Part shown: one piece after another, positions 1 to 64,000 of the stretch | How the letters are laid out: each line of letters opens with the position of its first letter | Position numbering within the stretch: position 1 is the stretch's first letter | DNA from: Pseudacidobacterium ailaaui | Lineage (GTDB): Bacteria; Acidobacteriota; Terriglobia; Terriglobales; Acidobacteriaceae | DNA: 64,000 nucleotides | Assembly: GCF_000688455.1 (NCBI RefSeq) | Contig: NZ_JIAL01000001.1 | Coordinates: 2,573,001-2,637,000 of the forward strand | Direction of reading: 5' to 3' | Position numbers and translations under genes: made by a program | The notes under the pieces: generated by a model | Database searches by the model: none | What the model was told of the DNA's origin: nothing | The model's input: the letters and a program-made list of their open reading frames with translations, nothing else

Positions 1-2
1 GG

Positions 3-77
3 GCCGGCAAAACGGCGGGCCAGACGTACAAAGCAGACAATCTGCTGCTGTTCATCTACCTGAAAGCGCAGACGTAG
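3..77 (+). CDS. C-terminal end of an unidentified protein (truncated by window edge)
   Basis: An open frame enters from the left edge and stops with TAG at 75-77. The 24 visible residues end in a hydrophobic stretch followed by LKAQT. The tail is too short to assign to a family. The next 200 bases carry no other convincing frame, so this is probably the end of the upstream neighbour. Only its openness supports it. Confidence 0.3.
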   Translation, partial: AGKTAGQTYKADNLLLFIYLKAQT

Positions 78-295
78 ACCGGCTTTGTTTCCCATGCCGC
101 AGCCGAAGCAATCGTTCAGGGAGCTATGTGCTAGAGGCAGTAACTTTAGGAATTTCATTCCGTGCGTTCTTTCCGGACAATCATGACAATGACATAGGAA
201 AAGCTAGCTGGGCAAGGAAGGGCCTGTTTCGGTATCCATCATGTTCGTGGCCCGATTCAGGCTGTAGACGAAGGCCGGCGATATAATCAGAGTGA
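78..295. other. intergenic region upstream of miaB
   Basis: No gene is visible. The only recognisable element is a perfect TATAAT at 282-287, eight bases before the miaB ATG. No good -35 is seen at 16-18 bases from it. Confidence 0.5.
282..287 (+). promoter_or_regulatory. -10 box (TATAAT) of miaB; predicts a leaderless transcript
   Basis: TATAAT ends eight bases before the ATG at 296, so a normal start point 6-9 bases downstream would fall on or next to the start codon. There is no Shine-Dalgarno in the eight bases between. The same arrangement is seen before pyrE, aroA and ispH. Confidence 0.5.
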
Positions 296-1666
296 ATGAT
301 GGCGGAACCTCAAATCGTGGATGCCCTGCAGGAAAAAGAAGTGCCTGCGCGCTCCAAAACCTTCTACCTGGAAACCTTTGGCTGCCAGATGAATGTGCAT
401 GACTCGGAAAAGGTCATTGGCACCCTGGTGCAGCAGGGATACCGGCAGGTGGAAACGGAAGAGGATGCGGACCTGATCCTCTATAACACCTGTTCGATTC
501 GCGATAAGGCGGAGCAGAAGGTTTTTCATCGCCTCAACGACTTCAAGAAACTTACCGACCAGGGAAAGCGCTTTGGCGTGCTGGGGTGCGTAGCGCAGCA
601 GGAGGGCGAGCATATCTTTGAGCGTGCTCCGCATGTTTCGCTGGTGGCCGGGTCGGCTTCCTATCGCAAATTGCCGGAAATGCTGGTACGCCTGGAGCTT
701 GGTGACCGGCGCATCACCGGGCTGGACGATCGCCAGACAGAGGAGACATTTGAAACCGAGTTCACGGTCCGGTCCAACCCCCATCGGGGCTATATCACGA
801 TTATTGAAGGTTGTGACAAATTTTGTGCGTACTGCGTGGTCCCATTTACGCGCGGCAAAGAGCGGAGCCGGACTTCAAGCTCTGTCCTGGCCGAGGCGCG
901 CCGCATGGCGGATGCAGGTTATACCGAGATCCAGTTACTTGGACAGAATGTAAACTCTTATCGCGATCCGGAAGGAAAGAAGTCTTTTGCGGAGCTGCTG
1001 GCGGCCGTGGGCGAGGTCCCAGGCATCCGGCGCGTGCGGTTTACGACTTCGCATCCGCGCGATTTTACGCGAGACATTGTCGAGGCAATGGATGCCGTTC
1101 CAACCCTTTGCGACCACGTACATCTTCCGGTCCAAAGCGGGTCATCCCATGTGCTGAAGCTGATGCAGCGAGAATACACGCGCGAATGGTATCTGGAGCG
1201 CATCTCATGGATCAAGGCGGCAAAGCGCCAGATCAGCATGACGACAGACATCATTGTCGGCTTTCCCGGAGAGACCCCGGAAGACTTTGAGCAGACGATT
1301 ACTCTTTTGCATGAAGTGCAGTATGACGGTGTGTTTGCGTTCAAGTACTCTCCGCGTCCCAATACTCCGGCGCTTTCGATGCCAGACTCAATTCCGGACG
1401 AGGTGAAATCACAGCGATTGCAGATTTTGCTCGACCGTCAGCGCGAGATACAACGCGTAAACTATAGCAAACATATAGGACATGTTCTTGAAGTGATGGT
1501 TGAAGGTTATAACCAGACCCGGGGACAGGTAATCGGGCGTACGTCACAGAACAAAACGTTGAACTTTACATCCAGCCAACCGATCCTTCCTGCGGCCGGC
1601 AGCTATGTGCAGGTAAAAGTGACAAAAAGTTTTCCGAATAGTTTGCTGGGAGAAGCAGTAGCGTAA
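296..1666 (+). CDS. miaB: tRNA-2-methylthio-N6-dimethylallyladenosine synthase MiaB
   Basis: Radical-SAM methylthiotransferase that adds a methylthio group to i6A at position 37 of tRNAs reading UNN codons. The 456 residues show the three domains of the family in order: an N-terminal MTTase domain with cluster ligands Cys30, Cys66 and Cys98, a radical-SAM core with the CxxxCxxC triad at Cys173, Cys177 and Cys180, and a C-terminal TRAM domain. Length is normal. Two ATGs sit side by side at 296 and 299, and either could be used. A TATAAT lies just upstream. The bifunctional-nuclease gene follows after 13 bases, probably in one operon. The exact substrate (MiaB rather than MtaB/RimO) is inferred from overall sequence pattern. 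Confidence 0.95.
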   Translation: MMAEPQIVDALQEKEVPARSKTFYLETFGCQMNVHDSEKVIGTLVQQGYRQVETEEDADLILYNTCSIRDKAEQKVFHRLNDFKKLTDQGKRFGVLGCVAQQEGEHIFERAPHVSLVAGSASYRKLPEMLVRLELGDRRITGLDDRQTEETFETEFTVRSNPHRGYITIIEGCDKFCAYCVVPFTRGKERSRTSSSVLAEARRMADAGYTEIQLLGQNVNSYRDPEGKKSFAELLAAVGEVPGIRRVRFTTSHPRDFTRDIVEAMDAVPTLCDHVHLPVQSGSSHVLKLMQREYTREWYLERISWIKAAKRQISMTTDIIVGFPGETPEDFEQTITLLHEVQYDGVFAFKYSPRPNTPALSMPDSIPDEVKSQRLQILLDRQREIQRVNYSKHIGHVLEVMVEGYNQTRGQVIGRTSQNKTLNFTSSQPILPAAGSYVQVKVTKSFPNSLLGEAVA

Positions 1667-1679
1667 AGGGGGGTGCCAG

Positions 1680-2165
1680 ATGGAAATTGAGATGAAAATC
1701 CGTGGCCTGATGGTGGATCCCTCGACGAACGCTCCCATTGTGATTTTGAAGGATGTTCAGGGAGATACTGTGCTTCCCATCTGGGTGGGTCTGTATGAAG
1801 CCAATGCCATTGCCCTGGAGGTAGAGAAGGCAACCACGCCGCGCCCCATGACCCACGATCTGCTGAAGAATGTCATGCAGGGGCTGAATGCGACCCTACA
1901 GCGTGTAGTAGTCACGGAACTTAAAGATGACACCTTTTATGCCGTGCTCTGGCTCGAACAAGATGGAGAGACGGTAACGATTGATTGCCGCCCTTCGGAC
2001 GCAATTGCATTAGCACTGCGCGCCGACTGCCCCATCTATGTGAATGAAGAAGTACTGCGTGTGGCGAAGGTCATTCCCAATCCTGCCGATCAGGCAACGC
2101 AGGAAGAACTGCGACGTTGGCTGGAAAACCTGAATGATGAAGACCTTGGCCGCTACAAGATGTAG
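1680..2165 (+). CDS. bifunctional nuclease family protein (DUF151)
   Basis: A 161-residue soluble protein of the DUF151 / bifunctional nuclease family: the N-terminal half carries the typical MKIRGL..DP....PIVILKD pattern and the middle an IDCRPSDAIALALR signature. Family members have been described as having DNase/RNase activity or stress roles; the cellular job is not settled. A strong Shine-Dalgarno (AAGGGGGG) overlaps the intergenic gap after miaB, supporting the ATG at 1680 and cotranscription with miaB, a common pairing in this group of bacteria. Confidence 0.85.
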   Translation: MEIEMKIRGLMVDPSTNAPIVILKDVQGDTVLPIWVGLYEANAIALEVEKATTPRPMTHDLLKNVMQGLNATLQRVVVTELKDDTFYAVLWLEQDGETVTIDCRPSDAIALALRADCPIYVNEEVLRVAKVIPNPADQATQEELRRWLENLNDEDLGRYKM

Positions 2166-2220
2166 GCAACAGCTTCTTCCTGCCGGCAGGATCACCGCCT
2201 TCTCTGCCTTTTAGGATCCC

Positions 2221-3741
2221 ATGAGTTTACGCCGCATCGGAAAGCTGTTTGCAGCCAATAATTTGGGACAGATCATTACGGTCCTCACACAGCTTCTGCT
2301 GCCGCCAGCCTTTCTGCATGCGTTTGGTGAAAGCCTTTATGGACAGTGGCTGGCCCTGAGTGCGGCCATTTCTTACCTGATTACTTTTAATTATGGTCTG
2401 CAAACCTACACCAATATGCAGATGACCATCCACTACAACCGTGGTGAGCTGCAGGAGACAAGGGAGGTCCAGTCGGCTGGATTAAGGATTTTGCTGACGG
2501 CAATGCTGCTGTTCAGTTTGTTACTGTTGATTGTTTTCTTTCTGCCTTTGGATCGTTGGCTACGCCTGACGCTGCCGCTGAGAGAGGCGCAATGGACGGT
2601 CTATATCTTAGGTTGTGAAGTAGTTGCCAATATGTTCTTAAGTTTTTTTGGCAACAGCTATATGGTGATTGGCATTCCGCACCGCGGGCAGAATTTCGGA
2701 AATCTTTTCCAGTTTCTGGTGTTACTGCTGCAAGTCCCGCTGGTGATGAAGCATGCCTCTTTCCCAGCCATTGCGGGAGCGCAACTGGCCATCACATTAC
2801 TGGGTGCTCTCTGGTTGATTGTCGATTTCAGCCGTCTCGCTCCCGATTTGCGCCCAACGCTGCGCTATTGGAAAAAGGGGTCCCTGGGGAGCACCCTGAG
2901 GCCCTGCGGGCAATACACATTGCTGTATTCCTCAAATGTACTGGTATACCAACTACCAGCAATTCTGATGCAGAGATTGCTGGGTCCGGCTGCCGTAGTC
3001 GTTTTCAGTGTCACTAGGACCATTTATTCCATGAGCAGAAGGGTCCTCAATTTGCTGACATACTCAATTGGGCCGGAAATCACCATCAATTTTGGTCAGA
3101 GAAACTGGCAGAAGCTGCAAAAGCTATATGAGTTTTCTGAACGCATCATTCTGCTGTTGATACCTCCTCTGACACTCGGGTCATGGTTAGCGACCCCGCT
3201 ATTACTCCAAATATGGCTTCATAAGGGGGCCCTTTACCAGCCGCTCTTTTGTATGCTGTTAGGACTTACGGTTTCCATTCAGAGCATCAAAGAACACAAA
3301 TATCAATTCCAGTTTTCCACCAACCATGTAAAGGAAATCTCCTATCTGGCAATTACAGCATACTCAACCATGCTTCTGATTGCGGTTCCCATGATTCGCT
3401 GGATACAGCTGGACGGGTTTACGATAACCTGGCTGCTGTTTGAAACCGTGCAATTGCTCTATTTACTGCATCTGAATGCAAGGCTATTTGGCAGGCAAGC
3501 GCAACTGGATCGGGCGCCGGTTTATCACCTTTTCGGCATTATGCTGGCCGGATGCGCTGTTTTCTTCTGGCCGGCCTATCATATTGCCCAATTCACGTAT
3601 CCGCTGCAGGGATTGATTGCAGTAGCCGGGTTTCTCGTTACATTTGTGGTTTCCTATCGGTTTTTCAAGGTTGATGAAGTACGCGCGCTCTTATGGGGAA
3701 AGTTCAGCAAAGCTTTCCCATTACAGGATGCAAACGGATAA
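2221..3741 (+). CDS. polysaccharide flippase (MOP/Wzx-like), oligosaccharide transporter
   Basis: A 506-residue integral membrane protein with about 12-14 predicted hydrophobic segments spread over its whole length, as in MOP-superfamily flippases (Wzx, RfbX, MATE-like). Such proteins move lipid-linked sugar repeats across the inner membrane for exopolysaccharide or O-antigen assembly. No other polysaccharide genes are directly adjacent except the WcaF-like and GT4 genes farther away, so its pathway is unknown. It lies 55 bases after the nuclease gene. Its stop is only 37 bases from a truncated GH3 remnant, marking a likely rearrangement junction. Confidence 0.8.
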   Translation: MSLRRIGKLFAANNLGQIITVLTQLLLPPAFLHAFGESLYGQWLALSAAISYLITFNYGLQTYTNMQMTIHYNRGELQETREVQSAGLRILLTAMLLFSLLLLIVFFLPLDRWLRLTLPLREAQWTVYILGCEVVANMFLSFFGNSYMVIGIPHRGQNFGNLFQFLVLLLQVPLVMKHASFPAIAGAQLAITLLGALWLIVDFSRLAPDLRPTLRYWKKGSLGSTLRPCGQYTLLYSSNVLVYQLPAILMQRLLGPAAVVVFSVTRTIYSMSRRVLNLLTYSIGPEITINFGQRNWQKLQKLYEFSERIILLLIPPLTLGSWLATPLLLQIWLHKGALYQPLFCMLLGLTVSIQSIKEHKYQFQFSTNHVKEISYLAITAYSTMLLIAVPMIRWIQLDGFTITWLLFETVQLLYLLHLNARLFGRQAQLDRAPVYHLFGIMLAGCAVFFWPAYHIAQFTYPLQGLIAVAGFLVTFVVSYRFFKVDEVRALLWGKFSKAFPLQDANG

Positions 3742-3778
3742 AACTCCATCCAGACGAATGCCTGGCAGTTTCTAGATC

Positions 3779-4192
3779 CTAGTCTTGTAACAATCCACCA
3801 CGATGGTACCTGCCAGCAGCATAGCGGGTCTCGTAAGCTTCAACAGCGGCTGCCTTTTCGATGAGGTCGGGGTCCCAGGTCTGGCCCAGTCCGCGCGCCT
3901 GAGGAAACTGCGTAGTTGGGATGACCGGCTTACCGCGGCCTTCCCATCCGCCGGGACCGCCCAGTGCCAGACCATGCAATCCTTCGACGTGTTCTGTTCC
4001 CACTACTCCGAGACGCGGCACGCTTGGGTCTGTACTGAGCGCACTGATTTTTTCATCGAGAGTCATGCGTGAGAGCAGATCAGAAATGCGGACTTCTACA
4101 GGCAGTGCTGGATTCCGGAATGGGTAGCTCTGGGCCGGTAGAGAAGCGGCAGAGCACAACAAAGCGAAGAAATAGAGTCGACGGTAAGGCAT
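3779..4192 (-). pseudogene. truncated glycoside hydrolase family 3 (beta-glucosidase/xylosidase) remnant
   Basis: From the ATG at 4192 the frame encodes a signal-peptide-like N-terminus, then the GH3 start pattern (YPF.NP.LP...R..DLLSRMTLDEKI, residues about 20-50) and continues to a recognisable ETRY..YHRGGL block at about residue 125-135 before TAG. Full GH3 enzymes of this kind have about 700-900 residues, so most of the catalytic domain and all later domains are missing. Nothing GH3-like follows on either strand before the flippase stop at 3741. It is a decayed gene, probably cut by a deletion that brought the flippase next to it. Confidence 0.75.
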
Positions 4193-4402
4193 GGCAGTAT
4201 CGCGATAACTAAAACGCTTTATTCCTCCAGAATTCTTTAATAAATTTCTGCTGAATGTCAAAAATTGCATTTTGTTTTGTTTCCTAGGAGACAGGTCCGG
4301 TTTTGTGCCGGGTCAAGAAATCGGGCCAAAACGTCATGTCTTTTCTTTGTGGGGTGAGCACACTGGATGCAAACAGCTTTTTATCTTCCGGGATTCTGCC
4401 TC

Positions 4403-4408
4403 TACAAT
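4403..4408 (+). promoter_or_regulatory. -10 box (TACAAT) of pyrE; predicts a leaderless transcript
   Basis: TACAAT ends eight bases before the ATG at 4417. There is no Shine-Dalgarno between them, and upstream in-frame starts would give a non-family N-terminus. This spacing places the transcription start at or near the start codon. Confidence 0.45.
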
Positions 4409-4416
4409 CGTTCTTG

Positions 4417-5016
4417 ATGACTGAATATCGTGATGCACTCCTGAAGCTGCTGGCCCGTTTCTCTTTCAAATTGGGTGAGTTTAAACTCTCTTCTGGCGGA
4501 ACGAGCGACTATTACATTGATTGCCGTTTGACTACGCTCCACGCAGAAGGCGGAAGGCTCACGGGACTGGCTCTGCTGGAGCTGCTGCAGGAGCGCAGGG
4601 TGCACCCGGCGGCCGTAGGAGGTCTGACACTAGGGGCCGATCCAATCGTTTCGAATGTAGCATCGGCCAGCGCCTGGTACGCGCAGCAACATCCTGGATC
4701 ACCGCTGATTCATGGGTTTCTGGTGCGCAAAGCTGAAAAGACGCACGGCACAGGACGGAGGATTGAGGGGTTCCTGCAAAAGGATGCCCCCGTGCTGATC
4801 GTAGATGATGTTTGCACGACAGGCGCCTCCACAATTACGGCAATCGAAGCCGCACGCGAGGCTGGGCTGAGAGTGATTGCGGTGGCCTGCCTGGTTGAGC
4901 GTGAAGAGGCAGGCGGCCGCTCCGCAGTGGAGCAGGCGGCGCAGGATGCTCCTTTCTTCTCCTTATTTACTGCAAAAGACGTGCGCGCGGCCCATCTTCG
5001 GCAGTTGGGGCGGTGA
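4417..5016 (+). CDS. pyrE: orotate phosphoribosyltransferase
   Basis: Transfers the ribose-5-phosphate of PRPP to orotate, giving OMP in de novo pyrimidine synthesis. The protein begins MTEYRDALLKLLARFSFKLG, matching the family N-terminus, then SSGGTSDYYID (substrate loop) and the PRPP-binding VLIVDDVCTTGAST at about residues 126-139. At 199 residues it has the expected length. An upstream in-frame ATG at 4303 would add 38 residues unlike the family and is rejected. It stands alone between the GH3 remnant and the flagellar block. Confidence 0.93.
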   Translation: MTEYRDALLKLLARFSFKLGEFKLSSGGTSDYYIDCRLTTLHAEGGRLTGLALLELLQERRVHPAAVGGLTLGADPIVSNVASASAWYAQQHPGSPLIHGFLVRKAEKTHGTGRRIEGFLQKDAPVLIVDDVCTTGASTITAIEAAREAGLRVIAVACLVEREEAGGRSAVEQAAQDAPFFSLFTAKDVRAAHLRQLGR

Positions 5017-5067
5017 GGATGCGCTACAAGTAAAATTTTTCTAATCCTGCTGTCCTGTTTCCGGTCA

Positions 5068-5089
5068 GCCGCTTGCAAATTCAAGCGGC
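5068..5089 (+). promoter_or_regulatory. perfect 8-bp stem-loop abutting the start codon of the first flagellar gene
   Basis: GCCGCTTG (5068-5075) and CAAGCGGC (5082-5089) are perfect complements around a six-base loop. The ATG of the fliN-like gene begins at 5090, the next base. No Shine-Dalgarno is visible. As RNA this hairpin would sit in the ribosome-binding region. Confidence 0.45.
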
Positions 5090-5437
5090 ATGACAACAGA
5101 CTCTACATCTGCTGAAAATGCAAGCTCTGCTGCCGGGGCTGCCCCCGAGGAGGCCCAGGTCCATGCTGCCCTTACATCCGTCGAGGGTGAAACAGCGCTG
5201 GGTGTAGGCGCAATGGTGGAGTTGGCCGGAAAACTTCCTTTACAACTGGACCTCCGGGTGCCGGTGCCATCTTTTCGCGTACAAAACCTCCTGTCTTTGG
5301 AAAAAGGGAAGATCGTTGAAACCGCGTGGCCCCACACGGAAGACCTTCCACTTTGGTGCGGAGATGTGCAACTGGTCTGGTCTGAATTTGAGGTCGTAGA
5401 CCAAAAGCTTGCCGTTCGCGTGACGAGGCTGGCCTGA
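5090..5437 (+). CDS. short FliN-like (SpoA domain) flagellar motor switch/export protein
   Basis: The 115-residue protein has a low-complexity Ala/Ser/Glu-rich N-terminal 45 residues followed by a SpoA (FliN/FliM C-terminal) domain from about residue 48: PLQLDLRVPVPSFRV, then LLSLEKGKIVET, and ending WSEFEVVDQKLAVRVTRL. SpoA domains build the C-ring and sorting platform. It heads the fliO-P-Q-R run and is separate from the larger FliN at 12592, so the organism encodes at least two FliN-type proteins plus FliM. The start is uncertain because no Shine-Dalgarno precedes 5090 and a hairpin abuts it. Confidence 0.75.
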   Translation: MTTDSTSAENASSAAGAAPEEAQVHAALTSVEGETALGVGAMVELAGKLPLQLDLRVPVPSFRVQNLLSLEKGKIVETAWPHTEDLPLWCGDVQLVWSEFEVVDQKLAVRVTRLA

Positions 5438-5452
5438 GCTGTGGTGGGAGTC

Positions 5453-5728
5453 ATGAAAGCTATGACGACAAAAGAAACTCCACTCGCAGGAAAGGGCCTT
5501 TCGCTGCGGCGAATCTTTGCTTTGCTGGCGCAGTTTTTCATCCAGAAGAGGGCAGGGGAAAATGGGGTCCTGCGAATCGAGGAGCGGCTTTCTCTTGGTC
5601 CGAAAAAGATGCTTTTTCTGATTGATTGCGGTGGAAGAAAGTTTCTTCTAGCTGCTGGGGCAGAGACGATTCATTCCATTACAGAAGTGAAGGCGGAGGA
5701 CGAGCAGAGGAGGAGCAGATCGCGATGA
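5453..5728 (+). CDS. fliO: FliO-like flagellar export protein lacking the membrane segment
   Basis: About 91 residues. The middle shows the FliO cytoplasmic pattern (LRIEERLSLGPKKMLFLIDC, then GGRKFLLAAG), and it sits directly before fliP, the normal place of fliO. FliO helps FliP ring assembly and usually has an N-terminal transmembrane helix; here the N-terminal 20 residues are polar and only a short amphipathic stretch (RRIFALLAQFFIQ) precedes the domain. Possible starts are GTG 5441, ATG 5453 and ATG 5462. The stop overlaps the fliP start (ATGA). Confidence 0.7.
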   Translation: MKAMTTKETPLAGKGLSLRRIFALLAQFFIQKRAGENGVLRIEERLSLGPKKMLFLIDCGGRKFLLAAGAETIHSITEVKAEDEQRRSRSR

Positions 5729-6426
5729 GTACGGTTCTGCTTTTATTTGTGAAGCTCCCATCGCTGCTTCCTTTGCCTGGCCAACCCCAGCATCTGGCAA
5801 ACAATAATGGGGTCCCCTGGACGATTGTCTTTGGGCTGACACTACTGACTTTATTGCCGGCGATCCTGCTTTCTATGACGCCGATGGTGCGGCTGCTGGT
5901 GGTGTTTCATTTTCTGCGCCAAGCACTCGGCACACAGACGGCACCAAGCAATCAAGTATTGATGGGGCTGGGGCTGATGATGACATGGTTTCTGATGCAG
6001 CCCGTGTTGAACGCAGTTGATCACCAGGCCGTGGAGCCCTTCCGTCAGGGACAGATTTCCGGAATGGAAGCGATACAGCGAGGGGTAGAACCTCCCAAGC
6101 AGTTCATGCTGAAATATGCACGCGAAAAGGACCTGGCTTTGTTTGCCTCCGCCGCGCTCGCCGAACGCCCAAAGGACCCGAACAGTTTGCCTCTGCGGGT
6201 GATCGTACCCGCCTACATGCTTTCTGAACTCAAAGCTGGTTTTGTAATCGGTGCCGTATTGTTCCTGCCTTTTTTGCTGGTGGACTTGGTTGTGGCTTCC
6301 ATAACTACGTCAATAGGAATGTTTCAATTGCCGCCGGTCGTTGTTTCCACGCCGCTCAAGATTTTGCTCTTTGTGATGGTCGATGGATGGAACCTGCTGG
6401 CCGGTTCTTTGCTGAGGAGTTTCTGA
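5725..6426 (+). CDS. fliP: flagellar export gate protein FliP
   Basis: Core membrane component of the flagellar type III export gate. The 233-residue product starts with a weak signal-like hydrophobic segment, then the conserved LTLLPAILLSMTPMVRLLVVFHFLRQALG block, a LMGLGLMMTWFLM helix and a C-terminal pair of helices around GFVIGAVLFLPFLLVDLVVAS. The ATG at 5725 overlaps the fliO stop, and the stop TGA shares its last base with the fliQ ATG, so translation is probably coupled through the run. Confidence 0.95.
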   Translation: MSTVLLLFVKLPSLLPLPGQPQHLANNNGVPWTIVFGLTLLTLLPAILLSMTPMVRLLVVFHFLRQALGTQTAPSNQVLMGLGLMMTWFLMQPVLNAVDHQAVEPFRQGQISGMEAIQRGVEPPKQFMLKYAREKDLALFASAALAERPKDPNSLPLRVIVPAYMLSELKAGFVIGAVLFLPFLLVDLVVASITTSIGMFQLPPVVVSTPLKILLFVMVDGWNLLAGSLLRSF

Positions 6427-6695
6427 TGGGACCGGACCAGGTAGTGGATCTTATGCGGCATTTGTTGAAAGAGGCCCTGATTGTCAGTGCGCCGGTGCTC
6501 GTGTTGGCTTCGATCACCAGCTTTTGTATCAGCCTGTTTCAAACACTGACTTCGCTTCAGGACCAGACCCTCAGTACAGTTCCGCGAATTGTGATTGTGG
6601 CAGTGGCGCTGCTGGCAGGACTGCCGTGGTTCCTTCGTCGGCTGGTTTTTTATACGGTTGCACTTCTGGGCGATCTTCATCGCTATATCAGCTGA
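6426..6695 (+). CDS. fliQ: flagellar export gate protein FliQ
   Basis: An 89-residue protein with two hydrophobic helices, the standard FliQ size and layout, containing the conserved LFQTLTSLQDQTLSTVPRI block between them. It forms part of the FliP5Q4R1 export gate. The start codon overlaps the fliP stop (TGATG); fliR starts four bases after its stop. Confidence 0.95.
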   Translation: MGPDQVVDLMRHLLKEALIVSAPVLVLASITSFCISLFQTLTSLQDQTLSTVPRIVIVAVALLAGLPWFLRRLVFYTVALLGDLHRYIS

Positions 6696-6698
6696 GAT

Positions 6699-7493
6699 AT
6701 GGAAGAACTATTTACGCGTGGAAGTCAAGACTGGGAGCATTTTCTTGCTGCCATGGTGCTGGCGATGGTCCGCTTAAGCGGAGTCGTCGCTGTGGCCCCG
6801 TTCTTCTCTTCGCAGGTCATTCCTCGGCAGGCAAAGGCCCTCTTCGTGATTGTTGTTGCGGCACTGCTGGCCCCAGCCATCGCCTCCTTGCCCAGTGCGC
6901 ACGCGGTATTAGGAGTGATGCCCGTTGCTGGGGAGCTATGTGTTGGGCTGCTATTTGGTTTTTGTCTGGGACTTTGGAGCGAAATTCTTCTTTTTGCCGG
7001 TCAGGTGCTGGGGGGGCAGTTCAGTTTTTCCCTGGTGAATCTGCTGGATCCGAATTCCCGGATTGAAACGCCACTGATGTCCCAGATGCTTTCTCTATTT
7101 GGAGTCATGGTCCTGCTGACGGCCGGCATGGACCGCACGCTGCTGGCTGCTGTGATGCGGAGTTATGTCGCGGTCCCTTTGGGAGCGGCCTTGATCGGCG
7201 GAAGAACAATGCTGGCCGTCGTGCCGATGATGGGCGGAGTTTTTTTTGCTTCACTTCAGCTGGCGGCACCGGTACTCGCCGCGACCATGCTGGTGGAAGT
7301 GGCCGTGGCGTTGATCGGAAAGATGTCGCCGCAGCTTCCGGTGATGGCCATTACCGTTCCGGCAAAAACGATGATGGGATATCTGCTGCTACTGGGGTCC
7401 CTGGCCCTATGGCCGCATATGCTGGAGGCGCATTTTGTCCGATTTCTGGACCTCGCTGAAAGAATCCTGCGGGAAGGGGCCCTGCAAACATGA
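6699..7493 (+). CDS. fliR: flagellar export gate protein FliR
   Basis: The 264-residue product is hydrophobic throughout, with the FliR features VRLSGVVAVAPFF near residue 20-35, GELCVGLLFGFCLGL about 75-90 and ISP/MSPQLPV-type motif near residue 208. It completes the FliPQR pore through which rod, hook and filament subunits pass. The end overlaps flhB by four bases (ATGA). Confidence 0.93.
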   Translation: MEELFTRGSQDWEHFLAAMVLAMVRLSGVVAVAPFFSSQVIPRQAKALFVIVVAALLAPAIASLPSAHAVLGVMPVAGELCVGLLFGFCLGLWSEILLFAGQVLGGQFSFSLVNLLDPNSRIETPLMSQMLSLFGVMVLLTAGMDRTLLAAVMRSYVAVPLGAALIGGRTMLAVVPMMGGVFFASLQLAAPVLAATMLVEVAVALIGKMSPQLPVMAITVPAKTMMGYLLLLGSLALWPHMLEAHFVRFLDLAERILREGALQT

Positions 7494-8590
7494 GCAGCGA
7501 ACGCACAGAAAAGGCCACTCCGCGGCGTCGGCAAAAAGCGCGTCAGCAAGGCGACCTGGTTTTGAGCCGGGAGGCAACAACAGCCTGTGCCATGCTGGCA
7601 GGAGTGGTTGCATTGGGAATAGCAGCGCCCCACTGGGTTTCTCTATGGTCTGGAACCATGACTCAGATGCTTGCTTCGGCCATGCCCAGGGTTTGGGAAA
7701 GGGAAGGCGGAATGCGGCAGGCGTTTGCCTTGCGACATCTTCTCGCTATTTCTCTCTCTCCTTTGCTTTTGCTGTTTGGTGCTTCCGCCACAGGAGCACT
7801 GGTGGCTGGTGTGGCGCAAAGCGGCGGTCTGCGCTTCCATGCACAGTCATTGCAGCCAAAATTCTCTCGGCTCAATCCAGGAACAAGCCTGCGGCAGATC
7901 TTTTCGTTTCAAGGCGGGGCGCGGTTGCTGAAGTCGCTTCTGCCCGCGGCCCTGCTTGTAGTTCTGGTCGTCAAGCAGGTGCAAAAGCAGATGAGTCTTC
8001 CGCCGATGAGTGTTGAGCATCTTACCCGCGTGTTCTCCTCCACCTACACACTGCTTTTTGATTCGGCTGGCATCCTGGCGGGCTGGTCGGCGCTGGATTA
8101 TCTGGTGCAATGGCGGAGCTGGGAGAGCAGGCTGCGCATGAGTAAACAAGAGATGCGCGAGGAAGTAAAAGAGAGTGAAGGCAGTCCACAGGTGCGCTCC
8201 CGGATACGCGGGCTTCAGCGGCAGTTTCGCCGGCGCAAGCTGAGGGGAGACATTCAAAAAGCAACAGTGGTGATTACAAATCCGACACATTATGCCATTG
8301 CGCTGAGTTTTGACTTTGAAACGATGGAAGCCCCCAGGGTGCTTGCCAAAGGGAGGAACCTGCTGGCTGAGCAAATCAAATCCGAGGCGCGCTGGGCCGG
8401 GGTCCCAATTGTTGAGAACCCGCCACTGGCGCGTTCGCTGTATCGCTCGGTTGAAGAAGGGCAGTCCATTCCGGTGGACCTGTATGCTGCCGTGGCTGCG
8501 ATTCTGGCATGGCTTTATCGGAAACAGGTCGAAGAAAGAATCCAACAAGAGCGGGCAGCCGCCCAGCAGATCAAGGAGAAAACAAAATGA
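7490..8590 (+). CDS. flhB: flagellar export switch protein FlhB
   Basis: Substrate-specificity switch of flagellar export. The 366 residues show the N-terminal SSERTEKATPRRRQKARQQG pattern, four hydrophobic segments, and the cytoplasmic domain with the autocleavage motif NPTH at about residues 264-267. The conserved KG/AEQI and ENPPLARSLY segments follow. The cleavage motif is intact, so switching from rod/hook to filament export should be possible. The start overlaps fliR and the stop overlaps flhA. Confidence 0.95.
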   Translation: MSSERTEKATPRRRQKARQQGDLVLSREATTACAMLAGVVALGIAAPHWVSLWSGTMTQMLASAMPRVWEREGGMRQAFALRHLLAISLSPLLLLFGASATGALVAGVAQSGGLRFHAQSLQPKFSRLNPGTSLRQIFSFQGGARLLKSLLPAALLVVLVVKQVQKQMSLPPMSVEHLTRVFSSTYTLLFDSAGILAGWSALDYLVQWRSWESRLRMSKQEMREEVKESEGSPQVRSRIRGLQRQFRRRKLRGDIQKATVVITNPTHYAIALSFDFETMEAPRVLAKGRNLLAEQIKSEARWAGVPIVENPPLARSLYRSVEEGQSIPVDLYAAVAAILAWLYRKQVEERIQQERAAAQQIKEKTK

Positions 8591-10704
8591 TGAGTGCGTC
8601 GGCAGCGGTCCCGGCGGCTGGAAAATCTTCGCGGGTACAGGGGAGGATGGCACGTCTGGCAGGCGCGGGAAAAGACCTGTGGCTGCCCGTTGCGGCCATC
8701 AGCATTCTCTTTGTCATGCTGGTTCCGGTGCCTGCAGCGGTGCTGGACCTTCTGTTGGCCTGCTCGTTTTCCGCCTCTGTGCTGGTCTTTCTTTCCGCAG
8801 TCCAGTTGCGGAGGGCCGTCGACTTTTCCGTCTTTCCCAGCCTGCTTCTGCTGCTTACACTCTTCCGTCTGTCCCTGAATATTGCCTCCAGTCGTCGCAT
8901 TCTATTGCACGGAAATGAGGGCACTGCTGCGGCAGGCAATGTGATTGAGGCTTTTGGCCAGTTCGTTGTGGGCGGCAACTATGTAGTCGGATTTGTGCTG
9001 TTTCTTGCTTTGATCGCGATTCAGTTTCTGGTAGTAAGTCACGGCGCTGTGCGTACAGCAGAGGTCACGGCGCGCTTTACGCTCGATGCTCTTCCTGGCA
9101 AGCAGATGGCCATCGATGCAGATCTGAACGCAGGACTGATTGATGAGACCGCAGCAAGGAAACGCCGTCAGGCCATAGCACAGGAGGCAGAGTTTTATGG
9201 GGCCATGGATGGTGCAGCGCGCTTTAATCAGCGCGATGCCTTGGCAACGATTCTGATTACTGCCATCAATATTGTCGCCGGACTTCTGATCGGAGTCTTT
9301 CAGCAGGGCGTTGCGTTAGCTGAGGCGGCCCGTACCTATACAGTGCTGACCGTAGGCGACGGATTGGTCACGCTGATTCCATCCCTGTTGGTTTCTGTGG
9401 CTGGCGGAATGGTGCTGACCCGCGCCAATACCACCTCCGGACTGACGGTGGATCTGGGAACACAACTGCTGAGAAAAGGAACGACGCTTTACATTGCCAG
9501 CGGTGTATTGGGGCTATTGGGACTGGTGCCGGGATTGCCGAAGCTGGCATTTTTATTGCCCGCCATCGTACTTGGATATGCGGGATGGCGCACGGGAAAG
9601 AGCCATCTGCCGGAGATGGCCGCCGAGCCGGAGCAGAAGCAGAAGGGCGGCGGCCAAACAGAGAACTTCGCTCCACTGCTCAGAATGGATGACCTGAGCA
9701 TGGAGATTGGCTTCCAGTTGATTTCACTCGTGGATGAAAAACATGGAGGGTCCATGCTGACCCGCATCCGTGCCTTGCGAAAGCAACTTGCATCCGAGTT
9801 GGGCTTTGTGGTGCCTGCAATTCATATCTCGGACAATTTGCGTTTGCGGCCGCGTGAGTATGTATTTTTCCTGCGCGGGATGGAGCTTGGCCGCTGGCAG
9901 ATAGAAACGAATGCCCTGCTTGCGGTACAGACCGGACCTGTTACGCAATCGGTCCCAGGTAAGGAAACGATTGAGCCGGCTTTTCATTCTCCCGCGCGCT
10001 GGATCGCTTCTTCCTTGGAGAGCCAGGCCATTGCCGCAGGTTATTCGGTGGTCGACGGAGTAACGGCCATGACGACGCACGTGGCAGAAATGGTCCGACA
10101 ACATGCTCATGAATTGCTGGGACGCGCAGAAACCAAGCGTCTGTTGGATGCACTGAATGAATCGCACCCAAAGCTGGTTGAAGAACTGGTGCCGAAGGTG
10201 CTGACCCTGGGTGAGGTACAGAAGGTGTTGCAGCAGTTGTTGCGCGAACAGGTCTCCATTCGCGACTTAGGCACCATTCTTGAGGTCCTGCTGGAAGCCG
10301 CGCAGACGAACAAGAGTTTCCCTCATCTGGTGGAGGTTGTACGTCAGGCGATGGGAAGAAGGATTGTGCAGCCGCTGCTAGAAGAAGATGGAACGTTAGG
10401 TGTATGGCAGATTGATCCTGGACTGGAAGAGGAGATGATGGCGGCCTTTTCCAGAGAAACAGGCGCATTGCTGCTGGCCGACGGGCGTCCGCGCGGGGTG
10501 GGATGGTTCCGACGGTTCGTAGATTCTGTGAAACAGCTAATCGCAGAATCGCCTGCTGTGGCAACTCCCGTGCTTTTATGTTCGAGTCCGGCGCGCTTTT
10601 ATCTGCGCCGCTGGTTGGAGCCGATCTTACCGAGGGTTACAGTTGTTTCGCCCTTAGAGGTCCCTCCGGATGTGCGCGTGCGGTCTTTGGGGACGGTGCG
10701 CTGA
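8587..10704 (+). CDS. flhA: flagellar export protein FlhA
   Basis: The 705-residue product has seven to eight N-terminal membrane helices to about residue 330, including the conserved FHIPEP-region equivalents (FTLDALPGKQMAIDADLNAG, and AINIVAGLLIGV), then a long cytoplasmic domain that forms the nonameric docking ring for chaperone-substrate complexes. The ATG at 8587 overlaps the flhB stop; a second ATG follows directly at 8590. FlhF and FlhG, which often follow flhA, are absent here; fliA follows after 17 bases. Confidence 0.95.
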   Translation: MMSASAAVPAAGKSSRVQGRMARLAGAGKDLWLPVAAISILFVMLVPVPAAVLDLLLACSFSASVLVFLSAVQLRRAVDFSVFPSLLLLLTLFRLSLNIASSRRILLHGNEGTAAAGNVIEAFGQFVVGGNYVVGFVLFLALIAIQFLVVSHGAVRTAEVTARFTLDALPGKQMAIDADLNAGLIDETAARKRRQAIAQEAEFYGAMDGAARFNQRDALATILITAINIVAGLLIGVFQQGVALAEAARTYTVLTVGDGLVTLIPSLLVSVAGGMVLTRANTTSGLTVDLGTQLLRKGTTLYIASGVLGLLGLVPGLPKLAFLLPAIVLGYAGWRTGKSHLPEMAAEPEQKQKGGGQTENFAPLLRMDDLSMEIGFQLISLVDEKHGGSMLTRIRALRKQLASELGFVVPAIHISDNLRLRPREYVFFLRGMELGRWQIETNALLAVQTGPVTQSVPGKETIEPAFHSPARWIASSLESQAIAAGYSVVDGVTAMTTHVAEMVRQHAHELLGRAETKRLLDALNESHPKLVEELVPKVLTLGEVQKVLQQLLREQVSIRDLGTILEVLLEAAQTNKSFPHLVEVVRQAMGRRIVQPLLEEDGTLGVWQIDPGLEEEMMAAFSRETGALLLADGRPRGVGWFRRFVDSVKQLIAESPAVATPVLLCSSPARFYLRRWLEPILPRVTVVSPLEVPPDVRVRSLGTVR

Positions 10705-10721
10705 AGAATGGATGAGCTGGG

Positions 10722-11618
10722 ATGCGGAATCTGGGGACTATGGCACAGAAGCCATCGCGCGTAGAGACGACGGAATGGGAAGCGGCCATGCTTTCCTTGG
10801 CTGGACAGCAGGAAGAGAAAAAAAGGCACCAGGAAACGACAGCTTCTATCGAGCGGCCCGGTCACGGGTTGACTCCGGAGCAGGAGCAGATGATGCTCGA
10901 ACACCTTCCGGTCGTGCGATACATTGCACGGCGTATCCATGAACGTCTGCCGCAGCACGTGGAAATGGAGGAGTTGGTCAGCGCGGGAGTGCTGGGATTG
11001 ATGGATGCATTCCGGAAGTTCGATCCGGCCAAGAAGGTGCAGTTCCGCAGTTATGCCCAGTTCAGGATTCGCGGGGCAATTTTGGACAGCCTGCGGACGC
11101 TGGATTGGAGCCCGCGTGAGTTGCGACGCAAGGGTAGAGCTGTCGAGCAGGCAATCCGTACCTTGACCGCGCGACTGAGGCGGACGCCAACAGAAAACGA
11201 AATTGCATCCGAGCTGGGCATGGAACTGGGTGAGTATCACCAGTTGCTGGGCGAGCTCAAGGGACTGGAAATCGGGACGTTGCATCTGGAGCGGTCCGAG
11301 GATTCTGGGGAGGAAGAGCTTGCCTATGTACCGAACCGCGAGGAAGATGATCCCCTCTTCCGTTGTCTGGAGGGAGAATTGCGGGCGCGCCTGGCCGAGG
11401 CCATCCGTAATTTACCGGAGCGGGAACGCCTCGTAATGACGCTTTATTACTACGAAGAAATGACGATGAAGGAAATTGGTCTGACGCTGGGCGTGGTGGA
11501 GTCGCGGGTCTCGCAGATTCATGCTTCAGCTGTGCTGCGACTACGCGCTACGCTGGCAGACCTGGCGGTGGGAACAGTAAGGGAGAAGGGATGGAAGGCG
11601 AAAGCAGCAGGAAAGTAG
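10722..11618 (+). CDS. fliA: flagellar sigma factor FliA (sigma-28)
   Basis: A group 3 sigma factor of 298 residues that directs RNA polymerase to late flagellar promoters. After a non-conserved N-terminal 45 residues come region 2 (LPVVRYIARRIHERLP..VEMEELVSAGVLGLMDA, residues about 63-105, and FRSYAQFRIRGAILDSLRTLDW), region 3 (RTPTENEIASELG), and region 4 (LPERERLVMTLYYYEEMTMKEIG). The anti-sigma factor gene flgM lies in the same block at 19437, and sigma-28-like promoter sequences precede flgM and cheY. The 3' end overlaps fliM by 28 bases. The start could instead be ATG 10740. Confidence 0.92.
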   Translation: MRNLGTMAQKPSRVETTEWEAAMLSLAGQQEEKKRHQETTASIERPGHGLTPEQEQMMLEHLPVVRYIARRIHERLPQHVEMEELVSAGVLGLMDAFRKFDPAKKVQFRSYAQFRIRGAILDSLRTLDWSPRELRRKGRAVEQAIRTLTARLRRTPTENEIASELGMELGEYHQLLGELKGLEIGTLHLERSEDSGEEELAYVPNREEDDPLFRCLEGELRARLAEAIRNLPERERLVMTLYYYEEMTMKEIGLTLGVVESRVSQIHASAVLRLRATLADLAVGTVREKGWKAKAAGK

Positions 11619-12574
11619 AGAAAAGCCTGAAGCAGGACGAAATCGACGCCCTTTTTCAGGCAGCGCGGGCCCGCTCCAAGGCGGCAACCCAAGATCCGCG
11701 TGCCCGTGTGGAACCCTATAGCTTTTCCCGGGCCGGGCAAATCAGCAATGAGCAATTGCGTGCCATCAGCCTGCTGAATGATATTTTTGCCCGCAATTTG
11801 ACCCACAATCTGGGAGTCTGGCTGCGCAGCCGCTTTCGCGTAAATCTGGTTTCTGCCGAACAGATGCCGTTCAACGAATTTATGATGCGGATTCCCGATC
11901 TGGCCTATGTCGGTTCCGTGCGGCTGGAGCCCCTCCGGGCCTTATCTGTTTTGCAACTGGATCTGGCACTTGCGCCCCCGGTGGTGGACCTTCTGCTGGG
12001 CGGAGAGGGGCGGACTGACAAGGTCCGGGAGCTGACAGATATCGAAGAATCCATATTGACCAGTGTGGCTGAGGTCATTTGCCGGGAGCTAAGCACTGCC
12101 TGGCAGCCGGTGGGCCTGAGCTTTGTTTTTGAGCGTCGGCAATTGCATACGCAAATCGCCCGCATGATGCCGGTTTCTGAAAAGACATTGTGTCTGAGCT
12201 TTGAGATCCAGATGCCGGGGGCAAGCGGGATGCTGAATCTGGCCTTTCCTGCTGTTGTTTCCAATACCGTGTTGCGTCGTCTCACCGGAGACTGGAGCCG
12301 ACAGCACCGCCATTCTGCAGAGAACAGACAGCGGATGCAGGAACGACTCAAGTTGGTGAAAGTGGGAGCTTCTTTACAGTTGCCACCGATACGGATCCAG
12401 GGCAGAGACCTGGACGCCCTGTGTGAAGGGCAGATCCTGCGGCTGCCGCTCATGGCCTCGCGCCTGGCCGAGTTGCGGGTTGCGGGTGTTCCTCTCTTTG
12501 AGGCGCATCCGGTGCAGATGGAAGAGCAGCGGGCGGCCCACCTGGCGCGTCCTGCGGCTTCGGTAAGAACATAA
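11591..12574 (+). CDS. fliM: flagellar motor switch protein FliM
   Basis: The 327-residue protein begins with a short KxLKQDEIDALFQAA segment (the CheY-P-binding N-terminal helix type), followed by the CheC-like middle domain (residues about 50-230, with GVWLRSRFRVNL and LNLAFPAVV) and a C-terminal SpoA domain. FliM couples CheY-P binding to C-ring rotation switching. It overlaps the fliA end by 28 bases in another frame and is followed 17 bases later by fliN. Confidence 0.93.
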   Translation: MEGESSRKVEKSLKQDEIDALFQAARARSKAATQDPRARVEPYSFSRAGQISNEQLRAISLLNDIFARNLTHNLGVWLRSRFRVNLVSAEQMPFNEFMMRIPDLAYVGSVRLEPLRALSVLQLDLALAPPVVDLLLGGEGRTDKVRELTDIEESILTSVAEVICRELSTAWQPVGLSFVFERRQLHTQIARMMPVSEKTLCLSFEIQMPGASGMLNLAFPAVVSNTVLRRLTGDWSRQHRHSAENRQRMQERLKLVKVGASLQLPPIRIQGRDLDALCEGQILRLPLMASRLAELRVAGVPLFEAHPVQMEEQRAAHLARPAASVRT

Positions 12575-12591
12575 CGATTCAGGAGAAGAAG

Positions 12592-13323
12592 GTGAAAACA
12601 TTTCTTGATGCATGGCTGCTGGAGGCGCCGCCCGCCTTCAGTCAGGAACTGGCAGGTACGGTGAAATTGGTTTCATGCACCTCCGGCCTGGAGCCGCAAA
12701 AGGCACTCTGTTTTCAAGCGGAATACCGAGGAGGGCTTTCCGGGACCTTCTGGATAATGGTGGAGAAGGAGAAACTGGGAGGGTTACTGAAGGCTGCACA
12801 CCTGGTTTCTGAAAGTTCCGACGAACGGCAAGGCGAGCAGATCTGGGAAAACATTTTGCGACAGGTGGCCGACAGGGCCGGCAAAGCGGCCGGCAGATGG
12901 GCCGGAGCTGTGGTGTCCGTTGTGACTTTACGGCAGGTGCCATTTCCGGCCGGAGAGGCCTTTCAGTCTTATGAGCTTTGCTTTGGAGAGGAGAAGGTGC
13001 TGCTGGGCGTGGCAGACAAAGCGGAGAGTCAGGAAAGGGACAATCGCATTCCTCCGCGCGGGGTGGAGCTTTTGCTCGATGTAGAGCTGGATGCCTCGCT
13101 ACGCTTCGGATCGCGAGAGATGCCTCTGGGAGAAGTGTTGGAACTGGGACCAGGAGATGTGGTGCAACTGGAACGGCATGTTACGGACCCGGTGGACCTG
13201 ATTGTTGGAGATAAAATTGTGGCCCGCGGAGAGGTTGTGCTGGTGAATGGAAATTTTGGACTACGGGTGACAGAAGTCGCTGAGCCCCGCAAGTCGCTGG
13301 AGAGCATACGATGCCTGTTCTGA
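12592..13323 (+). CDS. fliN: flagellar motor switch protein FliN with an N-terminal extra domain
   Basis: The 243-residue product ends in a FliN-type SpoA domain (residues about 160-232: VELLLDVELDASLRFGSREM, then GPGDVVQLERHVTDPVDLIV and ARGEVVLVNGNFGLRV). The preceding 150 residues resemble a FliY/CheC-like fold in layout, but the CheC phosphatase signature ExxN...P is not seen, so phosphatase activity is not predicted. GTG start with AGGAG upstream. The 3' end overlaps the next gene by 13 bases. Confidence 0.88.
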   Translation: MKTFLDAWLLEAPPAFSQELAGTVKLVSCTSGLEPQKALCFQAEYRGGLSGTFWIMVEKEKLGGLLKAAHLVSESSDERQGEQIWENILRQVADRAGKAAGRWAGAVVSVVTLRQVPFPAGEAFQSYELCFGEEKVLLGVADKAESQERDNRIPPRGVELLLDVELDASLRFGSREMPLGEVLELGPGDVVQLERHVTDPVDLIVGDKIVARGEVVLVNGNFGLRVTEVAEPRKSLESIRCLF

Positions 13324-14201
13324 TGACAAGCCGCCCGACAACTTCTTCAGAGAGCAAATCGTCTGCATTGCTGCCGCAATGCGGAAACCCGAAATGCAAG
13401 AGCGGATGGCTGCGGCTATGGCGCAGCCGGGAGGTCCCTGTTTTTGAAGGAAAATGGGCCTGCTCGACGGCTTGTGTGCGGGAGATGATTGAGGCCGCAG
13501 TACTTCGCGAAAGGCGCGATGCTGCCATACCGCCAGCCACGCATCAACATCGTGTTCCTTTAGGGTTGCTGCTGCTTTCTCAGGGGCAGATTACGCAGGC
13601 ACAGTTAAAACGAGCACTCGATGCACAAAAGCGGGCGGGATCGGGCAAGCTTGGGGAGTGGCTGGTCCGTCAGAAGTCAACTGGCCCGGAGCAGGTGGTG
13701 CGCGCGCTGGCAGCGCAATGGGGCTGTCCTGTTTTGTCTGTAGACGCTTTTCATGCCGCGTCCATGGCGCCGGCGCTGCCTCGTCTGCTGGCAGATAGTT
13801 TTGGCGCACTGCCTTTGCGGGTGGCTGGGCGTACTCTTTTGTATCTTGCCTTTGAGAGCAGACCAGATCCATGTCTGGCGCTGGCTGTCGAGCGGATAAC
13901 GGGCCTCAAGTGTGAGGCAGGACTGTTGCGAGATTCTGAGTTTCAGCGGGCCAATGCGGCCCTGCTTCGTGCTGTCTTTCCCAGGGTCCGGCTGCTTGAG
14001 GCGTCCAGCCTCCGCGGAGCAGCACATGCGATGACAGCAATGGTTGAGGAACGCAAGCCAATCGAGACGAGGCTGGTACGCGTCCACAACTATTTCTGGA
14101 TGAGGCTATGGAAAGAGAAATCCTTTGCAGGATCGAAGATTCCGCTGCCCGGGGCCGGAGAGGTCGAAGATATGGTCTGTGCGTTTTCCACAGAGAGCTG
14201 A
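13311..14201 (+). CDS. degenerate MshEN (GspE N-terminal type) domain protein with putative zinc knuckle
   Basis: The 296 residues begin with a CxxxxC (Cys24, Cys29) and CxxxC (Cys51, Cys55) set that could bind zinc. Then come two adjacent 24-residue segments of the MshEN pattern: residues 83-106 (xLGxxLLxxGxI....L...L..Q) and 113-136 (KLGEWLV....L-type...Q). MshEN domains of type II secretion/MshE ATPases bind c-di-GMP. Here the first Arg is replaced by Pro and a Gly in the second copy by Lys, and there is no ATPase domain. It lies between fliN and cheY in the flagellar block. Function is inferred only. Confidence 0.6.
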   Translation: MPVLMTSRPTTSSESKSSALLPQCGNPKCKSGWLRLWRSREVPVFEGKWACSTACVREMIEAAVLRERRDAAIPPATHQHRVPLGLLLLSQGQITQAQLKRALDAQKRAGSGKLGEWLVRQKSTGPEQVVRALAAQWGCPVLSVDAFHAASMAPALPRLLADSFGALPLRVAGRTLLYLAFESRPDPCLALAVERITGLKCEAGLLRDSEFQRANAALLRAVFPRVRLLEASSLRGAAHAMTAMVEERKPIETRLVRVHNYFWMRLWKEKSFAGSKIPLPGAGEVEDMVCAFSTES

Positions 14202-14226
14202 ATCGGCTCGCGTAGGGCGTAAAGTT

Positions 14227-14234
14227 GCCGATAA
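14227..14234 (+). promoter_or_regulatory. sigma-28-type -10 sequence (GCCGATAA) upstream of cheY
   Basis: A perfect match to the sigma-28 -10 consensus lies 22 bases before the cheY ATG. The bases expected for the -35 (14208-14211) are TCGC, not TAAA, so promoter strength is doubtful. It overlaps the left arm of a 15-bp inverted repeat. Confidence 0.35.
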
Positions 14235-14281
14235 GGGCATTGAACAAGGAGTAGCAATGGTCCATATCAATGCCCTTATCG
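14229..14281 (+). promoter_or_regulatory. 15-bp perfect inverted repeat enclosing the cheY ribosome-binding site and start codon
   Basis: CGATAAGGGCATTGA (14229-14243) is exactly complementary to TCAATGCCCTTATCG (14267-14281). The 23-base loop holds ACAAGGAG and the ATG at 14257. The right arm is coding (codons for I-N-A-L-I-V); the left arm is non-coding, so the complementarity is not explained by protein conservation. Confidence 0.7.
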
Positions 14282-14640
14282 TGGATGACTCTTCGGTCAT
14301 GCGGAAGATTGTTGAGCGTGCTCTGCGTCAGGCAGGGATCTCTCTGGACAGGGTGTATGAGGCATCCAGCGGTGCAGAGGCCCTGGACGTGTTGAAGAGC
14401 GAAGCGGTTCAGCTGATTCTTTCCGATATCAATATGCCCATCATGGATGGTCTTGAATTCTTGCGGCAGCTGCGCGCGCAGGATTTGGCCCCGGAGGTGC
14501 CCGTAGTGATGATTACCACGGAGGGAAGCGAGGAGCATGTAAAGGCAGCCATTGCCGCAGGTGCACAAGGATATATTCGCAAACCTTTTACCCCGGAGCA
14601 GGTGAAGGACAGAGTCCTGCCTCTGCTCGATCTCAATTAG
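14257..14640 (+). CDS. cheY: chemotaxis response regulator CheY
   Basis: A 127-residue single receiver domain. Acidic pocket Asp10 and Asp11, phosphoacceptor Asp57, Thr87, Tyr106 and Lys109 all fall at the same numbers as in E. coli CheY, and no output domain follows. It should carry the chemotaxis signal to FliM. The ATG at 14257 has an AAGGAG eight bases upstream. The start region lies in the loop of a 15-bp inverted repeat. A CheX-like phosphatase gene follows 34 bases later. No CheA/CheW or receptor genes are in the window. Confidence 0.93.
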   Translation: MVHINALIVDDSSVMRKIVERALRQAGISLDRVYEASSGAEALDVLKSEAVQLILSDINMPIMDGLEFLRQLRAQDLAPEVPVVMITTEGSEEHVKAAIAAGAQGYIRKPFTPEQVKDRVLPLLDLN

Positions 14641-14674
14641 CCCTGCTGGACTTTACAAACTTTGGAGAGTGATT

Positions 14675-15160
14675 ATGGCGACGCCAGCCCGGGAGCTGCA
14701 TCAGGAAAGCGCGTATGCGCAGAACTTGGACAGCGCCGTAGAAGAGGTCTTTCGTTTAATGATGAATGTCACCTGTGTGCCGGTTGAAACTTCTGGACCG
14801 GAAAACGGAGAGATGATTACCGCGGTGATCGGGCTTGCGGGAGCGATGAGTGGTGCGTGTACGCTCCGCTGTGGGCTGGATGCGGCGCTGCGTATGGCCG
14901 AGTCCATGGTGGGGGTTCGCCCTGAGCAGTTGGATGATATGGTGAAAGATGCGATTGGAGAGGTTTGTAACATGGTGGCCGGTGCCTGGAAGGGACGGCA
15001 CTCTCTCCTCGCTTCCGGTTGTATGCTCTCGACTCCAGCTGTCGTCACTGGTACAAACTATCAACTCCACATGCAGCAGCCGGAATTTCGGGTAGATCGT
15101 GGTTATCGCTTCGATGACCAGTTGATTCATATCAGCCTTGTGTGTGAGTCCATTCAATAA
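14675..15160 (+). CDS. CheX-like CheY-P phosphatase
   Basis: The 161-residue protein has the CheC/CheX/FliY signature E-x2-N-x21-P intact (Glu96, Asn99, Pro121), which in this family positions water for dephosphorylation of CheY-P. A single copy of the motif fits CheX. The ATG at 14675 is chosen over the GTG at 14669 because GGAG at 14664-14667 is properly spaced from it. Its position directly after cheY supports a role in ending the CheY-P signal. Confidence 0.85.
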   Translation: MATPARELHQESAYAQNLDSAVEEVFRLMMNVTCVPVETSGPENGEMITAVIGLAGAMSGACTLRCGLDAALRMAESMVGVRPEQLDDMVKDAIGEVCNMVAGAWKGRHSLLASGCMLSTPAVVTGTNYQLHMQQPEFRVDRGYRFDDQLIHISLVCESIQ

Positions 15161-15207
15161 GTTTTCTCTTATCTGCCGCTCCTGATTCTGGCCCTCATTC
15201 TGCAAGA

Positions 15208-15224
15208 TCCTCTGGTAAAGAGGA
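15208..15224 (+). promoter_or_regulatory. hairpin that pairs the flgF Shine-Dalgarno
   Basis: TCCTCT (15208-15213) and AGAGGA (15219-15224) are perfectly complementary around GGTAA. The right arm is the Shine-Dalgarno of flgF (start GTG 15232), so the hairpin could mask it. Confidence 0.4.
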
Positions 15225-15231
15225 GAAAGAA

Positions 15232-15963
15232 GTGGACAGCGGGTATTACGCAGCCTTTTCCGGATGGTTGGCGCGCTCGGAAGCTTTGGATGCAGCGGCC
15301 AGCAATCTGGCCAATGTAAACACCAGCGGCTTCCGGGCGCAGCGGGAATATTTTCGTAACGCGATTACTGGCCCGGAAGCGCTCCAGTCCCAGGTCAATC
15401 AAATTGTCAACAATTATGGTGTGCTTGGTGGAAATCTGCCGTATCTGGGGCAGGGGGCGCTGACGCACACTGGGAACCCTCTTGATCTTGCGATTGAAGG
15501 GCAGGGTTTTTTTGCTGTTCAGACCAGGCAAGGCATTCGTTACACCCGGGATGGCTCATTTCGCCGGGCTTTGGATGGAACCCTTGTGACGGCATCGGGT
15601 GAGCCCGTGTTGAATGCGCGGAATCAGCCCATTCTGGTCCCGAGCGGAGAGGTGGAAGTGGGTGTAGATGGAGTAATCTCCGTGGCCGGTGCTGTGGCGG
15701 GAAAGGTGGGGGTCTTCGATCTTCCCGCCTCGGCGCTCGTACCCGAGGGGGCAAACCGGTATGCGATTGCGGCCGGTACGAAGCCAGTAGTGACTGCTGC
15801 GGCCATTCATCAGGGAGCGCTGGAGTCTTCCAATGAAGATGTCATTCAAGGGACCTTGAATCTGATTCTGGTGCAGCGGCAGGCCGAGATGATGCAAAAG
15901 ACCTTGTCGAACTTTTATAACAACTTCGACAAAACGGCGAGCGAAGACCTTCCCAAAATCTAA
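15232..15963 (+). CDS. flgF: flagellar proximal/distal rod protein FlgF
   Basis: A 243-residue axial protein. The N-terminus (SGYYAAFSGWLARSEALDAA then SNLANVNTSGFR) is the flagellar basal-body rod motif, and the C-terminal end (ESSNEDVIQGTLNLILVQRQAEMMQK) is the conserved coiled-coil partner. No signal peptide, as expected for type III export. GTG start with AGAGGAG upstream. It precedes flgG by 12 bases, as in most flagellar operons. Confidence 0.92.
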   Translation: MDSGYYAAFSGWLARSEALDAAASNLANVNTSGFRAQREYFRNAITGPEALQSQVNQIVNNYGVLGGNLPYLGQGALTHTGNPLDLAIEGQGFFAVQTRQGIRYTRDGSFRRALDGTLVTASGEPVLNARNQPILVPSGEVEVGVDGVISVAGAVAGKVGVFDLPASALVPEGANRYAIAAGTKPVVTAAAIHQGALESSNEDVIQGTLNLILVQRQAEMMQKTLSNFYNNFDKTASEDLPKI

Positions 15964-15975
15964 GTTACAGGAGAA

Positions 15976-16769
15976 ATGAGGATGATTCGGGCACTTTATA
16001 CGGCTGCCAGCGGAATGAGCGCGCAGCAGCTGAATCTGGACACGATCGCCAATAATCTGGCCAATTCATCGACTTCGGGTTTCCGCCAGCGCAGGCTGGA
16101 GTTTGAAGACATGATTTATCAGAACCTGGTAACACCGGGAGCTGCGCAGAGCCAGCAGACGGTCTCTGCCGGGCTACAGGTCGGTCTTGGAACAAGGTCG
16201 GCGGCTACGGAAGTCATTATGACGCAAGGGGACCTGAACCAGACAGGCAATCCGCTGGATCTGGCGATCCAGGGCAGCGGCTTTTTTCAGATCCAGCGCC
16301 CCGACGGGACGATTGCCTACACCCGCGCGGGCAGTTTTCATCTGAACAATCAGGGGCAGGTGGTCACTATTGACGGCGACCCCCTGATTCCGAGCATCAC
16401 AATTCCGCAAAATGCGACTTCGATCACCATCACGCAATATGGTGTCGTCAATGCGACTCTTCCCGGGCAGCAGAACCCCACGCAGCTGGGCAAATCCAGC
16501 TGGCCACCTTTGCCAATCCAGAAGGGCTGAACAGTATAGGCAATAACCTTTTTGAGGCCACGCTTTCTTCCGGGCAGGCTGTGCTGGATACTCCGGGTGG
16601 GACGCAGGGGTTGGGGACGTTACAGCAGGGATATCTCGAAAATTCGAATGTGGATGTTGTGACAGAGTTTGTGCAAATGGTGCTGGCACAGCGTGCTTAT
16701 GAGAGCAATTCCAAGGTCATTCGCGCGGCAGATGATATGTACAGCCAAGTGAATAACATGACGCGGTAG
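15976..16769 (+). pseudogene. flgG: flagellar distal rod protein FlgG, interrupted by a single-base frameshift
   Basis: The first frame (15976-16530) gives a normal FlgG N-terminus (MIRALYTAASGMSAQQLNLD) and D1 region, then runs into an unrelated 12-residue tail and TGA. The rest of FlgG, through the conserved C-terminal VDVVTEFVQMVLAQRAYESN, is in the next frame and ends at 16769. Adding one G to the GGG at 16488-16490 restores ...LGQIQLATFANPEG and a 264-residue protein, the usual FlgG length. Either a sequencing under-call or a real mutation; if real, the rod could not be completed. Confidence 0.9.
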
Positions 16770-16775
16770 GTACCA

Positions 16776-17219
16776 ATGCGGCCTGGGCTTTTTTTGTTGT
16801 TGCTGTTGACGGCATTTCCGGTACAGGGGGCCGAATGTAGTGTCCGCCATGAGGGCAAGGCCATCATTCGCTACCTTTCCGATGGGGTTCTGCACCGCCG
16901 ATGGGCCCTTGTGGCCGACTGCGCACATCCGGAGCGGCCATGGAAGCTGGAAGAAGCGGCAACGGATCTCCCGACTGAGGGTAAAGAGAGTTCCACTGGA
17001 GGCAGATCTGATCCAGTCGTGGTCAGGACCGGTGCGAAGGTGGTTCTCGTCATGAGCGATGCCGGCTCCCGAGTCGTTCTCACCGTCACGGCGCTCGGTC
17101 CGGGACAGAAGGGAGACCTGATTCATGTTCGCACTGAATTGGGAGCCATTCTGCAGGCCAGGGTCCAGTCAGCGGGACAGGTCGAATTCATGAATAGACC
17201 AAAATGGAACCATCCATGA
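16776..17219 (+). CDS. flgA: P-ring assembly chaperone FlgA (short form)
   Basis: A 147-residue protein with a Sec signal peptide (residues 1-18, MRPGLFLLLLLTAFPVQGA) and a C-terminal SAF-like segment (VVRTGAKVVLVMSD, then LGAILQARVQSAGQVEF) as in FlgA, the periplasmic chaperone for FlgI. E. coli FlgA is about 219 residues; this one lacks much of the N-terminal region. Placement between flgG and flgH/flgI supports the call. It overlaps flgH by four bases. Confidence 0.8.
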   Translation: MRPGLFLLLLLTAFPVQGAECSVRHEGKAIIRYLSDGVLHRRWALVADCAHPERPWKLEEAATDLPTEGKESSTGGRSDPVVVRTGAKVVLVMSDAGSRVVLTVTALGPGQKGDLIHVRTELGAILQARVQSAGQVEFMNRPKWNHP

Positions 17220-17929
17220 AGAGAAAATGCCTATGGATATCAGGGGTTCTTTGCTTGCTGTGCGGAGCAGGGTACGCCGCAGGCCATAAAGCAGAAAAGG
17301 GGCCCCGGCCTACTCCGCCAGACCTGGCTCTGCACACATACATCGAACGTGTGCGTGCGGAACATGCGGCCGAGGAGCATACACCGGGGGCCATCTGGAC
17401 AGAGAATGGACGATTGGCGAGACTATCGGCGGATGTAAAGGCATGCCGTATCCACGACCCGATTGCGATCGTTGTTTCTGAAAGCCTGGCTGCTTCTACC
17501 GATGGGACGGTAAAAAACTCGCGGTCGTCCAGTGCAAGCTCGCAGGTCTCCTCGCTCCTGGGCAAGCTTTCAGCAGGCAACGCCCTGAACAATCTCGTCA
17601 ATCAGACATCGGCATCGGGTCTGAATGCACAGGGTGAGAGTGTCACAAATTCCAGCCTGAGTACAACACTGGGCGGAGAAGTGGTTGATGTGCTGCCCAA
17701 CGGAATGCTGGTGGTCCAGGCCGTGCGGCAGTTGACCTTTAATCAGCAGACACAACTGATCAAAATGAGAGGGCTGGTGCGCCCTGAGGATGTGGACGCG
17801 CAGAACCAGGTGCTGTCCACAGCCATCAGTAGTTTGGAAGTCGAGGTGGTCGGCAAAGGGATCATTAATGACTACACCTACCGGCCGAATGCGGTTGTGC
17901 GCTTTTTGCAGAAGCTGCTCATCTTTTAA
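17216..17929 (+). CDS. flgH: flagellar L-ring protein FlgH
   Basis: About 237 residues with an N-terminal signal peptide. The Cys expected for the lipoprotein type is near residues 14-18 (LCLLCGAG), so it may be a lipoprotein. Conserved parts are IWTENGRLARL, DPIAIVVSES, and LPNGMLVVQAVRQLTFN...LIKMRGLVRPEDV, followed by GKGIINDYTYRPNAV near the C-terminus. It builds the outer-membrane bushing with FlgI. The ATG at 17216 overlaps the flgA stop; an upstream ATG at 17204 is less likely. Confidence 0.92.
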   Translation: MKRKCLWISGVLCLLCGAGYAAGHKAEKGPRPTPPDLALHTYIERVRAEHAAEEHTPGAIWTENGRLARLSADVKACRIHDPIAIVVSESLAASTDGTVKNSRSSSASSQVSSLLGKLSAGNALNNLVNQTSASGLNAQGESVTNSSLSTTLGGEVVDVLPNGMLVVQAVRQLTFNQQTQLIKMRGLVRPEDVDAQNQVLSTAISSLEVEVVGKGIINDYTYRPNAVVRFLQKLLIF

Positions 17930-17941
17930 GGAAAGAGGGAT

Positions 17942-19060
17942 ATGCGTTCGGCAGTATGGATATTCGTATGGATGCTGTTCCTGCCCCAGCAAATCCAGGC
18001 AGGTGCGCAGCGTGTGAAGCTGGCGCGCATCAAAGACATTGCCAGCGTTGAAGGCGTGCGCGATAACCAGCTTGTCGGCTATGGAATTGTAGTAGGACTG
18101 CGCGGTACTGGAGACAGCCAGCAGACAGTCTTTCCCTTGCAGACACTCGTATCCACGCTCCAGCGCATGGGCGTGAATCTGCAGCAGTCGCCTCAACTAT
18201 CGCAGATGCGTACGCAGAACATGGCGGCGGTCTTTCTTTCCGCCACGCTTCCGGCCTTTGCCCGGCCTGGAAACAAGATTGATGTTACGGTCTCCTCGGC
18301 GGGTGATGCGCGAAGCCTGGAAGGCGGACTTCTTTTGTTGACACCTCTTTACGGGCCCGATGGGCAGATCTATGCTGAGGCCCAGGGTCCGCTGGTGCTC
18401 GGTGGCTATGCGGTGGGTGCCAATGGCAACCTGAAACAGTACAACCATCCCACGACAGGTCGTGTTCCTGATGGAGCGATGGTGGAACGGGCCGTGCCTT
18501 TGGACCTTGCGCGGATGCGGACGCTCTCCCTGCTGTTAAATGATGCAGATTTCCGTACGGCGGAAATGATGGCAGCGGCCATCAATCGGGAGACAGGCAG
18601 GCCCCTGGCCCATGCGGTGGACAGTCGGCGCATCACTCTGGCTGTGCAACCCTCCGAGGATGTGCCTTCTCTACTTGCCGAGGTGGAATCGATAGAGGTA
18701 GAGACGTATCCGCGGGCCAAAGTTGTGATCAATGAAAGGACCGGAACCGTCGTCATCGGGGGTGACGTACGGTTGCAGCCGGTTTCCATTCTGCATGGCG
18801 GACTCTCTGTCAATGTGGTCACGGAATATCAGGTTTCCCAACCAGGCCCCTTCTCTCAGGGGACCACCCAGATTGTTCCGCAAACTACGATACAGACGCA
18901 GGACCAGCCGGTGAACCGCATTGAATTAAAGCAGGGGGCAACTGTGGATGAACTGGTCCGGGACCTACAGCAAATCGGTGCCTCGGCGCGGGACGTGATT
19001 TCCATTCTCCAGGCGATGAAAGAGGCCGGGGCGCTCGAAGCAGAGTTGGAGGTGCTGTGA
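17942..19060 (+). CDS. flgI: flagellar P-ring protein FlgI
   Basis: The 372-residue product has a signal peptide (about residues 1-21), then VKLARIKDIASVEGVRDNQL, GYGIVVGLRGTGDS, the central ring domain, and the C-terminal ELKQGATVDELVRDLQQIGASARDVISILQAMK of the family. It polymerises in the peptidoglycan layer with help from FlgA. Full length. The stop overlaps the flgJ GTG start. Confidence 0.95.
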   Translation: MRSAVWIFVWMLFLPQQIQAGAQRVKLARIKDIASVEGVRDNQLVGYGIVVGLRGTGDSQQTVFPLQTLVSTLQRMGVNLQQSPQLSQMRTQNMAAVFLSATLPAFARPGNKIDVTVSSAGDARSLEGGLLLLTPLYGPDGQIYAEAQGPLVLGGYAVGANGNLKQYNHPTTGRVPDGAMVERAVPLDLARMRTLSLLLNDADFRTAEMMAAAINRETGRPLAHAVDSRRITLAVQPSEDVPSLLAEVESIEVETYPRAKVVINERTGTVVIGGDVRLQPVSILHGGLSVNVVTEYQVSQPGPFSQGTTQIVPQTTIQTQDQPVNRIELKQGATVDELVRDLQQIGASARDVISILQAMKEAGALEAELEVL

Positions 19061-19392
19061 ATCCCATCTTGTTTGAGAATACTGCGGTCCATGCAGGGGG
19101 GGCGCAGCCGAATCCCCGGCTGGAGTCGGCGGCCCATGAGTTTGAAGCCATGCTGATGAAGGAAATGCTCAAGCCTCTTCAGGAAGACGGCCTGTTCCCC
19201 GACGAAAGTAGCACCGAAGGAAGTGCCGATACCCTGATGAGCTATGGCGCTGAGGCAATGGCCAAGGGCATCTCCGAGCATGGCGGGCTGGGCATCGCCA
19301 CTCAGATCCTGAAGCATTTTCAGGAAAGCATGAAGGACATGAAGGACATGGATGAGAATTCTCACAGAATCGAAAATGGACAACGACTATAA
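19057..19392 (+). CDS. flgJ: FlgJ-like rod-binding protein without muramidase domain
   Basis: A 111-residue protein corresponding to the N-terminal rod-cap domain of FlgJ (AAHEFEAMLMKEMLKPL, and YGAEAMAKGISEHGGLGIA). The C-terminal peptidoglycan hydrolase domain of the enterobacterial protein is missing, as in many bacteria. GTG start overlaps the flgI stop. The last codons overlap the predicted flgM promoter. A short tandem MKDMKDMD lies near the C-terminus. Confidence 0.85.
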   Translation: MNPILFENTAVHAGGAQPNPRLESAAHEFEAMLMKEMLKPLQEDGLFPDESSTEGSADTLMSYGAEAMAKGISEHGGLGIATQILKHFQESMKDMKDMDENSHRIENGQRL

Positions 19393-19414
19393 TGGGCTTC
19401 TGTTCTGCCGATAA
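19388..19414 (+). promoter_or_regulatory. sigma-28 promoter of flgM (TATAATGG-N11-GCCGATAA)
   Basis: GCCGATAA at 19407-19414 is a perfect sigma-28 -10. The eight bases TATAATGG at 19388-19395, 11 bases upstream, fit TAAAGTTT partly and have the correct spacing. It lies across the flgJ stop codon and 22 bases before the flgM ATG at 19437. This would let FliA drive its own anti-sigma factor and the following flgN-K-L genes as a late operon. Confidence 0.65.
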
Positions 19415-19436
19415 GCCTCAGTGAGGAGCAAGATCC

Positions 19437-19730
19437 ATGAATATACGTGATGGCCTGCACCAACTCCCGGAGGTGGCTGGAGTCACCGAAACTTCTGGCG
19501 TTTCAGGGATACAGCGGCAAACATCGGAAACAGTCACAGGCACAGATGCAACAGCGCAGGACACGACTGAACTCAGTCCGGAAGCCCGGTTTGCAAGCCA
19601 GGCCATGCAAGTGCCCGATGTTCGTCTGGACAAGGTTGCTGCCGTGCAGCAGGCCCTGAGCAGCGGGAACTATCAGGTAAGCGCTGAAGATGTAGCCGAG
19701 AAGATGATTCGGCAAATGGTCGGCAAGTAA
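19437..19730 (+). CDS. flgM: anti-sigma-28 factor FlgM
   Basis: A 97-residue, largely disordered protein whose C-terminal half has the FlgM pattern: ELSPEARFASQAM, then VRLDKVAAVQQALSSGNYQVSAEDVAEKMI. FlgM holds FliA inactive until the hook-basal body can export it. Strong AGGAG before the ATG. It lies behind a sigma-28 promoter and is followed by flgN and flgK, the usual late-gene order. Confidence 0.92.
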   Translation: MNIRDGLHQLPEVAGVTETSGVSGIQRQTSETVTGTDATAQDTTELSPEARFASQAMQVPDVRLDKVAAVQQALSSGNYQVSAEDVAEKMIRQMVGK

Positions 19731-19743
19731 TCTGGAAAATCCT

Positions 19744-20007
19744 ATGCAGCAGATGGAGCATCAGCCGGCGTCCATCGTTGAACTTTTGTGCCGTGCCATT
19801 GAAGCCCTGAAGAAGGCAGATGTCACGTCTATGGAGGACGTGTTGTCTTCGTGTGCAAGAGTGGAAAGGGCCGTCTCTTCACAAGAACAGGGCCAGGCGC
19901 TGGCACAAAGAAGGACACTGCAAAAACTTCTAGAGCACACCAGGCATAACCTCCACATTTTGGGGGGCGAAACGGGAAGAACGAGGGCAGAGAGATGGCG
20001 ACACTAA
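19744..20007 (+). CDS. flgN: FlgN-like export chaperone for FlgK/FlgL
   Basis: An 87-residue helical protein rich in Glu, Ala and Gln between flgM and flgK, the usual place of flgN. FlgN binds FlgK and FlgL before secretion. Sequence conservation in this family is weak and the protein is short (usual 130-160 residues), so the call rests on position, helicity and size. The end overlaps flgK by 13 bases. Confidence 0.6.
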   Translation: MQQMEHQPASIVELLCRAIEALKKADVTSMEDVLSSCARVERAVSSQEQGQALAQRRTLQKLLEHTRHNLHILGGETGRTRAERWRH

Positions 20008-21406
20008 ACGCAGCGTTCAGCATTGCGACGGGAGCACTGGAGGCGGCGCAATCTGCAATCAATGTGATTGCCAATAATGTATCCAATGCAAACACGCCTG
20101 GATACACAACAGAACTTCCGCAATGGCAGGAGAACGACACGATCAGCATTGGCGGCGTGAGCTACGGGCAGGGATCCACAATGACCGGGGCCTCATCGCA
20201 GCGCGACCTTGTGCTGGAGCAGCGTATCCAGCAACAGACGCAGCTTCAGCAGGACACGAATGCGCGTTACACGGCGCTTGACCAAATGCAGAACATCTTC
20301 AGCGCTTCCACGTCCACTTCTACGTCTTCTCCTTCGCTCGATATAGGGCAGAGCATCACTGGATTTTTCAGTTCGCTTTCGCAGCTGCAGGCCAGCCCGT
20401 CGGACTCATCCTTGCGGCAGTCGGTGCTGACAGCGGCCCAAACGCTGGTCAACGCGTTTCATTCGGCCTCCTCACAGTTATCGAGCCAACAAAATTCACT
20501 GGACCAACAGGTCGGCACCATTGTTTCGCAGGTGAATGCGCTTACGCAGAGTATTGCACAGTTGAACCAACAGATCGCGCAAGTCTCGCCTAATGGAGAT
20601 GCAGGGCAGCTGGAGGACCAGCGGCAATATGACATTCAGCAGCTTTCGCAGTGGATTGGCATTCATCAGATCAATACAGAGGACAACGGACTGACGATCA
20701 CCACATCGAGTGGTGCTCCGCTGGTTGTGAAGGGACAGGCATTCTCGCTTCGTACCGGGCTCTCGGGGGGACGACCCACATCTATGATGCTGAGGGTAAC
20801 GATCTGACTTCCGAACTGGCTGGAATGGGAGGACAACTCGGCGGGGTTCTGACCGTGCGAGACCAGGACATACCGCAGATGCAGAGCGCTTTGGACACGC
20901 TGGCCTACAACCTCGGAAGTGCGTTAAACAGCGCCAACCAGGCCGGTACGGATGCAAACGGAAATGCGGGAGGCGATCTGTTTACCCTGCCCTCTTCGAC
21001 GGCAGGGGCTGCGAGTCAGATCGCTGTAGCGATCACATCCGGGTCACAGATTGCTGCGGCAGCAACTGGAAACGGCTCTTCTGACAGCACAAATCTGGTG
21101 AGTATGTTGCAGATCCAGAACCAGTCGATTGTAGGTGGAACCACTGCCACCAGTTATTATGCGAGCTTTGTCTCTTCTTTGGGGAGCCTGGTCTCGGAGG
21201 TTTCCACGGAGAACGCTGCACAGCAGGCCTCTTTGACACAACTCACCACACAACGGGACTCGCTTTCCGCAGTGAACCAGAATGATCAGGCGGCCTTGCT
21301 TGAAAACCTGCAGCAGACGTATCAGGCTGCAGCGAAGGTCTTCACGATTCTGGATGCTGTCATGGCCTCGGCATTAAATCTGGGTGTTGAGACAACGGTG
21401 GCATAA
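19995..21406 (+). pseudogene. flgK: hook-filament junction protein FlgK, interrupted by a single-base frameshift
   Basis: The first frame (19995-20807) has a clear FlgK N-terminus (ATLNAAFSIATGALEAAQSA, then VIANNVSNANTPGYT) and coiled-coil Gln-rich region, then derails after LRTGLSGG. The remaining C-terminal part, with GGQLGGVLTVRDQDIPQMQ and the terminal helical region, is in the next frame and ends at 21406. One extra G in the G6 run at 20765-20770 restores a 470-residue FlgK of normal length. The slip site reads G GGG GGA, which also fits the X XXY YYZ pattern for -1 frameshifting. Confidence 0.9.
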
Positions 21407-21426
21407 CCCACAGAAAGGGCAAAATT

Positions 21427-22329
21427 GTGAGGTTTGATCCCCTTTATCTGAACCATGCGATTGCTGCGCTGGACCAGACATCTGCACTCCAGCAGCAATT
21501 AACGAATGAGCTTTCGAGCGGTAAGCGTGTCAATGTACCCGGTGATGATCCGGTCGCAGTCGGGCAGAATGTCCTGCTGTCGGCGCAGTTACAGATGAAT
21601 GACAGCTTTTCCCAAACGGAAAGTTCTCTTGTAGGGCGGATGCAGGTGACAGATTCGACCCTGGGCAGCGTTGTTTCCCAGCTGACGCAGGCTGTATCGC
21701 TTGCGACGCAAGGGAATAACGGGACCTTAAATGCAAGTGATCTGAAGTCGATAGCCAATGAACTTGCTGGCATCCGCGACGAGATCGTTTCACTGGCAAA
21801 CACTACCTACATGGGGACGTATCTGTTTTCCGGAAGTCAGGGCAATACAGCGCCCTTTTCTCTGGATACGTCCGTATCTCCCAACACCGTCAGCTACAAC
21901 GGCGATTCTGTGATTTCTTATGTGGTGACCCCAGATGGACAACAGATACAAGTCAATTTGCCAGGAAACACCATCTTCAATGATTCGGCAAATGATGTGC
22001 TGGGTATTCTGAACAATCTGATTGCGGAATTTTCTTCAGGCAGCTCCAGTGCAGCCAGCCAGGCGGATGCCACGGCGCTGGGCAATGCGCTGAACTACGT
22101 CAGCCAGCAGAGGGTTGTACTGGACAACTCCATTACCAGGCTGCAGGCAGCCCAGAGTTACACCCAGACGCAGGCAGCCCAGATGACCGCAGTGCAGACG
22201 GACCTGATGCAGACGGACATGGCCCAGGTCTCAACCCAGCTCAGTACCGCGGAGACCCAGCAATCCGCACTGATCCAGGTAGTGAATCTGCTGGAAAAGA
22301 ACAATGGAGATCTCTTCAGTCTGTTGTAA
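21427..22329 (+). CDS. flgL: hook-filament junction protein FlgL
   Basis: A 300-residue flagellin-fold protein. The N-terminus (MRFDPLYLNHAIAAL, then LTNELSSGKRVNVPGDDPVA) and the C-terminal helix (TAETQQSALIQVVNLLEKN) match FlgL. It links FlgK to the filament. GTG start 20 bases after flgK. It is the last gene of the block, with the convergent glycosyltransferase ending three bases away. No flagellin gene is in the window. Confidence 0.92.
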   Translation: MRFDPLYLNHAIAALDQTSALQQQLTNELSSGKRVNVPGDDPVAVGQNVLLSAQLQMNDSFSQTESSLVGRMQVTDSTLGSVVSQLTQAVSLATQGNNGTLNASDLKSIANELAGIRDEIVSLANTTYMGTYLFSGSQGNTAPFSLDTSVSPNTVSYNGDSVISYVVTPDGQQIQVNLPGNTIFNDSANDVLGILNNLIAEFSSGSSSAASQADATALGNALNYVSQQRVVLDNSITRLQAAQSYTQTQAAQMTAVQTDLMQTDMAQVSTQLSTAETQQSALIQVVNLLEKNNGDLFSLL

Positions 22330-22331
22330 TT

Positions 22332-23528
22332 TCATGCCGGCTGCATTGATTGGGTGGAAGGGGACTTTGTTCCAAGCACCTGTTCATAAATGGCCTGAAG
22401 CGAAGACAGGTTCACCTCTGGACTGTATTTCAAGAGAAATTGCTCTCGGGCCTTTTCTCTACATTGAAGATAGTCAGGATGTGCATGGAATTCCCGCATA
22501 CACGCAACCATGCTTTCTGGATGATTCGGGTCAAACAGCATACCGGTTTGATACGGAGTGATCATTTCAGGATAGGTCCCCAGGCGCGAAGCCAGCACGG
22601 GGGTTCCAACCGCAAGTGCCTCAATCACTACACGAGGCATCCCTTCATACCATAAGGAAGGACAGACCAGGGCCTTGGCCTTTCCCATCAAGTCCACAAC
22701 TTCTTCGCCACTCCGGGGACCGAGCCATTCAACATTGCTGAGAGTGCTGGCTGCCTGCCTTACTTCCTCTTCCAGAGGACCCGCGCCGGCGATGCGAAGG
22801 AAAGGCAGATCCGGTCCGTTTTTCCAGCATTCCAGCAGTACCCGGATACCTTTTTCTTCTGTCAACCGGCCAGCATAGAGAAAATACCCTCCGTCCCCAG
22901 CGCGCATACCTGGGTCATTATCCAGACAGTTGGCCTTTACGATGACCTTGTCGGAAGGTAACCCGCCCTCTACAAGCTTGTTTTTTGCGAATTCTGACAG
23001 AGCAATCAATCTGTCTATGGCTTTCCACCAAGTCCCAAGCTTCCAGTGGGAGAGCATTCCAGCAGTTGCTGCGGCAGTTCCCGCGCGGCTTTCCCGATAG
23101 CAGCCGTGCAGAACTCCGGAAATGCGGAGAGCTTTTCCTAAGCAGTCCTCACATATCTTGCCGTCTCGGAAGAACGAAGCTTTGGCACACAGCAGGCGAT
23201 AGTTATGCAGAGTATGTACCACGGGCACGCGCATTTGCTTGCACGTCCAGAAAATGCCCGGGGAAAACGTAGGGAACCAGTTGTGAACATGTACGATGTC
23301 AGGGCGGAAACGGACAATGGATTTTCGCAGCGCATCCGTCCCTTGGAAGCTGTAAAAGACGGCCAGGGCCGCCTCCAGCTTTCCCCGAATCCCAACGATG
23401 CCGTCGTTGTTTGCCTCCAGCAGTTCTACAGCAATGCCATTTTCCGCCAGCAGTTTTCTTTCGGACTGCACAACGGAATCCTCACCGCCTTTTTGCTGGT
23501 ATCGGTTATGAACAAGCAGGACTTTCAT
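22332..23528 (-). CDS. glycosyltransferase family 4 protein
   Basis: A 398-residue GT-B enzyme. The N-terminal domain starts MKVLLVHNRYQQKGGEDSV and includes DIVHVHNWFPTFSPG; the C-terminal domain has FLYAGRLTEEKGIRVLLE and the nucleotide-sugar motif PSLWYEGMPRVVIEALAVGTPV with the E-x7-E pattern. It transfers a sugar from a nucleotide donor to an unknown acceptor, probably in exopolysaccharide or cell-envelope synthesis. It is divergent from aroA with 79 bases between and convergent with flgL. Confidence 0.85.
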   Translation of the reverse strand: MKVLLVHNRYQQKGGEDSVVQSERKLLAENGIAVELLEANNDGIVGIRGKLEAALAVFYSFQGTDALRKSIVRFRPDIVHVHNWFPTFSPGIFWTCKQMRVPVVHTLHNYRLLCAKASFFRDGKICEDCLGKALRISGVLHGCYRESRAGTAAATAGMLSHWKLGTWWKAIDRLIALSEFAKNKLVEGGLPSDKVIVKANCLDNDPGMRAGDGGYFLYAGRLTEEKGIRVLLECWKNGPDLPFLRIAGAGPLEEEVRQAASTLSNVEWLGPRSGEEVVDLMGKAKALVCPSLWYEGMPRVVIEALAVGTPVLASRLGTYPEMITPYQTGMLFDPNHPESMVACMREFHAHPDYLQCREKAREQFLLKYSPEVNLSSLQAIYEQVLGTKSPSTQSMQPA

Positions 23529-23593
23529 TGCGATATTGGATGTATACCTTCAGAAATGGATTTCTACAACTTCGATGTCAATCTGCGACCTGT

Positions 23594-23599
23594 TACGAT
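23594..23599 (+). promoter_or_regulatory. extended -10 (TGTTACGAT) of aroA
   Basis: TACGAT preceded by TGT, an extended -10 form, ends eight bases before the aroA ATG. The intervening AAAAAGAA is purine-rich but no clear Shine-Dalgarno. The spacing suggests a very short or absent 5' leader. Confidence 0.35.
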
Positions 23600-23607
23600 A
23601 AAAAGAA

Positions 23608-24909
23608 ATGCTTGCTACTCAAACGGAACGTACCATCCGGCCTGCGCGCAATATTCTCGGAAGCCTGCGTCTGCCCGGCGACAAAAGCATTTCGCACCGC
23701 TATGCATTGCTGAGTGCATTGGCCTCCGGAACTACGAAACTCACCAATTTTTCCACGGGCGCGGACTGTGCCAGCAGTCTTGCGTGTGCTGAAGCACTCG
23801 GCGCAAAGGTCTCAAGCCTGGAAAACGGGGTCATTGAAATCACAGGGACCGGTGGACAATTCCAGGCGTCTGCCGTGCCGCTGGATTGCGGCAACTCGGG
23901 ATCGACCATGCGAATGCTGACTGGCCTGCTGGCTGCTACGCCCCATGCATACACTCTGGTCGGCGATGAGTCACTGAGCCGTCGCCCCATGGAGCGCGTG
24001 CGCAAGCCCATCTCGCAGATGGGAGCAGAGATCGCATTGACCGATGGTCATGCTCCAATCACAATCCGTGGCGGCAAGCTCAAGGCCATTGATTACGCAA
24101 CGCCCGTTCCCAGCGCACAGGTGAAGACAGCGGTACTTTTCGCTGGGCTGCAGGCTGAGGGCACAACAACAGTTCGCGAAACTGTGCGTACACGTGACCA
24201 TGGTGAGCTGGCTCTAAGGGCGTTTGGTGCCGAGCTGGAACGCCGGACTGATTCGGTCAGCATTAAGGGCGGCCAGTCTCTGCAGGGAATTGAGGCCGTT
24301 GTGCCCGGGGACATTTCCTCCGCAGCTTTCTTTCTCTGCGCGGCTGCACTTTTTCCAGGCTCAAACCTCGTCTTGGATGCCCTTGGCTTAAATCCAACAC
24401 GGGCCACCCTGCTGGATGTACTTACAGCTCTGGGCGCGCATATTGGAGTACTGAATCTTGAAGAAAAGCATGGCGAGCTCATCGGCACAGTGCAGGTAAA
24501 CGCCCCTGCCCAGGGACTGACAGGAACGACAATTTCCGGTGGACTCGCTGCCCAGTTGATTGATGAGCTGCCGGTACTGGCGGCCATCGCTCCCTACACG
24601 CAAAATGGGATTCGCATCCGCGATGCAAAGGAGCTGCGCGTCAAGGAATCGGACCGCATCGCACTGGTTGCCCGAAATCTGCGGGCCATGGGGGCTGAAG
24701 TTGAAGAATTTGAAGATGGCCTGGACGTTCCCGGTGGCCAGCAGCTCCATGGGGCCGAAATTCATTCCGGGGGAGACCATCGGATTGCGATGGCATTTTC
24801 TGTAGCGGCCCTCCGTGCCGAAGGCGAAACCCTCATTCAGGGCGCAGAGTCTGCTGCTATTTCTTTCCCCGAATTTTATGATCTGCTGGAGCAAATTGCT
24901 GAGAGGTGA
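23608..24909 (+). CDS. aroA: 3-phosphoshikimate 1-carboxyvinyltransferase (EPSP synthase)
   Basis: Joins PEP to shikimate-3-phosphate in the shikimate pathway. The 433 residues show the two-domain fold with LPGDKSISHR at 22-31, the GNSGSTMRML glyphosate/PEP-loop region at about 94-103, LSRRPMERVRKPI, and the C-terminal RVKESDRI and GGDHRIAMAFSV motifs. All are intact. It is alone on its strand in this region, with no other aro genes near; trpG lies 4.5 kb away on the other strand. Confidence 0.95.
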   Translation: MLATQTERTIRPARNILGSLRLPGDKSISHRYALLSALASGTTKLTNFSTGADCASSLACAEALGAKVSSLENGVIEITGTGGQFQASAVPLDCGNSGSTMRMLTGLLAATPHAYTLVGDESLSRRPMERVRKPISQMGAEIALTDGHAPITIRGGKLKAIDYATPVPSAQVKTAVLFAGLQAEGTTTVRETVRTRDHGELALRAFGAELERRTDSVSIKGGQSLQGIEAVVPGDISSAAFFLCAAALFPGSNLVLDALGLNPTRATLLDVLTALGAHIGVLNLEEKHGELIGTVQVNAPAQGLTGTTISGGLAAQLIDELPVLAAIAPYTQNGIRIRDAKELRVKESDRIALVARNLRAMGAEVEEFEDGLDVPGGQQLHGAEIHSGGDHRIAMAFSVAALRAEGETLIQGAESAAISFPEFYDLLEQIAER

Positions 24910-25008
24910 AAGAGGCAGGTTTTTTCATAGTGCGAAAGATGGTCAGATTTTTACAGTAACTCTGGTTCTTCCTCAGCTACGATGAACAAAATCAGGGAGG
25001 AAGAAAGA

Positions 25009-25467
25009 ATGACCAAAGTAAAACCGGTTCCGGAAGGGTACCACAGCATCCAGCCCTACCTGTATATTCGCGGAGCAGCCGCAGCCATTGAGTTCTATAA
25101 ACAGGTATTCGGCGCTAAGGAGAGGATGCGCATGCCGGTGTCCGATGGCCGCCTGCAGCATGCGGAAATTGAAATTGGTGACTCCTGCCTCATGCTTGCG
25201 GATGAGTACCCTGAGAAGCAAATCTATAGTCCGAAGCATCTCGGGGGCACTCCCGTCAGCATTATGTTGTATGTGGATGACTGCGACGCTACCTATCAAA
25301 AGGCGCTCGCGGCCGGGGCAAAAAGCCTGCGTGAACCGCAGAACCAGTTCTATGGTGATCGACTGGCCGGGATAGAGGACCCGTTCGGTTTTCAGTGGTG
25401 GCTGGGGACCCATATTCAGGATGTGTCTCTAGAAGAAATGCAAGCTGCTGCCATGCAGACAAAGTGA
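25009..25467 (+). CDS. VOC (glyoxalase/PhnB-like) family protein
   Basis: A 152-residue protein of the vicinal-oxygen-chelate fold: it begins ...PYLYIRGAAAAIEFYKQVFGA, has the second half-module with VDDCDATYQKALAAGA, and ends with GDRLAGIEDPFGFQWWLGTH, the PhnB/YdcJ-type arrangement. Members include glyoxalases, bleomycin-binding proteins and extradiol dioxygenases; substrate is unknown. The ATG at 25009 is chosen because GGGAGGAA lies at proper spacing; ATG 24982 upstream lacks one. Confidence 0.8.
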   Translation: MTKVKPVPEGYHSIQPYLYIRGAAAAIEFYKQVFGAKERMRMPVSDGRLQHAEIEIGDSCLMLADEYPEKQIYSPKHLGGTPVSIMLYVDDCDATYQKALAAGAKSLREPQNQFYGDRLAGIEDPFGFQWWLGTHIQDVSLEEMQAAAMQTK

Positions 25468-25507
25468 TTCATTCCGCTAAGGCATCTGGAGGAATACCAT
25501 ACAAGCT

Positions 25508-26098
25508 ATGGATTCGCTCGATGAGCTTCTTCATCAAGCCGAACGAGCACATGGGCATCTGTGTGCAGGGCAGATTCTTGGTGTACGAATGGCCATACTT
25601 GGCTGCCGCCGCTTGGGCATCGAGGACCCCAGAGGAAAGGATCGCAAGCGCCTGGTGACTTTCGTGGAGATCGACCGCTGTGCCACCGATGCAATCGGTA
25701 CTGTCACTGGATGCCGCCTGGGCAAGCGGGTGCTGAAATTCCGTGACTGGGGCAAGATGGCAGCCACATTTGTAGATCTTGCCTCAGGTCGGGCCATCCG
25801 CATCTGCGCAAGAGAATCTTCCAAAGTTTTAGCCAAAGAAATGTACCCGCAGATGGAAGACAAAAACCAGCAGCAGATGCTTGCCTACCGGGAAATGAGT
25901 GACTCTGACCTGTTTACTGAGCAATGGGTGCGCGTGACGATAGGTCCTAGCGAATTGCCGGGGTATAAAGGTGAGCGTGTGGTGTGCAGCCTTTGTGGAG
26001 AAGGCATTAATTTCAACCGCTTTGTGCGCCGGCAAGAAAAGACATTCTGCCTGAGCTGCGCGTTTCCTGAGGACCGGTATTATCAGCCAATCCCCTGA
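25508..26098 (+). CDS. FmdE-like (formylmethanofuran dehydrogenase subunit E type) metal-binding protein
   Basis: The 196-residue protein has the FmdE start (RAHGHLCAGQILGVRMA, residues about 13-30) with a His/Cys pair and a second Cys at ..IDRCATDAI, and a C-terminal zinc-ribbon-like set CSLCGEG...CLSCA near residues 160-187. FmdE homologues occur in many non-methanogens beside molybdenum-enzyme genes; their role is not known. Bacteria of this type have no formylmethanofuran dehydrogenase in view. No molybdenum-cofactor genes are next to it. Confidence 0.8.
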   Translation: MDSLDELLHQAERAHGHLCAGQILGVRMAILGCRRLGIEDPRGKDRKRLVTFVEIDRCATDAIGTVTGCRLGKRVLKFRDWGKMAATFVDLASGRAIRICARESSKVLAKEMYPQMEDKNQQQMLAYREMSDSDLFTEQWVRVTIGPSELPGYKGERVVCSLCGEGINFNRFVRRQEKTFCLSCAFPEDRYYQPIP

Positions 26099-26116
26099 TC
26101 CAAAGGATGCCTGCTC

Positions 26117-27427
26117 CTATACGGACGAATTCCCGGACCTGGGCCTGGCTGTTTTTTTTCCGGTTGCGGCACTTCTGGTTGAAGCGCTGTCTGGAAAGCT
26201 TTTTGGGTCTGGAATCGAGGCAAAGGCGACCTTGGCCATGTCGGTATCACGCACCACGTGTGTCCCTCCCAGATACAGCGCATTTTCGCCGAACTGTGTG
26301 CGGATGCTGTCCATCGTCAATGAAAGTTTCTGGCGCTTTTGCTCTTCAGGAAAAAATACTTCTGAATGCTGTACCCCAGGAACAAGATCAGAGAGCTGAA
26401 TTCCTACGAATACCGGCGTACCGGGCGGGCAATTGGCCCAGATCCTCTTGAAAGCCTCTAAGAGTGCAAAGATATTCTGAGTTTCCAGCGTGCGGGCATG
26501 GCCTTGCCAGCTCCTCGGTTGATTTTCTTTGCTGAAGCCCAAGGAAACAGAGAGACTGCGTGCCCAGAGGTTCTTGCTGCGCAAACGCGAGGCTGCCTGC
26601 GCCAACATCTTTTGCGCAACCGCTTCAGCTTTTTCCAAAGTGCGCAGGCGAGGAGGCAGAACATGTTGGTGCCCGACGCTCCGTGGAACCGAAGCAGGCC
26701 CGTCGAAGTCATAGCCACGAAGCCAATACCAGTAGCGTTCCCCATACAGGTTGCCCCAGGCTGCCCGCATTTGTCTGGTATCGAATGCCAGCAAGTCCCG
26801 CATGGAACAGATGCCTTTTGCTCGTAGCCTCGCCTCCATGCGGCGGCCAATTCCGGGAATGTCCCGAAGTTGAAGTTGACACAATATTTCCGGTAGGTCT
26901 TTGACATCCAGCAGCACCAGGCCGTCGGGTTTTTCCATGTCTGTTGCTATTTTGGCCAGCAAAGAGTTGGGGGCGAGCCCAATCGAGCAGCGAAGACACT
27001 CTCCTACGTCCATGCGGATCCTTTCTTTCAGGCTTCGTGCAATGGCAAGGGCCTTTTCCGGCTGACACTGGCTTCCTGTCAGACGGCAGCCGATTTCATC
27101 CACAGAAAACACACGATCCACAGGAAGGCAGCGGTCGACTGCGCCAAGAACAAGATGATGGAAGCGCGCATACTCGCGATGCTGTGCCAGAACAAACACA
27201 ATTTCCGGACAGAGCCTTCGGGCTTCCTTCACCGGGGTGCCAGTCTGGACACCAAAGGCCTTGGCTTCGTAGCTGGCCGCGATGCAGCAGGTCGTTTCAG
27301 CCTCCACTGGGATGACGGCCACTGGCCGATTTCTCAGTTCAGGACGCAATTGCTGCTCGACGGAGGCAAAATACGAGTTCAGATCAAGATAGAGCCAACG
27401 CACGAGGCCGGGTACCGGAGGCAGCAT
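26117..27427 (-). CDS. dinB: Y-family translesion DNA polymerase (DinB/Pol IV-like)
   Basis: A 436-residue enzyme with the fold of error-prone polymerases. The first metal ligand is in LYLDLNSYFASVEQQ, the second pair in FSVDEIG, and a helix-hairpin-helix LRDIPGIGRRMEARL lies at about residues 195-210. The C-terminal little-finger domain follows. The second Asp of the usual DxD is Asn, but that position is not an essential ligand. The ATG at 27427 is preferred over the longer frame because the family starts there. It could be of the ImuB type; no imuA or dnaE2 is adjacent. Confidence 0.85.
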   Translation of the reverse strand: MLPPVPGLVRWLYLDLNSYFASVEQQLRPELRNRPVAVIPVEAETTCCIAASYEAKAFGVQTGTPVKEARRLCPEIVFVLAQHREYARFHHLVLGAVDRCLPVDRVFSVDEIGCRLTGSQCQPEKALAIARSLKERIRMDVGECLRCSIGLAPNSLLAKIATDMEKPDGLVLLDVKDLPEILCQLQLRDIPGIGRRMEARLRAKGICSMRDLLAFDTRQMRAAWGNLYGERYWYWLRGYDFDGPASVPRSVGHQHVLPPRLRTLEKAEAVAQKMLAQAASRLRSKNLWARSLSVSLGFSKENQPRSWQGHARTLETQNIFALLEAFKRIWANCPPGTPVFVGIQLSDLVPGVQHSEVFFPEEQKRQKLSLTMDSIRTQFGENALYLGGTHVVRDTDMAKVAFASIPDPKSFPDSASTRSAATGKKTARPRSGNSSV

Positions 27428-27507
27428 GTTTCCAGAATAGGCGAAGATAAGGCGAAAATAAAGGCCTCCTGATACCCCAAATTTTTCTTGCATGTAAATT
27501 AGGAAAA

Positions 27508-28470
27508 GTGGCAGATTTTGGCAACATCTCTCAAGTTGATCTGGTGGGCGTAGGACTGAACGCTACTGACACCCTGATTCCTCTCTCGCATTATCCTGCT
27601 CCTGGGACGAAGGCTTCCTTCCGCTCGACTACGATTCTTCCAGGCGGACAGGTGGCCAGCACGGTGATTGCATGCCAGCAATGGGGTTTGCGCACGCGTT
27701 ATGTAGGAAAGCTAGGGGATGATGAGGCAGCTGTGCTCCATCAGCGCGAATTTGCTCGCGCTGGAGTGGAGACCGAGATCATTACTGTTCCTGAGGCCGC
27801 CAGTCTGCAATCGTTAATTCTGCTGGATAACAATGGTGAACGGACCGTTCTGAACCGGCGCGATGAGCGCCTTGCACTCAAGCCATCCGAGCTGCGCCGT
27901 GAGTGGATCGTGAATGCGCGCGCTCTGCACGTAGACGGCTATGACACATCTGCTGCGACTCTGGCTGCACAGTGGGCCCGCGAGGCGGGCGTTCCGGTGA
28001 TTGCCGACCTCGATGAGTTGTACCCTGGAGTCGAGGCGCTCATTGAAAAGATTGACTATCTCATTGTCAGCCGCGATTTTCCTTGCCGTCTGATGCAGAC
28101 GGAGGACCTGGAGCAGGCGCTTCGCCGGATACAGCAATGCTTTGGCTGCAAACTCTCAGCCGCGACGCTTGGCGAGGATGGAGTCTTGGCCTGGGATGGG
28201 GTGCAGTTTCACTATACCCCCGCCTACTGGGTGGAAGTGGCCGACACCACCGGAGCTGGGGACATCTTCCATGCGGGGTTCATCTATGGCCTGCTGCAAG
28301 GCTGGCCACTAGACCACCAGTTAGATTTTGCCTGTGCTGCGGCTGCTCTGAACTGCACTGCGATTGGCGCTCGAGGCGGTATTCGTCCGGTAGAGGAGAT
28401 TCAAGCGCTGATGGCCGGCGGAAAGCGGCACCCTGAGGCTTATCAGGCGCAGCTACTTTCCACCAAATAG
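27508..28470 (+). CDS. PfkB family sugar kinase
   Basis: The 320-residue ribokinase-fold protein has the N-terminal GVGLNATDTLIPL region, a glycine-rich QVASTVIACQQWGLRTRYVGKLGDD segment, and the PfkB signature 2 with the catalytic Asp in DTTGAGDIFHAGFIYGLL (about residues 248-265). It phosphorylates a sugar or nucleoside that cannot be named from sequence. GTG start with AGGAAAA upstream. The end overlaps the convergent secreted-protein gene by 18 bases. Confidence 0.85.
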   Translation: MADFGNISQVDLVGVGLNATDTLIPLSHYPAPGTKASFRSTTILPGGQVASTVIACQQWGLRTRYVGKLGDDEAAVLHQREFARAGVETEIITVPEAASLQSLILLDNNGERTVLNRRDERLALKPSELRREWIVNARALHVDGYDTSAATLAAQWAREAGVPVIADLDELYPGVEALIEKIDYLIVSRDFPCRLMQTEDLEQALRRIQQCFGCKLSAATLGEDGVLAWDGVQFHYTPAYWVEVADTTGAGDIFHAGFIYGLLQGWPLDHQLDFACAAAALNCTAIGARGGIRPVEEIQALMAGGKRHPEAYQAQLLSTK

Positions 28471-29364
28471 CCTGGCGAAAAAGTGGCCGATCTTATGGAA
28501 AAAACCATGTGGCGACGCACTCGCTGGCTTCGCCGCTTGTTCTGGTGAGGAAGCTACTGCTGGAGCAGGCGGGGCCGGAGTTGCCGGAGCACTCTGTCCG
28601 TCGTAAGAAAGCGGCACATCTACCTGTGCGTGAGGAGTTCCGGCGGGGACTACCGGTTTTTCAGGCGCGGCAGGCGGCGGTTTGAGTCCTTCGCTGACTG
28701 CAAGAGGGAAGGCCGTATCTTCCGGCGTTGAGGATGGCCCTCCTACCGGCTTTCCGTTGGCGTCTGCCATCGCAACAGGTTTATCAGGAGGGCAGCCGCA
28801 GGGTTCCGGTTCGTTGTCCACCACCTGATTCAGGCTGCCATGCTCAAAGAGCACCCGCTGGTTGGGCTTCACGCGATAAACACCGCCTTCAAACTGGCTT
28901 GTGACTGTAATATAGGGCGCGTTCTCACCGTGATTCTCAATGCAGGTGTCACCCTGTTTGTTGACGCGCACTTTCAGATCCGCATCGCCTGGGCCAGAAA
29001 TCAGTATGCGTAGATCCGGTGTGAGCAGCACGTCAGAATACTTCTGCGGCTTATAGGTGGCCTCGATGGCGCCGCGATCCAGCGCAAACATGAGTGCGGT
29101 GGAATCCGGTGCGATGGACTGGTCGGCGGTAATGTGAATCTGGGTGGACGCACAGAGACGGAGCTCGCCACCTCGCGCCAGCGTAATCTGTGCTGTCTTG
29201 TCTCCTGCCGTGATGCTCCCACGATTGCCGATTGCTGCTCTGCCATTTGCCACCTCAAGAGACCCGGATACCGTTATCCCCTCGGTAGGGACATAGGCAA
29301 TGGGTCTCTGTTGCGCCTGGGTCATGAGGGCTGCGCTGAAAAGAAACAGAAGCGGCCACTTCAC
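28453..29364 (-). CDS. secreted FecR-like protein with proline-rich tail, unknown function
   Basis: The 303-residue product has a Sec signal peptide (residues 1-18, ending ..MTQAQQ) and a beta-rich region with ITLARGGELRLCASTQIHI, similar in layout to FecR-type sensor domains, followed by a CGCPPDKP block and a Pro/Ala-rich linker from about residue 210. The C-terminus ends in an aromatic, basic helix (FFHKIGHFFARLFGGK) that may contact a membrane. GTG start three bases after trpG stops. The family is not one I recognise. Confidence 0.6.
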   Translation of the reverse strand: MKWPLLFLFSAALMTQAQQRPIAYVPTEGITVSGSLEVANGRAAIGNRGSITAGDKTAQITLARGGELRLCASTQIHITADQSIAPDSTALMFALDRGAIEATYKPQKYSDVLLTPDLRILISGPGDADLKVRVNKQGDTCIENHGENAPYITVTSQFEGGVYRVKPNQRVLFEHGSLNQVVDNEPEPCGCPPDKPVAMADANGKPVGGPSSTPEDTAFPLAVSEGLKPPPAAPEKPVVPAGTPHAQVDVPLSYDGQSAPATPAPPAPAVASSPEQAAKPASASPHGFFHKIGHFFARLFGGK

Positions 29365-29367
29365 GAG

Positions 29368-29931
29368 TCACAGCTCCAGGAAATTCCGGATCAGATGTTT
29401 GCCATCCTGCGTAAGCACGCTTTCAGGATGAAACTGAACGCCTTCCACTGGATACTTACGATGGCGAAGGCCCATGATGGTGCCGTCCGCAGTGCGTGCC
29501 GAAACTTCAAGATCAGAAGGCAGCCCCTTTTCAGAAACAATCAGCGAGTGGTAGCGGGTGCAGGTCAGGGGATTGCTGAGGTCTTTGAAAATCGTCTTAC
29601 CATCGTGACGGACCTCGCTTGTTTTGCCATGCATCAATTGGGCTGCGCGGACTACCTTTCCGCCGAATGCGGCGCCAATTGCCTGATGGCCCAGACATAC
29701 ACCCAGAATTGGGAGTTTTCCTGCGAAGTAGCGAATGAGTTCGATGGATATGCCGGCCTCCTGGGGAGTGCAGGGGCCAGGGGAAACAACAATGCGTTCA
29801 GGCCGCAGGGCTTCGACTTCGGCCGGGGTCAGCTCGTCGTTACGGCGCACCACCATGTCGGCCCCCAGCTCTCCCATATACTGCACGAGGTTGTAGGTAA
29901 AAGAGTCGTAATTGTCCAGAACAAAAACCAT
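29368..29931 (-). CDS. trpG: anthranilate/aminodeoxychorismate synthase glutamine amidotransferase
   Basis: The 187-residue class I amidotransferase starts [23 protein letters not shown] and carries the catalytic triad Cys79 (GVCLGHQ), His168 and Glu170 (FHPES). It supplies ammonia to TrpE for anthranilate or to PabB for folate synthesis. No trpE, pabB or other trp gene is adjacent. It follows the GH43 gene by 17 bases and precedes the secreted protein by three, so it may be transcribed with the carbohydrate genes. TrpG versus PabA cannot be decided here. Confidence 0.9.
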
Positions 29932-29948
29932 AGCGGCCTGCTACCAGT

Positions 29949-31487
29949 CTATCTGAGCGGAGCATATCTGACCCAGTCGAAGTCCACATAGCCGCTGCTG
30001 CCTGCAGACACGGTTGTGCCGAAAGCAAACAGGGCAGGCCGTGCTCCCTTCCACCAACTGAAGCTGAGCCTGACGGGCGGACCCGCGGGCTGAAAGCTGG
30101 CCCCCTGATTGAGACTGTAGAAGTAAGACGCAGAGTCTCCCATTACGCGAATGCGCAGTTCCAGTGTTTTGCCAGAAATGGCAGCGAGAGGCTGGTCTGT
30201 TGCATTTTCTGAAAATAAGAGTACATTGGCGCCAGCATGATGCAGCACCGCGAGGTAGCTTTGCGCCTTGTCCAACATGGCTACGCCAGCCCTCTCTCCG
30301 TCCCGCAGGTGGCTGACGTCCAGACGCGCGGTAAACACAAAAGAATCATCCTGCATGGTCTCCGTCAAGGTATTGCGGGCGTGCAGCAGATCGGCGGCCA
30401 ACCACGGATACAAACGCAGGAATCCGGGCCGTTCCGTCAAAGACCAGCGAGGGTTGTCAGGATTATGGTTCCACTCCCACATAGGAGACAGTCCAGAGTG
30501 GTTGAAATCATCTGAGGTTTGCGGCGAGATGCGGTCAGCCCCAGGAACGAGAATGGGCAAGGGACCTTCCAGAACGGGACGACCTGCATCTCCCATGACC
30601 GGCCAATCGTCCACCCAGCGTACTGGTTCCAGATGAAGGATGCGTCCGTGCGCACCGCGAAGCTGAAAATGAAGGAACCACCCCTGACCGTCTGGGGTTT
30701 CCACATACGCACCCTGATGCGGTCCGTTGATGGCCGTATCAGCCTGCGAGAGAACGATGCGATATTCATAAGGGCCTTCAATATGGCGTGAACGCAGAAC
30801 AGCCTGCGAACCATTTCCCACGCCGCCCATGGGAGCAAAGATGTAATACCAGCCGTGCCGTTTGTAAATTTTTGGCCCTTCCAGAACGGGAAGATTCTTC
30901 GCATCCTGAACGATCACCCTGCCGGCGTCGAGTACCCTCTTTCCATCCGGGGACATGCGATGCAGGATCAGTGGCCCAGCGTGAAGACGGGAGTGGACCA
31001 GGTATGCGCGGCCATCATCATCCCAGAAGGGGCAAGGGTCTTCCCATCCCGGACCTGAGATGACAACTTCCGGGGCGCTCCAGGGGCCTTTCATACTGCG
31101 TGCAGTGCTGACAAAGATGCCTTCATCGGGAGTCGGGAAATATACGTAGAAAAGTCCATTATGGAAGCGCACAGCCGGGGCCCATACGCCTCTGCCATAC
31201 CGGGTTCCTCCCTGCATGTCATACTCCGGGCCAAAAGGGAGCCGGGGCAAAACATGCCCGGAAATCTCCCAATGCACCAGATCCCGCGAATGCAGAATCG
31301 GGATTCCGGGGGAGAAGTGGAAGCTGGAAGCAATCAGATAGAAATCCTTGCCTTCCCGAATGACGTCCGGATCTGAGTAATCAGCAAAGAGAACAGGGTT
31401 ATGGTATTGGTGCTGGGAAGTGGAAGATGCAAAGCAAAAGGCCGAGGGTACAGTACAAGCCAGAGCAAAGAGAAAAAAGCGAAACAT
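29949..31487 (-). CDS. secreted glycoside hydrolase family 43 (beta-xylosidase/arabinofuranosidase type)
   Basis: The 512-residue protein has a signal peptide (about residues 1-25), then the GH43 five-blade propeller: YHNPVLFADYSDPDVIREGKDFYLIASSF (catalytic base Asp in the SDPDV motif), GWEDPCPFWDDDGRAYLVHS, and the general acid Glu in VLEGPKIYKRHGWYYI. A C-terminal beta-sandwich of about 200 residues fits the XynB-type. It would release xylose or arabinose from xylan-type oligosaccharides outside the cytoplasm. The ATG at 31487 has AGGAG. It is downstream of the TonB receptor. Confidence 0.9.
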   Translation of the reverse strand: MFRFFLFALACTVPSAFCFASSTSQHQYHNPVLFADYSDPDVIREGKDFYLIASSFHFSPGIPILHSRDLVHWEISGHVLPRLPFGPEYDMQGGTRYGRGVWAPAVRFHNGLFYVYFPTPDEGIFVSTARSMKGPWSAPEVVISGPGWEDPCPFWDDDGRAYLVHSRLHAGPLILHRMSPDGKRVLDAGRVIVQDAKNLPVLEGPKIYKRHGWYYIFAPMGGVGNGSQAVLRSRHIEGPYEYRIVLSQADTAINGPHQGAYVETPDGQGWFLHFQLRGAHGRILHLEPVRWVDDWPVMGDAGRPVLEGPLPILVPGADRISPQTSDDFNHSGLSPMWEWNHNPDNPRWSLTERPGFLRLYPWLAADLLHARNTLTETMQDDSFVFTARLDVSHLRDGERAGVAMLDKAQSYLAVLHHAGANVLLFSENATDQPLAAISGKTLELRIRVMGDSASYFYSLNQGASFQPAGPPVRLSFSWWKGARPALFAFGTTVSAGSSGYVDFDWVRYAPLR

Positions 31488-31525
31488 GATTCTCCTGAGC
31501 AACTTTCATGTCCGTCCAAAGAAGG

Positions 31526-31563
31526 TCCCATCCCTTCGCGCGAAGACCTGCGAAAGGATGGGA
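31526..31563 (-). terminator. strong intercistronic hairpin between TonB receptor and GH43
   Basis: TCCCATCC (31526-31533) pairs with GGATGGGA (31556-31563), and after one mismatch a further five bases pair. On the minus strand the bases after the stem are CCTTCTTT, only weakly U-rich, so it may lower rather than stop read-through or protect the upstream message. Confidence 0.45.
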
Positions 31564-31572
31564 AAGGAAATC

Positions 31573-34500
31573 TTAAAATTGCAACTTGAGAGACAACTGC
31601 CCGATGCGCGGGTCGCTAGCGGAGGTAATCCGTCCAAACGCCGCGTTTGTCTGCGAATTCTGCGGGTCCTCGAAATTTGTATGGTTCAGAACATTGAAGA
31701 ACTCGGCTCTGAACTGGAGCTCCAGGTTTTCATGCAGGCGAAAGATGCGCATGGCGCTTGCGTTCCAGTCTGCGTATTGCGGGCCAACAAAGCTGCCCTT
31801 GACGATATTGCCATAGGAAAGGGGCAGATTGACCTTATAGCTCGGGTTTTGTGAGAAGGAAGCAGGGTTGAGGTAAGATTTGCAGGCGCTGGTGGCCCCG
31901 CCACAGGCATTGCCGCCATATGGGTTTTGACCGTTCCAGACAGCACGGTCGCGATTCAGGTTGGTCCCATCTACATTCGCTCCCGTGATCGTGAGCGGAT
32001 CACCGCTGCGGAAGGTGAAGATTCCATTCAACTGCCACTGGTTCAGCAGCGAGCGCACAAGCCAGCTCTGACCAGTGAATTGCGGGAGCGCCCACACATA
32101 CGAGATGGTCAGCACATTCCGATGGTCGTAATCTGAAGGCCCACGATCGAGCCGTTTGTAATTGGGCTCATAGATGGGCAGCACGTAAGAGGAGCCAGGA
32201 ACCACGGCGGTGACGGTGGCCCCCAAGGGAAGTTATCAATTGCCTTGGACCATGTGTAATTAACAAAAGCCGTCATCCCTTTGGATACGCGCTTCTGGAT
32301 ACTGGCCTGGAGTGAATGGTAGCTCGCGTTGCCTCCTGTATCTACCGTCGCGATTGGATTTGGATAATTTTGTACGGAGTTAGAGGAATAGTAGTAACGT
32401 TTGCCAAGATTCGGCCCCTGGTTCCAAACCGGATTGATGTCTGTCGGATTGATCTGGTGGAAGCTCTGCGATCCTACATATGCTATCCGGCTGGAGATGG
32501 AATCTGTAATTTGCTGTTCCACCGCAAGGTTGAAGGCATAAGTTACCGGAACACGAAAAGTATCCGGATTAAAGGTAGAGTAGCTGGCATTCTGATAATT
32601 TGCCAAGGTGAAGTAATTTGCCGGTGGAGGCTGTGGCGCTGGAAAGATATTGCCGCCAGGAATATTGGCATATGGATTCGAGAAGTCTCCCAGACTTGTG
32701 GGAGCATAGGTCACATTGACGGAAGCCACAAATGGGACGGTATTTGCAAAGATATTGTCGAAGACCCCAGGCAGACGTGTGTCATAGAACATCCCAGCGC
32801 CTCCACGAAAACTGGTCCTGCCATTCCCAAAGACGTCATAGGCGAAGCCAAACCGCGGCATGAAATGTGTATAGACCGGCCGCACCATGTTTTTCACGAA
32901 GCCCGGATCGCCGGGAAATAGCAGTCCGGCAGGTGCAGTAGGGTGGGTCACAGAGACCTGACCTGCAGCCCAGGCCGAAGGGCTGAACATGCCTTCGCGC
33001 CCCAGCTTTTCATGCTGCGGAGAAAATGGCTCGTAACGCACACCATAGTTCAGCGTCAGGCGGCGGGAGGCCTTCCAACTATCTTGCGCATAGTAGCCCG
33101 TAATGTGATAACGATTGTTAAAGTACTGGCCGGACGCCTGTTGAAAGACTGTTAGACCTCCCAGAAGAAAATCTGCCATCGGATTGGCAATTGTGGCGTT
33201 GCTGTTGAACTGGAAAATCCCCGGTTGCTGGAACTGATTGTTTACGTCTACCTTCGCAAGCTCTCCGTGGAATCCAAAGCTGAATGTATGGTTCCCTTCG
33301 ATCCAGTGAAGATCATCGGAGAGTGTATAGTTATTGCGCCGGAACTGGGCCTGAGGGTTGTCTCCGATGGTGAAGAAACCCACAACCTGGATCTGGTTGA
33401 TTTGTTTGAATGCCGGCTGCCACACCTTTACCCCCAGATCGTTGACATTCGGCGCGCCCGCGAGCGGACCTCGCGAGGCATTTTCAATTTGATAACTAAG
33501 AATGAAATTGTTCAGCAGATTGGGTGAGAAAGTGTGGCTTTCACTGAGGAGGGCATTGTGGTAACGGATGGATGCCTGGTCTGAGTAAGTCAGGAGATCA
33601 GAGGTATCCAGCACCCCGGCATTGTCAAAGCGATCATAAAAGTACCGCATCATCAGGTGATCATTTGCTGTAAGAGCGTGATCCCCCCGTGCTGTAATTT
33701 CATTGTAGTTCTGGCTTACCGGCTTGAAAAACTGATATGTGCCATCGCTGCCTGTTACCTTTGGCAGATATTGCAACAATGCCAGAGAAGCTGGATTGTA
33801 GTCGGCCGGATTTACCTGGCAGGTATAGGTGCTTCCAGAAGGCGTGCACGGATAAGGGACTAAGGTCTTTGGATTGGCGATGGCGGTCGGCGACGAGAGA
33901 CCTGTGAAAGTGCCATTAAGCTGGGCTGGTGTCGGGAGGAACGCAGTTCCAGCTACCGCCTGGTTTCTGTAGCGCGTGGCTTGTACCCCAAAGGAAAAGA
34001 AGGTCTTGTCATGTCCGTTGTAAAGATGCGGAAGGACGACCGGACCATTAATTGTGCCTCCAAACTGATTTCGTTTTAAAAAATCCCGGGTCTTCACACC
34101 GTTTTGATAGCTGAAATAATTCGCTGCATTGAAGACCCGATTACGGACATACTCAAAGGCGTCGCCGTGAAAGGCATTGCTTCCGCCAAGGGTAATGATA
34201 TTGACCACCCCGCCCGCATTTTGTCCGTACTCAGCGTTGTAGTTGCTGGTTTCCACGCTGAATTCCTGCAGAACGTCAGGAAACGGGAAAGGGGCGTTGA
34301 CGTTCGTGTATTCGTCCACATTGTTGCCCCCGTCCAGCATGTAGTTCACCTGATTAGCGCGTGTACCGTTGATGGTCACCGCAGCGACAACAGGAAATGT
34401 CTTTGTCTGGCCCTGATCAATGTTCGTACTGGGAGCCACAACGACCCCGGGCACCAGCGTGGTTAACGTAGCGGCGTTGCGTCCGTTCAAAGGAAGATCG

Positions 34501-34946
34501 TTGACCCGTCTTTGGTCAATGACCTGAGACAGGGTGCCGGTGGTCAAATCTACCTGGGGGGGAGCCGCAGTTACAGTGACCGTCTGGCTGGAACCCCCGA
34601 CGGTAAGAGAGATGTTCACGGTGACGGCCTGATCAGCTTGCAACAGAACATTGGTTTGCGTGAAACGGGCAAAGCCGGCAGCCGTTGCTGTGATGGAATA
34701 CATGGCTGGCGGAAGCGAAGGAAAAACGTAGCTTCCATCCGCGCTGCTGATTGCCGTGACGGTTTCGCCGGTCCCGTTCCGGGTTGCTGAGATGGTTGCA
34801 CTGGGGACAGCGGCCCCGGTGCTGTCGGTCACGATGCCGCTGATGCGTCCCAGTCCCTGTCCATGGGCCAGCAGGGCAGAGAAGAGAAGAACTGCCGGCA
34901 GGACAGTGAGCCTCAAAAGAAGGGTTGGAGTGGTGTTGTTTTTCAT
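31573..34946 (-). pseudogene. TonB-dependent receptor (Oar-like, carboxypeptidase-regulatory domain), single-base frameshift
   Basis: From ATG 34946 the protein has a signal peptide, a CarboxypepD_reg domain (GRISGIVTDSTGAAVPSATI, about residues 32-110), a plug (NDLPLNGRNAATLTTLVPGV) and a large beta-barrel. The frame breaks near 32220-32224: one more G in the coding-strand G5 run gives NFPWGATVTAVVPG and continues to the conserved barrel end at 31573, for about 1124 residues. Such outer-membrane receptors take up oligosaccharides. The start is set at 34946 where the signal peptide begins, not at the longer upstream frame. If real, the loss would remove about 215 C-terminal residues. Confidence 0.85.
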
Positions 34947-35046
34947 GGAAAGACCTCTGTTTGTTTTGCCGCGCCGTTGTACCGGACCAGAAAAACGATT
35001 TACGAGACAGACACCGTTTCTGACCGTCAGATTCTGACAAAACTGC
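34947..35046. other. intergenic region between regulator and TonB receptor
   Basis: A 100-base spacer. It holds the 13-bp palindrome at 35026-35038 and a neighbouring TTCTGAC half-site (35018-35024). An AAAGA-type weak Shine-Dalgarno lies before the ATG at 34946. Confidence 0.4.
35026..35038. promoter_or_regulatory. 13-bp perfect palindrome GTCAGATTCTGAC, possible operator
   Basis: Perfectly symmetric around T35032. A third copy of the arm, TTCTGAC, lies at 35018-35024. Placed after the stop codon of the membrane-bound regulator and 80 bases before the TonB receptor start, it is a candidate binding site for that regulator or another repressor of the carbohydrate genes. Confidence 0.4.
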
Positions 35047-36300
35047 TTATTTTTGTGAGGTTTGACCCACGCTGCCGTCGGATGCGGCCAGCACTCGCGG
35101 AGGGCCGGCGGTCCCATCTGTCACGGTTGTAGTGAGCACGATCTGTAGATTGCTGTGAGGATTTTTGAGCGCAGGAACTCCGGCGATCGCCGCAATGCGT
35201 TGTGGATCCGATAAAAATTCACCCGCGGCTTCCGTGCCATAGGTGTAAAGTCCGCCGATGACGACCACCACCTGCCCCGTATCAGAGTTCCATATCCGTG
35301 AGATCAGGGCATAATCCTGCAGGCGAGGGCCGCTGACGGAACCCTGGTTTTCTGTGGGCTGATCTGTTGGCCAGCTCCAGCTTCGGTCCTCGGGATGTAG
35401 GTTGTCTTTGATATAGATAAGGTGACGTTCTCGGTCCAGCGCCAGCGTGTAACGAAGTTGCCGCGTAAGCCTCAGGCTCCATTCATTATTAAAAGCGCCG
35501 ATCAAGACCACGGGGTTCTGCCGCAGGTCGGAGAACGAACTTACTTCTTCCCGGCGGATGATCACAGTCTTTCGGCGACTGCTGAGAATCCCTAGCACGC
35601 GGGCAATGGTGACCGTGTCTCCAAAGGGTACGGTCGGTGCCGAGGTCCGGTGAATGACGGGAATCGGCGCGTCATTTACCGGGGTAGGAGGGCCGTCCGG
35701 TACATCGCCAACTGCAATCAGCACCGGACCTGGGGTGTCAATGACCGGCTTCCAGAACAAATACTGGGCATCCAGGGGGCGGATCCAGTGATAGAGCAGT
35801 GTCCCCGTAAGTAAGCTCAGGGCTGCAATGCAGGACCACAGATAAATGCGTGTTTTCGGACGAGCCGCAGGTTCCGGTGACGGAGTGTCTACTCGGTCTG
35901 GAGCGGCCACGGATATTTGTTCTGTCTTTTCGCTGGGTGGTGGCAGAAACTGAGGGATATAGGATCCCGGAACCAGTTGAATGCGCAGCTCGGATTTGTG
36001 CTGCTCGTCTCCGTAATAGATGGCCAACCGTTTGCGCAGCTCAATGGCGGCTGTGCGGACAACATGGTCTACATTTGTGTCATACGAAGGATCTCGTCCG
36101 AAGACCTCTACGCCAATGGTGCGTTCTTTAATCTGGTCTTCGGCGCCAGCCAGGGTCTTCTCGACGACATAACGGAGGAACTGAACCGACCGCTTACTGG
36201 TACGAAAAGCCGGGTCCTGCACCATCTTTTCCAGATGTTCGCGGATGGCTTCGGGGGCCAGTTCTGTGGCTGGCCTCTCCTGAATTTCAGATGTGAACAT
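35047..36300 (-). CDS. membrane-anchored regulator of the acidobacterial FxRDPxYD type
   Basis: The 417 residues begin with a winged-helix-like N-terminus containing RFLRYVVEKTLAG, IKERTIGVEVFGRDPSYDT and VRTAAIELRKRLAIYYGD (residues about 38-95), a pattern I associate with Acidobacteriota proteins that lie next to TonB receptors. A single membrane helix follows (about 150-172), then a periplasmic domain of about 240 residues. This layout (DNA-binding-like inside, sensor outside) recalls CadC/ToxR. Ligand is unknown. The TonB receptor starts 100 bases downstream, with a palindrome between them. Confidence 0.6.
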   Translation of the reverse strand: MFTSEIQERPATELAPEAIREHLEKMVQDPAFRTSKRSVQFLRYVVEKTLAGAEDQIKERTIGVEVFGRDPSYDTNVDHVVRTAAIELRKRLAIYYGDEQHKSELRIQLVPGSYIPQFLPPPSEKTEQISVAAPDRVDTPSPEPAARPKTRIYLWSCIAALSLLTGTLLYHWIRPLDAQYLFWKPVIDTPGPVLIAVGDVPDGPPTPVNDAPIPVIHRTSAPTVPFGDTVTIARVLGILSSRRKTVIIRREEVSSFSDLRQNPVVLIGAFNNEWSLRLTRQLRYTLALDRERHLIYIKDNLHPEDRSWSWPTDQPTENQGSVSGPRLQDYALISRIWNSDTGQVVVVIGGLYTYGTEAAGEFLSDPQRIAAIAGVPALKNPHSNLQIVLTTTVTDGTAGPPRVLAASDGSVGQTSQK

Positions 36301-36519
36301 ATTTCCTGACGGGCCTCATTCTAGCACCCGGTGAAGACCTTCGGCATGAGGTCTCTGCTCGGCCCTTGAGAGATCACGAATGTATTTTTTAGTCATGATC
36401 CGGGTCGTGAAGATGCGTGACGGCTCGGTAACCAGTTACACTAGTGAGTACAGCGAACAATCCAGCCCAAAGAAAGCTGCGGGCATCGGTGTACATCCTC
36501 GCTGAATGGAAAGAGGCAC

Positions 36520-37584
36520 ATGCAGCGGCATCAGATAGGCATTCTGGGTGCGACCGGAATGGTCGGCCAGCGTTTTATTCAGCTTCTTGAACAACATCCG
36601 TGGTTTGAAGTGGTATGGCTTGCGGCCAGCGACAAATCCTCAGGCAAGCGCTATGGCGATGCTGTGAAGTGGAAGCTGGATACTCCGCTTCCAGCACACA
36701 TCGCACAGATGCAGATTTCGCCGGCTACGCCGGAAAGCGCTCCGAAGATCATTTTTGCTGCGCTGGACTCTGACATTGCCCGTGAATTGGAGCCAAAATT
36801 CGCGGCAGCCGGATGTGCCGTCATCTCCAACTCAAGCGCTTTTCGTATGCAGCAAGATGTGCCGCTGGTGATTCCGGAGGTCAATGGCGATCATCTGCCG
36901 CTGCTTGAAAAGCAGACCTGGCGCAAACAGTCGGGCGGTTATCTTGTCACCAACCCGAATTGCTCTGCCATTGGCCTGGTGCTCGCTCTGAAGCCGCTGG
37001 AAGAGCGCTTCGGCCTCGATGCCATTTTCGTGAGCACGATGCAGGCCGTCAGCGGGGCCGGATACCCCGGCGTTCCGTCACTGGACATTCTTGGCAATGT
37101 GGTCCCCTACATCAAGAGCGAAGAAGAGAAGATGCAGGAAGAGACGCTGAAGCTGCTGGGATGCCTGAAAGACGACCGCGTGCAGCCCCTTGAGGCAAAA
37201 ATTTCTGCGCATTGCAATCGGGTTCCCGTTGAAGACGGCCACACGGAGAGCGTGAGCATCAAGCTGCGCAAGCCAGCCACGCGCGAGCAGATTCTGGCAG
37301 CCTGGCAGGAGTTTCGGCCCCTTGCCGGACAGAATCTGCCAACGGCTCCTGCCCAACCCATTGAGTTTATTCCTGCAGATGACCGCCCACAGCCGCGACT
37401 GGACCGGATGAGAGGTCATGGCATGGCAGCAGTCGTGGGGCGTCTTCGCCCTTGTACGCTGTTTGACTGGAAGTTTACGGTCCTCTCGCACAATACGATT
37501 CGTGGAGCTGCTGGAGCGGCATTGCTGAATGCCGAGCTTTTGGCAACACTGGGTAAACTTGAACCTGCGGCGGTCCCGGCATGA
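36520..37584 (+). CDS. asd: aspartate-semialdehyde dehydrogenase
   Basis: Converts aspartyl phosphate to aspartate semialdehyde. The 354 residues start with the NADP-binding GILGATGMVGQRFIQLL and have the catalytic Cys148 in NPNCSAIG and the substrate-binding MQAVSGAGYPGV. It belongs to the archaeal/fungal-like ASADH type rather than the E. coli type. AAAGAGG precedes the ATG. The stop overlaps lysC by four bases (ATGA), so asd-lysC-dapB form one operon for lysine/diaminopimelate and threonine/methionine precursors. Confidence 0.95.
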   Translation: MQRHQIGILGATGMVGQRFIQLLEQHPWFEVVWLAASDKSSGKRYGDAVKWKLDTPLPAHIAQMQISPATPESAPKIIFAALDSDIARELEPKFAAAGCAVISNSSAFRMQQDVPLVIPEVNGDHLPLLEKQTWRKQSGGYLVTNPNCSAIGLVLALKPLEERFGLDAIFVSTMQAVSGAGYPGVPSLDILGNVVPYIKSEEEKMQEETLKLLGCLKDDRVQPLEAKISAHCNRVPVEDGHTESVSIKLRKPATREQILAAWQEFRPLAGQNLPTAPAQPIEFIPADDRPQPRLDRMRGHGMAAVVGRLRPCTLFDWKFTVLSHNTIRGAAGAALLNAELLATLGKLEPAAVPA

Positions 37585-39053
37585 AGAAACTTGTTGTGAT
37601 GAAATTCGGCGGCACCTCTGTGGAGGATGCTGTCGCCATCAACCGCACGGCCAGCATTGTGAGCACTCGCCGCAACCAGGGCGTCCAGCCGATTGTTGTT
37701 GTCAGCGCAATGGCAAAAGTGACTGATCAGTTGCTGGCTGCCGCCAATGCTGCCTCCCGCGGAGACCGCAATGGCGCTCTGGCCATCACCGCACGTCTGC
37801 GTAGTCGCCACAAGGAAGTTGCATGCAGACTGACCGCCCAGGCCGCTGCCAAACCGGGAAATGACTGCGCGGATTTTACTGGGCCCGAATATGCAGAAAC
37901 GCAGACCTGGATCGATGCCGAGTTTGATGCTCTCGACGAGATTCTGCGCGGCCTCGCCGCCGTGAACGAGCTTACGCCGCGGATTAGCGACATGATTGTC
38001 TCCTATGGCGAGCGTCTTTCCAGCCGGATGATCGCCGAAGCATTTGCGCAGCGTGGCCTCGATGGCGTACACGTTGATGCACGCCACTGCATCATTACCG
38101 ATGCACAGCACGGGAAGGCAATCCCCCAGGATGCTCTGATTGCCGAGCGGCTGAAAGAGTATGTGCTGCCCCATGCTTACCAAGGTAAGACCGTCGTCAT
38201 GGGCGGTTTTATCGGCTCAACGGAAAAAGGCGTGACCACCACCCTTGGCCGCGGAGGGTCTGACTTTACGGCTGCGCTGGTTGGCGGTGGAATCCATGCC
38301 GAGGCCATCGAAATCTGGACCGATGTCAATGGCATTATGACCGCTGATCCACGGGTCTGCCCGGATGCTCTGCGGGTGAAGACCATCAGCTTTGAGGAAG
38401 CAGCGGAACTGGCCTATTTCGGTGCGAAGGTATTGCATCCGGCCACGATTCTTCCTGCCGTGCAGAAGAACATCCCGGTGCTTGTCCTCAACTCGCGCAA
38501 CCCTGAGAACGAAGGCACGCGCATCATCTCACTCGCCCCTAGCTGCCGCAGCCCTTTCAAATCCATCGCAGTAAAGAAAAAGCTGACGATCATTGATGTG
38601 GTGGCCAGCCGTATGCTGATGACCCATGGTTATCTGCGGGCGATCTTTGAGGTATTCGACAAACATAAGACTCCCGTGGACATGGTGTCCACCTCCGAGG
38701 TAAGTGTGTCACTCACCGTGGACACGACGGAAAAGATCCCCGAGATTGCGGCTGACCTGAGCAAGCTTGCTGATGTGAAGTATGAAGGACGCAAGGCCCT
38801 CGTATGTATGGTGGGCGAAAACATCCGTGGGCAGAATGGCATTGCTGCGCGCGTCTTTGGCGCCATCCGACATATCAATATCCGCATGATTTCGCAGGGG
38901 GCCTCTGAGATTAATATGAGTTTCATGATCGAAGAAGAGGATGCCGACGAAGCCGTGCGGTCACTTCATGCAGAGTTCTTTGAAGACCCCGATCCGGAGG
39001 TCTTCGATGTGGAAGCGCGCAAAAGTGCCGCCGCGGAAACAACTGTGAGGTAG
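37581..39053 (+). CDS. lysC: aspartate kinase
   Basis: Phosphorylates L-aspartate, the first step of the aspartate pathway. The 490 residues have the N-terminal KFGGTSVEDA, the central GFIGSTEKGVTTTLGRGGSDFTAAL and WTDVNGIMTADPR, and two C-terminal ACT modules (about residues 325-480) for feedback control, including MVSTSEVSVSLTVD. There is no homoserine dehydrogenase fusion. It overlaps asd and lies two bases before dapB. Confidence 0.95.
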   Translation: MKKLVVMKFGGTSVEDAVAINRTASIVSTRRNQGVQPIVVVSAMAKVTDQLLAAANAASRGDRNGALAITARLRSRHKEVACRLTAQAAAKPGNDCADFTGPEYAETQTWIDAEFDALDEILRGLAAVNELTPRISDMIVSYGERLSSRMIAEAFAQRGLDGVHVDARHCIITDAQHGKAIPQDALIAERLKEYVLPHAYQGKTVVMGGFIGSTEKGVTTTLGRGGSDFTAALVGGGIHAEAIEIWTDVNGIMTADPRVCPDALRVKTISFEEAAELAYFGAKVLHPATILPAVQKNIPVLVLNSRNPENEGTRIISLAPSCRSPFKSIAVKKKLTIIDVVASRMLMTHGYLRAIFEVFDKHKTPVDMVSTSEVSVSLTVDTTEKIPEIAADLSKLADVKYEGRKALVCMVGENIRGQNGIAARVFGAIRHINIRMISQGASEINMSFMIEEEDADEAVRSLHAEFFEDPDPEVFDVEARKSAAAETTVR

Positions 39054-39055
39054 CC

Positions 39056-39739
39056 ATGCTTTTTCTGGTGCTGGGTCGCGGGAAAACCGGGCGCGTTGTT
39101 GCAGATGTCGCTGCTGAGCATGGTCATAGTGTCCGGGTGGTAGGGGAAGAAGAAAACCGGAATGCCACGGCTTTGACTGCTCCGTTTCTTGCCGGTTTTG
39201 ATGCCGTGATTGACTTCACGACGCCTGAGGCGGCTGTTTCCAACATGCGTGCCTGCCTCGCGAATGGGGCGCGAATGGTGGTGGGCACAACCGGATGGTA
39301 TCAGCACCTGGATGATATGCGTTCCCTTGCTGCTCGAAAAAATGCCGGCTTTCTGTATGGCACGAATTTCTCGCTGGGTGTGCAGGCCGTGCTTCGTCTG
39401 GCGCGCGAACTCGCAATGGCCCTGCCGCATTATCATTTCACAATTACGGAAACCCATCACGTTCAGAAGAAAGACGCTCCTTCCGGTACAGCTTTGTCCC
39501 TCCAACAGGCGTTGCAATCGGCCAATCCCTCTTTACAGGTGGAGATCACCTCGAAGCGGGAGGGGGATGTCTCCGGGATCCATGTGATTGAAGCCCGTTC
39601 TAACGAAGAGGTCATCAAAATCGAGCATGAGGCATTTTCGCGCCGCGCTTTCGCTGAAGGTGCAGTACGTGCCGCTGAGTGGATTGTCGGCAAAACGGGC
39701 GTGTGGAACTTCAGCGAGATTGCTGACCAACTGAGCTAA
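39056..39739 (+). CDS. dapB: 4-hydroxy-tetrahydrodipicolinate reductase
   Basis: The 227-residue enzyme reduces the product of DapA in diaminopimelate synthesis. The catalytic/substrate motif ETHHVQKKDAPSGTA is intact (about residues 132-146). The N-terminal nucleotide site is the shortened GRGKTGRVVADVA form instead of the usual G(A/C)xGRMG, and the protein is 20-40 residues shorter than most DapB. Its end overlaps the convergent acetyltransferase gene by 29 bases. Confidence 0.9.
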   Translation: MLFLVLGRGKTGRVVADVAAEHGHSVRVVGEEENRNATALTAPFLAGFDAVIDFTTPEAAVSNMRACLANGARMVVGTTGWYQHLDDMRSLAARKNAGFLYGTNFSLGVQAVLRLARELAMALPHYHFTITETHHVQKKDAPSGTALSLQQALQSANPSLQVEITSKREGDVSGIHVIEARSNEEVIKIEHEAFSRRAFAEGAVRAAEWIVGKTGVWNFSEIADQLS

Positions 39740-40310
39740 GCATATCTTCGTTTGTGTCTGTCGGGCGCGGACGAAGGACCCTGGCAGGATTCCCCGCGCT
39801 GATGGTCATCGGCGGAACATCTTTTGTGACTACACTGCATGCACCCACCACTGCGCCCCGCCCAACCGTCACGCCCGGGGCTACAAAAACATGAGTGGCC
39901 AGCCAGACCTCGGGCTCGATCACAACTTTGCGGGCAAAAATATCGAAGGTCGGCTTCAAATAATCGTGTGCAGCTGCGCAGATATAGGAATACTGAGAGA
40001 CACAGGCGTTATCTCCGATATAGATTTCACCCAGGGTGTAAAGCGTGACGTGGTCCCCGATCCAGACATGATCGCCAATGGTAAGCTTCCAGGGGTAGGT
40101 AATCTCCGCTGTTGGCCGGACAATGACCCCCTTCCCAATCCTCGCTCCAAAAAGACGCAGGAGAAAATTGCGCCAGCCATACATAAATTGCGGAGAGCAA
40201 TGAAAAAGCGTACTCTGCACAATCCACCAAAGCTGCACAAACCATGCAGGCCGTCCGCGAAAATTTGGCGGCAAAGAAAACTTTCCCAGGTCCTGAACAC
40301 GTGGTTGCAT
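39711..40310 (-). CDS. WcaF-like colanic/exopolysaccharide acetyltransferase
   Basis: A 199-residue left-handed beta-helix (hexapeptide repeat) acetyltransferase. The N-terminal part (PAWFVQLWWIVQSTLFHCSP..MYGWRNFLLRLFGARIG) is typical of WcaF, followed by hexapeptide coils with YPWKLTIGDHVWIGDHVTLY and WLATHVFVAPGVTVGRGAVVGA. It would O-acetylate a lipid-linked sugar. No partner glycan genes are adjacent; it may serve the same polysaccharide as the GT4 and flippase genes. Confidence 0.85.
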   Translation of the reverse strand: MQPRVQDLGKFSLPPNFRGRPAWFVQLWWIVQSTLFHCSPQFMYGWRNFLLRLFGARIGKGVIVRPTAEITYPWKLTIGDHVWIGDHVTLYTLGEIYIGDNACVSQYSYICAAAHDYLKPTFDIFARKVVIEPEVWLATHVFVAPGVTVGRGAVVGACSVVTKDVPPMTISAGNPARVLRPRPTDTNEDMLSSVGQQSR

Positions 40311-40382
40311 GTGTGTTCAGTTTAAGACATCGTAATTACTTTCTCCTTCATTAATTTCTGTTTCATTCTTCATGCTAGGGAT

Positions 40383-40904
40383 CTACAGCAAGGGATGGGG
40401 TGAAGCTCCTTGTGGGAGGAAGAGGTCGCCTTGTTGTGGCCTTTCTTCCGGTAGGGGTTTCTTTCTGGCAGAAGCTCCGATGACAGCAATGACTTCCCAG
40501 GAGATGAGAGCGCTGCGCGGAATCCACACTCTCTGGGTATTGCCTCGGAGATCGGGAGGGGTAAGGAAGAATCCTTCGGGTGCCAGAAGGCTGAGATTGT
40601 TCTCCGCCAGGCCATCGAGTGCATCGCCATCCTGAAGTTGAAGACGAAGCCATAGTCCTTCCCCGCGAGGACGTCCGGCGAAATTTTTGCGCAAAAGGCG
40701 CTCCGGATTCTGAGGTTCGCCAGAATTAAAGTCGCGGACGAAGCATACCCATTTAAGTTGCTGAATAGAAAGAATTAATACTTTTCCAGAAAGGTCCAAA
40801 AGCTCTAGGTTGCCTTGCCGGGCGAAGCCCTCGGAGGGAAGATATCCGGCAAGCCAATCCCGGTTCAGTTTGCGAACCACGACCTTTTTGCGGCTGGAGG
40901 CCAT
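40383..40904 (-). CDS. conserved hypothetical soluble protein
   Basis: A 173-residue protein with no signal peptide or membrane segment. Its middle holds VLILSIQQLKWVCFVRDFNSGE and LLAPEGFFLTPPDLRGNTQRVWIPRSALISWEVIAVIGA, a beta-rich pattern, and the N-terminus is basic (SSRKKVVVRKLNRDW). A TATACT lies 24 bases upstream of the ATG on its strand. I do not recognise the family; it looks real because it is long, conserved-looking in composition and fills the space between two genes. Confidence 0.55.
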   Translation of the reverse strand: MASSRKKVVVRKLNRDWLAGYLPSEGFARQGNLELLDLSGKVLILSIQQLKWVCFVRDFNSGEPQNPERLLRKNFAGRPRGEGLWLRLQLQDGDALDGLAENNLSLLAPEGFFLTPPDLRGNTQRVWIPRSALISWEVIAVIGASARKKPLPEERPQQGDLFLPQGASPHPLL

Positions 40905-41090
40905 AAAAAGTTAAAAGATTCTAGAAGTATACGGCACCTGAAATTGTGCAAAGCCGTAGCTATTTCATTCCCTGTATGTTACAGTGTTGCTTTGTATTGT
41001 GGGTAGATGTACCTGTAAGCCGTTGGAAATCAGTGGTTTAACTTTCGCTGGCTTCCCGGGCGGCAAACTTTTCATTGCAGACTGTTTACG
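40905..41090. other. divergent promoter region before the CCA-adding enzyme gene
   Basis: No gene visible. GTATAC at 40928-40933 may serve as a -10 on the minus strand for the 173-residue gene. On the plus strand no clear -35/-10 pair with correct spacing was found and no Shine-Dalgarno precedes ATG 41091. Confidence 0.35.
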
Positions 41091-42785
41091 ATGCCCGACT
41101 ATATTTATCTTCTGGAAAACCGCCTTTTACCTGCCCAGCAAAAAGCCATCCAACAAGTGCGCGACGCCGCCCGCGATGCGGGAATGACGGTTTTTCTCAC
41201 AGGTGGGGCCGTCCGCGATCTGACCACGGGAACCACTGTTTATGATCTGGATTTCACCGTGCAGGGAAATGCCCTAAAGCTGAAAAAGGCATTAGAAAAA
41301 GCTGGCGCGGTACTTTGGGGAGAGCACGAGCCGACCCGGACCCTGTTTTTCTGGTTTCCAGGCAGTGTAAGAGTAGAGGTCTCAAGCGCGCGGCGGGAAG
41401 AGTTTCCAAAGCCAGGCAAGCCTGTCTACCACTGGGCGCCGATTCTGGAAGATTTGCGCCGCCGGGATTTTACGGCGAATGCCATGGCGATTTCGCTCAA
41501 CGAAGGCTCCTATGGGCTATTGCTGGACCCCCTGAACGGAATTGCTGATATCGAGGCCAGACAATTACGATTGATCAGCCCTTACGGCTTTATCGAAGAT
41601 CCTTCGCGCCTGCTGCGTGCAGTGCGGCTGCACACCCGACTGGGATGGGCCCTGGAAGAGAGGACCCAGGCCCGTTATGAAAATGCCAAAAATGAAGACG
41701 TTATCGAATCCATTTCTGCATATCTGAAGGGATACGAACTGGAAGAGATAGGGCATGAGCAGGACGGACTGCGGGTGTTGAAGGCGCTGGAGGCCGAAGG
41801 CTGGATGAAGAAGACCTTCCCGGTCTGGACCAGTTCCAAAGCGGATGCTCATGGATTGGAGCATTTACTGGAAGTCTATTACCAGCTTTTGATGCAGGGG
41901 GTCCATCCGGACCTTTCTGCGGCCCAGATGGAGCTGCTGACGGCCAAAATGCAGCCCAAAGAGATTGCCTTATTGAAGCGGACCTTCCCCCGACACGGCT
42001 TCGTAGAGCAATGGAACCATCTGGAGGCAGAAGCCAAGAAATTTGCCAACCTTCTGACCAGTAAAGATGCAGCCACACCCTCTGCCACGTGGAAGCTGAT
42101 TACCTCCTATCAACCGGAGCCGGTTCTCTGGCTGGCTTATTCAGGCAAAGGTGCCGCCATCCAGAATAAATTCAAAAACTTCTTTACAGTTTGGCCGGAA
42201 TCCAGGCAAAAGATTCCGCTTGCCCTGATGCAGGAAATGCGGATCACTCCCGAGATTGAGCGCTACCAGGAACTGCTGCAGGAGCTCTTCTTCCATCTGA
42301 TTGATGGAAAGTTGCAGACGGAGGAGGAAATGCGCGCCTTCCTGGAACCCTATTCGCCACCGGCACCCCCTCCGCCTGTGAGCCTTCGCCGCTCTCGTCG
42401 AAAGGCCGCCGAGCCCAGGATCAAATCTGAAAAGTTTGAAGAGGGAGAGGAAGAGATTGAAGTGCCGAACCTTGAGGACCTCGACCTCGACATAGAAGAA
42501 GATGAAGAAGCCACGGAAGAAGAAGATGCGGAGGAGGAAGTGCAGGACGAGCCTGCCGTAAAGACGAAGGCCGCGGCTGCGCAGGAAAAGAAGGAAGCAA
42601 AGCACAAGCCTGTACCCGCAAAGAAAACATCGAGTAAAGCTGTCCCGGCGGCTGGTTCAAAAGCTGCGAAATCAAAAAGCTCGAAGAAAAGTAATGCCTC
42701 TATGGCAAGCAAGGCATCGAAGGTGAAGCCAGCCAAAAAGGCGACATCGAAGCCTGGAAAAAAGGCTGCGAAGAAGAAGCATTAG
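41091..42785 (+). CDS. CCA tRNA nucleotidyltransferase / poly(A) polymerase family, with long charged tail
   Basis: The nucleotidyltransferase head has FLTGGAVRDL and YDLDFTVQG (metal-binding DxD) within residues 30-65, RRDFTANAMAIS and the PFGIFEDPSRLLRAVR-type motif at about 160-185. It would add or repair the 3'-CCA of tRNAs or polyadenylate RNA. The body ends near residue 420. A 145-residue tail follows: Pro-rich, then strongly acidic (about 440-490), then Lys/Ala/Ser-rich and histone-H1-like to the end. The tail is not part of the family and may bind nucleic acid. Confidence 0.85.
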   Translation: MPDYIYLLENRLLPAQQKAIQQVRDAARDAGMTVFLTGGAVRDLTTGTTVYDLDFTVQGNALKLKKALEKAGAVLWGEHEPTRTLFFWFPGSVRVEVSSARREEFPKPGKPVYHWAPILEDLRRRDFTANAMAISLNEGSYGLLLDPLNGIADIEARQLRLISPYGFIEDPSRLLRAVRLHTRLGWALEERTQARYENAKNEDVIESISAYLKGYELEEIGHEQDGLRVLKALEAEGWMKKTFPVWTSSKADAHGLEHLLEVYYQLLMQGVHPDLSAAQMELLTAKMQPKEIALLKRTFPRHGFVEQWNHLEAEAKKFANLLTSKDAATPSATWKLITSYQPEPVLWLAYSGKGAAIQNKFKNFFTVWPESRQKIPLALMQEMRITPEIERYQELLQELFFHLIDGKLQTEEEMRAFLEPYSPPAPPPPVSLRRSRRKAAEPRIKSEKFEEGEEEIEVPNLEDLDLDIEEDEEATEEEDAEEEVQDEPAVKTKAAAAQEKKEAKHKPVPAKKTSSKAVPAAGSKAAKSKSSKKSNASMASKASKVKPAKKATSKPGKKAAKKKH

Positions 42786-43423
42786 AGATTACCGGCTGAG
42801 GTTTTTGATAACTCCACCGTGTCTTTAGCCAAACGCCTGGAAGGGCATTGTTCCAGGTCGCAAACCTGCCGTTTGGCGAGCTCATGCAGCAGTTGCTTGC
42901 GTGCCTCACCTGCGGGCATCGATCCAAGAACCTCCCGCCGCAGCTTTCCTAAAGAATCCAGCCACTGGCCAAGGTCTTGCGGTAGCTGTTCGTCGATCTC
43001 CTGGCGTAATTGCTGGGCCAAGGCAGGACTTTGGCCCGCCGTTGAGATGGCAATTTGCAGGCTGCCTCTGTTGACGATGGAGGGAAAGTAAAAATCACAG
43101 TTTGGAGGATCGTCCACAGCATTGCAAATGATGCCGGACCGCGTGGCTTCACGATAGACGCATGCGTTTACCTCAGACCGGTTCGTAGCCGTCACGACAA
43201 GGAACATCCCAGTGAGATCTGAGGGCACAAACTCACGACGATGCCACTGGAGGCGGCCTTGCTGGGCCAGTGCCGCAATCTCGGGTTTGGCCTCTGGGGC
43301 GACCACAGTGACTTCAGCTTCTGAGGCCAGCAAACCCTCAATCTTTGATTCCGCAACTTCGCCCGCACCCACGACCAGGCATTTTCTGCCTTTCATTTTC
43401 AGGAAAACAGGGAAGAGACCCAT
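42782..43423 (-). CDS. precorrin-2 dehydrogenase / siroheme ferrochelatase-type protein (CysG N-domain)
   Basis: The 213-residue protein corresponds to the N-terminal module of CysG (Met8-like): LFPVFLKMKGRKCLVVGAGEVAESKIEGLL starts the Rossmann fold, and VNACVYREATRSGIICNAVDDPPNCDFYFPS holds the active-site region with the conserved Asp. The C-terminal methyltransferase half of CysG is absent. It oxidises precorrin-2 and may insert iron, giving siroheme for the reductase encoded just upstream in the same direction, nine bases away. Confidence 0.9.
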   Translation of the reverse strand: MGLFPVFLKMKGRKCLVVGAGEVAESKIEGLLASEAEVTVVAPEAKPEIAALAQQGRLQWHRREFVPSDLTGMFLVVTATNRSEVNACVYREATRSGIICNAVDDPPNCDFYFPSIVNRGSLQIAISTAGQSPALAQQLRQEIDEQLPQDLGQWLDSLGKLRREVLGSMPAGEARKQLLHELAKRQVCDLEQCPSRRLAKDTVELSKTSAGNL

Positions 43424-43432
43424 TCCGTTATC

Positions 43433-45106
43433 TTACGCAATTTCTGCGGGGACTGGAGTTACAGTCCCTGAAAGTCGGTTGCGTATCTCCTCTACCGATT
43501 GCCGAGAGAAATAGGCGCGCAGATTGTCCTCGGGCCTGCGCTCGGCCAGGTAAGCGCGCAGAAGCCGTTCCAATGCCAAAGGCACTTCGCTTGCAGGGAC
43601 ACGATAATTGGTGGGTCGGGCTATGGCGGCATGTTGACCCACTGCTCCGCCAACATGAAAGACATAGGCATCGACCATCTTTCCCTCATGCTTGGCCTTC
43701 TTTCCCTCCAGCCCAATGTCGGCAATCCAATGCTGGCCGCATCCATTCGGGCATCCGGTTACGTGCAGCTTGATCTGCTCAGTGAACTCAGGAACGCGTT
43801 CTTCCAGTTCTTCTACCAGCCAGCGCAGAAAACCCTTCGTCTCAGTGATCGCGAGTTTGCAGAACTCTGTTCCTGTGCAGGCAATGCCTCCTCGCCAGAA
43901 TGCTGATCCCTCGACAAAAAGGCCGATCTTGCCCAGTTCCTCAGTAAGCTCGATGGCTTTCTCGGCAGGCACATTGATGAAGAGCAGGTTCTGCATGATG
44001 GTTGTACGCAGTTCGCCAGAACCATAACGATCAGCGAGGTCAGCAGCTGCCGCGAGCTGATCGCCGCTGATGCGTCCCCGCAGGACCGAAGCCCCCACGT
44101 AGGTCAGGCCTGGTTGTTTTTGCGCATGAATCCCAACATGGTCGCGAAGAATATCAGATGGCGGTACTTCTTCGATGCCAGGGTCGAGTTTGTATCCCAG
44201 GCGTGATTCCAGTTCCTCAAGGAAACGCTCCGCAGTCCATCCTTCACGGGTGAATAGGTACTTCAGGCGGGCACGGTCGCGGCTTTCCCGCAACACTTGT
44301 TGGTCCCGGAAAATCTCTGTCACTCGGCGGACCACATCCAGGGCCTGTTCCGGGCTGATCAACGCATCTAGTTTGACCGCAAGGTGTGGTTCATTGGAAA
44401 GCCCCCCGCCGACTCGCAGTGTATAGCCAACCTGGTCTCCTCGGCGGACAGCCGTGAGCGCCACGTCATTCAGTTCAGGGTAATTGCACCAGACCGGGCA
44501 TCCGGAGACTGAGATTTTGAACTTGCGCGGCAGATTATAAAACTCAGGGTTGGCAATCAGGGTGTGTGCGATTTCCAGAGCGAGCGGAGAAGCGTCGATG
44601 ATCTCGTCGTGGGCAATTCCGGCCAAAGGGCAGCCCGTTACATTGCGGACCACGTCCCCGCAGGCCCCTTTGGGAGAGAGACCAACAGCATGAAGAGCAT
44701 CCACAATCTCGGGCAAGGATTCAATCGTCAGCCAATGAAACTGGAAGTTCTGGCGAACTGTGATATCAGCAAAGTTGCGCGCATATTTTCGTGCAATGTC
44801 CGCAATCACGCGAAGCTGGTCCGAGCGCAGAATTCCATTGGGGATACCGACCCGCATCATGAAATATTCAGTTGCCAGCCCTTCTCCCCCCTTACCGCCC
44901 ACGGCACCGACCCCGTCACCCTGGGTATAAATGCCCCACCATTTGAAATATGCCGAAGCCCACTCCGGAAGGACGCTGGCGCGTCCCTGGCGCGCGAACT
45001 CGCGTATTTCTTGAAAGGCCTCCCAGGGATTCTTCTCACGTTTGAGACGTTCCATCTTCTGGGCCTTGGTTTCTTTTACCGTAGGGGTCTGGGCTATCTG
45101 GCTCAT
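43433..45106 (-). CDS. siroheme 4Fe-4S sulfite/nitrite reductase (NirA/SirA type), probably assimilatory sulfite reductase
   Basis: The 557-residue enzyme has two NiR/SiR half-domains and the cluster-siroheme ligands C-x5-C (Cys410, Cys416 in ACTGTEFCKLAITETKGF) and C-x3-C (Cys452, Cys456 in GCPNGCGQ). Reduces sulfite to sulfide or nitrite to ammonia with ferredoxin. The leader ORF with five cysteine codons upstream points to sulfite and cysteine supply (inference). The siroheme gene follows nine bases later. The ATG at 45106 has CAGGAA upstream. Sequence alone does not separate sulfite from nitrite. Confidence 0.85.
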   Translation of the reverse strand: MSQIAQTPTVKETKAQKMERLKREKNPWEAFQEIREFARQGRASVLPEWASAYFKWWGIYTQGDGVGAVGGKGGEGLATEYFMMRVGIPNGILRSDQLRVIADIARKYARNFADITVRQNFQFHWLTIESLPEIVDALHAVGLSPKGACGDVVRNVTGCPLAGIAHDEIIDASPLALEIAHTLIANPEFYNLPRKFKISVSGCPVWCNYPELNDVALTAVRRGDQVGYTLRVGGGLSNEPHLAVKLDALISPEQALDVVRRVTEIFRDQQVLRESRDRARLKYLFTREGWTAERFLEELESRLGYKLDPGIEEVPPSDILRDHVGIHAQKQPGLTYVGASVLRGRISGDQLAAAADLADRYGSGELRTTIMQNLLFINVPAEKAIELTEELGKIGLFVEGSAFWRGGIACTGTEFCKLAITETKGFLRWLVEELEERVPEFTEQIKLHVTGCPNGCGQHWIADIGLEGKKAKHEGKMVDAYVFHVGGAVGQHAAIARPTNYRVPASEVPLALERLLRAYLAERRPEDNLRAYFSRQSVEEIRNRLSGTVTPVPAEIA

Positions 45107-45133
45107 ATTGTTCCTGTGATGAAATTTGGAAAT

Positions 45134-45166
45134 AAAAAACCCGCGTCAGCGAAGTCTGCGCGGGCT
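45134..45166 (-). terminator. rho-independent terminator in the leader of the sulfite/nitrite reductase
   Basis: On the minus strand the stem CCCGCG ... CGCGGG (45159-45164 with 45140-45145), extended by CAG/CTG with one bulge, is followed directly by six U residues (45134-45139). It lies 35 bases after the stop of the Cys-rich leader ORF and 28 bases before the reductase ATG, the position of an attenuator. Confidence 0.75.
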
Positions 45167-45212
45167 ATTGTGGCGATTTAAACTCTGGAGGTAGCTGGAA
45201 TCATTCGCTCAC
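45145..45212 (-). promoter_or_regulatory. possible antiterminator pairing in the same leader
   Basis: GUGAGCGAA (45212-45204, overlapping the end of the leader ORF) can pair with UUCGCUGAC (45153-45145, the loop and 3' half of the terminator) with eight of nine bases matched. Pairing would prevent the terminator from forming. Confidence 0.45.
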
Positions 45213-45275
45213 AAGTCCGGCGCGTGCGCAACAACAGGCGCAACACATGACCGGAAAAGTGAAAGAATGAATCAT
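45201..45275 (-). CDS. cysteine-rich leader peptide (24 residues) of the sulfite/nitrite reductase gene
   Basis: ATG at 45275, stop TGA at 45203-45201. The product is MIHSFTFPVM-CCACCC-ARAGLVSE, five cysteines in six codons (45245-45228), using both TGT and TGC. It could also start at the internal ATG, which directly precedes the Cys codons. It lies eight to ten bases behind the predicted start of transcription, without a Shine-Dalgarno. Its likely role is not the peptide but ribosome stalling at Cys codons when Cys-tRNA is scarce. Confidence 0.7.
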   Translation of the reverse strand: MIHSFTFPVMCCACCCARAGLVSE

Positions 45276-45289
45276 AGAGATCTGTCTAT

Positions 45290-45318
45290 AGGGTAGAGGT
45301 CTGCGCCTGAGGCGTCAA
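45290..45318 (-). promoter_or_regulatory. promoter TTGACG-N17-TACCCT of the reductase leader
   Basis: On the minus strand TTGACG (45318-45313) and TACCCT (45295-45290) are separated by exactly 17 bases. A CGCCT-G-AGGCG inverted repeat (45304-45314) overlaps the -35 and spacer and could be an operator. The predicted start falls about eight bases before the leader ATG. Confidence 0.6.
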
Positions 45319-45356
45319 GCGCAAAATCCAAGGTTCCAGCAAGACCGGCTTGCTTT

Positions 45357-46094
45357 TCAAAGCCATTGCCCGGCCATATCGGCATGCGGCAAGCGTTGTG
45401 CATTGAGCCGCAATCTGGCGACTCTTTCCCAGCAGTCATTCGCGGCCAGTTTGCGATGAGAGTAAATCTTCGACCTGCCATCAAAACGGACCAACCCAGA
45501 TACTTGTTTTCGGGCCAGGGTCTCCATCAGGTGTGGAGCAAAATGAATCTCTCCGTAATAGCAAAGGTCTCGTTCTTCGGCACCAGCAGAGCCATAACGG
45601 ACAGCGGCGGCACTTACAGCAGATTCTGTTTCGATAGCAGGTTCGAACAGGAACGTATGGAAGGGAAGTAATGTGGTCCCATCGGTGCTGGTGCCCTCGG
45701 GAAAAAGAACAACGGGAACATTTGAGCGGAGCGCAAATTCTACTTCAATGGCGGCCTCGGTGGCACTAAGACGGTTCCCACGTTTGAGAAAAATGGTCCC
45801 TCCCAGACGGGCCAGCAGGCCAAATATCGGCCACGATGCTACCTCTCGTTTGGAAACAAAGACCCGAGGACCCAGCGCAGCATGCAATGGAATATCCAGA
45901 TAACCGAGATGGTTGGAAACAATCAGTCCCAGTTCTGGAACCGGCCCTTCGCTGCGTACCGTAATTCCAATGCGCCGAAGAAGCATAGAAGCGGTTTCAT
46001 GCAGCCAACAGGCGCGGTCATAAAGCGTGGGCCGAGGCCTTCTGAGCCGCAGTGCAGTATAGCGCAAGAGTGCTTGCAAAATCGTAAAAAACAA
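45357..46094 (-). CDS. 1-acyl-sn-glycerol-3-phosphate acyltransferase family; probable OlsA
   Basis: The 245-residue PlsC-type protein has an N-terminal membrane segment, the HX4D catalytic motif in SNHLGYLDI (His62, Asp67) and the acyl-acceptor FPEGTS block at about residue 130. Its neighbour, five bases upstream in the same direction, is an OlsB-like GNAT acyltransferase, so this is likely OlsA, which adds the second fatty acid to lyso-ornithine lipid. A role in ordinary phosphatidate synthesis cannot be excluded. Confidence 0.8.
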   Translation of the reverse strand: MFFTILQALLRYTALRLRRPRPTLYDRACWLHETASMLLRRIGITVRSEGPVPELGLIVSNHLGYLDIPLHAALGPRVFVSKREVASWPIFGLLARLGGTIFLKRGNRLSATEAAIEVEFALRSNVPVVLFPEGTSTDGTTLLPFHTFLFEPAIETESAVSAAAVRYGSAGAEERDLCYYGEIHFAPHLMETLARKQVSGLVRFDGRSKIYSHRKLAANDCWERVARLRLNAQRLPHADMAGQWL

Positions 46095-46099
46095 TAGGG

Positions 46100-46951
46100 C
46101 TAAGCGCAGGATGATGCGGCCGTAAGCGGCTGCTGTTCTGTGTCTGGTAGAAATCGTTCCCTCGCTGCCGGCGTCAAGTGTTGGAGATCAAGCAGGGTAA
46201 GAAAGTCAATGGTTCCGAAATCGCGGTCCCATGCCGGTTCTCCGCAAATACGCGCCCCAATTCCAATATAAGTCCTTAGGAGTCTTGGGATACGGGGAGC
46301 GGCATTCATCGAAAATCTTTGCGGTGGTAACCGGAAGGCTTGGGTAGGTGTAGTGAGGAATTCTGGTGAAGCAAGGTAAGGCTGGAGTTGTTCATACACC
46401 GCCCATCCTTCAGATGGATCCTGAGAATTTAACGAAGAACAACCAATGAGATAGCGTAGGCCCCGAACCTTGCAATACTGTGCGATTCCTCTCCACAGCA
46501 GATTCAAGACCTCACTGGACCGGTGCTCGCGGTCAATAGACGCGCGTCCGAGTTCGAGAAGCTCGCTGCGGACACCCTCATAGGGGCTGAAATCAAATTC
46601 CCGTGCGCTGTAGTATCCCAGCCTTTGCAGAGCTGTCATCCCGCACTGCATCCGATAGGTGCCTACAATTTCATGATGACTTTGGTCTTCGACGATAAGA
46701 TGGTCGCAAACGTAATCAAACTGGTCCATATCGAGGCCGGTATGATATGAGGACGAAAGTCCCTCCCCCAGCTCCAGGTTAAAGACCCTGAACCTGAGTC
46801 GGCAGGCGGAGATGCGATCCTGCTCTGAAACGGCTAGCCTCATCTGGTATTTTCCAGTGGCAGCAAAGACGCCGGGTTGGAGATCTGGCGGCAACTCGCC
46901 AAAATGCCCCGGCGCGACTGTTGGTATGGCGGGACGAAATAATGTAGCCAC
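46100..46951 (-). CDS. ornithine-acyl-ACP acyltransferase-like protein (OlsB family GNAT)
   Basis: The 283 residues contain the hemolysin/OlsB-type GNAT pattern: AVSEQDRISACRLRFRVFNLELG, DYVCDHLIVEDQSHHEIVGTYRM, and LELGRASIDREHRSSEVLNLLWRGIAQYC. OlsB transfers a 3-hydroxyacyl group to ornithine, the first step of the phosphate-free ornithine lipids. GTG start. It is followed five bases later by the PlsC-like gene. Specificity for ornithine is inferred from this pairing. Confidence 0.8.
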   Translation of the reverse strand: MATLFRPAIPTVAPGHFGELPPDLQPGVFAATGKYQMRLAVSEQDRISACRLRFRVFNLELGEGLSSSYHTGLDMDQFDYVCDHLIVEDQSHHEIVGTYRMQCGMTALQRLGYYSAREFDFSPYEGVRSELLELGRASIDREHRSSEVLNLLWRGIAQYCKVRGLRYLIGCSSLNSQDPSEGWAVYEQLQPYLASPEFLTTPTQAFRLPPQRFSMNAAPRIPRLLRTYIGIGARICGEPAWDRDFGTIDFLTLLDLQHLTPAARERFLPDTEQQPLTAASSCA

Positions 46952-47310
46952 GCCATGATGATGCTACAAAGGCCATCGAGCAAGATTACAGGTTGAAAAA
47001 AAGTACTGAAATTCCTGATGAATCTTCTGTTTCAATTTCCACAGGAAGAGGCAGCTTCCGGGCGTGTTCTTGGTCGTGCAGGCCAGCGTAAACTCTGAGA
47101 GGAATGTCTCTCGATGGCGATAAGATAAAAGTATGTGAAAGAAATAACCCATACCATGGACTTACCTATGTTTCTTCTTTGGTAATCTTTGCTTGATATG
47201 TTTTTAAAGCTATTTTGCTGAAGAATGGTATTGCAGCATTTATAAAATGAATTTAAATTCTTGTATAGTTCCCCTTGTTCGACAACTTATAAGCATAAAG
47301 GACAGAAGAA
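46952..47310. other. AT-rich 359-base intergenic region
   Basis: Divergent promoter region for the OlsB-like gene (minus) and the 77-residue gene (plus). It is clearly more AT-rich than its surroundings in the right half. TTGTTCGACAA near 47276 is a small inverted repeat. AAAGGAC lies before the ATG at 47311. No ORF worth calling and no RNA gene was recognised. Confidence 0.4.
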
Positions 47311-47544
47311 ATGTCTAGAGACGAAATCATAGCCGCAATTGATGAGGAAATAAGCCGCTTGGAAAAAGTCCGGGCATTGTTGGAGGGATCGGGATCGAGC
47401 CGCTTTCTAACCGGTGCGCTGACAACGGGGCGCAAGAAGCGTCATTTAAGCGCAGACGCTCGTCGCAGGATTGCTGAGGCGCAAAAACGGCGTTGGGCAA
47501 AACAAAAGAAACAGGCAGTTCCAGTCGCCAATCCCGCGAAGTAA
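47311..47544 (+). CDS. small basic protein with C-terminal Arg/Lys-rich helix
   Basis: The 77-residue protein has an acidic helical N-terminus (DEIIAAIDEEISRLEKVRALL), a TTGRKKRHLS hinge and a basic ..ADARRRIAEAQKRRWAKQKK helix. The last part resembles the DNA-binding-type tails seen in many small Acidobacteriota proteins and in NUMOD-like modules. AAAGGACAG precedes the ATG. It may bind nucleic acid; no known function. The dut gene follows 18 bases downstream. Confidence 0.6.
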   Translation: MSRDEIIAAIDEEISRLEKVRALLEGSGSSRFLTGALTTGRKKRHLSADARRRIAEAQKRRWAKQKKQAVPVANPAK

Positions 47545-47562
47545 GGCAGCTTATCGTCGTAC

Positions 47563-48057
47563 ATGATTAAAGTTAAGCTCCTTCATCCTGATGCCCGGAT
47601 ACCTACAGTCAATTATCCGGGAAGTGATCTTGGTTATGATCTTTATTCGGTCGAAGATGTAACCCTGCCTCCGGGGGTGCCCGTGAAGGTCCGTACCGGT
47701 ATCGCCGTGGAAGCCTCCGACGGATATGGCTTTGTTTTAGGAGACAGGTCTTCGATGGCTGCCAAAGGAATAACGTATGCTGGCGGCAGAATTGATGCGG
47801 GATATCGCGGTGAGATCCTCGTCTGTCTCATCAACGTGAATCAGCCACGCTTTTCTTTGCATGTCGAGCGAGATGTGCATGGAAAGTTGATTCATGCGGA
47901 ACTAGAACAATCGGACGTAAGCGTAGTCATCCGAAAGGGCGATAAGATTGCGCAGATGTCTCCGTTTTTGCCGGTCACTCATCTTCCCGTCATCGCTGTG
48001 GATGAACTTTCCGAAAGTAGCCGTGGGGCGAAAGGGTTCGGTTCCAGCGGGCGTTGA
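47563..48057 (+). CDS. dut: deoxyuridine 5'-triphosphate nucleotidohydrolase (dUTPase)
   Basis: Hydrolyses dUTP to dUMP, keeping uracil out of DNA and feeding dTMP synthesis. The 164-residue trimeric-type enzyme shows the five motifs: GYDLYS, GDRSSMAAKGI, GGRIDAGYRGEI (catalytic Asp and substrate Tyr present), GDKIAQM, and the C-terminal RGAKGFGSSG P-loop-like arm. The usual GVIDADY is GRIDAGY, which keeps the catalytic residues. It lies close after the 77-residue gene. Confidence 0.9.
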   Translation: MIKVKLLHPDARIPTVNYPGSDLGYDLYSVEDVTLPPGVPVKVRTGIAVEASDGYGFVLGDRSSMAAKGITYAGGRIDAGYRGEILVCLINVNQPRFSLHVERDVHGKLIHAELEQSDVSVVIRKGDKIAQMSPFLPVTHLPVIAVDELSESSRGAKGFGSSGR

Positions 48058-48149
48058 TTGCTGCACGAATGAAATTCTTTTTGTGGTCAGGGCATTTCCT
48101 TTGTATGGCTGCACATAGCCATGCAACGCCGTGGCTTGTCGTGGACATG

Positions 48150-48179
48150 AAAAGTGCGGGTTGAAGAAATCAACCCGCA
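48150..48179 (-). terminator. rho-independent terminator of proC, overlapping its stop codon
   Basis: TGCGGGTTGA and TCAACCCGCA (48155-48164 with 48170-48179) pair perfectly around a short loop. On the minus strand the stem is followed by CTTTT. The TGA stop of proC lies in the stem. Confidence 0.7.
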
Positions 48180-48994
48180 GCTAATTCTTTTGCACGCTGG
48201 GCCGCGCGCATGACGGCCTTAATCAGTGTCACCCGCAGGCCTCCTTCTTCCAATTCCAGGATGCCGTCAATGGTGCATCCGGCCGGTGTGGTCACCGCGT
48301 CTTTCAGCAAAGCAGGATGGTATCCCGTATCAAGCACCATCTTCGCTGCTCCAAAGGTCATTTGTGCAGCCAGAAGAGTCGCTGTGTCCCGAGGCAGTCC
48401 TACTTTTACTCCAGCCTCGGCCAGGGATTCCAGGATGATGTAGATGTATGCAGGCCCGCTGGCAGAGAGTGCCGTGACGGCATCCATATGTTTTTCATCT
48501 ACAATCACGGTGCGGCCAATCGTCTCAAAGATGCGTGAGGCGAGGGCCATCTGCTCGTCGCTTACGTAGCGTCCCCGGCAGAGCGCTGTCATACCGACGC
48601 CCAGCATGGAAGGAGTATTTGGCATGGAGCGGACGATCGGTAAAGCCACTCCTGCTGCTTGCTCCATGGTCTCGGTCTTTACACCCGTGGCGAAAGAAAC
48701 CAGCATCTTCTCTGGGTTGAGTACAGGTTGAAGATGAGCAATCAAATCGGCGACCTGAAATGGTTTTACGCCCAGCAGAATCAGGTCTGCACTTTTTGCC
48801 GCGGCCAGGTTGTCCGTAGTGACCTCGACGCCCCATTGTGCAGAAAGCACCTGGGCACGTTCTTCATGGGCGACGGTAGCAGTGAGCTGGTCGCTGGTAA
48901 ACAGCTGCTGTTTCAGAAATGCCTGCAACAAAATGCCGCCCATTTTTCCTGCACCGAGTACGGCCACTCGTAACTGAGAAAGGTCTGTGTTCAT
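48170..48994 (-). CDS. proC: pyrroline-5-carboxylate reductase
   Basis: Reduces P5C to proline, the last step of proline synthesis. The 274 residues begin with the dinucleotide-binding AVLGAGKMGGILLQAFL and show MPNTPSMLGVGMTALC and the family signature in the C-terminal helix region LKDAVTTPAGCTIDGILELEEGGLRVTLIKAV. Length is normal. GGGGAG precedes the ATG. The DUF885 gene lies 23 bases upstream in the same direction. Confidence 0.95.
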   Translation of the reverse strand: MNTDLSQLRVAVLGAGKMGGILLQAFLKQQLFTSDQLTATVAHEERAQVLSAQWGVEVTTDNLAAAKSADLILLGVKPFQVADLIAHLQPVLNPEKMLVSFATGVKTETMEQAAGVALPIVRSMPNTPSMLGVGMTALCRGRYVSDEQMALASRIFETIGRTVIVDEKHMDAVTALSASGPAYIYIILESLAEAGVKVGLPRDTATLLAAQMTFGAAKMVLDTGYHPALLKDAVTTPAGCTIDGILELEEGGLRVTLIKAVMRAAQRAKELAAG

Positions 48995-49017
48995 CCGTTG
49001 ACTGATCTCCCCAACTC

Positions 49018-50787
49018 TTATTTTGCCTTTTGCTGTTCAATCCATGCGGTGACACGTTCATCCAGAACATCCAGAGGCAAAGCGCCGGAATCCAGCACTT
49101 CGTCATGAAATGCTTTCAAATTGAAATTGCTGCCTAACAGTTTTTCTGCTCTCGTGCGGAGTTCCAGGATCTTCAATTGCCCCATCTTGTAACCAAGGGC
49201 CTGGGCCGGCCACGCAATGTAGCGGTCTACTTCAGCATTGATGGTGGAATCATCCAATCCAGAGTGCTGATGGAAATACTGCACCATCTGGTCGCGCGTC
49301 CAATGTTTGGAATGCACCCCTGTATCGACAACCAGCCGGATGGCACGGAAGATGTCCGCTTCCAGCCTGCCGAAATCCGAATACGGGTCCTGATAGAAAC
49401 CAATATCTTTGCCTAGTCGTTCTGCGTAAAGACCCCAGCCTTCTGTGAATGCTGTGTAATGCTCATATTTGCGGAACTCAGGCAGGCCGGTCAGTTCCTG
49501 TGCAATCGAGATCTGTAGATGATGACCGGGTAGACCTTCATGATAGGCAATGGACTCGACATTGGCCAATGAGCGGTGCTGATAATCGTATGTGTTTACG
49601 TATACGGTGCCAGGACGTTTGCCATCAGGCGTGCCGTGTTCGTAGTAAGCAGGCGCCTGGTCCTTTTCAATAAATTCCGGTACCGCTTCCACCGTGAGAG
49701 GCGCTTTGGGGAGTCGTCCAAAAAGCTCCGGAAGTTTCGGCCTTATATCGTCAATGTCGTGCCTGTAGGCATCGAGCAACTGCTCGCGGCTTTGCGGATG
49801 CAGCTTTGGATTGGCAGCAATGGAAGCCCGCAGCGAGGCCACGTCTTTGAAGCCAAGCTTTTGCGCAATCACCAGCATTTCGGCTTCGTCGCGCTTGACT
49901 TCATCGAGGCCGATCTGGTGGATTTGGTCCGGAGTCAGATCTGTAGTTGTGCTGTGGCGGACCAAAAAGGCGTAATACTTGTCTCCATCCGGTATAGACC
50001 AGACCCCCGGCTCTGAACGTCCCGCGGGAATGTAGATGGCCTGCAGGAATTTCGCAAAGCGTGCATAGGCGGGCAGGACCTGTTTCTGGATGGCATCGAG
50101 CATCTCAGTCTTGATGCGCTGCTGCTCGGCTGAGGAAATTCCGGAGGGAAACTTATGCAGGGGCCGTGCAAAAGGCGTATCTTCCGGCTTTTGCTGGGCG
50201 ATGGTATTGACTTGTATCAAGACTTTTTCCAGCAGATACTTCGGCGGGACACGATGGTCATCCACACCTGCCATCATGTTGTCCGTAATCTGCTGAAAAG
50301 CAGTCGGGACCTTTCTGAGACGCGCGATGTAGTCATCGTAGTCCTTGACTGTGTCAAAGCTAAGCTGCGAAACCAGACGTGGCAGTTCAGAATGAAGTCC
50401 GCTGAACTGGTTGACGGGCATTTCCCATGGCTTAAAGAGTGCAGCTTCCTGGTCCTGCGCCAGCTCACGGGCCATCAGGTCTTTGCTTAGCTGCTCCTGT
50501 TCGCTCAAACCGGTGGTGTCGATCGCGGCCAAACGTACCAGGTAGTCGCGTTCGCGAGCCAGTTTTTCGTTGTAGGCCGCAACGGAGTAGTCGGTAAGCT
50601 GGTCATTCCAACGCTTATCACCAAGAGATGAGGCAAATTCGGGATTGTGCTGTAACCGGTCCTGCCAGATTTCAGCGAAAAGCGTCTCAAGCGCCTTGCT
50701 TCGCTCAGCCGTAGTGGGGGAGTTCTGTGCGAAGGCAGAGCAGGCAAGGAACACTCCGGTAAGGGCAAGAGAAACAAGGTTTTTCAT
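49018..50787 (-). CDS. secreted DUF885 family metallopeptidase-like protein
   Basis: The 589-residue product has a signal peptide (MKNLVSLALTGVFLACSAFA) and the DUF885 features HEGLPGHHLQISIAQEL (HExxxGHH zinc-binding-like motif, about residue 408), GWGLYAERLGKDIGFY and DTGVHSKHWTRDQMVQYF. DUF885 proteins resemble M32/M3-like zinc peptidases. Substrate is unknown. It is common and often multicopy in Acidobacteriota. It precedes proC, possibly by chance. Confidence 0.8.
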   Translation of the reverse strand: MKNLVSLALTGVFLACSAFAQNSPTTAERSKALETLFAEIWQDRLQHNPEFASSLGDKRWNDQLTDYSVAAYNEKLARERDYLVRLAAIDTTGLSEQEQLSKDLMARELAQDQEAALFKPWEMPVNQFSGLHSELPRLVSQLSFDTVKDYDDYIARLRKVPTAFQQITDNMMAGVDDHRVPPKYLLEKVLIQVNTIAQQKPEDTPFARPLHKFPSGISSAEQQRIKTEMLDAIQKQVLPAYARFAKFLQAIYIPAGRSEPGVWSIPDGDKYYAFLVRHSTTTDLTPDQIHQIGLDEVKRDEAEMLVIAQKLGFKDVASLRASIAANPKLHPQSREQLLDAYRHDIDDIRPKLPELFGRLPKAPLTVEAVPEFIEKDQAPAYYEHGTPDGKRPGTVYVNTYDYQHRSLANVESIAYHEGLPGHHLQISIAQELTGLPEFRKYEHYTAFTEGWGLYAERLGKDIGFYQDPYSDFGRLEADIFRAIRLVVDTGVHSKHWTRDQMVQYFHQHSGLDDSTINAEVDRYIAWPAQALGYKMGQLKILELRTRAEKLLGSNFNLKAFHDEVLDSGALPLDVLDERVTAWIEQQKAK

Positions 50788-50887
50788 GGCTTAGAAGGCA
50801 GTGTATCAAGCAGGGGCCTTCCAGGCACAGGCTCGCCTGACTAAAAAGAGGGAAGGGCGATCCTTGTCCTGCGCCACGAGACATCGG

Positions 50888-51940
50888 CTAGACGAGGGCT
50901 TTCACGGCTGGTCCAGAGCTGGACTCCAGCAGTCGGTAAAGAGTAGACCGGCTGATGCCCAGCATCTGGGCGGCGCGCAGTTTATTTCCGCCAGTCTTTG
51001 CCAGCACATTACGGACATGACGTACGATCATGCGGTCTAGATTTGGATCTTCTTCAGAATCTTCTGCCTGTGGCGCCGCTGGACGTATGGCAGGTCGCAC
51101 CGCTTCCAAGGGGAGTAAGGCAATGTCAATCGGACGAATCCATTGGCTCTCACTTTCCAGAACAGCATTGGAAATGGTCATCTGCAGCTCGCGAACGTTT
51201 CCAGGCCAGCTATGAGACAGTAACCGCTGTAAGGCAGTATCGCTGATTCCCCGAATGGGCTTCTTTTGTTCTACGCCAAACTGTAGGGCGAAGTGTTCAG
51301 CCAGCAGGGCAATGTCCTCCCTGCGTTCGCGTAGCGGAGGCAATACAAAACGGATTGCGGTCAAACGATAGCACAGGTCTGCGCGCAGCCGCCCCGAGGC
51401 AGATAGTTTGCGTATTGGCTGCTGCGAGCTAAAAAATATCTGCTGCGGGAAATGACCGCTTGTGTTGCGGGTGCTGCGGTGTTCCCACCATTCCAGAAAA
51501 TCAAAGAGCCGCGATTGTTGCTCCGGTCCGAGATCGCCAACACGCGTCAGAAAAAGCGTGCCACCACTCGCTTCTTCCAGCAGCGGCTGCACATCCCCGG
51601 TGGTAAAGTGCGAAGCCGGGCAGGGAACAAAGTTCGCACGCGATACTGGTCCAAATGCATGAAGCGTTTGTGCTGCCAGCATTTTGCCTGTTCCGGCCTC
51701 ACCTTCAAAGGCCACGATGCGGACATGGGGGGCCGTCTGCCGCATGCGGGCAAAGAGCCGTTCCATGACCAGGCTTTGCGCCAGCATGCTGCCCAGTCGG
51801 TGTATCTGCCTGGCCCCGGAAAAGGCCCCGTTGTTCCATTGTGTCAATGCACCCACAAGCGATGCTCCATGAAATTGTCTTGTGAGGTGTATCGGCGATT
51901 TCAGAAAATGGATTAGATACGGCCGCCGTTCACCATGCAT
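50888..51940 (-). CDS. degenerate NtrC/sigma-54-activator-like AAA+ protein with Fis DNA-binding domain
   Basis: The 350 residues keep Walker A (GEAGTGK, 80-86) and a C-terminal Fis-type helix-turn-helix (LRAAQMLGISRSTLYRLL). The Walker B acidic pair of the family (GGTLFLDE) reads GGTLFLTR here (Thr132, Arg133), and no GAFTGA loop lies between Walker A and B. Hence ATP hydrolysis and contact with sigma-54 are not expected. It may be a DNA-binding regulator only. No receiver domain is seen. It follows the MgtE-N/CBS gene by 13 bases. Confidence 0.75.
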   Translation of the reverse strand: MHGERRPYLIHFLKSPIHLTRQFHGASLVGALTQWNNGAFSGARQIHRLGSMLAQSLVMERLFARMRQTAPHVRIVAFEGEAGTGKMLAAQTLHAFGPVSRANFVPCPASHFTTGDVQPLLEEASGGTLFLTRVGDLGPEQQSRLFDFLEWWEHRSTRNTSGHFPQQIFFSSQQPIRKLSASGRLRADLCYRLTAIRFVLPPLRERREDIALLAEHFALQFGVEQKKPIRGISDTALQRLLSHSWPGNVRELQMTISNAVLESESQWIRPIDIALLPLEAVRPAIRPAAPQAEDSEEDPNLDRMIVRHVRNVLAKTGGNKLRAAQMLGISRSTLYRLLESSSGPAVKALV

Positions 51941-51953
51941 TCCAGCGGTTGTC

Positions 51954-53207
51954 TTACAGATTTTCGCGCAGAAAAGCGATGACGTGGTCTGCTTCTACGA
52001 CTCCAACCAGACGACCCTCTTCGTCAACAACTGGAAGGGCGCGCAAATTGTATTTGTCAAACAGCTCGGCAACATATCTCTGGTGGGCGTCGGCCTGGCA
52101 GGAAACAAACCTTGGTTCAGCCAGTACACTCAGGCGCGTTTCTGGTTTTGCCAATATGAGCCGCGCCAGCGGCACCACCCCTTTCAGCGTGTCCTTTTCA
52201 TCTGTGAGATATATCTCGGTAACCGTTTCCGGATCGCCCTCGAAGCAGCGCAACGCCTCAATGGCGTCTGCGACCGTTCCCTCCAGAGGGACTTTCACGA
52301 AGGCAGTGGTCATGCGTCCGGCCGCCGAATCCTCTCGGAACTCCAGCAGCTCTTCCACCTCCTGCCTTTCCTCAGGGGCCATTTCTTCCAGAATTGCCTC
52401 AGACCGCTCGTGAGGTAGTTCGGCGAGCAGATCTGCTGCGGCCTCGGGTTCCATCTCCTCAACAATGCCGGCGGCCACCTCGGAATCGAGCGATTCCACT
52501 AAGGCTTTTTGCAGCTTAGGATCCACCTCTTCCAATGCATCGGCAGCCACTTCCTCGTCCAAAGAGGTGATGATGGCTTCGCGTTCAGCCGGAGCAAGCT
52601 CTTCAAGAATATCGGCAATGTCAGAAGGATGGAGCTGTGCCAAACGTTCGTGCTCAATCTTCAGCTTTACACGTCGAGCAGCATCGACTTCGATCAGGTC
52701 CACGAACTCCCAGGGAATGACGCGCGCGGGAAATTTGCGGGCCAGTTGGTCCAATGTGCGACGGGGCAGTAACCCTAAAAGCAGGCGTCGGACAGCGCCG
52801 CGCAGCCCCACTTCTACTTCCCGCACGCGCAGGTCCTGCTTCTCATCATGGGAAAACCACTGCAGGTCTACATCATTCACGCGCACGACTTTGCGTCCGT
52901 GGACGTCAATAATCTGGCGGTCGAGCAGGTCCTGACGCAGAAGCAGGAAGGTCCCATCTGCTGGGACCGGCTTCCATTCCGCATTTTCACGGAGCTCCAG
53001 GATTCCGCTCGGCGTCTCACGGACCTCTGTTGCGGGGACCAGCCAGTTGCCGTCTCGTGTTTTCAGCACCAGTCCAACCACACGTCCTGCCTCTGTACCG
53101 GTGCCAACTGCAATGTCCTTGAGCCGACCGCGTATCTGCCCGCGCACATCCGTTACCGGCGTACCAATCAGCGTGCTAAGACTGTGCCCATTGTTCTTCT
53201 CGTGCAT
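51954..53207 (-). CDS. PRC-barrel / MgtE-N / CBS-pair soluble protein
   Basis: The 417 residues consist of two PRC-barrel-like segments (about 10-70 and 85-150), an MgtE N-domain superhelix (about 195-290; LHPSDIADILEELAPAERE repeats) and a tandem CBS pair (about 295-417). MgtE transporters continue with a membrane domain; here the protein stops, so it has only the Mg2+-sensing cytosolic parts. Such proteins are often beside NRAMP-type metal transporters, but none is seen here. Confidence 0.8.
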   Translation of the reverse strand: MHEKNNGHSLSTLIGTPVTDVRGQIRGRLKDIAVGTGTEAGRVVGLVLKTRDGNWLVPATEVRETPSGILELRENAEWKPVPADGTFLLLRQDLLDRQIIDVHGRKVVRVNDVDLQWFSHDEKQDLRVREVEVGLRGAVRRLLLGLLPRRTLDQLARKFPARVIPWEFVDLIEVDAARRVKLKIEHERLAQLHPSDIADILEELAPAEREAIITSLDEEVAADALEEVDPKLQKALVESLDSEVAAGIVEEMEPEAAADLLAELPHERSEAILEEMAPEERQEVEELLEFREDSAAGRMTTAFVKVPLEGTVADAIEALRCFEGDPETVTEIYLTDEKDTLKGVVPLARLILAKPETRLSVLAEPRFVSCQADAHQRYVAELFDKYNLRALPVVDEEGRLVGVVEADHVIAFLRENL

Positions 53208-53304
53208 GGACTTCCTTGTGCAGTCTAACAGGCATTCAGGGCTGCTTTTGTTTGGACGCGAATCGACGCATTACGGATGGTAAGGAAGAGGGAGTTTGAG
53301 GCAG

Positions 53305-53335
53305 AAATAAAGGCCTTCACCATCCGATGAAGGCC
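53305..53335 (-). terminator. rho-independent terminator of the repeat-protein gene
   Basis: GGCCTTCA (53312-53319) and TGAAGGCC (53328-53335) form a perfect 8-bp stem. On the minus strand it is followed by TTTATTTC. It lies 57 bases after the stop at 53392. Confidence 0.6.
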
Positions 53336-53391
53336 CTTGTTTCCGGAAAAGCGCGGTTGAGCAAAGAGAGTGGCCGTGCCTGACCGGAAAT

Positions 53392-54012
53392 TTAACGAGC
53401 AGCGCGCACGCTGTTGTGTTTGTCGCGATAAATCGCACGAGAGGTGCGGTTTTGCTGGCGGTTGATCTGCGCCTTTTCTGCTCCAGTCAATTTTCCTCCA
53501 TTCGCCTGGCGGTCAGCGCGGACCTGCTGATTGATGCCTTGTTCGCGGTTTTCCAGCCTGGCTGTCTCCCCGGCTGATAATTGTCCGCTTCTCACTCCTT
53601 GCGCGATGCGGTCCTGCTGGTTTTCACGACGCTGGCCCACCTCATTCTGGCCAAAATGGGCCGTATTGGCATTGTGTTTGTCGTTATAAATCGAGCGGCT
53701 GAGGTTGTTTTGCTGGCGGTTGATCTGTGCTTTTTCTGCCGCTGTCAGATGGCCGTCATCTGCTCTGCGGTCATCGCGCACTTCGCGATTGATGTTGGCT
53801 TCCCGGCTTTCCAGGTTTTTGGTTTCCCCGGCGGTCAACTGGCCGCGCTGGATACCATTTGCGATGCGGTCCTGTTGGTTTTCGCGGCGCTGGTTCACCG
53901 TTGGTTTGTTGTCCGTCTGGGCCTGTACGGAAGAGGACGTGGGTGTAGACTGAGCAAAGCCAAAAGAGAGGCTGCAGGCAAGGATCGCCATACCAAAGAT
54001 CGTGGGTTTCAT
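53392..54012 (-). CDS. secreted protein with two internal repeats, unknown function
   Basis: From ATG 54012 the 206-residue protein has a signal peptide ending near the ..SFGFAQ segment, then two copies of a 70-residue module: QRRENQQDRIA, G.QLTAGET, LESRE..IN, R.DRRA..G.LT, AEKAQINRQQN and SR.IY.DKHN (about residues 54-125 and 136-203). The repeats are Asn/Gln/Arg-rich and without Cys. Related Arg/Gln-rich envelope proteins occur in this group, but no function is known. The shorter start is chosen because the signal peptide starts there. Confidence 0.75.
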   Translation of the reverse strand: MKPTIFGMAILACSLSFGFAQSTPTSSSVQAQTDNKPTVNQRRENQQDRIANGIQRGQLTAGETKNLESREANINREVRDDRRADDGHLTAAEKAQINRQQNNLSRSIYNDKHNANTAHFGQNEVGQRRENQQDRIAQGVRSGQLSAGETARLENREQGINQQVRADRQANGGKLTGAEKAQINRQQNRTSRAIYRDKHNSVRAAR

Positions 54013-54149
54013 ACTTGCTCCTGTTGCGGCCGGGAAGATCCCGGTTCCGCTCATGGAAACCCGACATTTCGCCGGAATGTTGCGAAAAAATTCAGAAAAG
54101 AATGGTCCCGGTCCGCAAATGCAGGAAATCCGACCGGATGGTACTGTAC

Positions 54150-54938
54150 TTACAGCCCCCGGTAGGCACCCCCATCTACCAGAATCGTTTGCCCGGTGAC
54201 GCAGGCAGCCTGTTTGGAGGCAAGCCAGAGAATCGCTGCGGCCACTTCTTCTGGAGTGGCCATTCGGCGGACGGGTATTTCGGCAAGCAGTTCTTTCTTG
54301 ATCTGGTCTACAGTCAGGCCACGATCAGAAGCCCTCTTTTCCAGTAGCTCCTCAGCGCGTGCCGTGGAGGTGAAGCCGGGGCCAACGTTGTTGACTGTGA
54401 TCCCATCTGGCCCAAACTGCCCGGCAAGGGAGCGAACCAGTCCCATGACGCCAGCCCGAATCGAATTGGAAAGCACCAGTTCAGGCACGGGCTGTTTGAC
54501 GGTGTAGGACGTGAGGGTAATGAGCCGACCCCACTGCTGCTGCTGCATATAGGGAATGACGGCCTGCGCAAAAGAGACGATGCTGCGCAGGTTCAGTTGC
54601 CAGGCCCGATCCCATTCATCCATGGTGGTTGCAAGAAAAGCTTTGGCTGGAGGGCCTCCTGCATTGGTTACGCAGATGTCGATGCGGCCAAAACGTTGAT
54701 AGGTCGAGTTTACGAAGTTGCGTACAGCCAAGTCGTCACTGACATCAAACGACGAAATATGGACTTGCACTCCATACCGGCCTGAGATTTCGCGAGCCAA
54801 GGCCTCCAGAGGTTCCTGCCGTCTGGCGCATAACGCAAGATGTGCTCCCTCGGCAGCGAAGGAAAGGGCGGTGGCCTTCCCAATACCTTGGCTCGAAGCA
54901 GCCACAATGGCAACTCGGTCTATTAATCCTGTATCCAT
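54150..54938 (-). CDS. short-chain dehydrogenase/reductase with atypical catalytic site
   Basis: The 262-residue Rossmann protein has the cofactor motif AAASSQGIGKATA near the start, NAGG and the C-terminal GQTILVDGG. In the active site the usual Yx3K is replaced: the segment LVLSNSIRAGV aligns to YSASKAGV, putting Ser in place of Tyr and Arg in place of Lys. This sub-type is known among FabG-like proteins but its activity is uncertain. The ATG at 54938 is the family start; longer frames upstream add non-family residues. Confidence 0.8.
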   Translation of the reverse strand: MDTGLIDRVAIVAASSQGIGKATALSFAAEGAHLALCARRQEPLEALAREISGRYGVQVHISSFDVSDDLAVRNFVNSTYQRFGRIDICVTNAGGPPAKAFLATTMDEWDRAWQLNLRSIVSFAQAVIPYMQQQQWGRLITLTSYTVKQPVPELVLSNSIRAGVMGLVRSLAGQFGPDGITVNNVGPGFTSTARAEELLEKRASDRGLTVDQIKKELLAEIPVRRMATPEEVAAAILWLASKQAACVTGQTILVDGGAYRGL

Positions 54939-55415
54939 AGACAAGCTTATGGTAATACTCTGCGTGCAAGCCGAGAGCAAAAAGAAGAATGACGTCGTCA
55001 GGCGTGATGAGTTTTGAACGAAAGCTGGTTCTGGAACCGATTGGACGCCACGAGCATGATCCCGGCCTGACGCCACAACTACCACGAACAACGCCTACAC
55101 GGCACCCTGAATTATCTGTTTGCAACTCGGTCCGCAGCCAAAACAAGCGATGCAAAAGGGGCAAATGCCCAAGGCGTTTCCTACTCGCACACAGCCGGGA
55201 CGGCTGCGGGACAATTCATACCATTTTTATGCGCGGAACTCTGGATAGGTGAAGGTCCTCGTTTTCCTGTACCAAGTCTGATGTTCGTTCGCAGCTGGTT
55301 TTGGTTTTAGCCAGTACACGGCTAGCCGCGTACTGGCTGGCGAACTCGCTTGGTGTCCGGTCGACAAGAGAGGCGATGAGGACGGAGGGTGAGGCTCTTC
55401 CATATGCATATCGAA
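54939..55415. other. 477-base region without a recognisable gene
   Basis: No frame here resembles a known family on either strand. It holds a 30-bp near-perfect palindrome at 55309-55338. Together with the following hydrolase gene and the tRNA-Glu it could be accessory DNA, but no direct repeats or recombinase were found. Confidence 0.4.
55309..55338. repeat. 30-bp near-perfect palindrome
   Basis: AGCCAGTAC (55309-55317) and GTACTGGCT (55330-55338) are exact complements; the inner CGGCT/AGCCG also pairs, with one mismatch pair (A55318/C55329) between the two. It lies in a stretch without genes, downstream of the hydrolase stop (55416). Confidence 0.55.
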
Positions 55416-56228
55416 TCAGGCCGCCGGGTTCCGTCGATCCAGCAATGGATCGAGGACTGAAGAAATCGCAGCTTCAAGTTCATGAGGCGCCTCCAGCGGA
55501 GAGAGGTGCCCGACACCGGGCAGAATCTCAAACCGCGCCTCGGGGATGCACTTGCCGAGTTCATGTCGTAAGGTAGTTTCATTTTCCACCTTGTCGGCAT
55601 CGCCTACGATAACGGTGACGGGAACCTGGATGGATCTCACGCGATGCGAAATATCCAGCTGCATACCGTGATCGAGCCACGCTTGGACGGCCGCCGAAGA
55701 TCCATTCAGAGTGTCTTTGATCACCTGTTCGCGCAACTCTTCGGGCAGAGACCGCTCGGTCAGAATCGCGAGTACTTGCTCCACGCCCTCGCGGCTCGTA
55801 TAGATCCTGGCCCTCATCTCCCTCTCTTCGTCCGAGACCAGAAGTGGCGTGGGCGGTGCCGGCGCAACCAGGATCAAAGCATCGAGTCCGGCGGGGCGGC
55901 CGGCGGCGATCATCTGCGCGATCTTGCCTCCCATCGAATGACCGACGAGCACGTAGCGCGAGACTCCCATTGTTTCGATGACTGCTTCCACGTCGCGTGC
56001 TTGTTGCTCAAGGCTGCAGTCCGCCACTCTTTTGCCAAACTCACCCCATCCGCGCAGATCAGGTGCGATGCAACGGTATCGGTCGCTTAATCGAGCGATC
56101 ACAGGTGTCCATGTCCGGTGTGAGCCACCCCAGTAATGCAGGAAAACAAGCGCAGGTTTTCCCTCTCCGCAATCGGTAATATTCATATCGAGTCCATGAA
56201 CACTGATATTTCTGGTCGTTGAGTGCAT
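55416..56228 (-). CDS. alpha/beta hydrolase
   Basis: The 270-residue protein has the oxyanion region LVFLHYWGGSHRTW, the nucleophile elbow GHSMGG (Ser about residue 95), VGDADKV for the acid, and the catalytic His in GVGHLSPLEAP. Overall most like haloperoxidase/esterase-type hydrolases; substrate unknown. The ATG at 56228 is preferred because AAGGAAAGG precedes it. It lies alone between a non-coding stretch and the tRNA-Glu gene. Confidence 0.85.
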   Translation of the reverse strand: MHSTTRNISVHGLDMNITDCGEGKPALVFLHYWGGSHRTWTPVIARLSDRYRCIAPDLRGWGEFGKRVADCSLEQQARDVEAVIETMGVSRYVLVGHSMGGKIAQMIAAGRPAGLDALILVAPAPPTPLLVSDEEREMRARIYTSREGVEQVLAILTERSLPEELREQVIKDTLNGSSAAVQAWLDHGMQLDISHRVRSIQVPVTVIVGDADKVENETTLRHELGKCIPEARFEILPGVGHLSPLEAPHELEAAISSVLDPLLDRRNPAA

Positions 56229-56391
56229 TGCCTTTCCTTCTTGCCTGCGGGTGTGTGGCCGGGCGACTTCTCTCGAACGCCTGGTGGTGCTTGCTCGAAT
56301 GGAATAAGTCCGCCAGCTGGTTTTATCAATGGATTGGGTCCACCATGTTGCGTGCATGGCGGCACATACGCGTAAGTGAGCTTATTTAATT

Positions 56392-56469
56392 TGGCGTCCC
56401 CGACGGGATTTGAACCCGTGTTATCGCCGTGAAAGGGCGGTGTCCTAGGCCGGGCTAGACGACGGGGAC
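56392..56469 (-). tRNA. tRNA-Glu (anticodon TTC), CCA encoded
   Basis: On the minus strand the sequence starts GTCCCCG and ends CGGGGAC-G-CCA, a perfect seven-base acceptor stem with the CCA in the genome. The D arm, anticodon loop CTTTCAC and TpsiC arm (CGGGTTCAAATCCCG) are complete. The anticodon stem has one C-A mismatch at its outer pair. It is a candidate integration site, but no copy of its 3' end was found elsewhere in the window. Confidence 0.95.
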
Positions 56470-56691
56470 GCAGCAAGCATGGGATGCTTTGGAGGATGTG
56501 CTGCCGGCCAGCGAGCACTTTTCCAAATTTATCAATCTGCGCGACACATGTCAAAGTCTCCCTGGCATTCACGCGTCCTGTTTTGTGTGGAAGTCAATCT
56601 TCGACAGAAAGCCAAGCGGGTCTTCTGGCTCCATGCCTTGGATTTTCTCTGCTGGGTCCAGAAACTGCGGTATTCTGCCACTTCATACTTC

Positions 56692-57393
56692 ATGCAAAGA
56701 TACAAATATCTAGATGCTTTGACGATTGGATTCGTCGTAGTTTTGTTGGTTTCCAATCTGGTCGGGCCAAAGATCTGCCAGTTTGGGCCCTATGATGTGC
56801 CCCTTTTGCGCTCCCTTGGGGCAATTCGGGTCAGCGGGGCACAGCTTCTTTTCCCCATCACATACATTTGCGGAGACATCTTTACGGAAGTTTATGGCTA
56901 CGCGGCGTCGCGGCGCGCCATCTGGTTCGGGTTCTTCGCGATGGGGCTGCTTTCCGTCATGGGAGCGATTGCGGTGGCGCTGCCTCCGGCAAGTGACTGG
57001 CATAATCAGCAGGCCTTTGCCACCGTGTTTGGGCTGGTGCCGCGATTTGCAGTGGCAAGTCTGATTGCCTACTGTGCGGGTGAGTTTACGAACTCCTACA
57101 CTTTGGCCCGGCTTAAGCTACTCACTCGTGGCCGCTGGTTGTGGACGAGGACGATCGGCTCCACGGTGACGGGGCAGGCCGTGGACACAGCGACCGTGAT
57201 TCTGATTGCATTCTGGGGCACCCCATGGCGCACGATCGGGAGCGTAATTTTTTGGTCGTATCTTACCAAGGTACTTTATGAAACGTTGGCCACCCCTGTC
57301 ACGTACGTGGTTGTTTCCTGGCTCAAAAAGAAGGAAGGCGTAGACGCCTTCGATACACAGACAAATTTCAATCCATTTGCTCTCAGAGCATAG
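56692..57393 (+). CDS. queuosine precursor transporter (YhhQ/DUF165 family)
   Basis: The 233-residue membrane protein has six predicted helices and the family pattern VLLVSNLVGPKICQFG, LFPITYICGDIFTEVYGY and STVTGQAVDTATVILIAF. It takes up preQ0/preQ1 for queuosine tRNA modification. The ATG at 56692 is the normal family start; the frame is open further upstream but without similarity. No preQ1 riboswitch was recognised upstream. Confidence 0.9.
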   Translation: MQRYKYLDALTIGFVVVLLVSNLVGPKICQFGPYDVPLLRSLGAIRVSGAQLLFPITYICGDIFTEVYGYAASRRAIWFGFFAMGLLSVMGAIAVALPPASDWHNQQAFATVFGLVPRFAVASLIAYCAGEFTNSYTLARLKLLTRGRWLWTRTIGSTVTGQAVDTATVILIAFWGTPWRTIGSVIFWSYLTKVLYETLATPVTYVVVSWLKKKEGVDAFDTQTNFNPFALRA

Positions 57394-57492
57394 GCTATCG
57401 GCTAAGGAAAGCGGCTTTTGACGGGATCTCTCCGGGAAGTAATTCTGCCGGGCGGAATCCAACGAAAGGAAGCTCGGCCGAATCGAACAGGT

Positions 57493-57723
57493 ATGCGTTG
57501 GAATGACCGGAGACGGGCGGTGGTGATCTTACGGCAGGTGGCAGGATACGCCTGTCTCCTGGCCGGTGGAGTGGGCTGCCTCTTGCCGGTCCTGCCCGGA
57601 ATCCCGCTTTTGATTGCCGGCTTGGGATTGCTTTCCGTAGACAGTCCGTGGGCAGCGCGTCTGCACGCCAGAATCATGTCTAAGTTGCGAAAAAAGCCGG
57701 TTCCATCCCGGGATGCAGCCTGA
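57493..57723 (+). CDS. small membrane protein (DUF454/PGPGW-like)
   Basis: The 76-residue product has two closely spaced hydrophobic helices (VAGYACLLAGGVGCLLPVLP and IPLLIAGLGLLSV) followed by a polar end with PWAARLHARIM. This is like YbaN/DUF454 or PGPGW-type small membrane proteins; both are of unknown function. Start at ATG 57493 is likely; the longer frame from 57418 adds a polar stretch unlike the family. Phylogenetic comparison would decide. Confidence 0.5.
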   Translation: MRWNDRRRAVVILRQVAGYACLLAGGVGCLLPVLPGIPLLIAGLGLLSVDSPWAARLHARIMSKLRKKPVPSRDAA

Positions 57724-57791
57724 AATTTCTCTGTGAAGGTTTTCGCAGAATTGTTACATATCTATTGCATACTGAAAGTTGGAGGAAATTC

Positions 57792-58463
57792 TTGCCCCGA
57801 ATCCACTTTCAGCAGCAACTGGCGGAACTGAAAGATAAAATTCTGGCCATGGCTGCGCTTTCTCAGCAGGCGCTGGAAGCTTCCGTGGACGCTTTTCTGC
57901 AGCGCGACCCCGGATTATGCCAGTTTGTTCGCGACAATGAAAAGGCGATTAATGCGGCGCAGCGGGAGCTGGACGAGTTGGCCTACGATCTGCTGGCCAA
58001 AGAGCAGCCAATGGCCATAGATCTTCGGTTTATTCTTGCCGTCATCAAGATCAATGGCGACCTCGAACGGATTGGCGACCAGGCGATGAGCATCGTTCTG
58101 CGTGCGGCAGAGATGATCGAAGGGGACCCTGTGGACTTACCGCTGGACATTGATGGAATGCGGAATCACGCTTCCAGGATGATACGGACGGCATTGCAAT
58201 CGCTGTTGGATGCGGATGCGCTGGTGGCCGAGTCTGTGCTGGCCATGGACGATGAAATTGACCGCATGAACCGAATCGCCCACCAGGAGCTGACGCGCTT
58301 CATTCAAGAGCATCCGGAGCTGAGTCCGCAGGCACTGCAGGCGATCATTATTTCGCGCAACCTTGAACGGATTGCGGATCATGCGACGAACATCGCCATG
58401 GATGTCATCTTCTGGGTGCGGGGAGCAGACGTAAGGCACCAGTTGACGGCCGCGGTGGATTGA
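57792..58463 (+). CDS. phoU: phosphate-signalling protein PhoU
   Basis: The 223-residue, two-bundle helical protein contains the metal-binding repeats typical of PhoU (ERIGDQAMSIVLRA near 95-110 and ERIADHATNIAMDVIFWVRG near the C-terminus). PhoU holds PhoR/Pst in the repressed state when phosphate is adequate. A TTG at 57792 with GGAGG seven bases upstream is chosen over the TTG at 57765. No pst or pho genes are adjacent. Confidence 0.9.
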   Translation: MPRIHFQQQLAELKDKILAMAALSQQALEASVDAFLQRDPGLCQFVRDNEKAINAAQRELDELAYDLLAKEQPMAIDLRFILAVIKINGDLERIGDQAMSIVLRAAEMIEGDPVDLPLDIDGMRNHASRMIRTALQSLLDADALVAESVLAMDDEIDRMNRIAHQELTRFIQEHPELSPQALQAIIISRNLERIADHATNIAMDVIFWVRGADVRHQLTAAVD

Positions 58464-58570
58464 AAAGCCAACATTTCCGACTCGGACTTATCGCGCTTGC
58501 TGGCGGGCGCTGTACTGAGCAGGTCCACCTTACTCCGTCTTCTACTCTATGCCGGCAGGCCGTACCAAGG

Positions 58571-58576
58571 TATACT
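58571..58576 (+). promoter_or_regulatory. -10 box (TATACT) of ispH; predicts a leaderless transcript
   Basis: TATACT ends seven bases before the GTG at 58584. No Shine-Dalgarno lies between them. No convincing -35 at proper spacing. Confidence 0.4.
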
Positions 58577-58583
58577 GGTAAAT

Positions 58584-59585
58584 GTGACAGCGACCAAAAT
58601 TGACACCTTTTCTGCCCCGGACAAGCGGGTCCTGCTGCTCAAGCCCCGTGGTTTTTGTGCCGGTGTGGTGCGCGCCATTGACATTGTCAAGATTGCCCTT
58701 GAGACCTTTGGTGCCCCGATTTATGTGCGCAGAGAAATTGTCCATAACCGCTTTGTGGTGAATGAACTGGCGGAAAAAGGGGCCATCTTTGTGGACGAAA
58801 TTGATCAGGTGCCCGAAGGGATGCGGGTGATCTACAGCGCGCACGGCGTTTCACCGGCTGTCCGTGAGCAAAGCAGGCAGCGCAGGCTGAAGGTGATTGA
58901 TGCTACTTGTCCCCTGGTCACGAAGGTCCATGTAGAGGCGGTGAAATTCGCCAAACAAGGATATGCGTTGGTTCTGGTCGGCCATCGCGATCACGATGAA
59001 ATCGAAGGGACCTTCGGTGAGGCGCCGGATGTGACCCAGATTGTGTCCAGCGTGGAAGAGGTGGAGGCGCTTCAGGTTCCTGACCCCAATCGGGTTGCCT
59101 ATCTCACGCAGACCACGCTGTCACTTGATGAAGCGCGCGATATTATTCATGCGCTGAAGGCAAAATTTCCAAACATCGTTGGCCCTCACTCGCAGGACAT
59201 CTGTTATGCCACAGAGAACCGACAGACCGCGGTGAAGAATGTGGCGCATAACGCGGACCTGGTGCTGGTGGTCGGTTCCAATAACAGCTCGAACTCAAAC
59301 CGACTGGTTGAAGTTTCGCGCAATCTGGGGACCAACAGTTATCTAATTGATAACTCTGCGGCCATTCATCCAGAGTGGCTGGAGGGGGTTTCAACGGTTG
59401 CAGTGACGGCAGGTGCATCTGCTCCTGAGGTCCTGGTGGAGGACGTGGTCAGCTACCTGCGTCAAAAGGGATTTAACAGCGTGGAAGAAGTGGAAGTGAT
59501 GCCGGAGAATGTCCGGTTTGGGCTTCCTCCGGAGATTGTGCAGGCAATTGCTGCGGCTCCGGCACCGGCCCAGGCATCCATTTAA
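58584..59585 (+). CDS. ispH: 4-hydroxy-3-methylbut-2-enyl diphosphate reductase
   Basis: Last enzyme of the MEP pathway, making IPP and DMAPP. The 333-residue protein has the three Fe-S ligands Cys25 (GFCAGV), Cys109 (DATCPLV) and Cys207 (DICYAT) and the His/Glu of the active site (VHNRF, SAHGVS, HDEIEGT). GTG at 58584 is chosen because the family begins there; a longer frame from 58497 has no similarity. It precedes shc and hpnH in the same direction, so isoprenoid precursor supply and hopanoid synthesis are encoded together. Confidence 0.93.
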   Translation: MTATKIDTFSAPDKRVLLLKPRGFCAGVVRAIDIVKIALETFGAPIYVRREIVHNRFVVNELAEKGAIFVDEIDQVPEGMRVIYSAHGVSPAVREQSRQRRLKVIDATCPLVTKVHVEAVKFAKQGYALVLVGHRDHDEIEGTFGEAPDVTQIVSSVEEVEALQVPDPNRVAYLTQTTLSLDEARDIIHALKAKFPNIVGPHSQDICYATENRQTAVKNVAHNADLVLVVGSNNSSNSNRLVEVSRNLGTNSYLIDNSAAIHPEWLEGVSTVAVTAGASAPEVLVEDVVSYLRQKGFNSVEEVEVMPENVRFGLPPEIVQAIAAAPAPAQASI

Positions 59586-59636
59586 GTGCGGAAGATTTGT
59601 CCGCAATCAGGAACAAGGACCCAATTTAGCGACAGC

Positions 59637-61649
59637 ATGAGTAAAGTCACCGGATCGGCGCAAAGCAGCACTCCACGATTTGGCAGATTGGATGCCGCTC
59701 TGGAAGCTGTACAGGCCGCCATCATACGCTCCCGCGACTACATTTTCTCCCTGCAGCATCATGAAGGTTTCTGGTGTGGTGAACTGGAAGCCGATTCCAT
59801 GCTGGAGGCGGACTACATTTTTATGCACCGCTTCCTGGGCACTGGAGATGAAGACAGGCTGAAACGCGCACTGACCGAGATGCTTCGCTTCCAGAATGAC
59901 GATGGGAGCTGGAGCATCTACCCGGGCGGCCCGGGGAATATCAGCTTGTCTGTAAAGTGTTACTTTGCCTGCAAACTGATGGGCATGGATCCCGGCGATC
60001 CGGTCCTGGTCAAGGCCCGGGAGTGGATCCTGGCCCACGGTGGCGTGGTGCAGTGCAATACATTTACTAAGATTTACCTTTGCGCGCTGGGGCAATACGA
60101 TTACGATGCGGTGCCCGCAGTGCCGCCGGAGATTGTTCTCTTTCCACGCTGGTTCTACTTCAATATTTACGAGATCTCCTCCTGGTCGCGCGCGATTTTG
60201 GTACCGCTTTCGATCGCATATGCCAAAAAGCCGTTTAAAAAGATTCCGGTCGAGCAGGGAATTGATGAGCTTTTCGTAGGTGGCAGGGAAAATGCTGATC
60301 TGCGCCTCCAGTGGGACCGCCGGAACAAGGTCAGTTGGCGAAACTTTTTCCTGCTTCTGGACAGGATGATGCATTGGGCCGAGCGGGTCCATATCCGGCC
60401 GCTCCGCAAGCTGGCGCTGAAGAAGGCTGAAAAGTGGATGCTTGAGCGGTTTGAGATGTCCGACGGACTCGGGGCGATTTACCCGGCAATGCTGAATGCC
60501 ATTATTGCTCTGCGCTGCCTCGGCTATTCTCTGGATGATCCGCAGGTCATCCGTGCCATGGACGAGTTTGAAAAGCTCGGAATTGACGCTCCCAACGGTA
60601 CTCCTGACTATGCGGAGCCGACCTTCCGGATGCAGCCCTGCATGTCGCCGGTCTGGGACACCGCGCAAGCTGTTTTTGCATTAGGCGAGGCCGGAGTTCC
60701 TCGTACGGATGCGCGGATGTTGAAGGCAGCCGACTGGTTGCTGTCGAAAGAAGTCCGCCACAAAGGCGATTGGGCCATGAAGGTGCGGAATGCTGAACCG
60801 GGTGGATGGTACTTTGAGTTCAATAACGAATTTTATCCCGATGTGGACGATACGGCCCAGGTGTTGCTCGCATTGAATAAAGTAGACAATCCGCGCGAGC
60901 GATACCAGTACGATGTTTGCAAACGCGCCATAGACTGGATTTTCGCCATGCAGTGCAAAAGCGGCGGATGGGCCAGTTTTGACAAAGACAACACGAAAAT
61001 GATCTTCCAGTACATCCCGTTTGCGGACCATAACGCGATGCTGGATCCGCCGACGGTGGACATTACCGGCCGCATTCTGGAAATGCTGGCCACCTACGGC
61101 TATACGCGCAAGGACAAGCGCATCGAGCGGGCCATCAAGTTCATCTTTAGTGAGCAGGAGCCGGACGGAAGTTGGTTTGGCCGCTGGGGGGTGAATTACC
61201 TTTATGGCACGTTTCTGGTCCTGCGTGGACTAGAGGCCATAGGTGTCTGGAACCATGAGCCGCAGATCCAGCAAGCGGCGGAATGGATCCGGTCCGTACA
61301 AAATGCCGATGGCGGATGGGGAGAAAGCTGCGGAAGTTATGATGATCCTGCCACCCGCGGGGTCGGAATCAGTACGCCTTCGCAGACTGCCTGGGCAATA
61401 TTAGGGTTGCTGGCCGCCGGTGATACAAGAAGCGACAGCGTGGCTAAGGGCATACGCTGGCTGCTCGATAACCAGCAAAAAGATGGGGGCTGGGATGAAA
61501 GCACTGGTACTGGCAGGGAGCGCCAGGCAATTTATACGGGAACAGGGTTTCCGCGTGTCTTTTATCTGGCCTATCACCAGTACCGGAACTACTTCCCATT
61601 GCTGGCGCTGACCACATATAAGCGTGCAATGGAGCGTGAAGAGCAGTAA
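59637..61649 (+). CDS. shc: squalene-hopene cyclase
   Basis: Cyclises squalene to hopene/hopanol. The 670-residue protein has the acid motif DVDDTA (Asp404 central, residues 402-407), several QW repeats (for example QEPDGSWFGRWG and QNADGGWGES and QQKDGGWDES) and the substrate-cavity aromatic residues around WGVNYLYGT. The ATG at 59637 is chosen on family length; the GTG at 59586 directly after ispH would add 17 residues. Followed by hpnH after 134 bases. Confidence 0.93.
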   Translation: MSKVTGSAQSSTPRFGRLDAALEAVQAAIIRSRDYIFSLQHHEGFWCGELEADSMLEADYIFMHRFLGTGDEDRLKRALTEMLRFQNDDGSWSIYPGGPGNISLSVKCYFACKLMGMDPGDPVLVKAREWILAHGGVVQCNTFTKIYLCALGQYDYDAVPAVPPEIVLFPRWFYFNIYEISSWSRAILVPLSIAYAKKPFKKIPVEQGIDELFVGGRENADLRLQWDRRNKVSWRNFFLLLDRMMHWAERVHIRPLRKLALKKAEKWMLERFEMSDGLGAIYPAMLNAIIALRCLGYSLDDPQVIRAMDEFEKLGIDAPNGTPDYAEPTFRMQPCMSPVWDTAQAVFALGEAGVPRTDARMLKAADWLLSKEVRHKGDWAMKVRNAEPGGWYFEFNNEFYPDVDDTAQVLLALNKVDNPRERYQYDVCKRAIDWIFAMQCKSGGWASFDKDNTKMIFQYIPFADHNAMLDPPTVDITGRILEMLATYGYTRKDKRIERAIKFIFSEQEPDGSWFGRWGVNYLYGTFLVLRGLEAIGVWNHEPQIQQAAEWIRSVQNADGGWGESCGSYDDPATRGVGISTPSQTAWAILGLLAAGDTRSDSVAKGIRWLLDNQQKDGGWDESTGTGRERQAIYTGTGFPRVFYLAYHQYRNYFPLLALTTYKRAMEREEQ

Positions 61650-61783
61650 CAATGAAGAAACTGACCGCTTCCTGAAGAAGCAGGTCAGCATCCTGCGCCT
61701 GCGGGCAGGTGGCGGAAGGGCCAGATTTCTGGCTGTGTCGCTTTCAGGATGACATCACGAGTCGATTCAGTGAGGGGACAAAT

Positions 61784-63307
61784 ATGGCTGTACCCATTTC
61801 TCAGGCCTGGACAGTGGCCACTTACGTCCTGAAGCAGAAGCTGAAAGGACGCAAGCGGTTTCCGCTGGTCACCATGTTGGAGCCGCTCTTTCGCTGCAAT
61901 CTGGCATGCGCCGGCTGTGGCAAGATCCAATATCCGGCCCATATTCTGAAGCAGCAACTGACTCCCGAAGAGTGTTTTCGGGCCGTTGAAGAGTCGGGCA
62001 CGCCCATGGTTTCTATCCCCGGTGGCGAGCCATTGTTGCACCCGGAAATCGACAAGATTGTTGCAGGTCTGGTTGCGCGTAAGAAGTACGTATATCTGTG
62101 TACGAACGCGCTGCTTCTTAAAGAAAAACTTCATCTTTTTAAGCCGAGTAAATATCTCTCTTTTTCTGTCCACGTAGATGGACAGCGGGAACATCACGAT
62201 TTTTCCGTATGCCGTGAAGGTGGCTATGATGCGGCCATAGAAGGCATCAAGGCGGCCGTGGCCGCCGGGTTTCGTGTAACCACAAACACAACCTTGTTCG
62301 ACGGTGCAGATCCCAATTCGGTCCGCGCCTTCTTTGATGAGATGATGGCCCTGGGGGTCGAGGGGATGATGGTGGCCCCCGGCTATACCTATGAAAAGGC
62401 CCCCGACCAGAAGCACTTCCTGGGACGTGCGCGGTCCCGTCGTCTGTTTCGCGCGATCCTTTCCAACCGGAAGAAGGCGTGGAAGTTCAATGCTTCGCCC
62501 ATGTATATGGAGTTTTTGATGGGCAGGCGTGAGTTTTCCTGCACGCCTTGGGGGATGCCTGCTTACAGCGTTTTTGGCTGGCAGAAACCCTGTTACCTTT
62601 TGCAGGATGGTTATGCCGATACGTTTGAAGAGCTGATCGAAACCACCGACTGGTCAAAGTACGGAACAGAATCCGGCAATCCTAAATGCGCCAACTGTAT
62701 GGTCCATTCCGGATATGAGGCTTCCGGCGTCTACTATACGTTTGGGTCGCTGCGCGGCTTTCTGGATACGGTCATCGCCACACTCTTTGACAAATACGAG
62801 GACAAAGAGGCACTCAAACTGCTGCATGAGCCAGTGAGACCAGTCCATAGCTATGAACCGCTGGTGCAGATTGAAACAAAGGTCCACGTGGTCGAAACTC
62901 GTTCGGTGCATGATCCGAACGAGCAAGAAGTGGCCAGAGGTTTTGAGCGCGAAAACCTCGAAGGCTGGACCCCGAACCTGGATTCCGAAGAAGCTGTCCG
63001 CCAGGCCTTTGAAAAGGCCTTTGATTATCGCGGAGATGTGACTGTCACTCTCAAGGACGGTCGTCGGATTGAGAGCTATGTCTTTGACCGGAAGACAGGC
63101 AAGACGCTGGCCGATTCTGCTGTGCGCGTCATTCCCGCCAATGAACGTGTCAAATTGACCATTCCCTATTCTGAGATTGCTTCCGTTGCTTTTACCGGAC
63201 GGGACACCGCTGCAGGCAAAAGCTTTGAGGCGTGGGTCAAGAAATATTGGGAAAAGAAAGCCGCCGGAGAGCGAAACATCGGCTTGCATCCGGAAAAGCT
63301 GGATTAA
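61784..63307 (+). CDS. hpnH: hopanoid biosynthesis radical-SAM protein HpnH with C-terminal extension
   Basis: Joins the adenosyl group of SAM to hopene, giving adenosylhopane. The radical-SAM triad is Cys38, Cys42 and Cys45 (RCNLACAGC), with PGGEPLLHPEI and a C-terminal Cys cluster (CANC). The core ends near residue 350; usual HpnH has about 340-380 residues. Here another 150 residues follow, with an RGDVTVTLKDGRRIESYVFDR beta-hairpin-like region and a KYWEKKAAGE end. AGGGG lies 12-17 bases before the ATG at 61784. Confidence 0.9.
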   Translation: MAVPISQAWTVATYVLKQKLKGRKRFPLVTMLEPLFRCNLACAGCGKIQYPAHILKQQLTPEECFRAVEESGTPMVSIPGGEPLLHPEIDKIVAGLVARKKYVYLCTNALLLKEKLHLFKPSKYLSFSVHVDGQREHHDFSVCREGGYDAAIEGIKAAVAAGFRVTTNTTLFDGADPNSVRAFFDEMMALGVEGMMVAPGYTYEKAPDQKHFLGRARSRRLFRAILSNRKKAWKFNASPMYMEFLMGRREFSCTPWGMPAYSVFGWQKPCYLLQDGYADTFEELIETTDWSKYGTESGNPKCANCMVHSGYEASGVYYTFGSLRGFLDTVIATLFDKYEDKEALKLLHEPVRPVHSYEPLVQIETKVHVVETRSVHDPNEQEVARGFERENLEGWTPNLDSEEAVRQAFEKAFDYRGDVTVTLKDGRRIESYVFDRKTGKTLADSAVRVIPANERVKLTIPYSEIASVAFTGRDTAAGKSFEAWVKKYWEKKAAGERNIGLHPEKLD

Positions 63308-63386
63308 AATCCCGACATTTCGCCAGCAAATGGGCCACCTGCTTCCATAAAAGAGGAAGGCCCTGCCGAAAATGCTCAGGTCTCTC

Positions 63387-63416
63387 AAAAAGCTCCCCCT
63401 TGTCGGGGAGCTTTTT
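63387..63416. terminator. bidirectional rho-independent terminator
   Basis: AAAAAGCTCCCC (63387-63398) and GGGGAGCTTTTT (63405-63416) are perfect 12-bp complements around CTTGTC. The A/T ends on both sides make it work on either strand. It separates hpnH from the ArsR gene. Confidence 0.9.
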
Positions 63417-63487
63417 GCTCGTTATCGCCCTTTCTGCTTCGACCTCGATGGATCCAGTCAAAAATCTGGGAATTTATCGCTTGACAT

Positions 63488-63513
63488 AATATGTAACCTT
63501 TTGGTTGCATATT
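63488..63513. promoter_or_regulatory. 26-bp operator-like inverted repeat upstream of the ArsR gene
   Basis: AATATGTAACC-TTTT-GGTTGCATATT: 11-bp arms with one mismatch. It ends three bases before the ATG at 63517 and begins just after TTGACA (63481-63486), so a bound repressor would cover the promoter and the start. This layout is typical for self-regulated ArsR genes paired with SRPBCC genes. Confidence 0.65.
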
Positions 63514-63516
63514 GTC

Positions 63517-63840
63517 ATGAGCATGAACGAGGTCTTCAAGGCGCTTGCCGATCCGGTCCGGCGGCATTTGTTGGACAGGCTTCATTCGTGCAATGGCCAA
63601 ACGCTTGGCGAGCTTTGCGACGGGTACCAAATGTCGCGGCAGGCGGTGATGAAGCACCTTGCCATCCTGGAAAGAGCTGGGCTGGTTGTTACGCAAAAGC
63701 AGGGCAGGGAAAAGCTGCATTATCTGAATCCTGTTCCGATTCATGAAATTGCGGACCGCTGGATCAGCAAATATGAGCGCTCGCATCTGCGTGCTCTTGC
63801 TGATCTAAAACACAAGCTGGAAGAGAAAGAAAACAGATGA
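63517..63840 (+). CDS. ArsR-family transcriptional repressor
   Basis: A 107-residue winged helix-turn-helix protein: NEVFKALADPVRRHLLDRL, LGELCDGYQMSRQAVMKHLAILERAGLV (recognition helix) and REKLHYLNPVPI. No Cys metal site is seen, as is usual for ArsR members that lie next to AHSA1/SRPBCC genes. The ATG at 63517 is preferred over the upstream TTG at 63505. An inverted repeat lies just before it, and the SRPBCC gene follows 13 bases later. Confidence 0.85.
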   Translation: MSMNEVFKALADPVRRHLLDRLHSCNGQTLGELCDGYQMSRQAVMKHLAILERAGLVVTQKQGREKLHYLNPVPIHEIADRWISKYERSHLRALADLKHKLEEKENR

Positions 63841-63853
63841 AAGGGAGAAACAT

Positions 63854-64000
63854 ATGGCTGAAAGTAAGTTTGTTTATGTGACTTATATCCGCACGACCCC
63901 GGAAAAACTTTGGTCGGCGCTCACCAACGACACAGAGTTTATGCAGCAGTACTGGTTCGGAACTCGTTGTGAGAGCCGCTGGACGGCGGGTTCTTCATGG
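63854..64000 (+). CDS. SRPBCC/AHSA1-domain protein (cut by window end)
   Basis: The first 49 residues are visible. They start MAESKFVYVTYIRTTPEKLWSALT and continue to a QYWFG motif, the usual N-terminal half of an AHSA1-type SRPBCC domain. In ArsR-SRPBCC pairs such proteins bind hydrophobic ligands; the target is unknown. AAGGGAGAAA precedes the ATG. The rest lies outside the window. Confidence 0.8.
   Translation, partial: MAESKFVYVTYIRTTPEKLWSALTNDTEFMQQYWFGTRCESRWTAGSSW

Follow-up and report, generated by a model that had tools for sequence, protein, structure and literature searches.

Predicted cysteine-responsive transcription attenuation by short Cys-rich leaders upstream of siroheme reductase genes in Acidobacteriaceae

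A gene for a siroheme-dependent reductase in Pseudacidobacterium ailaaui is preceded by a promoter, a very short open reading frame (ORF) with clustered cysteine codons, and an intrinsic terminator, an arrangement that raises the question of whether the gene is controlled by the supply of cysteine, and by what means. We examined this locus within a window of 64,000 nucleotides, the whole stretch of DNA analyzed, from a genome that forms one contig of 3,686,523 bases, and compared it with related loci. We predict that the leader is a cysteine-responsive, ribosome-mediated transcription attenuator, a reading to which we assign a probability of roughly 88%.

All parts of the locus lie on the minus strand. 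A predicted −35 box, TTGACG (45313–45318), and a predicted −10 box, TACCCT (45290–45295), are separated by a 17-base spacer and place the transcription start near 45283, which would give a 5′ UTR of about 8 nt, where for most relatives none is predicted. The leader ORF, MIHSFTFPVMCCACCCARAGLVSE, encodes 24 residues followed by a stop codon (45201–45275) and has Cys at codons 11, 12, 14, 15, and 16, within a putative regulatory block reading TGT TGC GCC TGT TGT TGC (45228–45245). The intrinsic terminator (45134–45166) has a stem of 45166–45156 with 45149–45138, followed by a T6 U tract. A preliminary description of this DNA had reported the promoter with its 17-base spacing, the 24-residue ORF with its CCACCC motif, and the terminator with six U, and direct reading of the strand bore out all three. 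A consensus promoter scan, which required at least 4/6 matches per hexamer and at least 9/12 in all, did not list the window promoter because TACCCT agrees with the consensus at only 3/6 positions. Downstream of the terminator lies a nirA-family siroheme reductase gene of 557 codons (43433–45106), and the next gene on the same strand, which adjoins nirA in relatives too, encodes a siroheme synthase N-terminal-type protein (met8 / cysG N-terminal; 42782–43423; TIGR01470 above cut-off). Upstream of the leader are two acyltransferase-like genes (45357–46951, minus strand), with matches to ornithine-lipid enzymes below cut-off.

The leader RNA of the window folded at −52.1 kcal/mol, better than 200 of 200 dinucleotide shuffles (z −3.77). 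When a ribosome was placed at the first or third Cys codon, with an assumed footprint of about 13 nt past the A-site codon, the 3′ end of the leader ORF (45223–45205) paired with 45176–45158, a segment that includes most of the terminator 5′ arm, and the nascent RNA reached −22.8 and −21.7 kcal/mol, respectively. Moving the ribosome to the last Cys codon abolished uptake of the terminator arm, and moving it to the stop codon precluded this antiterminator. The preliminary description had proposed a different antiterminator, 45212–45204 with 45153–45145, in which the partner was the terminator loop; this pairing exists (8/9 bases, −9.6 kcal/mol) but is not the best available, and we replaced it with the 16-bp pairing of 45223–45205 with 45176–45158 (−20.1 kcal/mol). 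In the complete RNA with a stalled ribosome, equilibrium favored the terminator (−32.0 kcal/mol), so the switch must act kinetically, during transcription, as known attenuators do. The minimum energy of the stalled RNA was equalled or bettered by 4 of 30 shuffles. In the absence of a ribosome, the minimum-energy fold paired 45273–45238 with 45229–45198, which we regard as a possible protector hairpin (45198–45273).

From these parts we infer the following course of events. Transcription would begin at the leader start codon or shortly before it, and a ribosome would therefore initiate immediately on an mRNA with almost no 5′ UTR. With ample Cys-tRNA, the ribosome would run to the stop codon and cover the end of the ORF, the antiterminator would be blocked, and the terminator hairpin (45166–45138) would end transcription. 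If Cys-tRNA were short, the ribosome would wait at the UGU/UGC codons 11–14, the antiterminator would form and occupy most of the terminator 5′ arm, and RNA polymerase would read on into the reductase gene and the siroheme gene. Without any translation, the protector pairing may leave the terminator free to form.

If the leader has such a function, its ORF and terminator should recur together at related loci. We took the best 80 of 180 stretches encoding a nirA relative, those with the nearest nirA being labelled Acidobacteriaceae or Acidobacterium, and scanned the upstream DNA for a terminator and for an ORF with a start codon and at least three Cys within seven residues. Three loci with less than 300 nt upstream (L050, L057, and L072) were dropped, and of the 77 with at least 300 nt, 70 had a Cys ORF, 74 had a terminator, and 69 had both in this order. 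In 770 dinucleotide shuffles the corresponding values were 8.4, 13.9, and 0.26% (2/770), and in 679 random segments of the same loci they were 4.6%, 10.3%, and 0/679. The preliminary description, which first put forward Cys leader attenuation, would have been refuted by orthologous loci lacking a conserved Cys-rich ORF and terminator; the leader withstood this check, and that reading is largely supported. Among the eight exceptions (L013, L025, L030, L041, L046, L049, L075, and L081), L013, L030, L041, and L049 still encode two adjacent Cys; in L025 and L046 nirA lies directly downstream of cysD, cysN, and cysH; L075 has the ORF, with no terminator found; and the leader frame of L081 is broken.

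A second set drawn from the phylum, which overlaps the first (the L121 and L069 leaders, for example, are identical), had a Cys-rich short ORF in all nine family members besides the genome of the window itself, with proteins 63 to 71% identical. Outside the family, at nirA-like loci with at most 43% identity (L130–L140, excluding L137, which had no upstream stretch), nine of the ten testable loci had no Cys leader. The tenth, L136, comes from another acidobacterial family (genome G083) and encodes a protein 39% identical to that of the window; about 100 to 200 nt before its nirA it carries an unlike Cys leader, MYDFRTLRCCCSCPC..., with a strong terminator, and the leader is therefore general in Acidobacteriaceae without being strictly confined to this family. 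Overall, the leader peptides fall into unlike sequence groups that have the Cys run in common, the largest of which, the “core” group, comprises 43 leaders of the form CCRCC...LRAHR.

The predicted switch was also seen when masked-ribosome folding was extended to 69 leaders, comprising the window and 68 of the loci with ORF and terminator. The mean probability that the terminator arm was taken up was 0.72 with a stalled ribosome, 0.33 once the ribosome had reached the stop codon, and 0.58 in its absence (0.36 for the window). Between stalling and stop, uptake shifted as expected, by more than 0.2, in 55/69 leaders and the opposite way in 2, with a change of at most 0.2 in the other 12. Shuffling the stretch upstream of the arm lowered stalled uptake to 0.54, and the real sequence exceeded its shuffle mean in 65/69 leaders. 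Stalling gained more than 0.2 over the ribosome-free state in only 21/69 leaders, which, together with the uptake of 0.58 without a ribosome, argues only weakly for the protector.

Covariation was assessed in an alignment of the 43 core relatives (A1), in which the antiterminator joins the stop-codon region to the stretch upstream of the terminator. RNAalifold returned the terminator alone from this alignment, and the antiterminator was tested through hand-named pairs and by swapping strands between sequences. A leader's own two strands paired at −8.02 kcal/mol, compared with −6.78 kcal/mol after swapping, and none of 5000 permutations did as well; the terminator showed an effect in the same test, and two control pairings showed none. 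The position of the antiterminator bulge shifts between sequences. Counts in fixed columns agreed with the swap test and were weaker: 81.6% of cells were paired and 9 cells had changed on both sides, values each reached by 5/500 shuffles, the count of pairs changed on both sides was reached by 284/500, and with the columns slid by one, 64 to 70% of cells still paired. The protector was paired in 87.6% of cells in the core set, where we detected no covariation for it or for pairing of the ORF end with the terminator arm.

The choice of Cys codon bears on what is being sensed. Leader Cys codons are mostly UGU, the rare synonym, with 215 TGT to 78 TGC in nirA leaders and 66 to 734 inside nirA genes, a UGU share about nine times higher in the leaders. 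The excess was present in nirA leaders outside the core group (90 to 47) and in cysD leaders (66 to 21, compared with 6 to 99 in cysD genes). T-ending forms stood at 101 to 231 among the other in-frame NNY codons of the leaders, and TGT to TGC at 23 to 68 out of frame and at 186 to 392 in the remaining upstream region; these controls lack the excess, which is thus a feature of in-frame Cys codons alone. Because the leaders are related to each other, we claim no significance from these counts.

Codon choice also speaks to the possibility that the leader acts as an RNA structure, in the manner of a riboswitch, with the Cys codons being incidental. Among the 33 core leaders whose ORF encodes 17 residues, 32 have TGT as the first Cys codon and 31 as the second, and variation is not gathered at third codon positions, as would be expected if the nucleotides themselves were conserved; we take this near invariance as a sign that RNA-level selection is mixed in. 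Against an RNA sensor, the Cys run is all that the unlike leaders of nirA and cysD have in common, and the UGU bias disappears out of frame. In addition, the group to which the window belongs, 17 CC(A/G)CC leaders before nirA or cysD, shows synonymous exchange: the middle codon is GCA in 7, GCT in 4, GCG in 3, and GCC, GGG, and GGA in 1 each, and the sixth is TGC in 8, TGT in 6, and another codon in 3, under a selection pattern that imposed Cys and Ala/Gly codons and left their third bases free. Finally, Rfam, including its T-box and S-box models, gave no gathering-level match in the window at 44900–45500 or at the leaders of 15 relatives. Taken together, these observations make an RNA sensor very improbable. 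The sole gathering-level match in the loci of those 15 relatives was a cobalamin riboswitch at a nirA locus (L044:1042–1256, minus strand).

A Cys-rich nascent peptide could alternatively respond to metals or redox state and itself bring the ribosome to a halt, with no part for Cys-tRNA. CC-x-CC motifs could bind metals, and other bacteria have metal-responsive Cys-containing upstream ORFs (uORFs) in front of TonB-dependent receptors. Here, however, the downstream genes belong to sulfate and sulfite assimilation, the peptides have no strict motif in common, and a preference for the rare codon UGU acts on decoding and not on the peptide. We therefore give the metal or redox explanation as little credence as the RNA sensor, and favor waiting of the ribosome for Cys-tRNA.

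When the 43 core leaders were anchored on their ATG, the −35 element TTG emerged at positions −35 to −33 and the −10 element TAtnAT at −12 to −7, the geometry also seen in the window promoter, and no Shine-Dalgarno signal was visible. The start codon lay 5–9 nt after the best −10 box in 62/69 leaders (26/28 outside the core group), compared with a mean of 30.4 and a maximum of 40 when promoter offsets were swapped between loci in 2000 draws. These predicted transcription starts would make the majority of the leader ORFs leaderless. The leader of the window is not among the 62, its start codon lying 14 nt after the −10 box, and represents a milder case; the L136 leader, with 24 nt, is not leaderless. 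For comparison, the available part of one survey gives an average of 13.3% predicted leaderless genes in three acidobacterial genomes (PMC3160421).

We then considered whether the enzyme reduces sulfite or nitrite. The window protein has NIR_SIR domains, and its best match of solved structure was M. tuberculosis NirA/SirA (1zj8; 298.9 bits), with LPRKFK in the window and LPRKYK in 1zj8. Lysine as opposed to asparagine at the second active-site Lys of this motif (RKFK vs. RKWN/RKFN) separates sulfite from nitrite reductases, and Lys-x-Lys occurred in 80/80 relatives, the best 80 of 180 (LPRKFK in 78, LPRKYK in 1, and LPRKLK in 1). The Cys of the GDCPR stretch of 1zj8 is Val in the window protein, and since we take that Cys to form part of a Tyr-Cys crosslink in 1zj8, no such crosslink is expected here.

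A nitrite reductase, with the leader serving another role, would fit the fact that the best-scoring family models were NirA family protein and ferredoxin-nitrite reductase, with all 11 matches below cut-off. The same genome, however, encodes a second siroheme reductase whose motif is LPRKFN. It has its best matches among nitrite reductases and scores above the NirA family cut-off, and our scan found no Cys-rich uORF before its gene. This paralogue sits in a cluster resembling one for nitrate assimilation (L089:308–10425, within G000:C1:3612000–3626000), with a nitrate-reductase-like molybdoprotein, a formate/nitrite transporter, and a CysJ-like flavoprotein; the last of these adjoins the paralogue and not the window gene, a point in favor of the nitrite reading. 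In relatives, nirA follows cysD, cysN, and cysH in L025 and L046 and shares a strand with cysD and cysN in L222. We consider a nitrite reductase unlikely, by a little less than the two explanations above, and conclude that the window enzyme is probably a ferredoxin-dependent sulfite reductase of the SirA type. Sulfite had been named as the likely substrate in the preliminary description, and the active-site motif, the position of nirA behind cysDNH in L025 and L046, and the nitrite-reductase-like paralogue all support that choice.

The preliminary description placed the attenuator at nirA, where we also find it, but nirA appears to be one member of a sulfur regulon and not its sole target. The cysDNH operon of the same genome has its own Cys leader, MAFMFCTLACRMDCRCC..., with a terminator whose arm was taken up in folding once a ribosome was placed on the leader's Cys codons. 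Across family genomes, 15/23 cysD loci had a Cys-rich uORF, the other 8 being counted as misses even though some look operon-internal. A covariance model built from the core leaders before nirA (R1), trained without the window, recovered it with E 1.7e-4 in a search of 64 kb and gave 58 matches in 43 of 249 genomes of the order; at its threshold the genome of the window was not found. Of the 56 matches examined, 39 lay before nirA, 7 before cysD, 2 before cysH, and 4 before a receptor sharing 60 to 62% identity with one encoded in the genome of the window. One each lay before a Cons_hypoth698 (YeiH-like) transporter (L213:1658–2824, minus strand) and a Porin_O_P protein (L214:250–1560, plus strand), possibly genes for sulfate transport, and 2 had no leader or known gene.

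The receptor gene in the genome of the window (L084:8264–11446; Pfam OMP_b-brl_4 and CarboxypepD_reg), whose product we take to be TonB-linked, is divergent from cysDNH. Before it lie tandem Cys-rich uORFs, MHRTRNNLSCQCCASNFVPSPGCRY and MLHPLIHPHLLLIDCHIACC (L084:7960–8320), the start codon of the first lying 7 nt downstream of a −10 box, and two Cys uORFs were found again at the orthologues L242–L244, L247, L250, and L251. Among 18 receptor loci of at least 50% identity, excluding the partial matches L257–L259, 10 had Cys uORFs, 7 of these had two, and 8 had a Cys run adjacent to the stop codon. Only 1 of 9 paralogues of at most 38% identity had a Cys uORF, also with a stop-adjacent run, and random segments had any Cys uORF in 80/917 cases and a stop-adjacent run in 5/917.

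Several cysD and receptor leaders in relatives have their Cys run at the stop codon, and neither the scan nor inspection by eye found a terminator at them. This would be expected if the uORF worked mainly through translational coupling or Rho, as has been proposed for mycobacteria, without recourse to an intrinsic terminator. The window and 74/77 nirA loci do have such a terminator, however, and covariation is seen in the core group for the antiterminator that captures the terminator arm; we judge coupling or Rho to have the smallest chance of the explanations weighed here. For the probable sulfite reductase gene we retain transcription attenuation.

The presence of Cys leaders before cysDNH, cysH, and an outer-membrane receptor in addition to nirA looks like a regulon, and we tentatively propose, at somewhat less than even odds, that Acidobacteriaceae possess a dispersed cysteine-attenuation regulon of mostly leaderless, UGU-rich short ORFs in two classes. 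Class 1, with CC-x-CC, an antiterminator, and an intrinsic terminator, would cover sulfite reductase, cysDNH, cysH, and, in single relatives, the Cons_hypoth698 transporter and the porin. Class 2, with a Cys run right before the stop codon and no terminator found, would cover part of the cysD genes. It would also cover a single orthologous group of outer-membrane receptors of the CarboxypepD_reg/beta-barrel type, where a further Cys-rich uORF lies upstream of it.

Wider searches set bounds on this proposal. The TGYTGYNNNTGYTGY pattern occurs at 58 places in the genome besides the window leader; of 20 inspected, 15 were in short frames, none of them followed by a terminator, and 5 were in long or open frames. 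The pattern CCCR-stop was found at 22 places in 16/60 genomes, compared with 12 for a reversed control, and is therefore weak as a genome-wide signal. Near position 1500, L276 and L285 have uORFs ending CCCCCPSCCCR and CCCCR, respectively, before a gene that by eye is ThiF/MoeB-like (L276) and one of no assigned kind (L285), which are possible further members of the Cys regulon. No Cys short ORF was found upstream of two of the seven cysKM matches (L156 and L157), and short Cys-containing frames were present at two of the six weak cysE matches (L150 and L151). CysE had no match above cut-off in the genome of the window, and CysD had none in 39/60 family genomes; cysteine and sulfate-activation routes may differ within the family.

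The order of leader peptide, regulatory codons, antiterminator, and terminator, with a possible protector, is that of trp- and his-type attenuators, from which this leader differs in that Cys would be sensed, that initiation would be nearly leaderless, and that it is found in Acidobacteriaceae. Work by Canestrari from 2020, to go by its title, reportedly concerns cysteine-responsive polycysteine leaderless uORFs in mycobacteria. Such uORFs were described at cysA2 and other loci by Shell (2015; PMC4633059), where, in the text available, a cysteine response was suggested that would be the first cysteine-directed attenuation in bacteria, and a 2026 paper, in its accessible portion, calls the M. 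smegmatis case translation attenuation (PMC13236596). The mycobacterial uORFs are leaderless short ORFs with clustered Cys codons before sulfur genes; the leaders reported here resemble them in the clustered codons and the kind of gene downstream, and most of them also in a predicted leaderless start. The acidobacterial leaders differ in having an intrinsic terminator together with an antiterminator that covaries. They also belong to another phylum and encode different peptides, and the two systems are therefore probably convergent. Cys leader peptides were predicted earlier in Mycobacterium, Propionibacterium, and Bifidobacterium without obvious terminators, and in Mycobacterium without a conserved terminator hairpin, according to the available part of Seliverstov (2005; PMC1262725). 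The leaders before Bifidobacterium cbs and the Propionibacterium cys operon resemble our second uORF class in having Cys runs near the stop codon, and differ in their genes and in that the same part of that paper describes no terminator for them (PMC1262725).

For Acidobacteria, the available part of one survey of predicted attenuators assigns functions to almost none (PMC2965389), and another paper places leader genes generally close to structural genes, the word cysteine being absent from the accessible text (PMC4833913). We found no report of Cys attenuators in Acidobacteria in the open-licence literature; the broad attenuation survey of Lopatovskaya (2010) could hold such a prediction. New here are the position of leader start codons at the predicted transcription start and the use of mostly rare UGU for leader Cys codons.

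If our reading is true, Acidobacteria would attenuate transcription in response to Cys-tRNA through a full terminator/antiterminator switch, a mechanism convergent with the mycobacterial leaderless polycysteine uORFs, and leaderless initiation may then be a general solution for attenuators. Through the UGU excess in the leaders, it could be tested directly whether sensitivity is tuned by wobble decoding. The regulon would help to separate sulfite from nitrite reductases where family names fail, and it would mark one group of outer-membrane receptors as sulfur-related; should both classes of the proposed regulon hold, the receptor would be a sulfur-source importer under a double cysteine lock.
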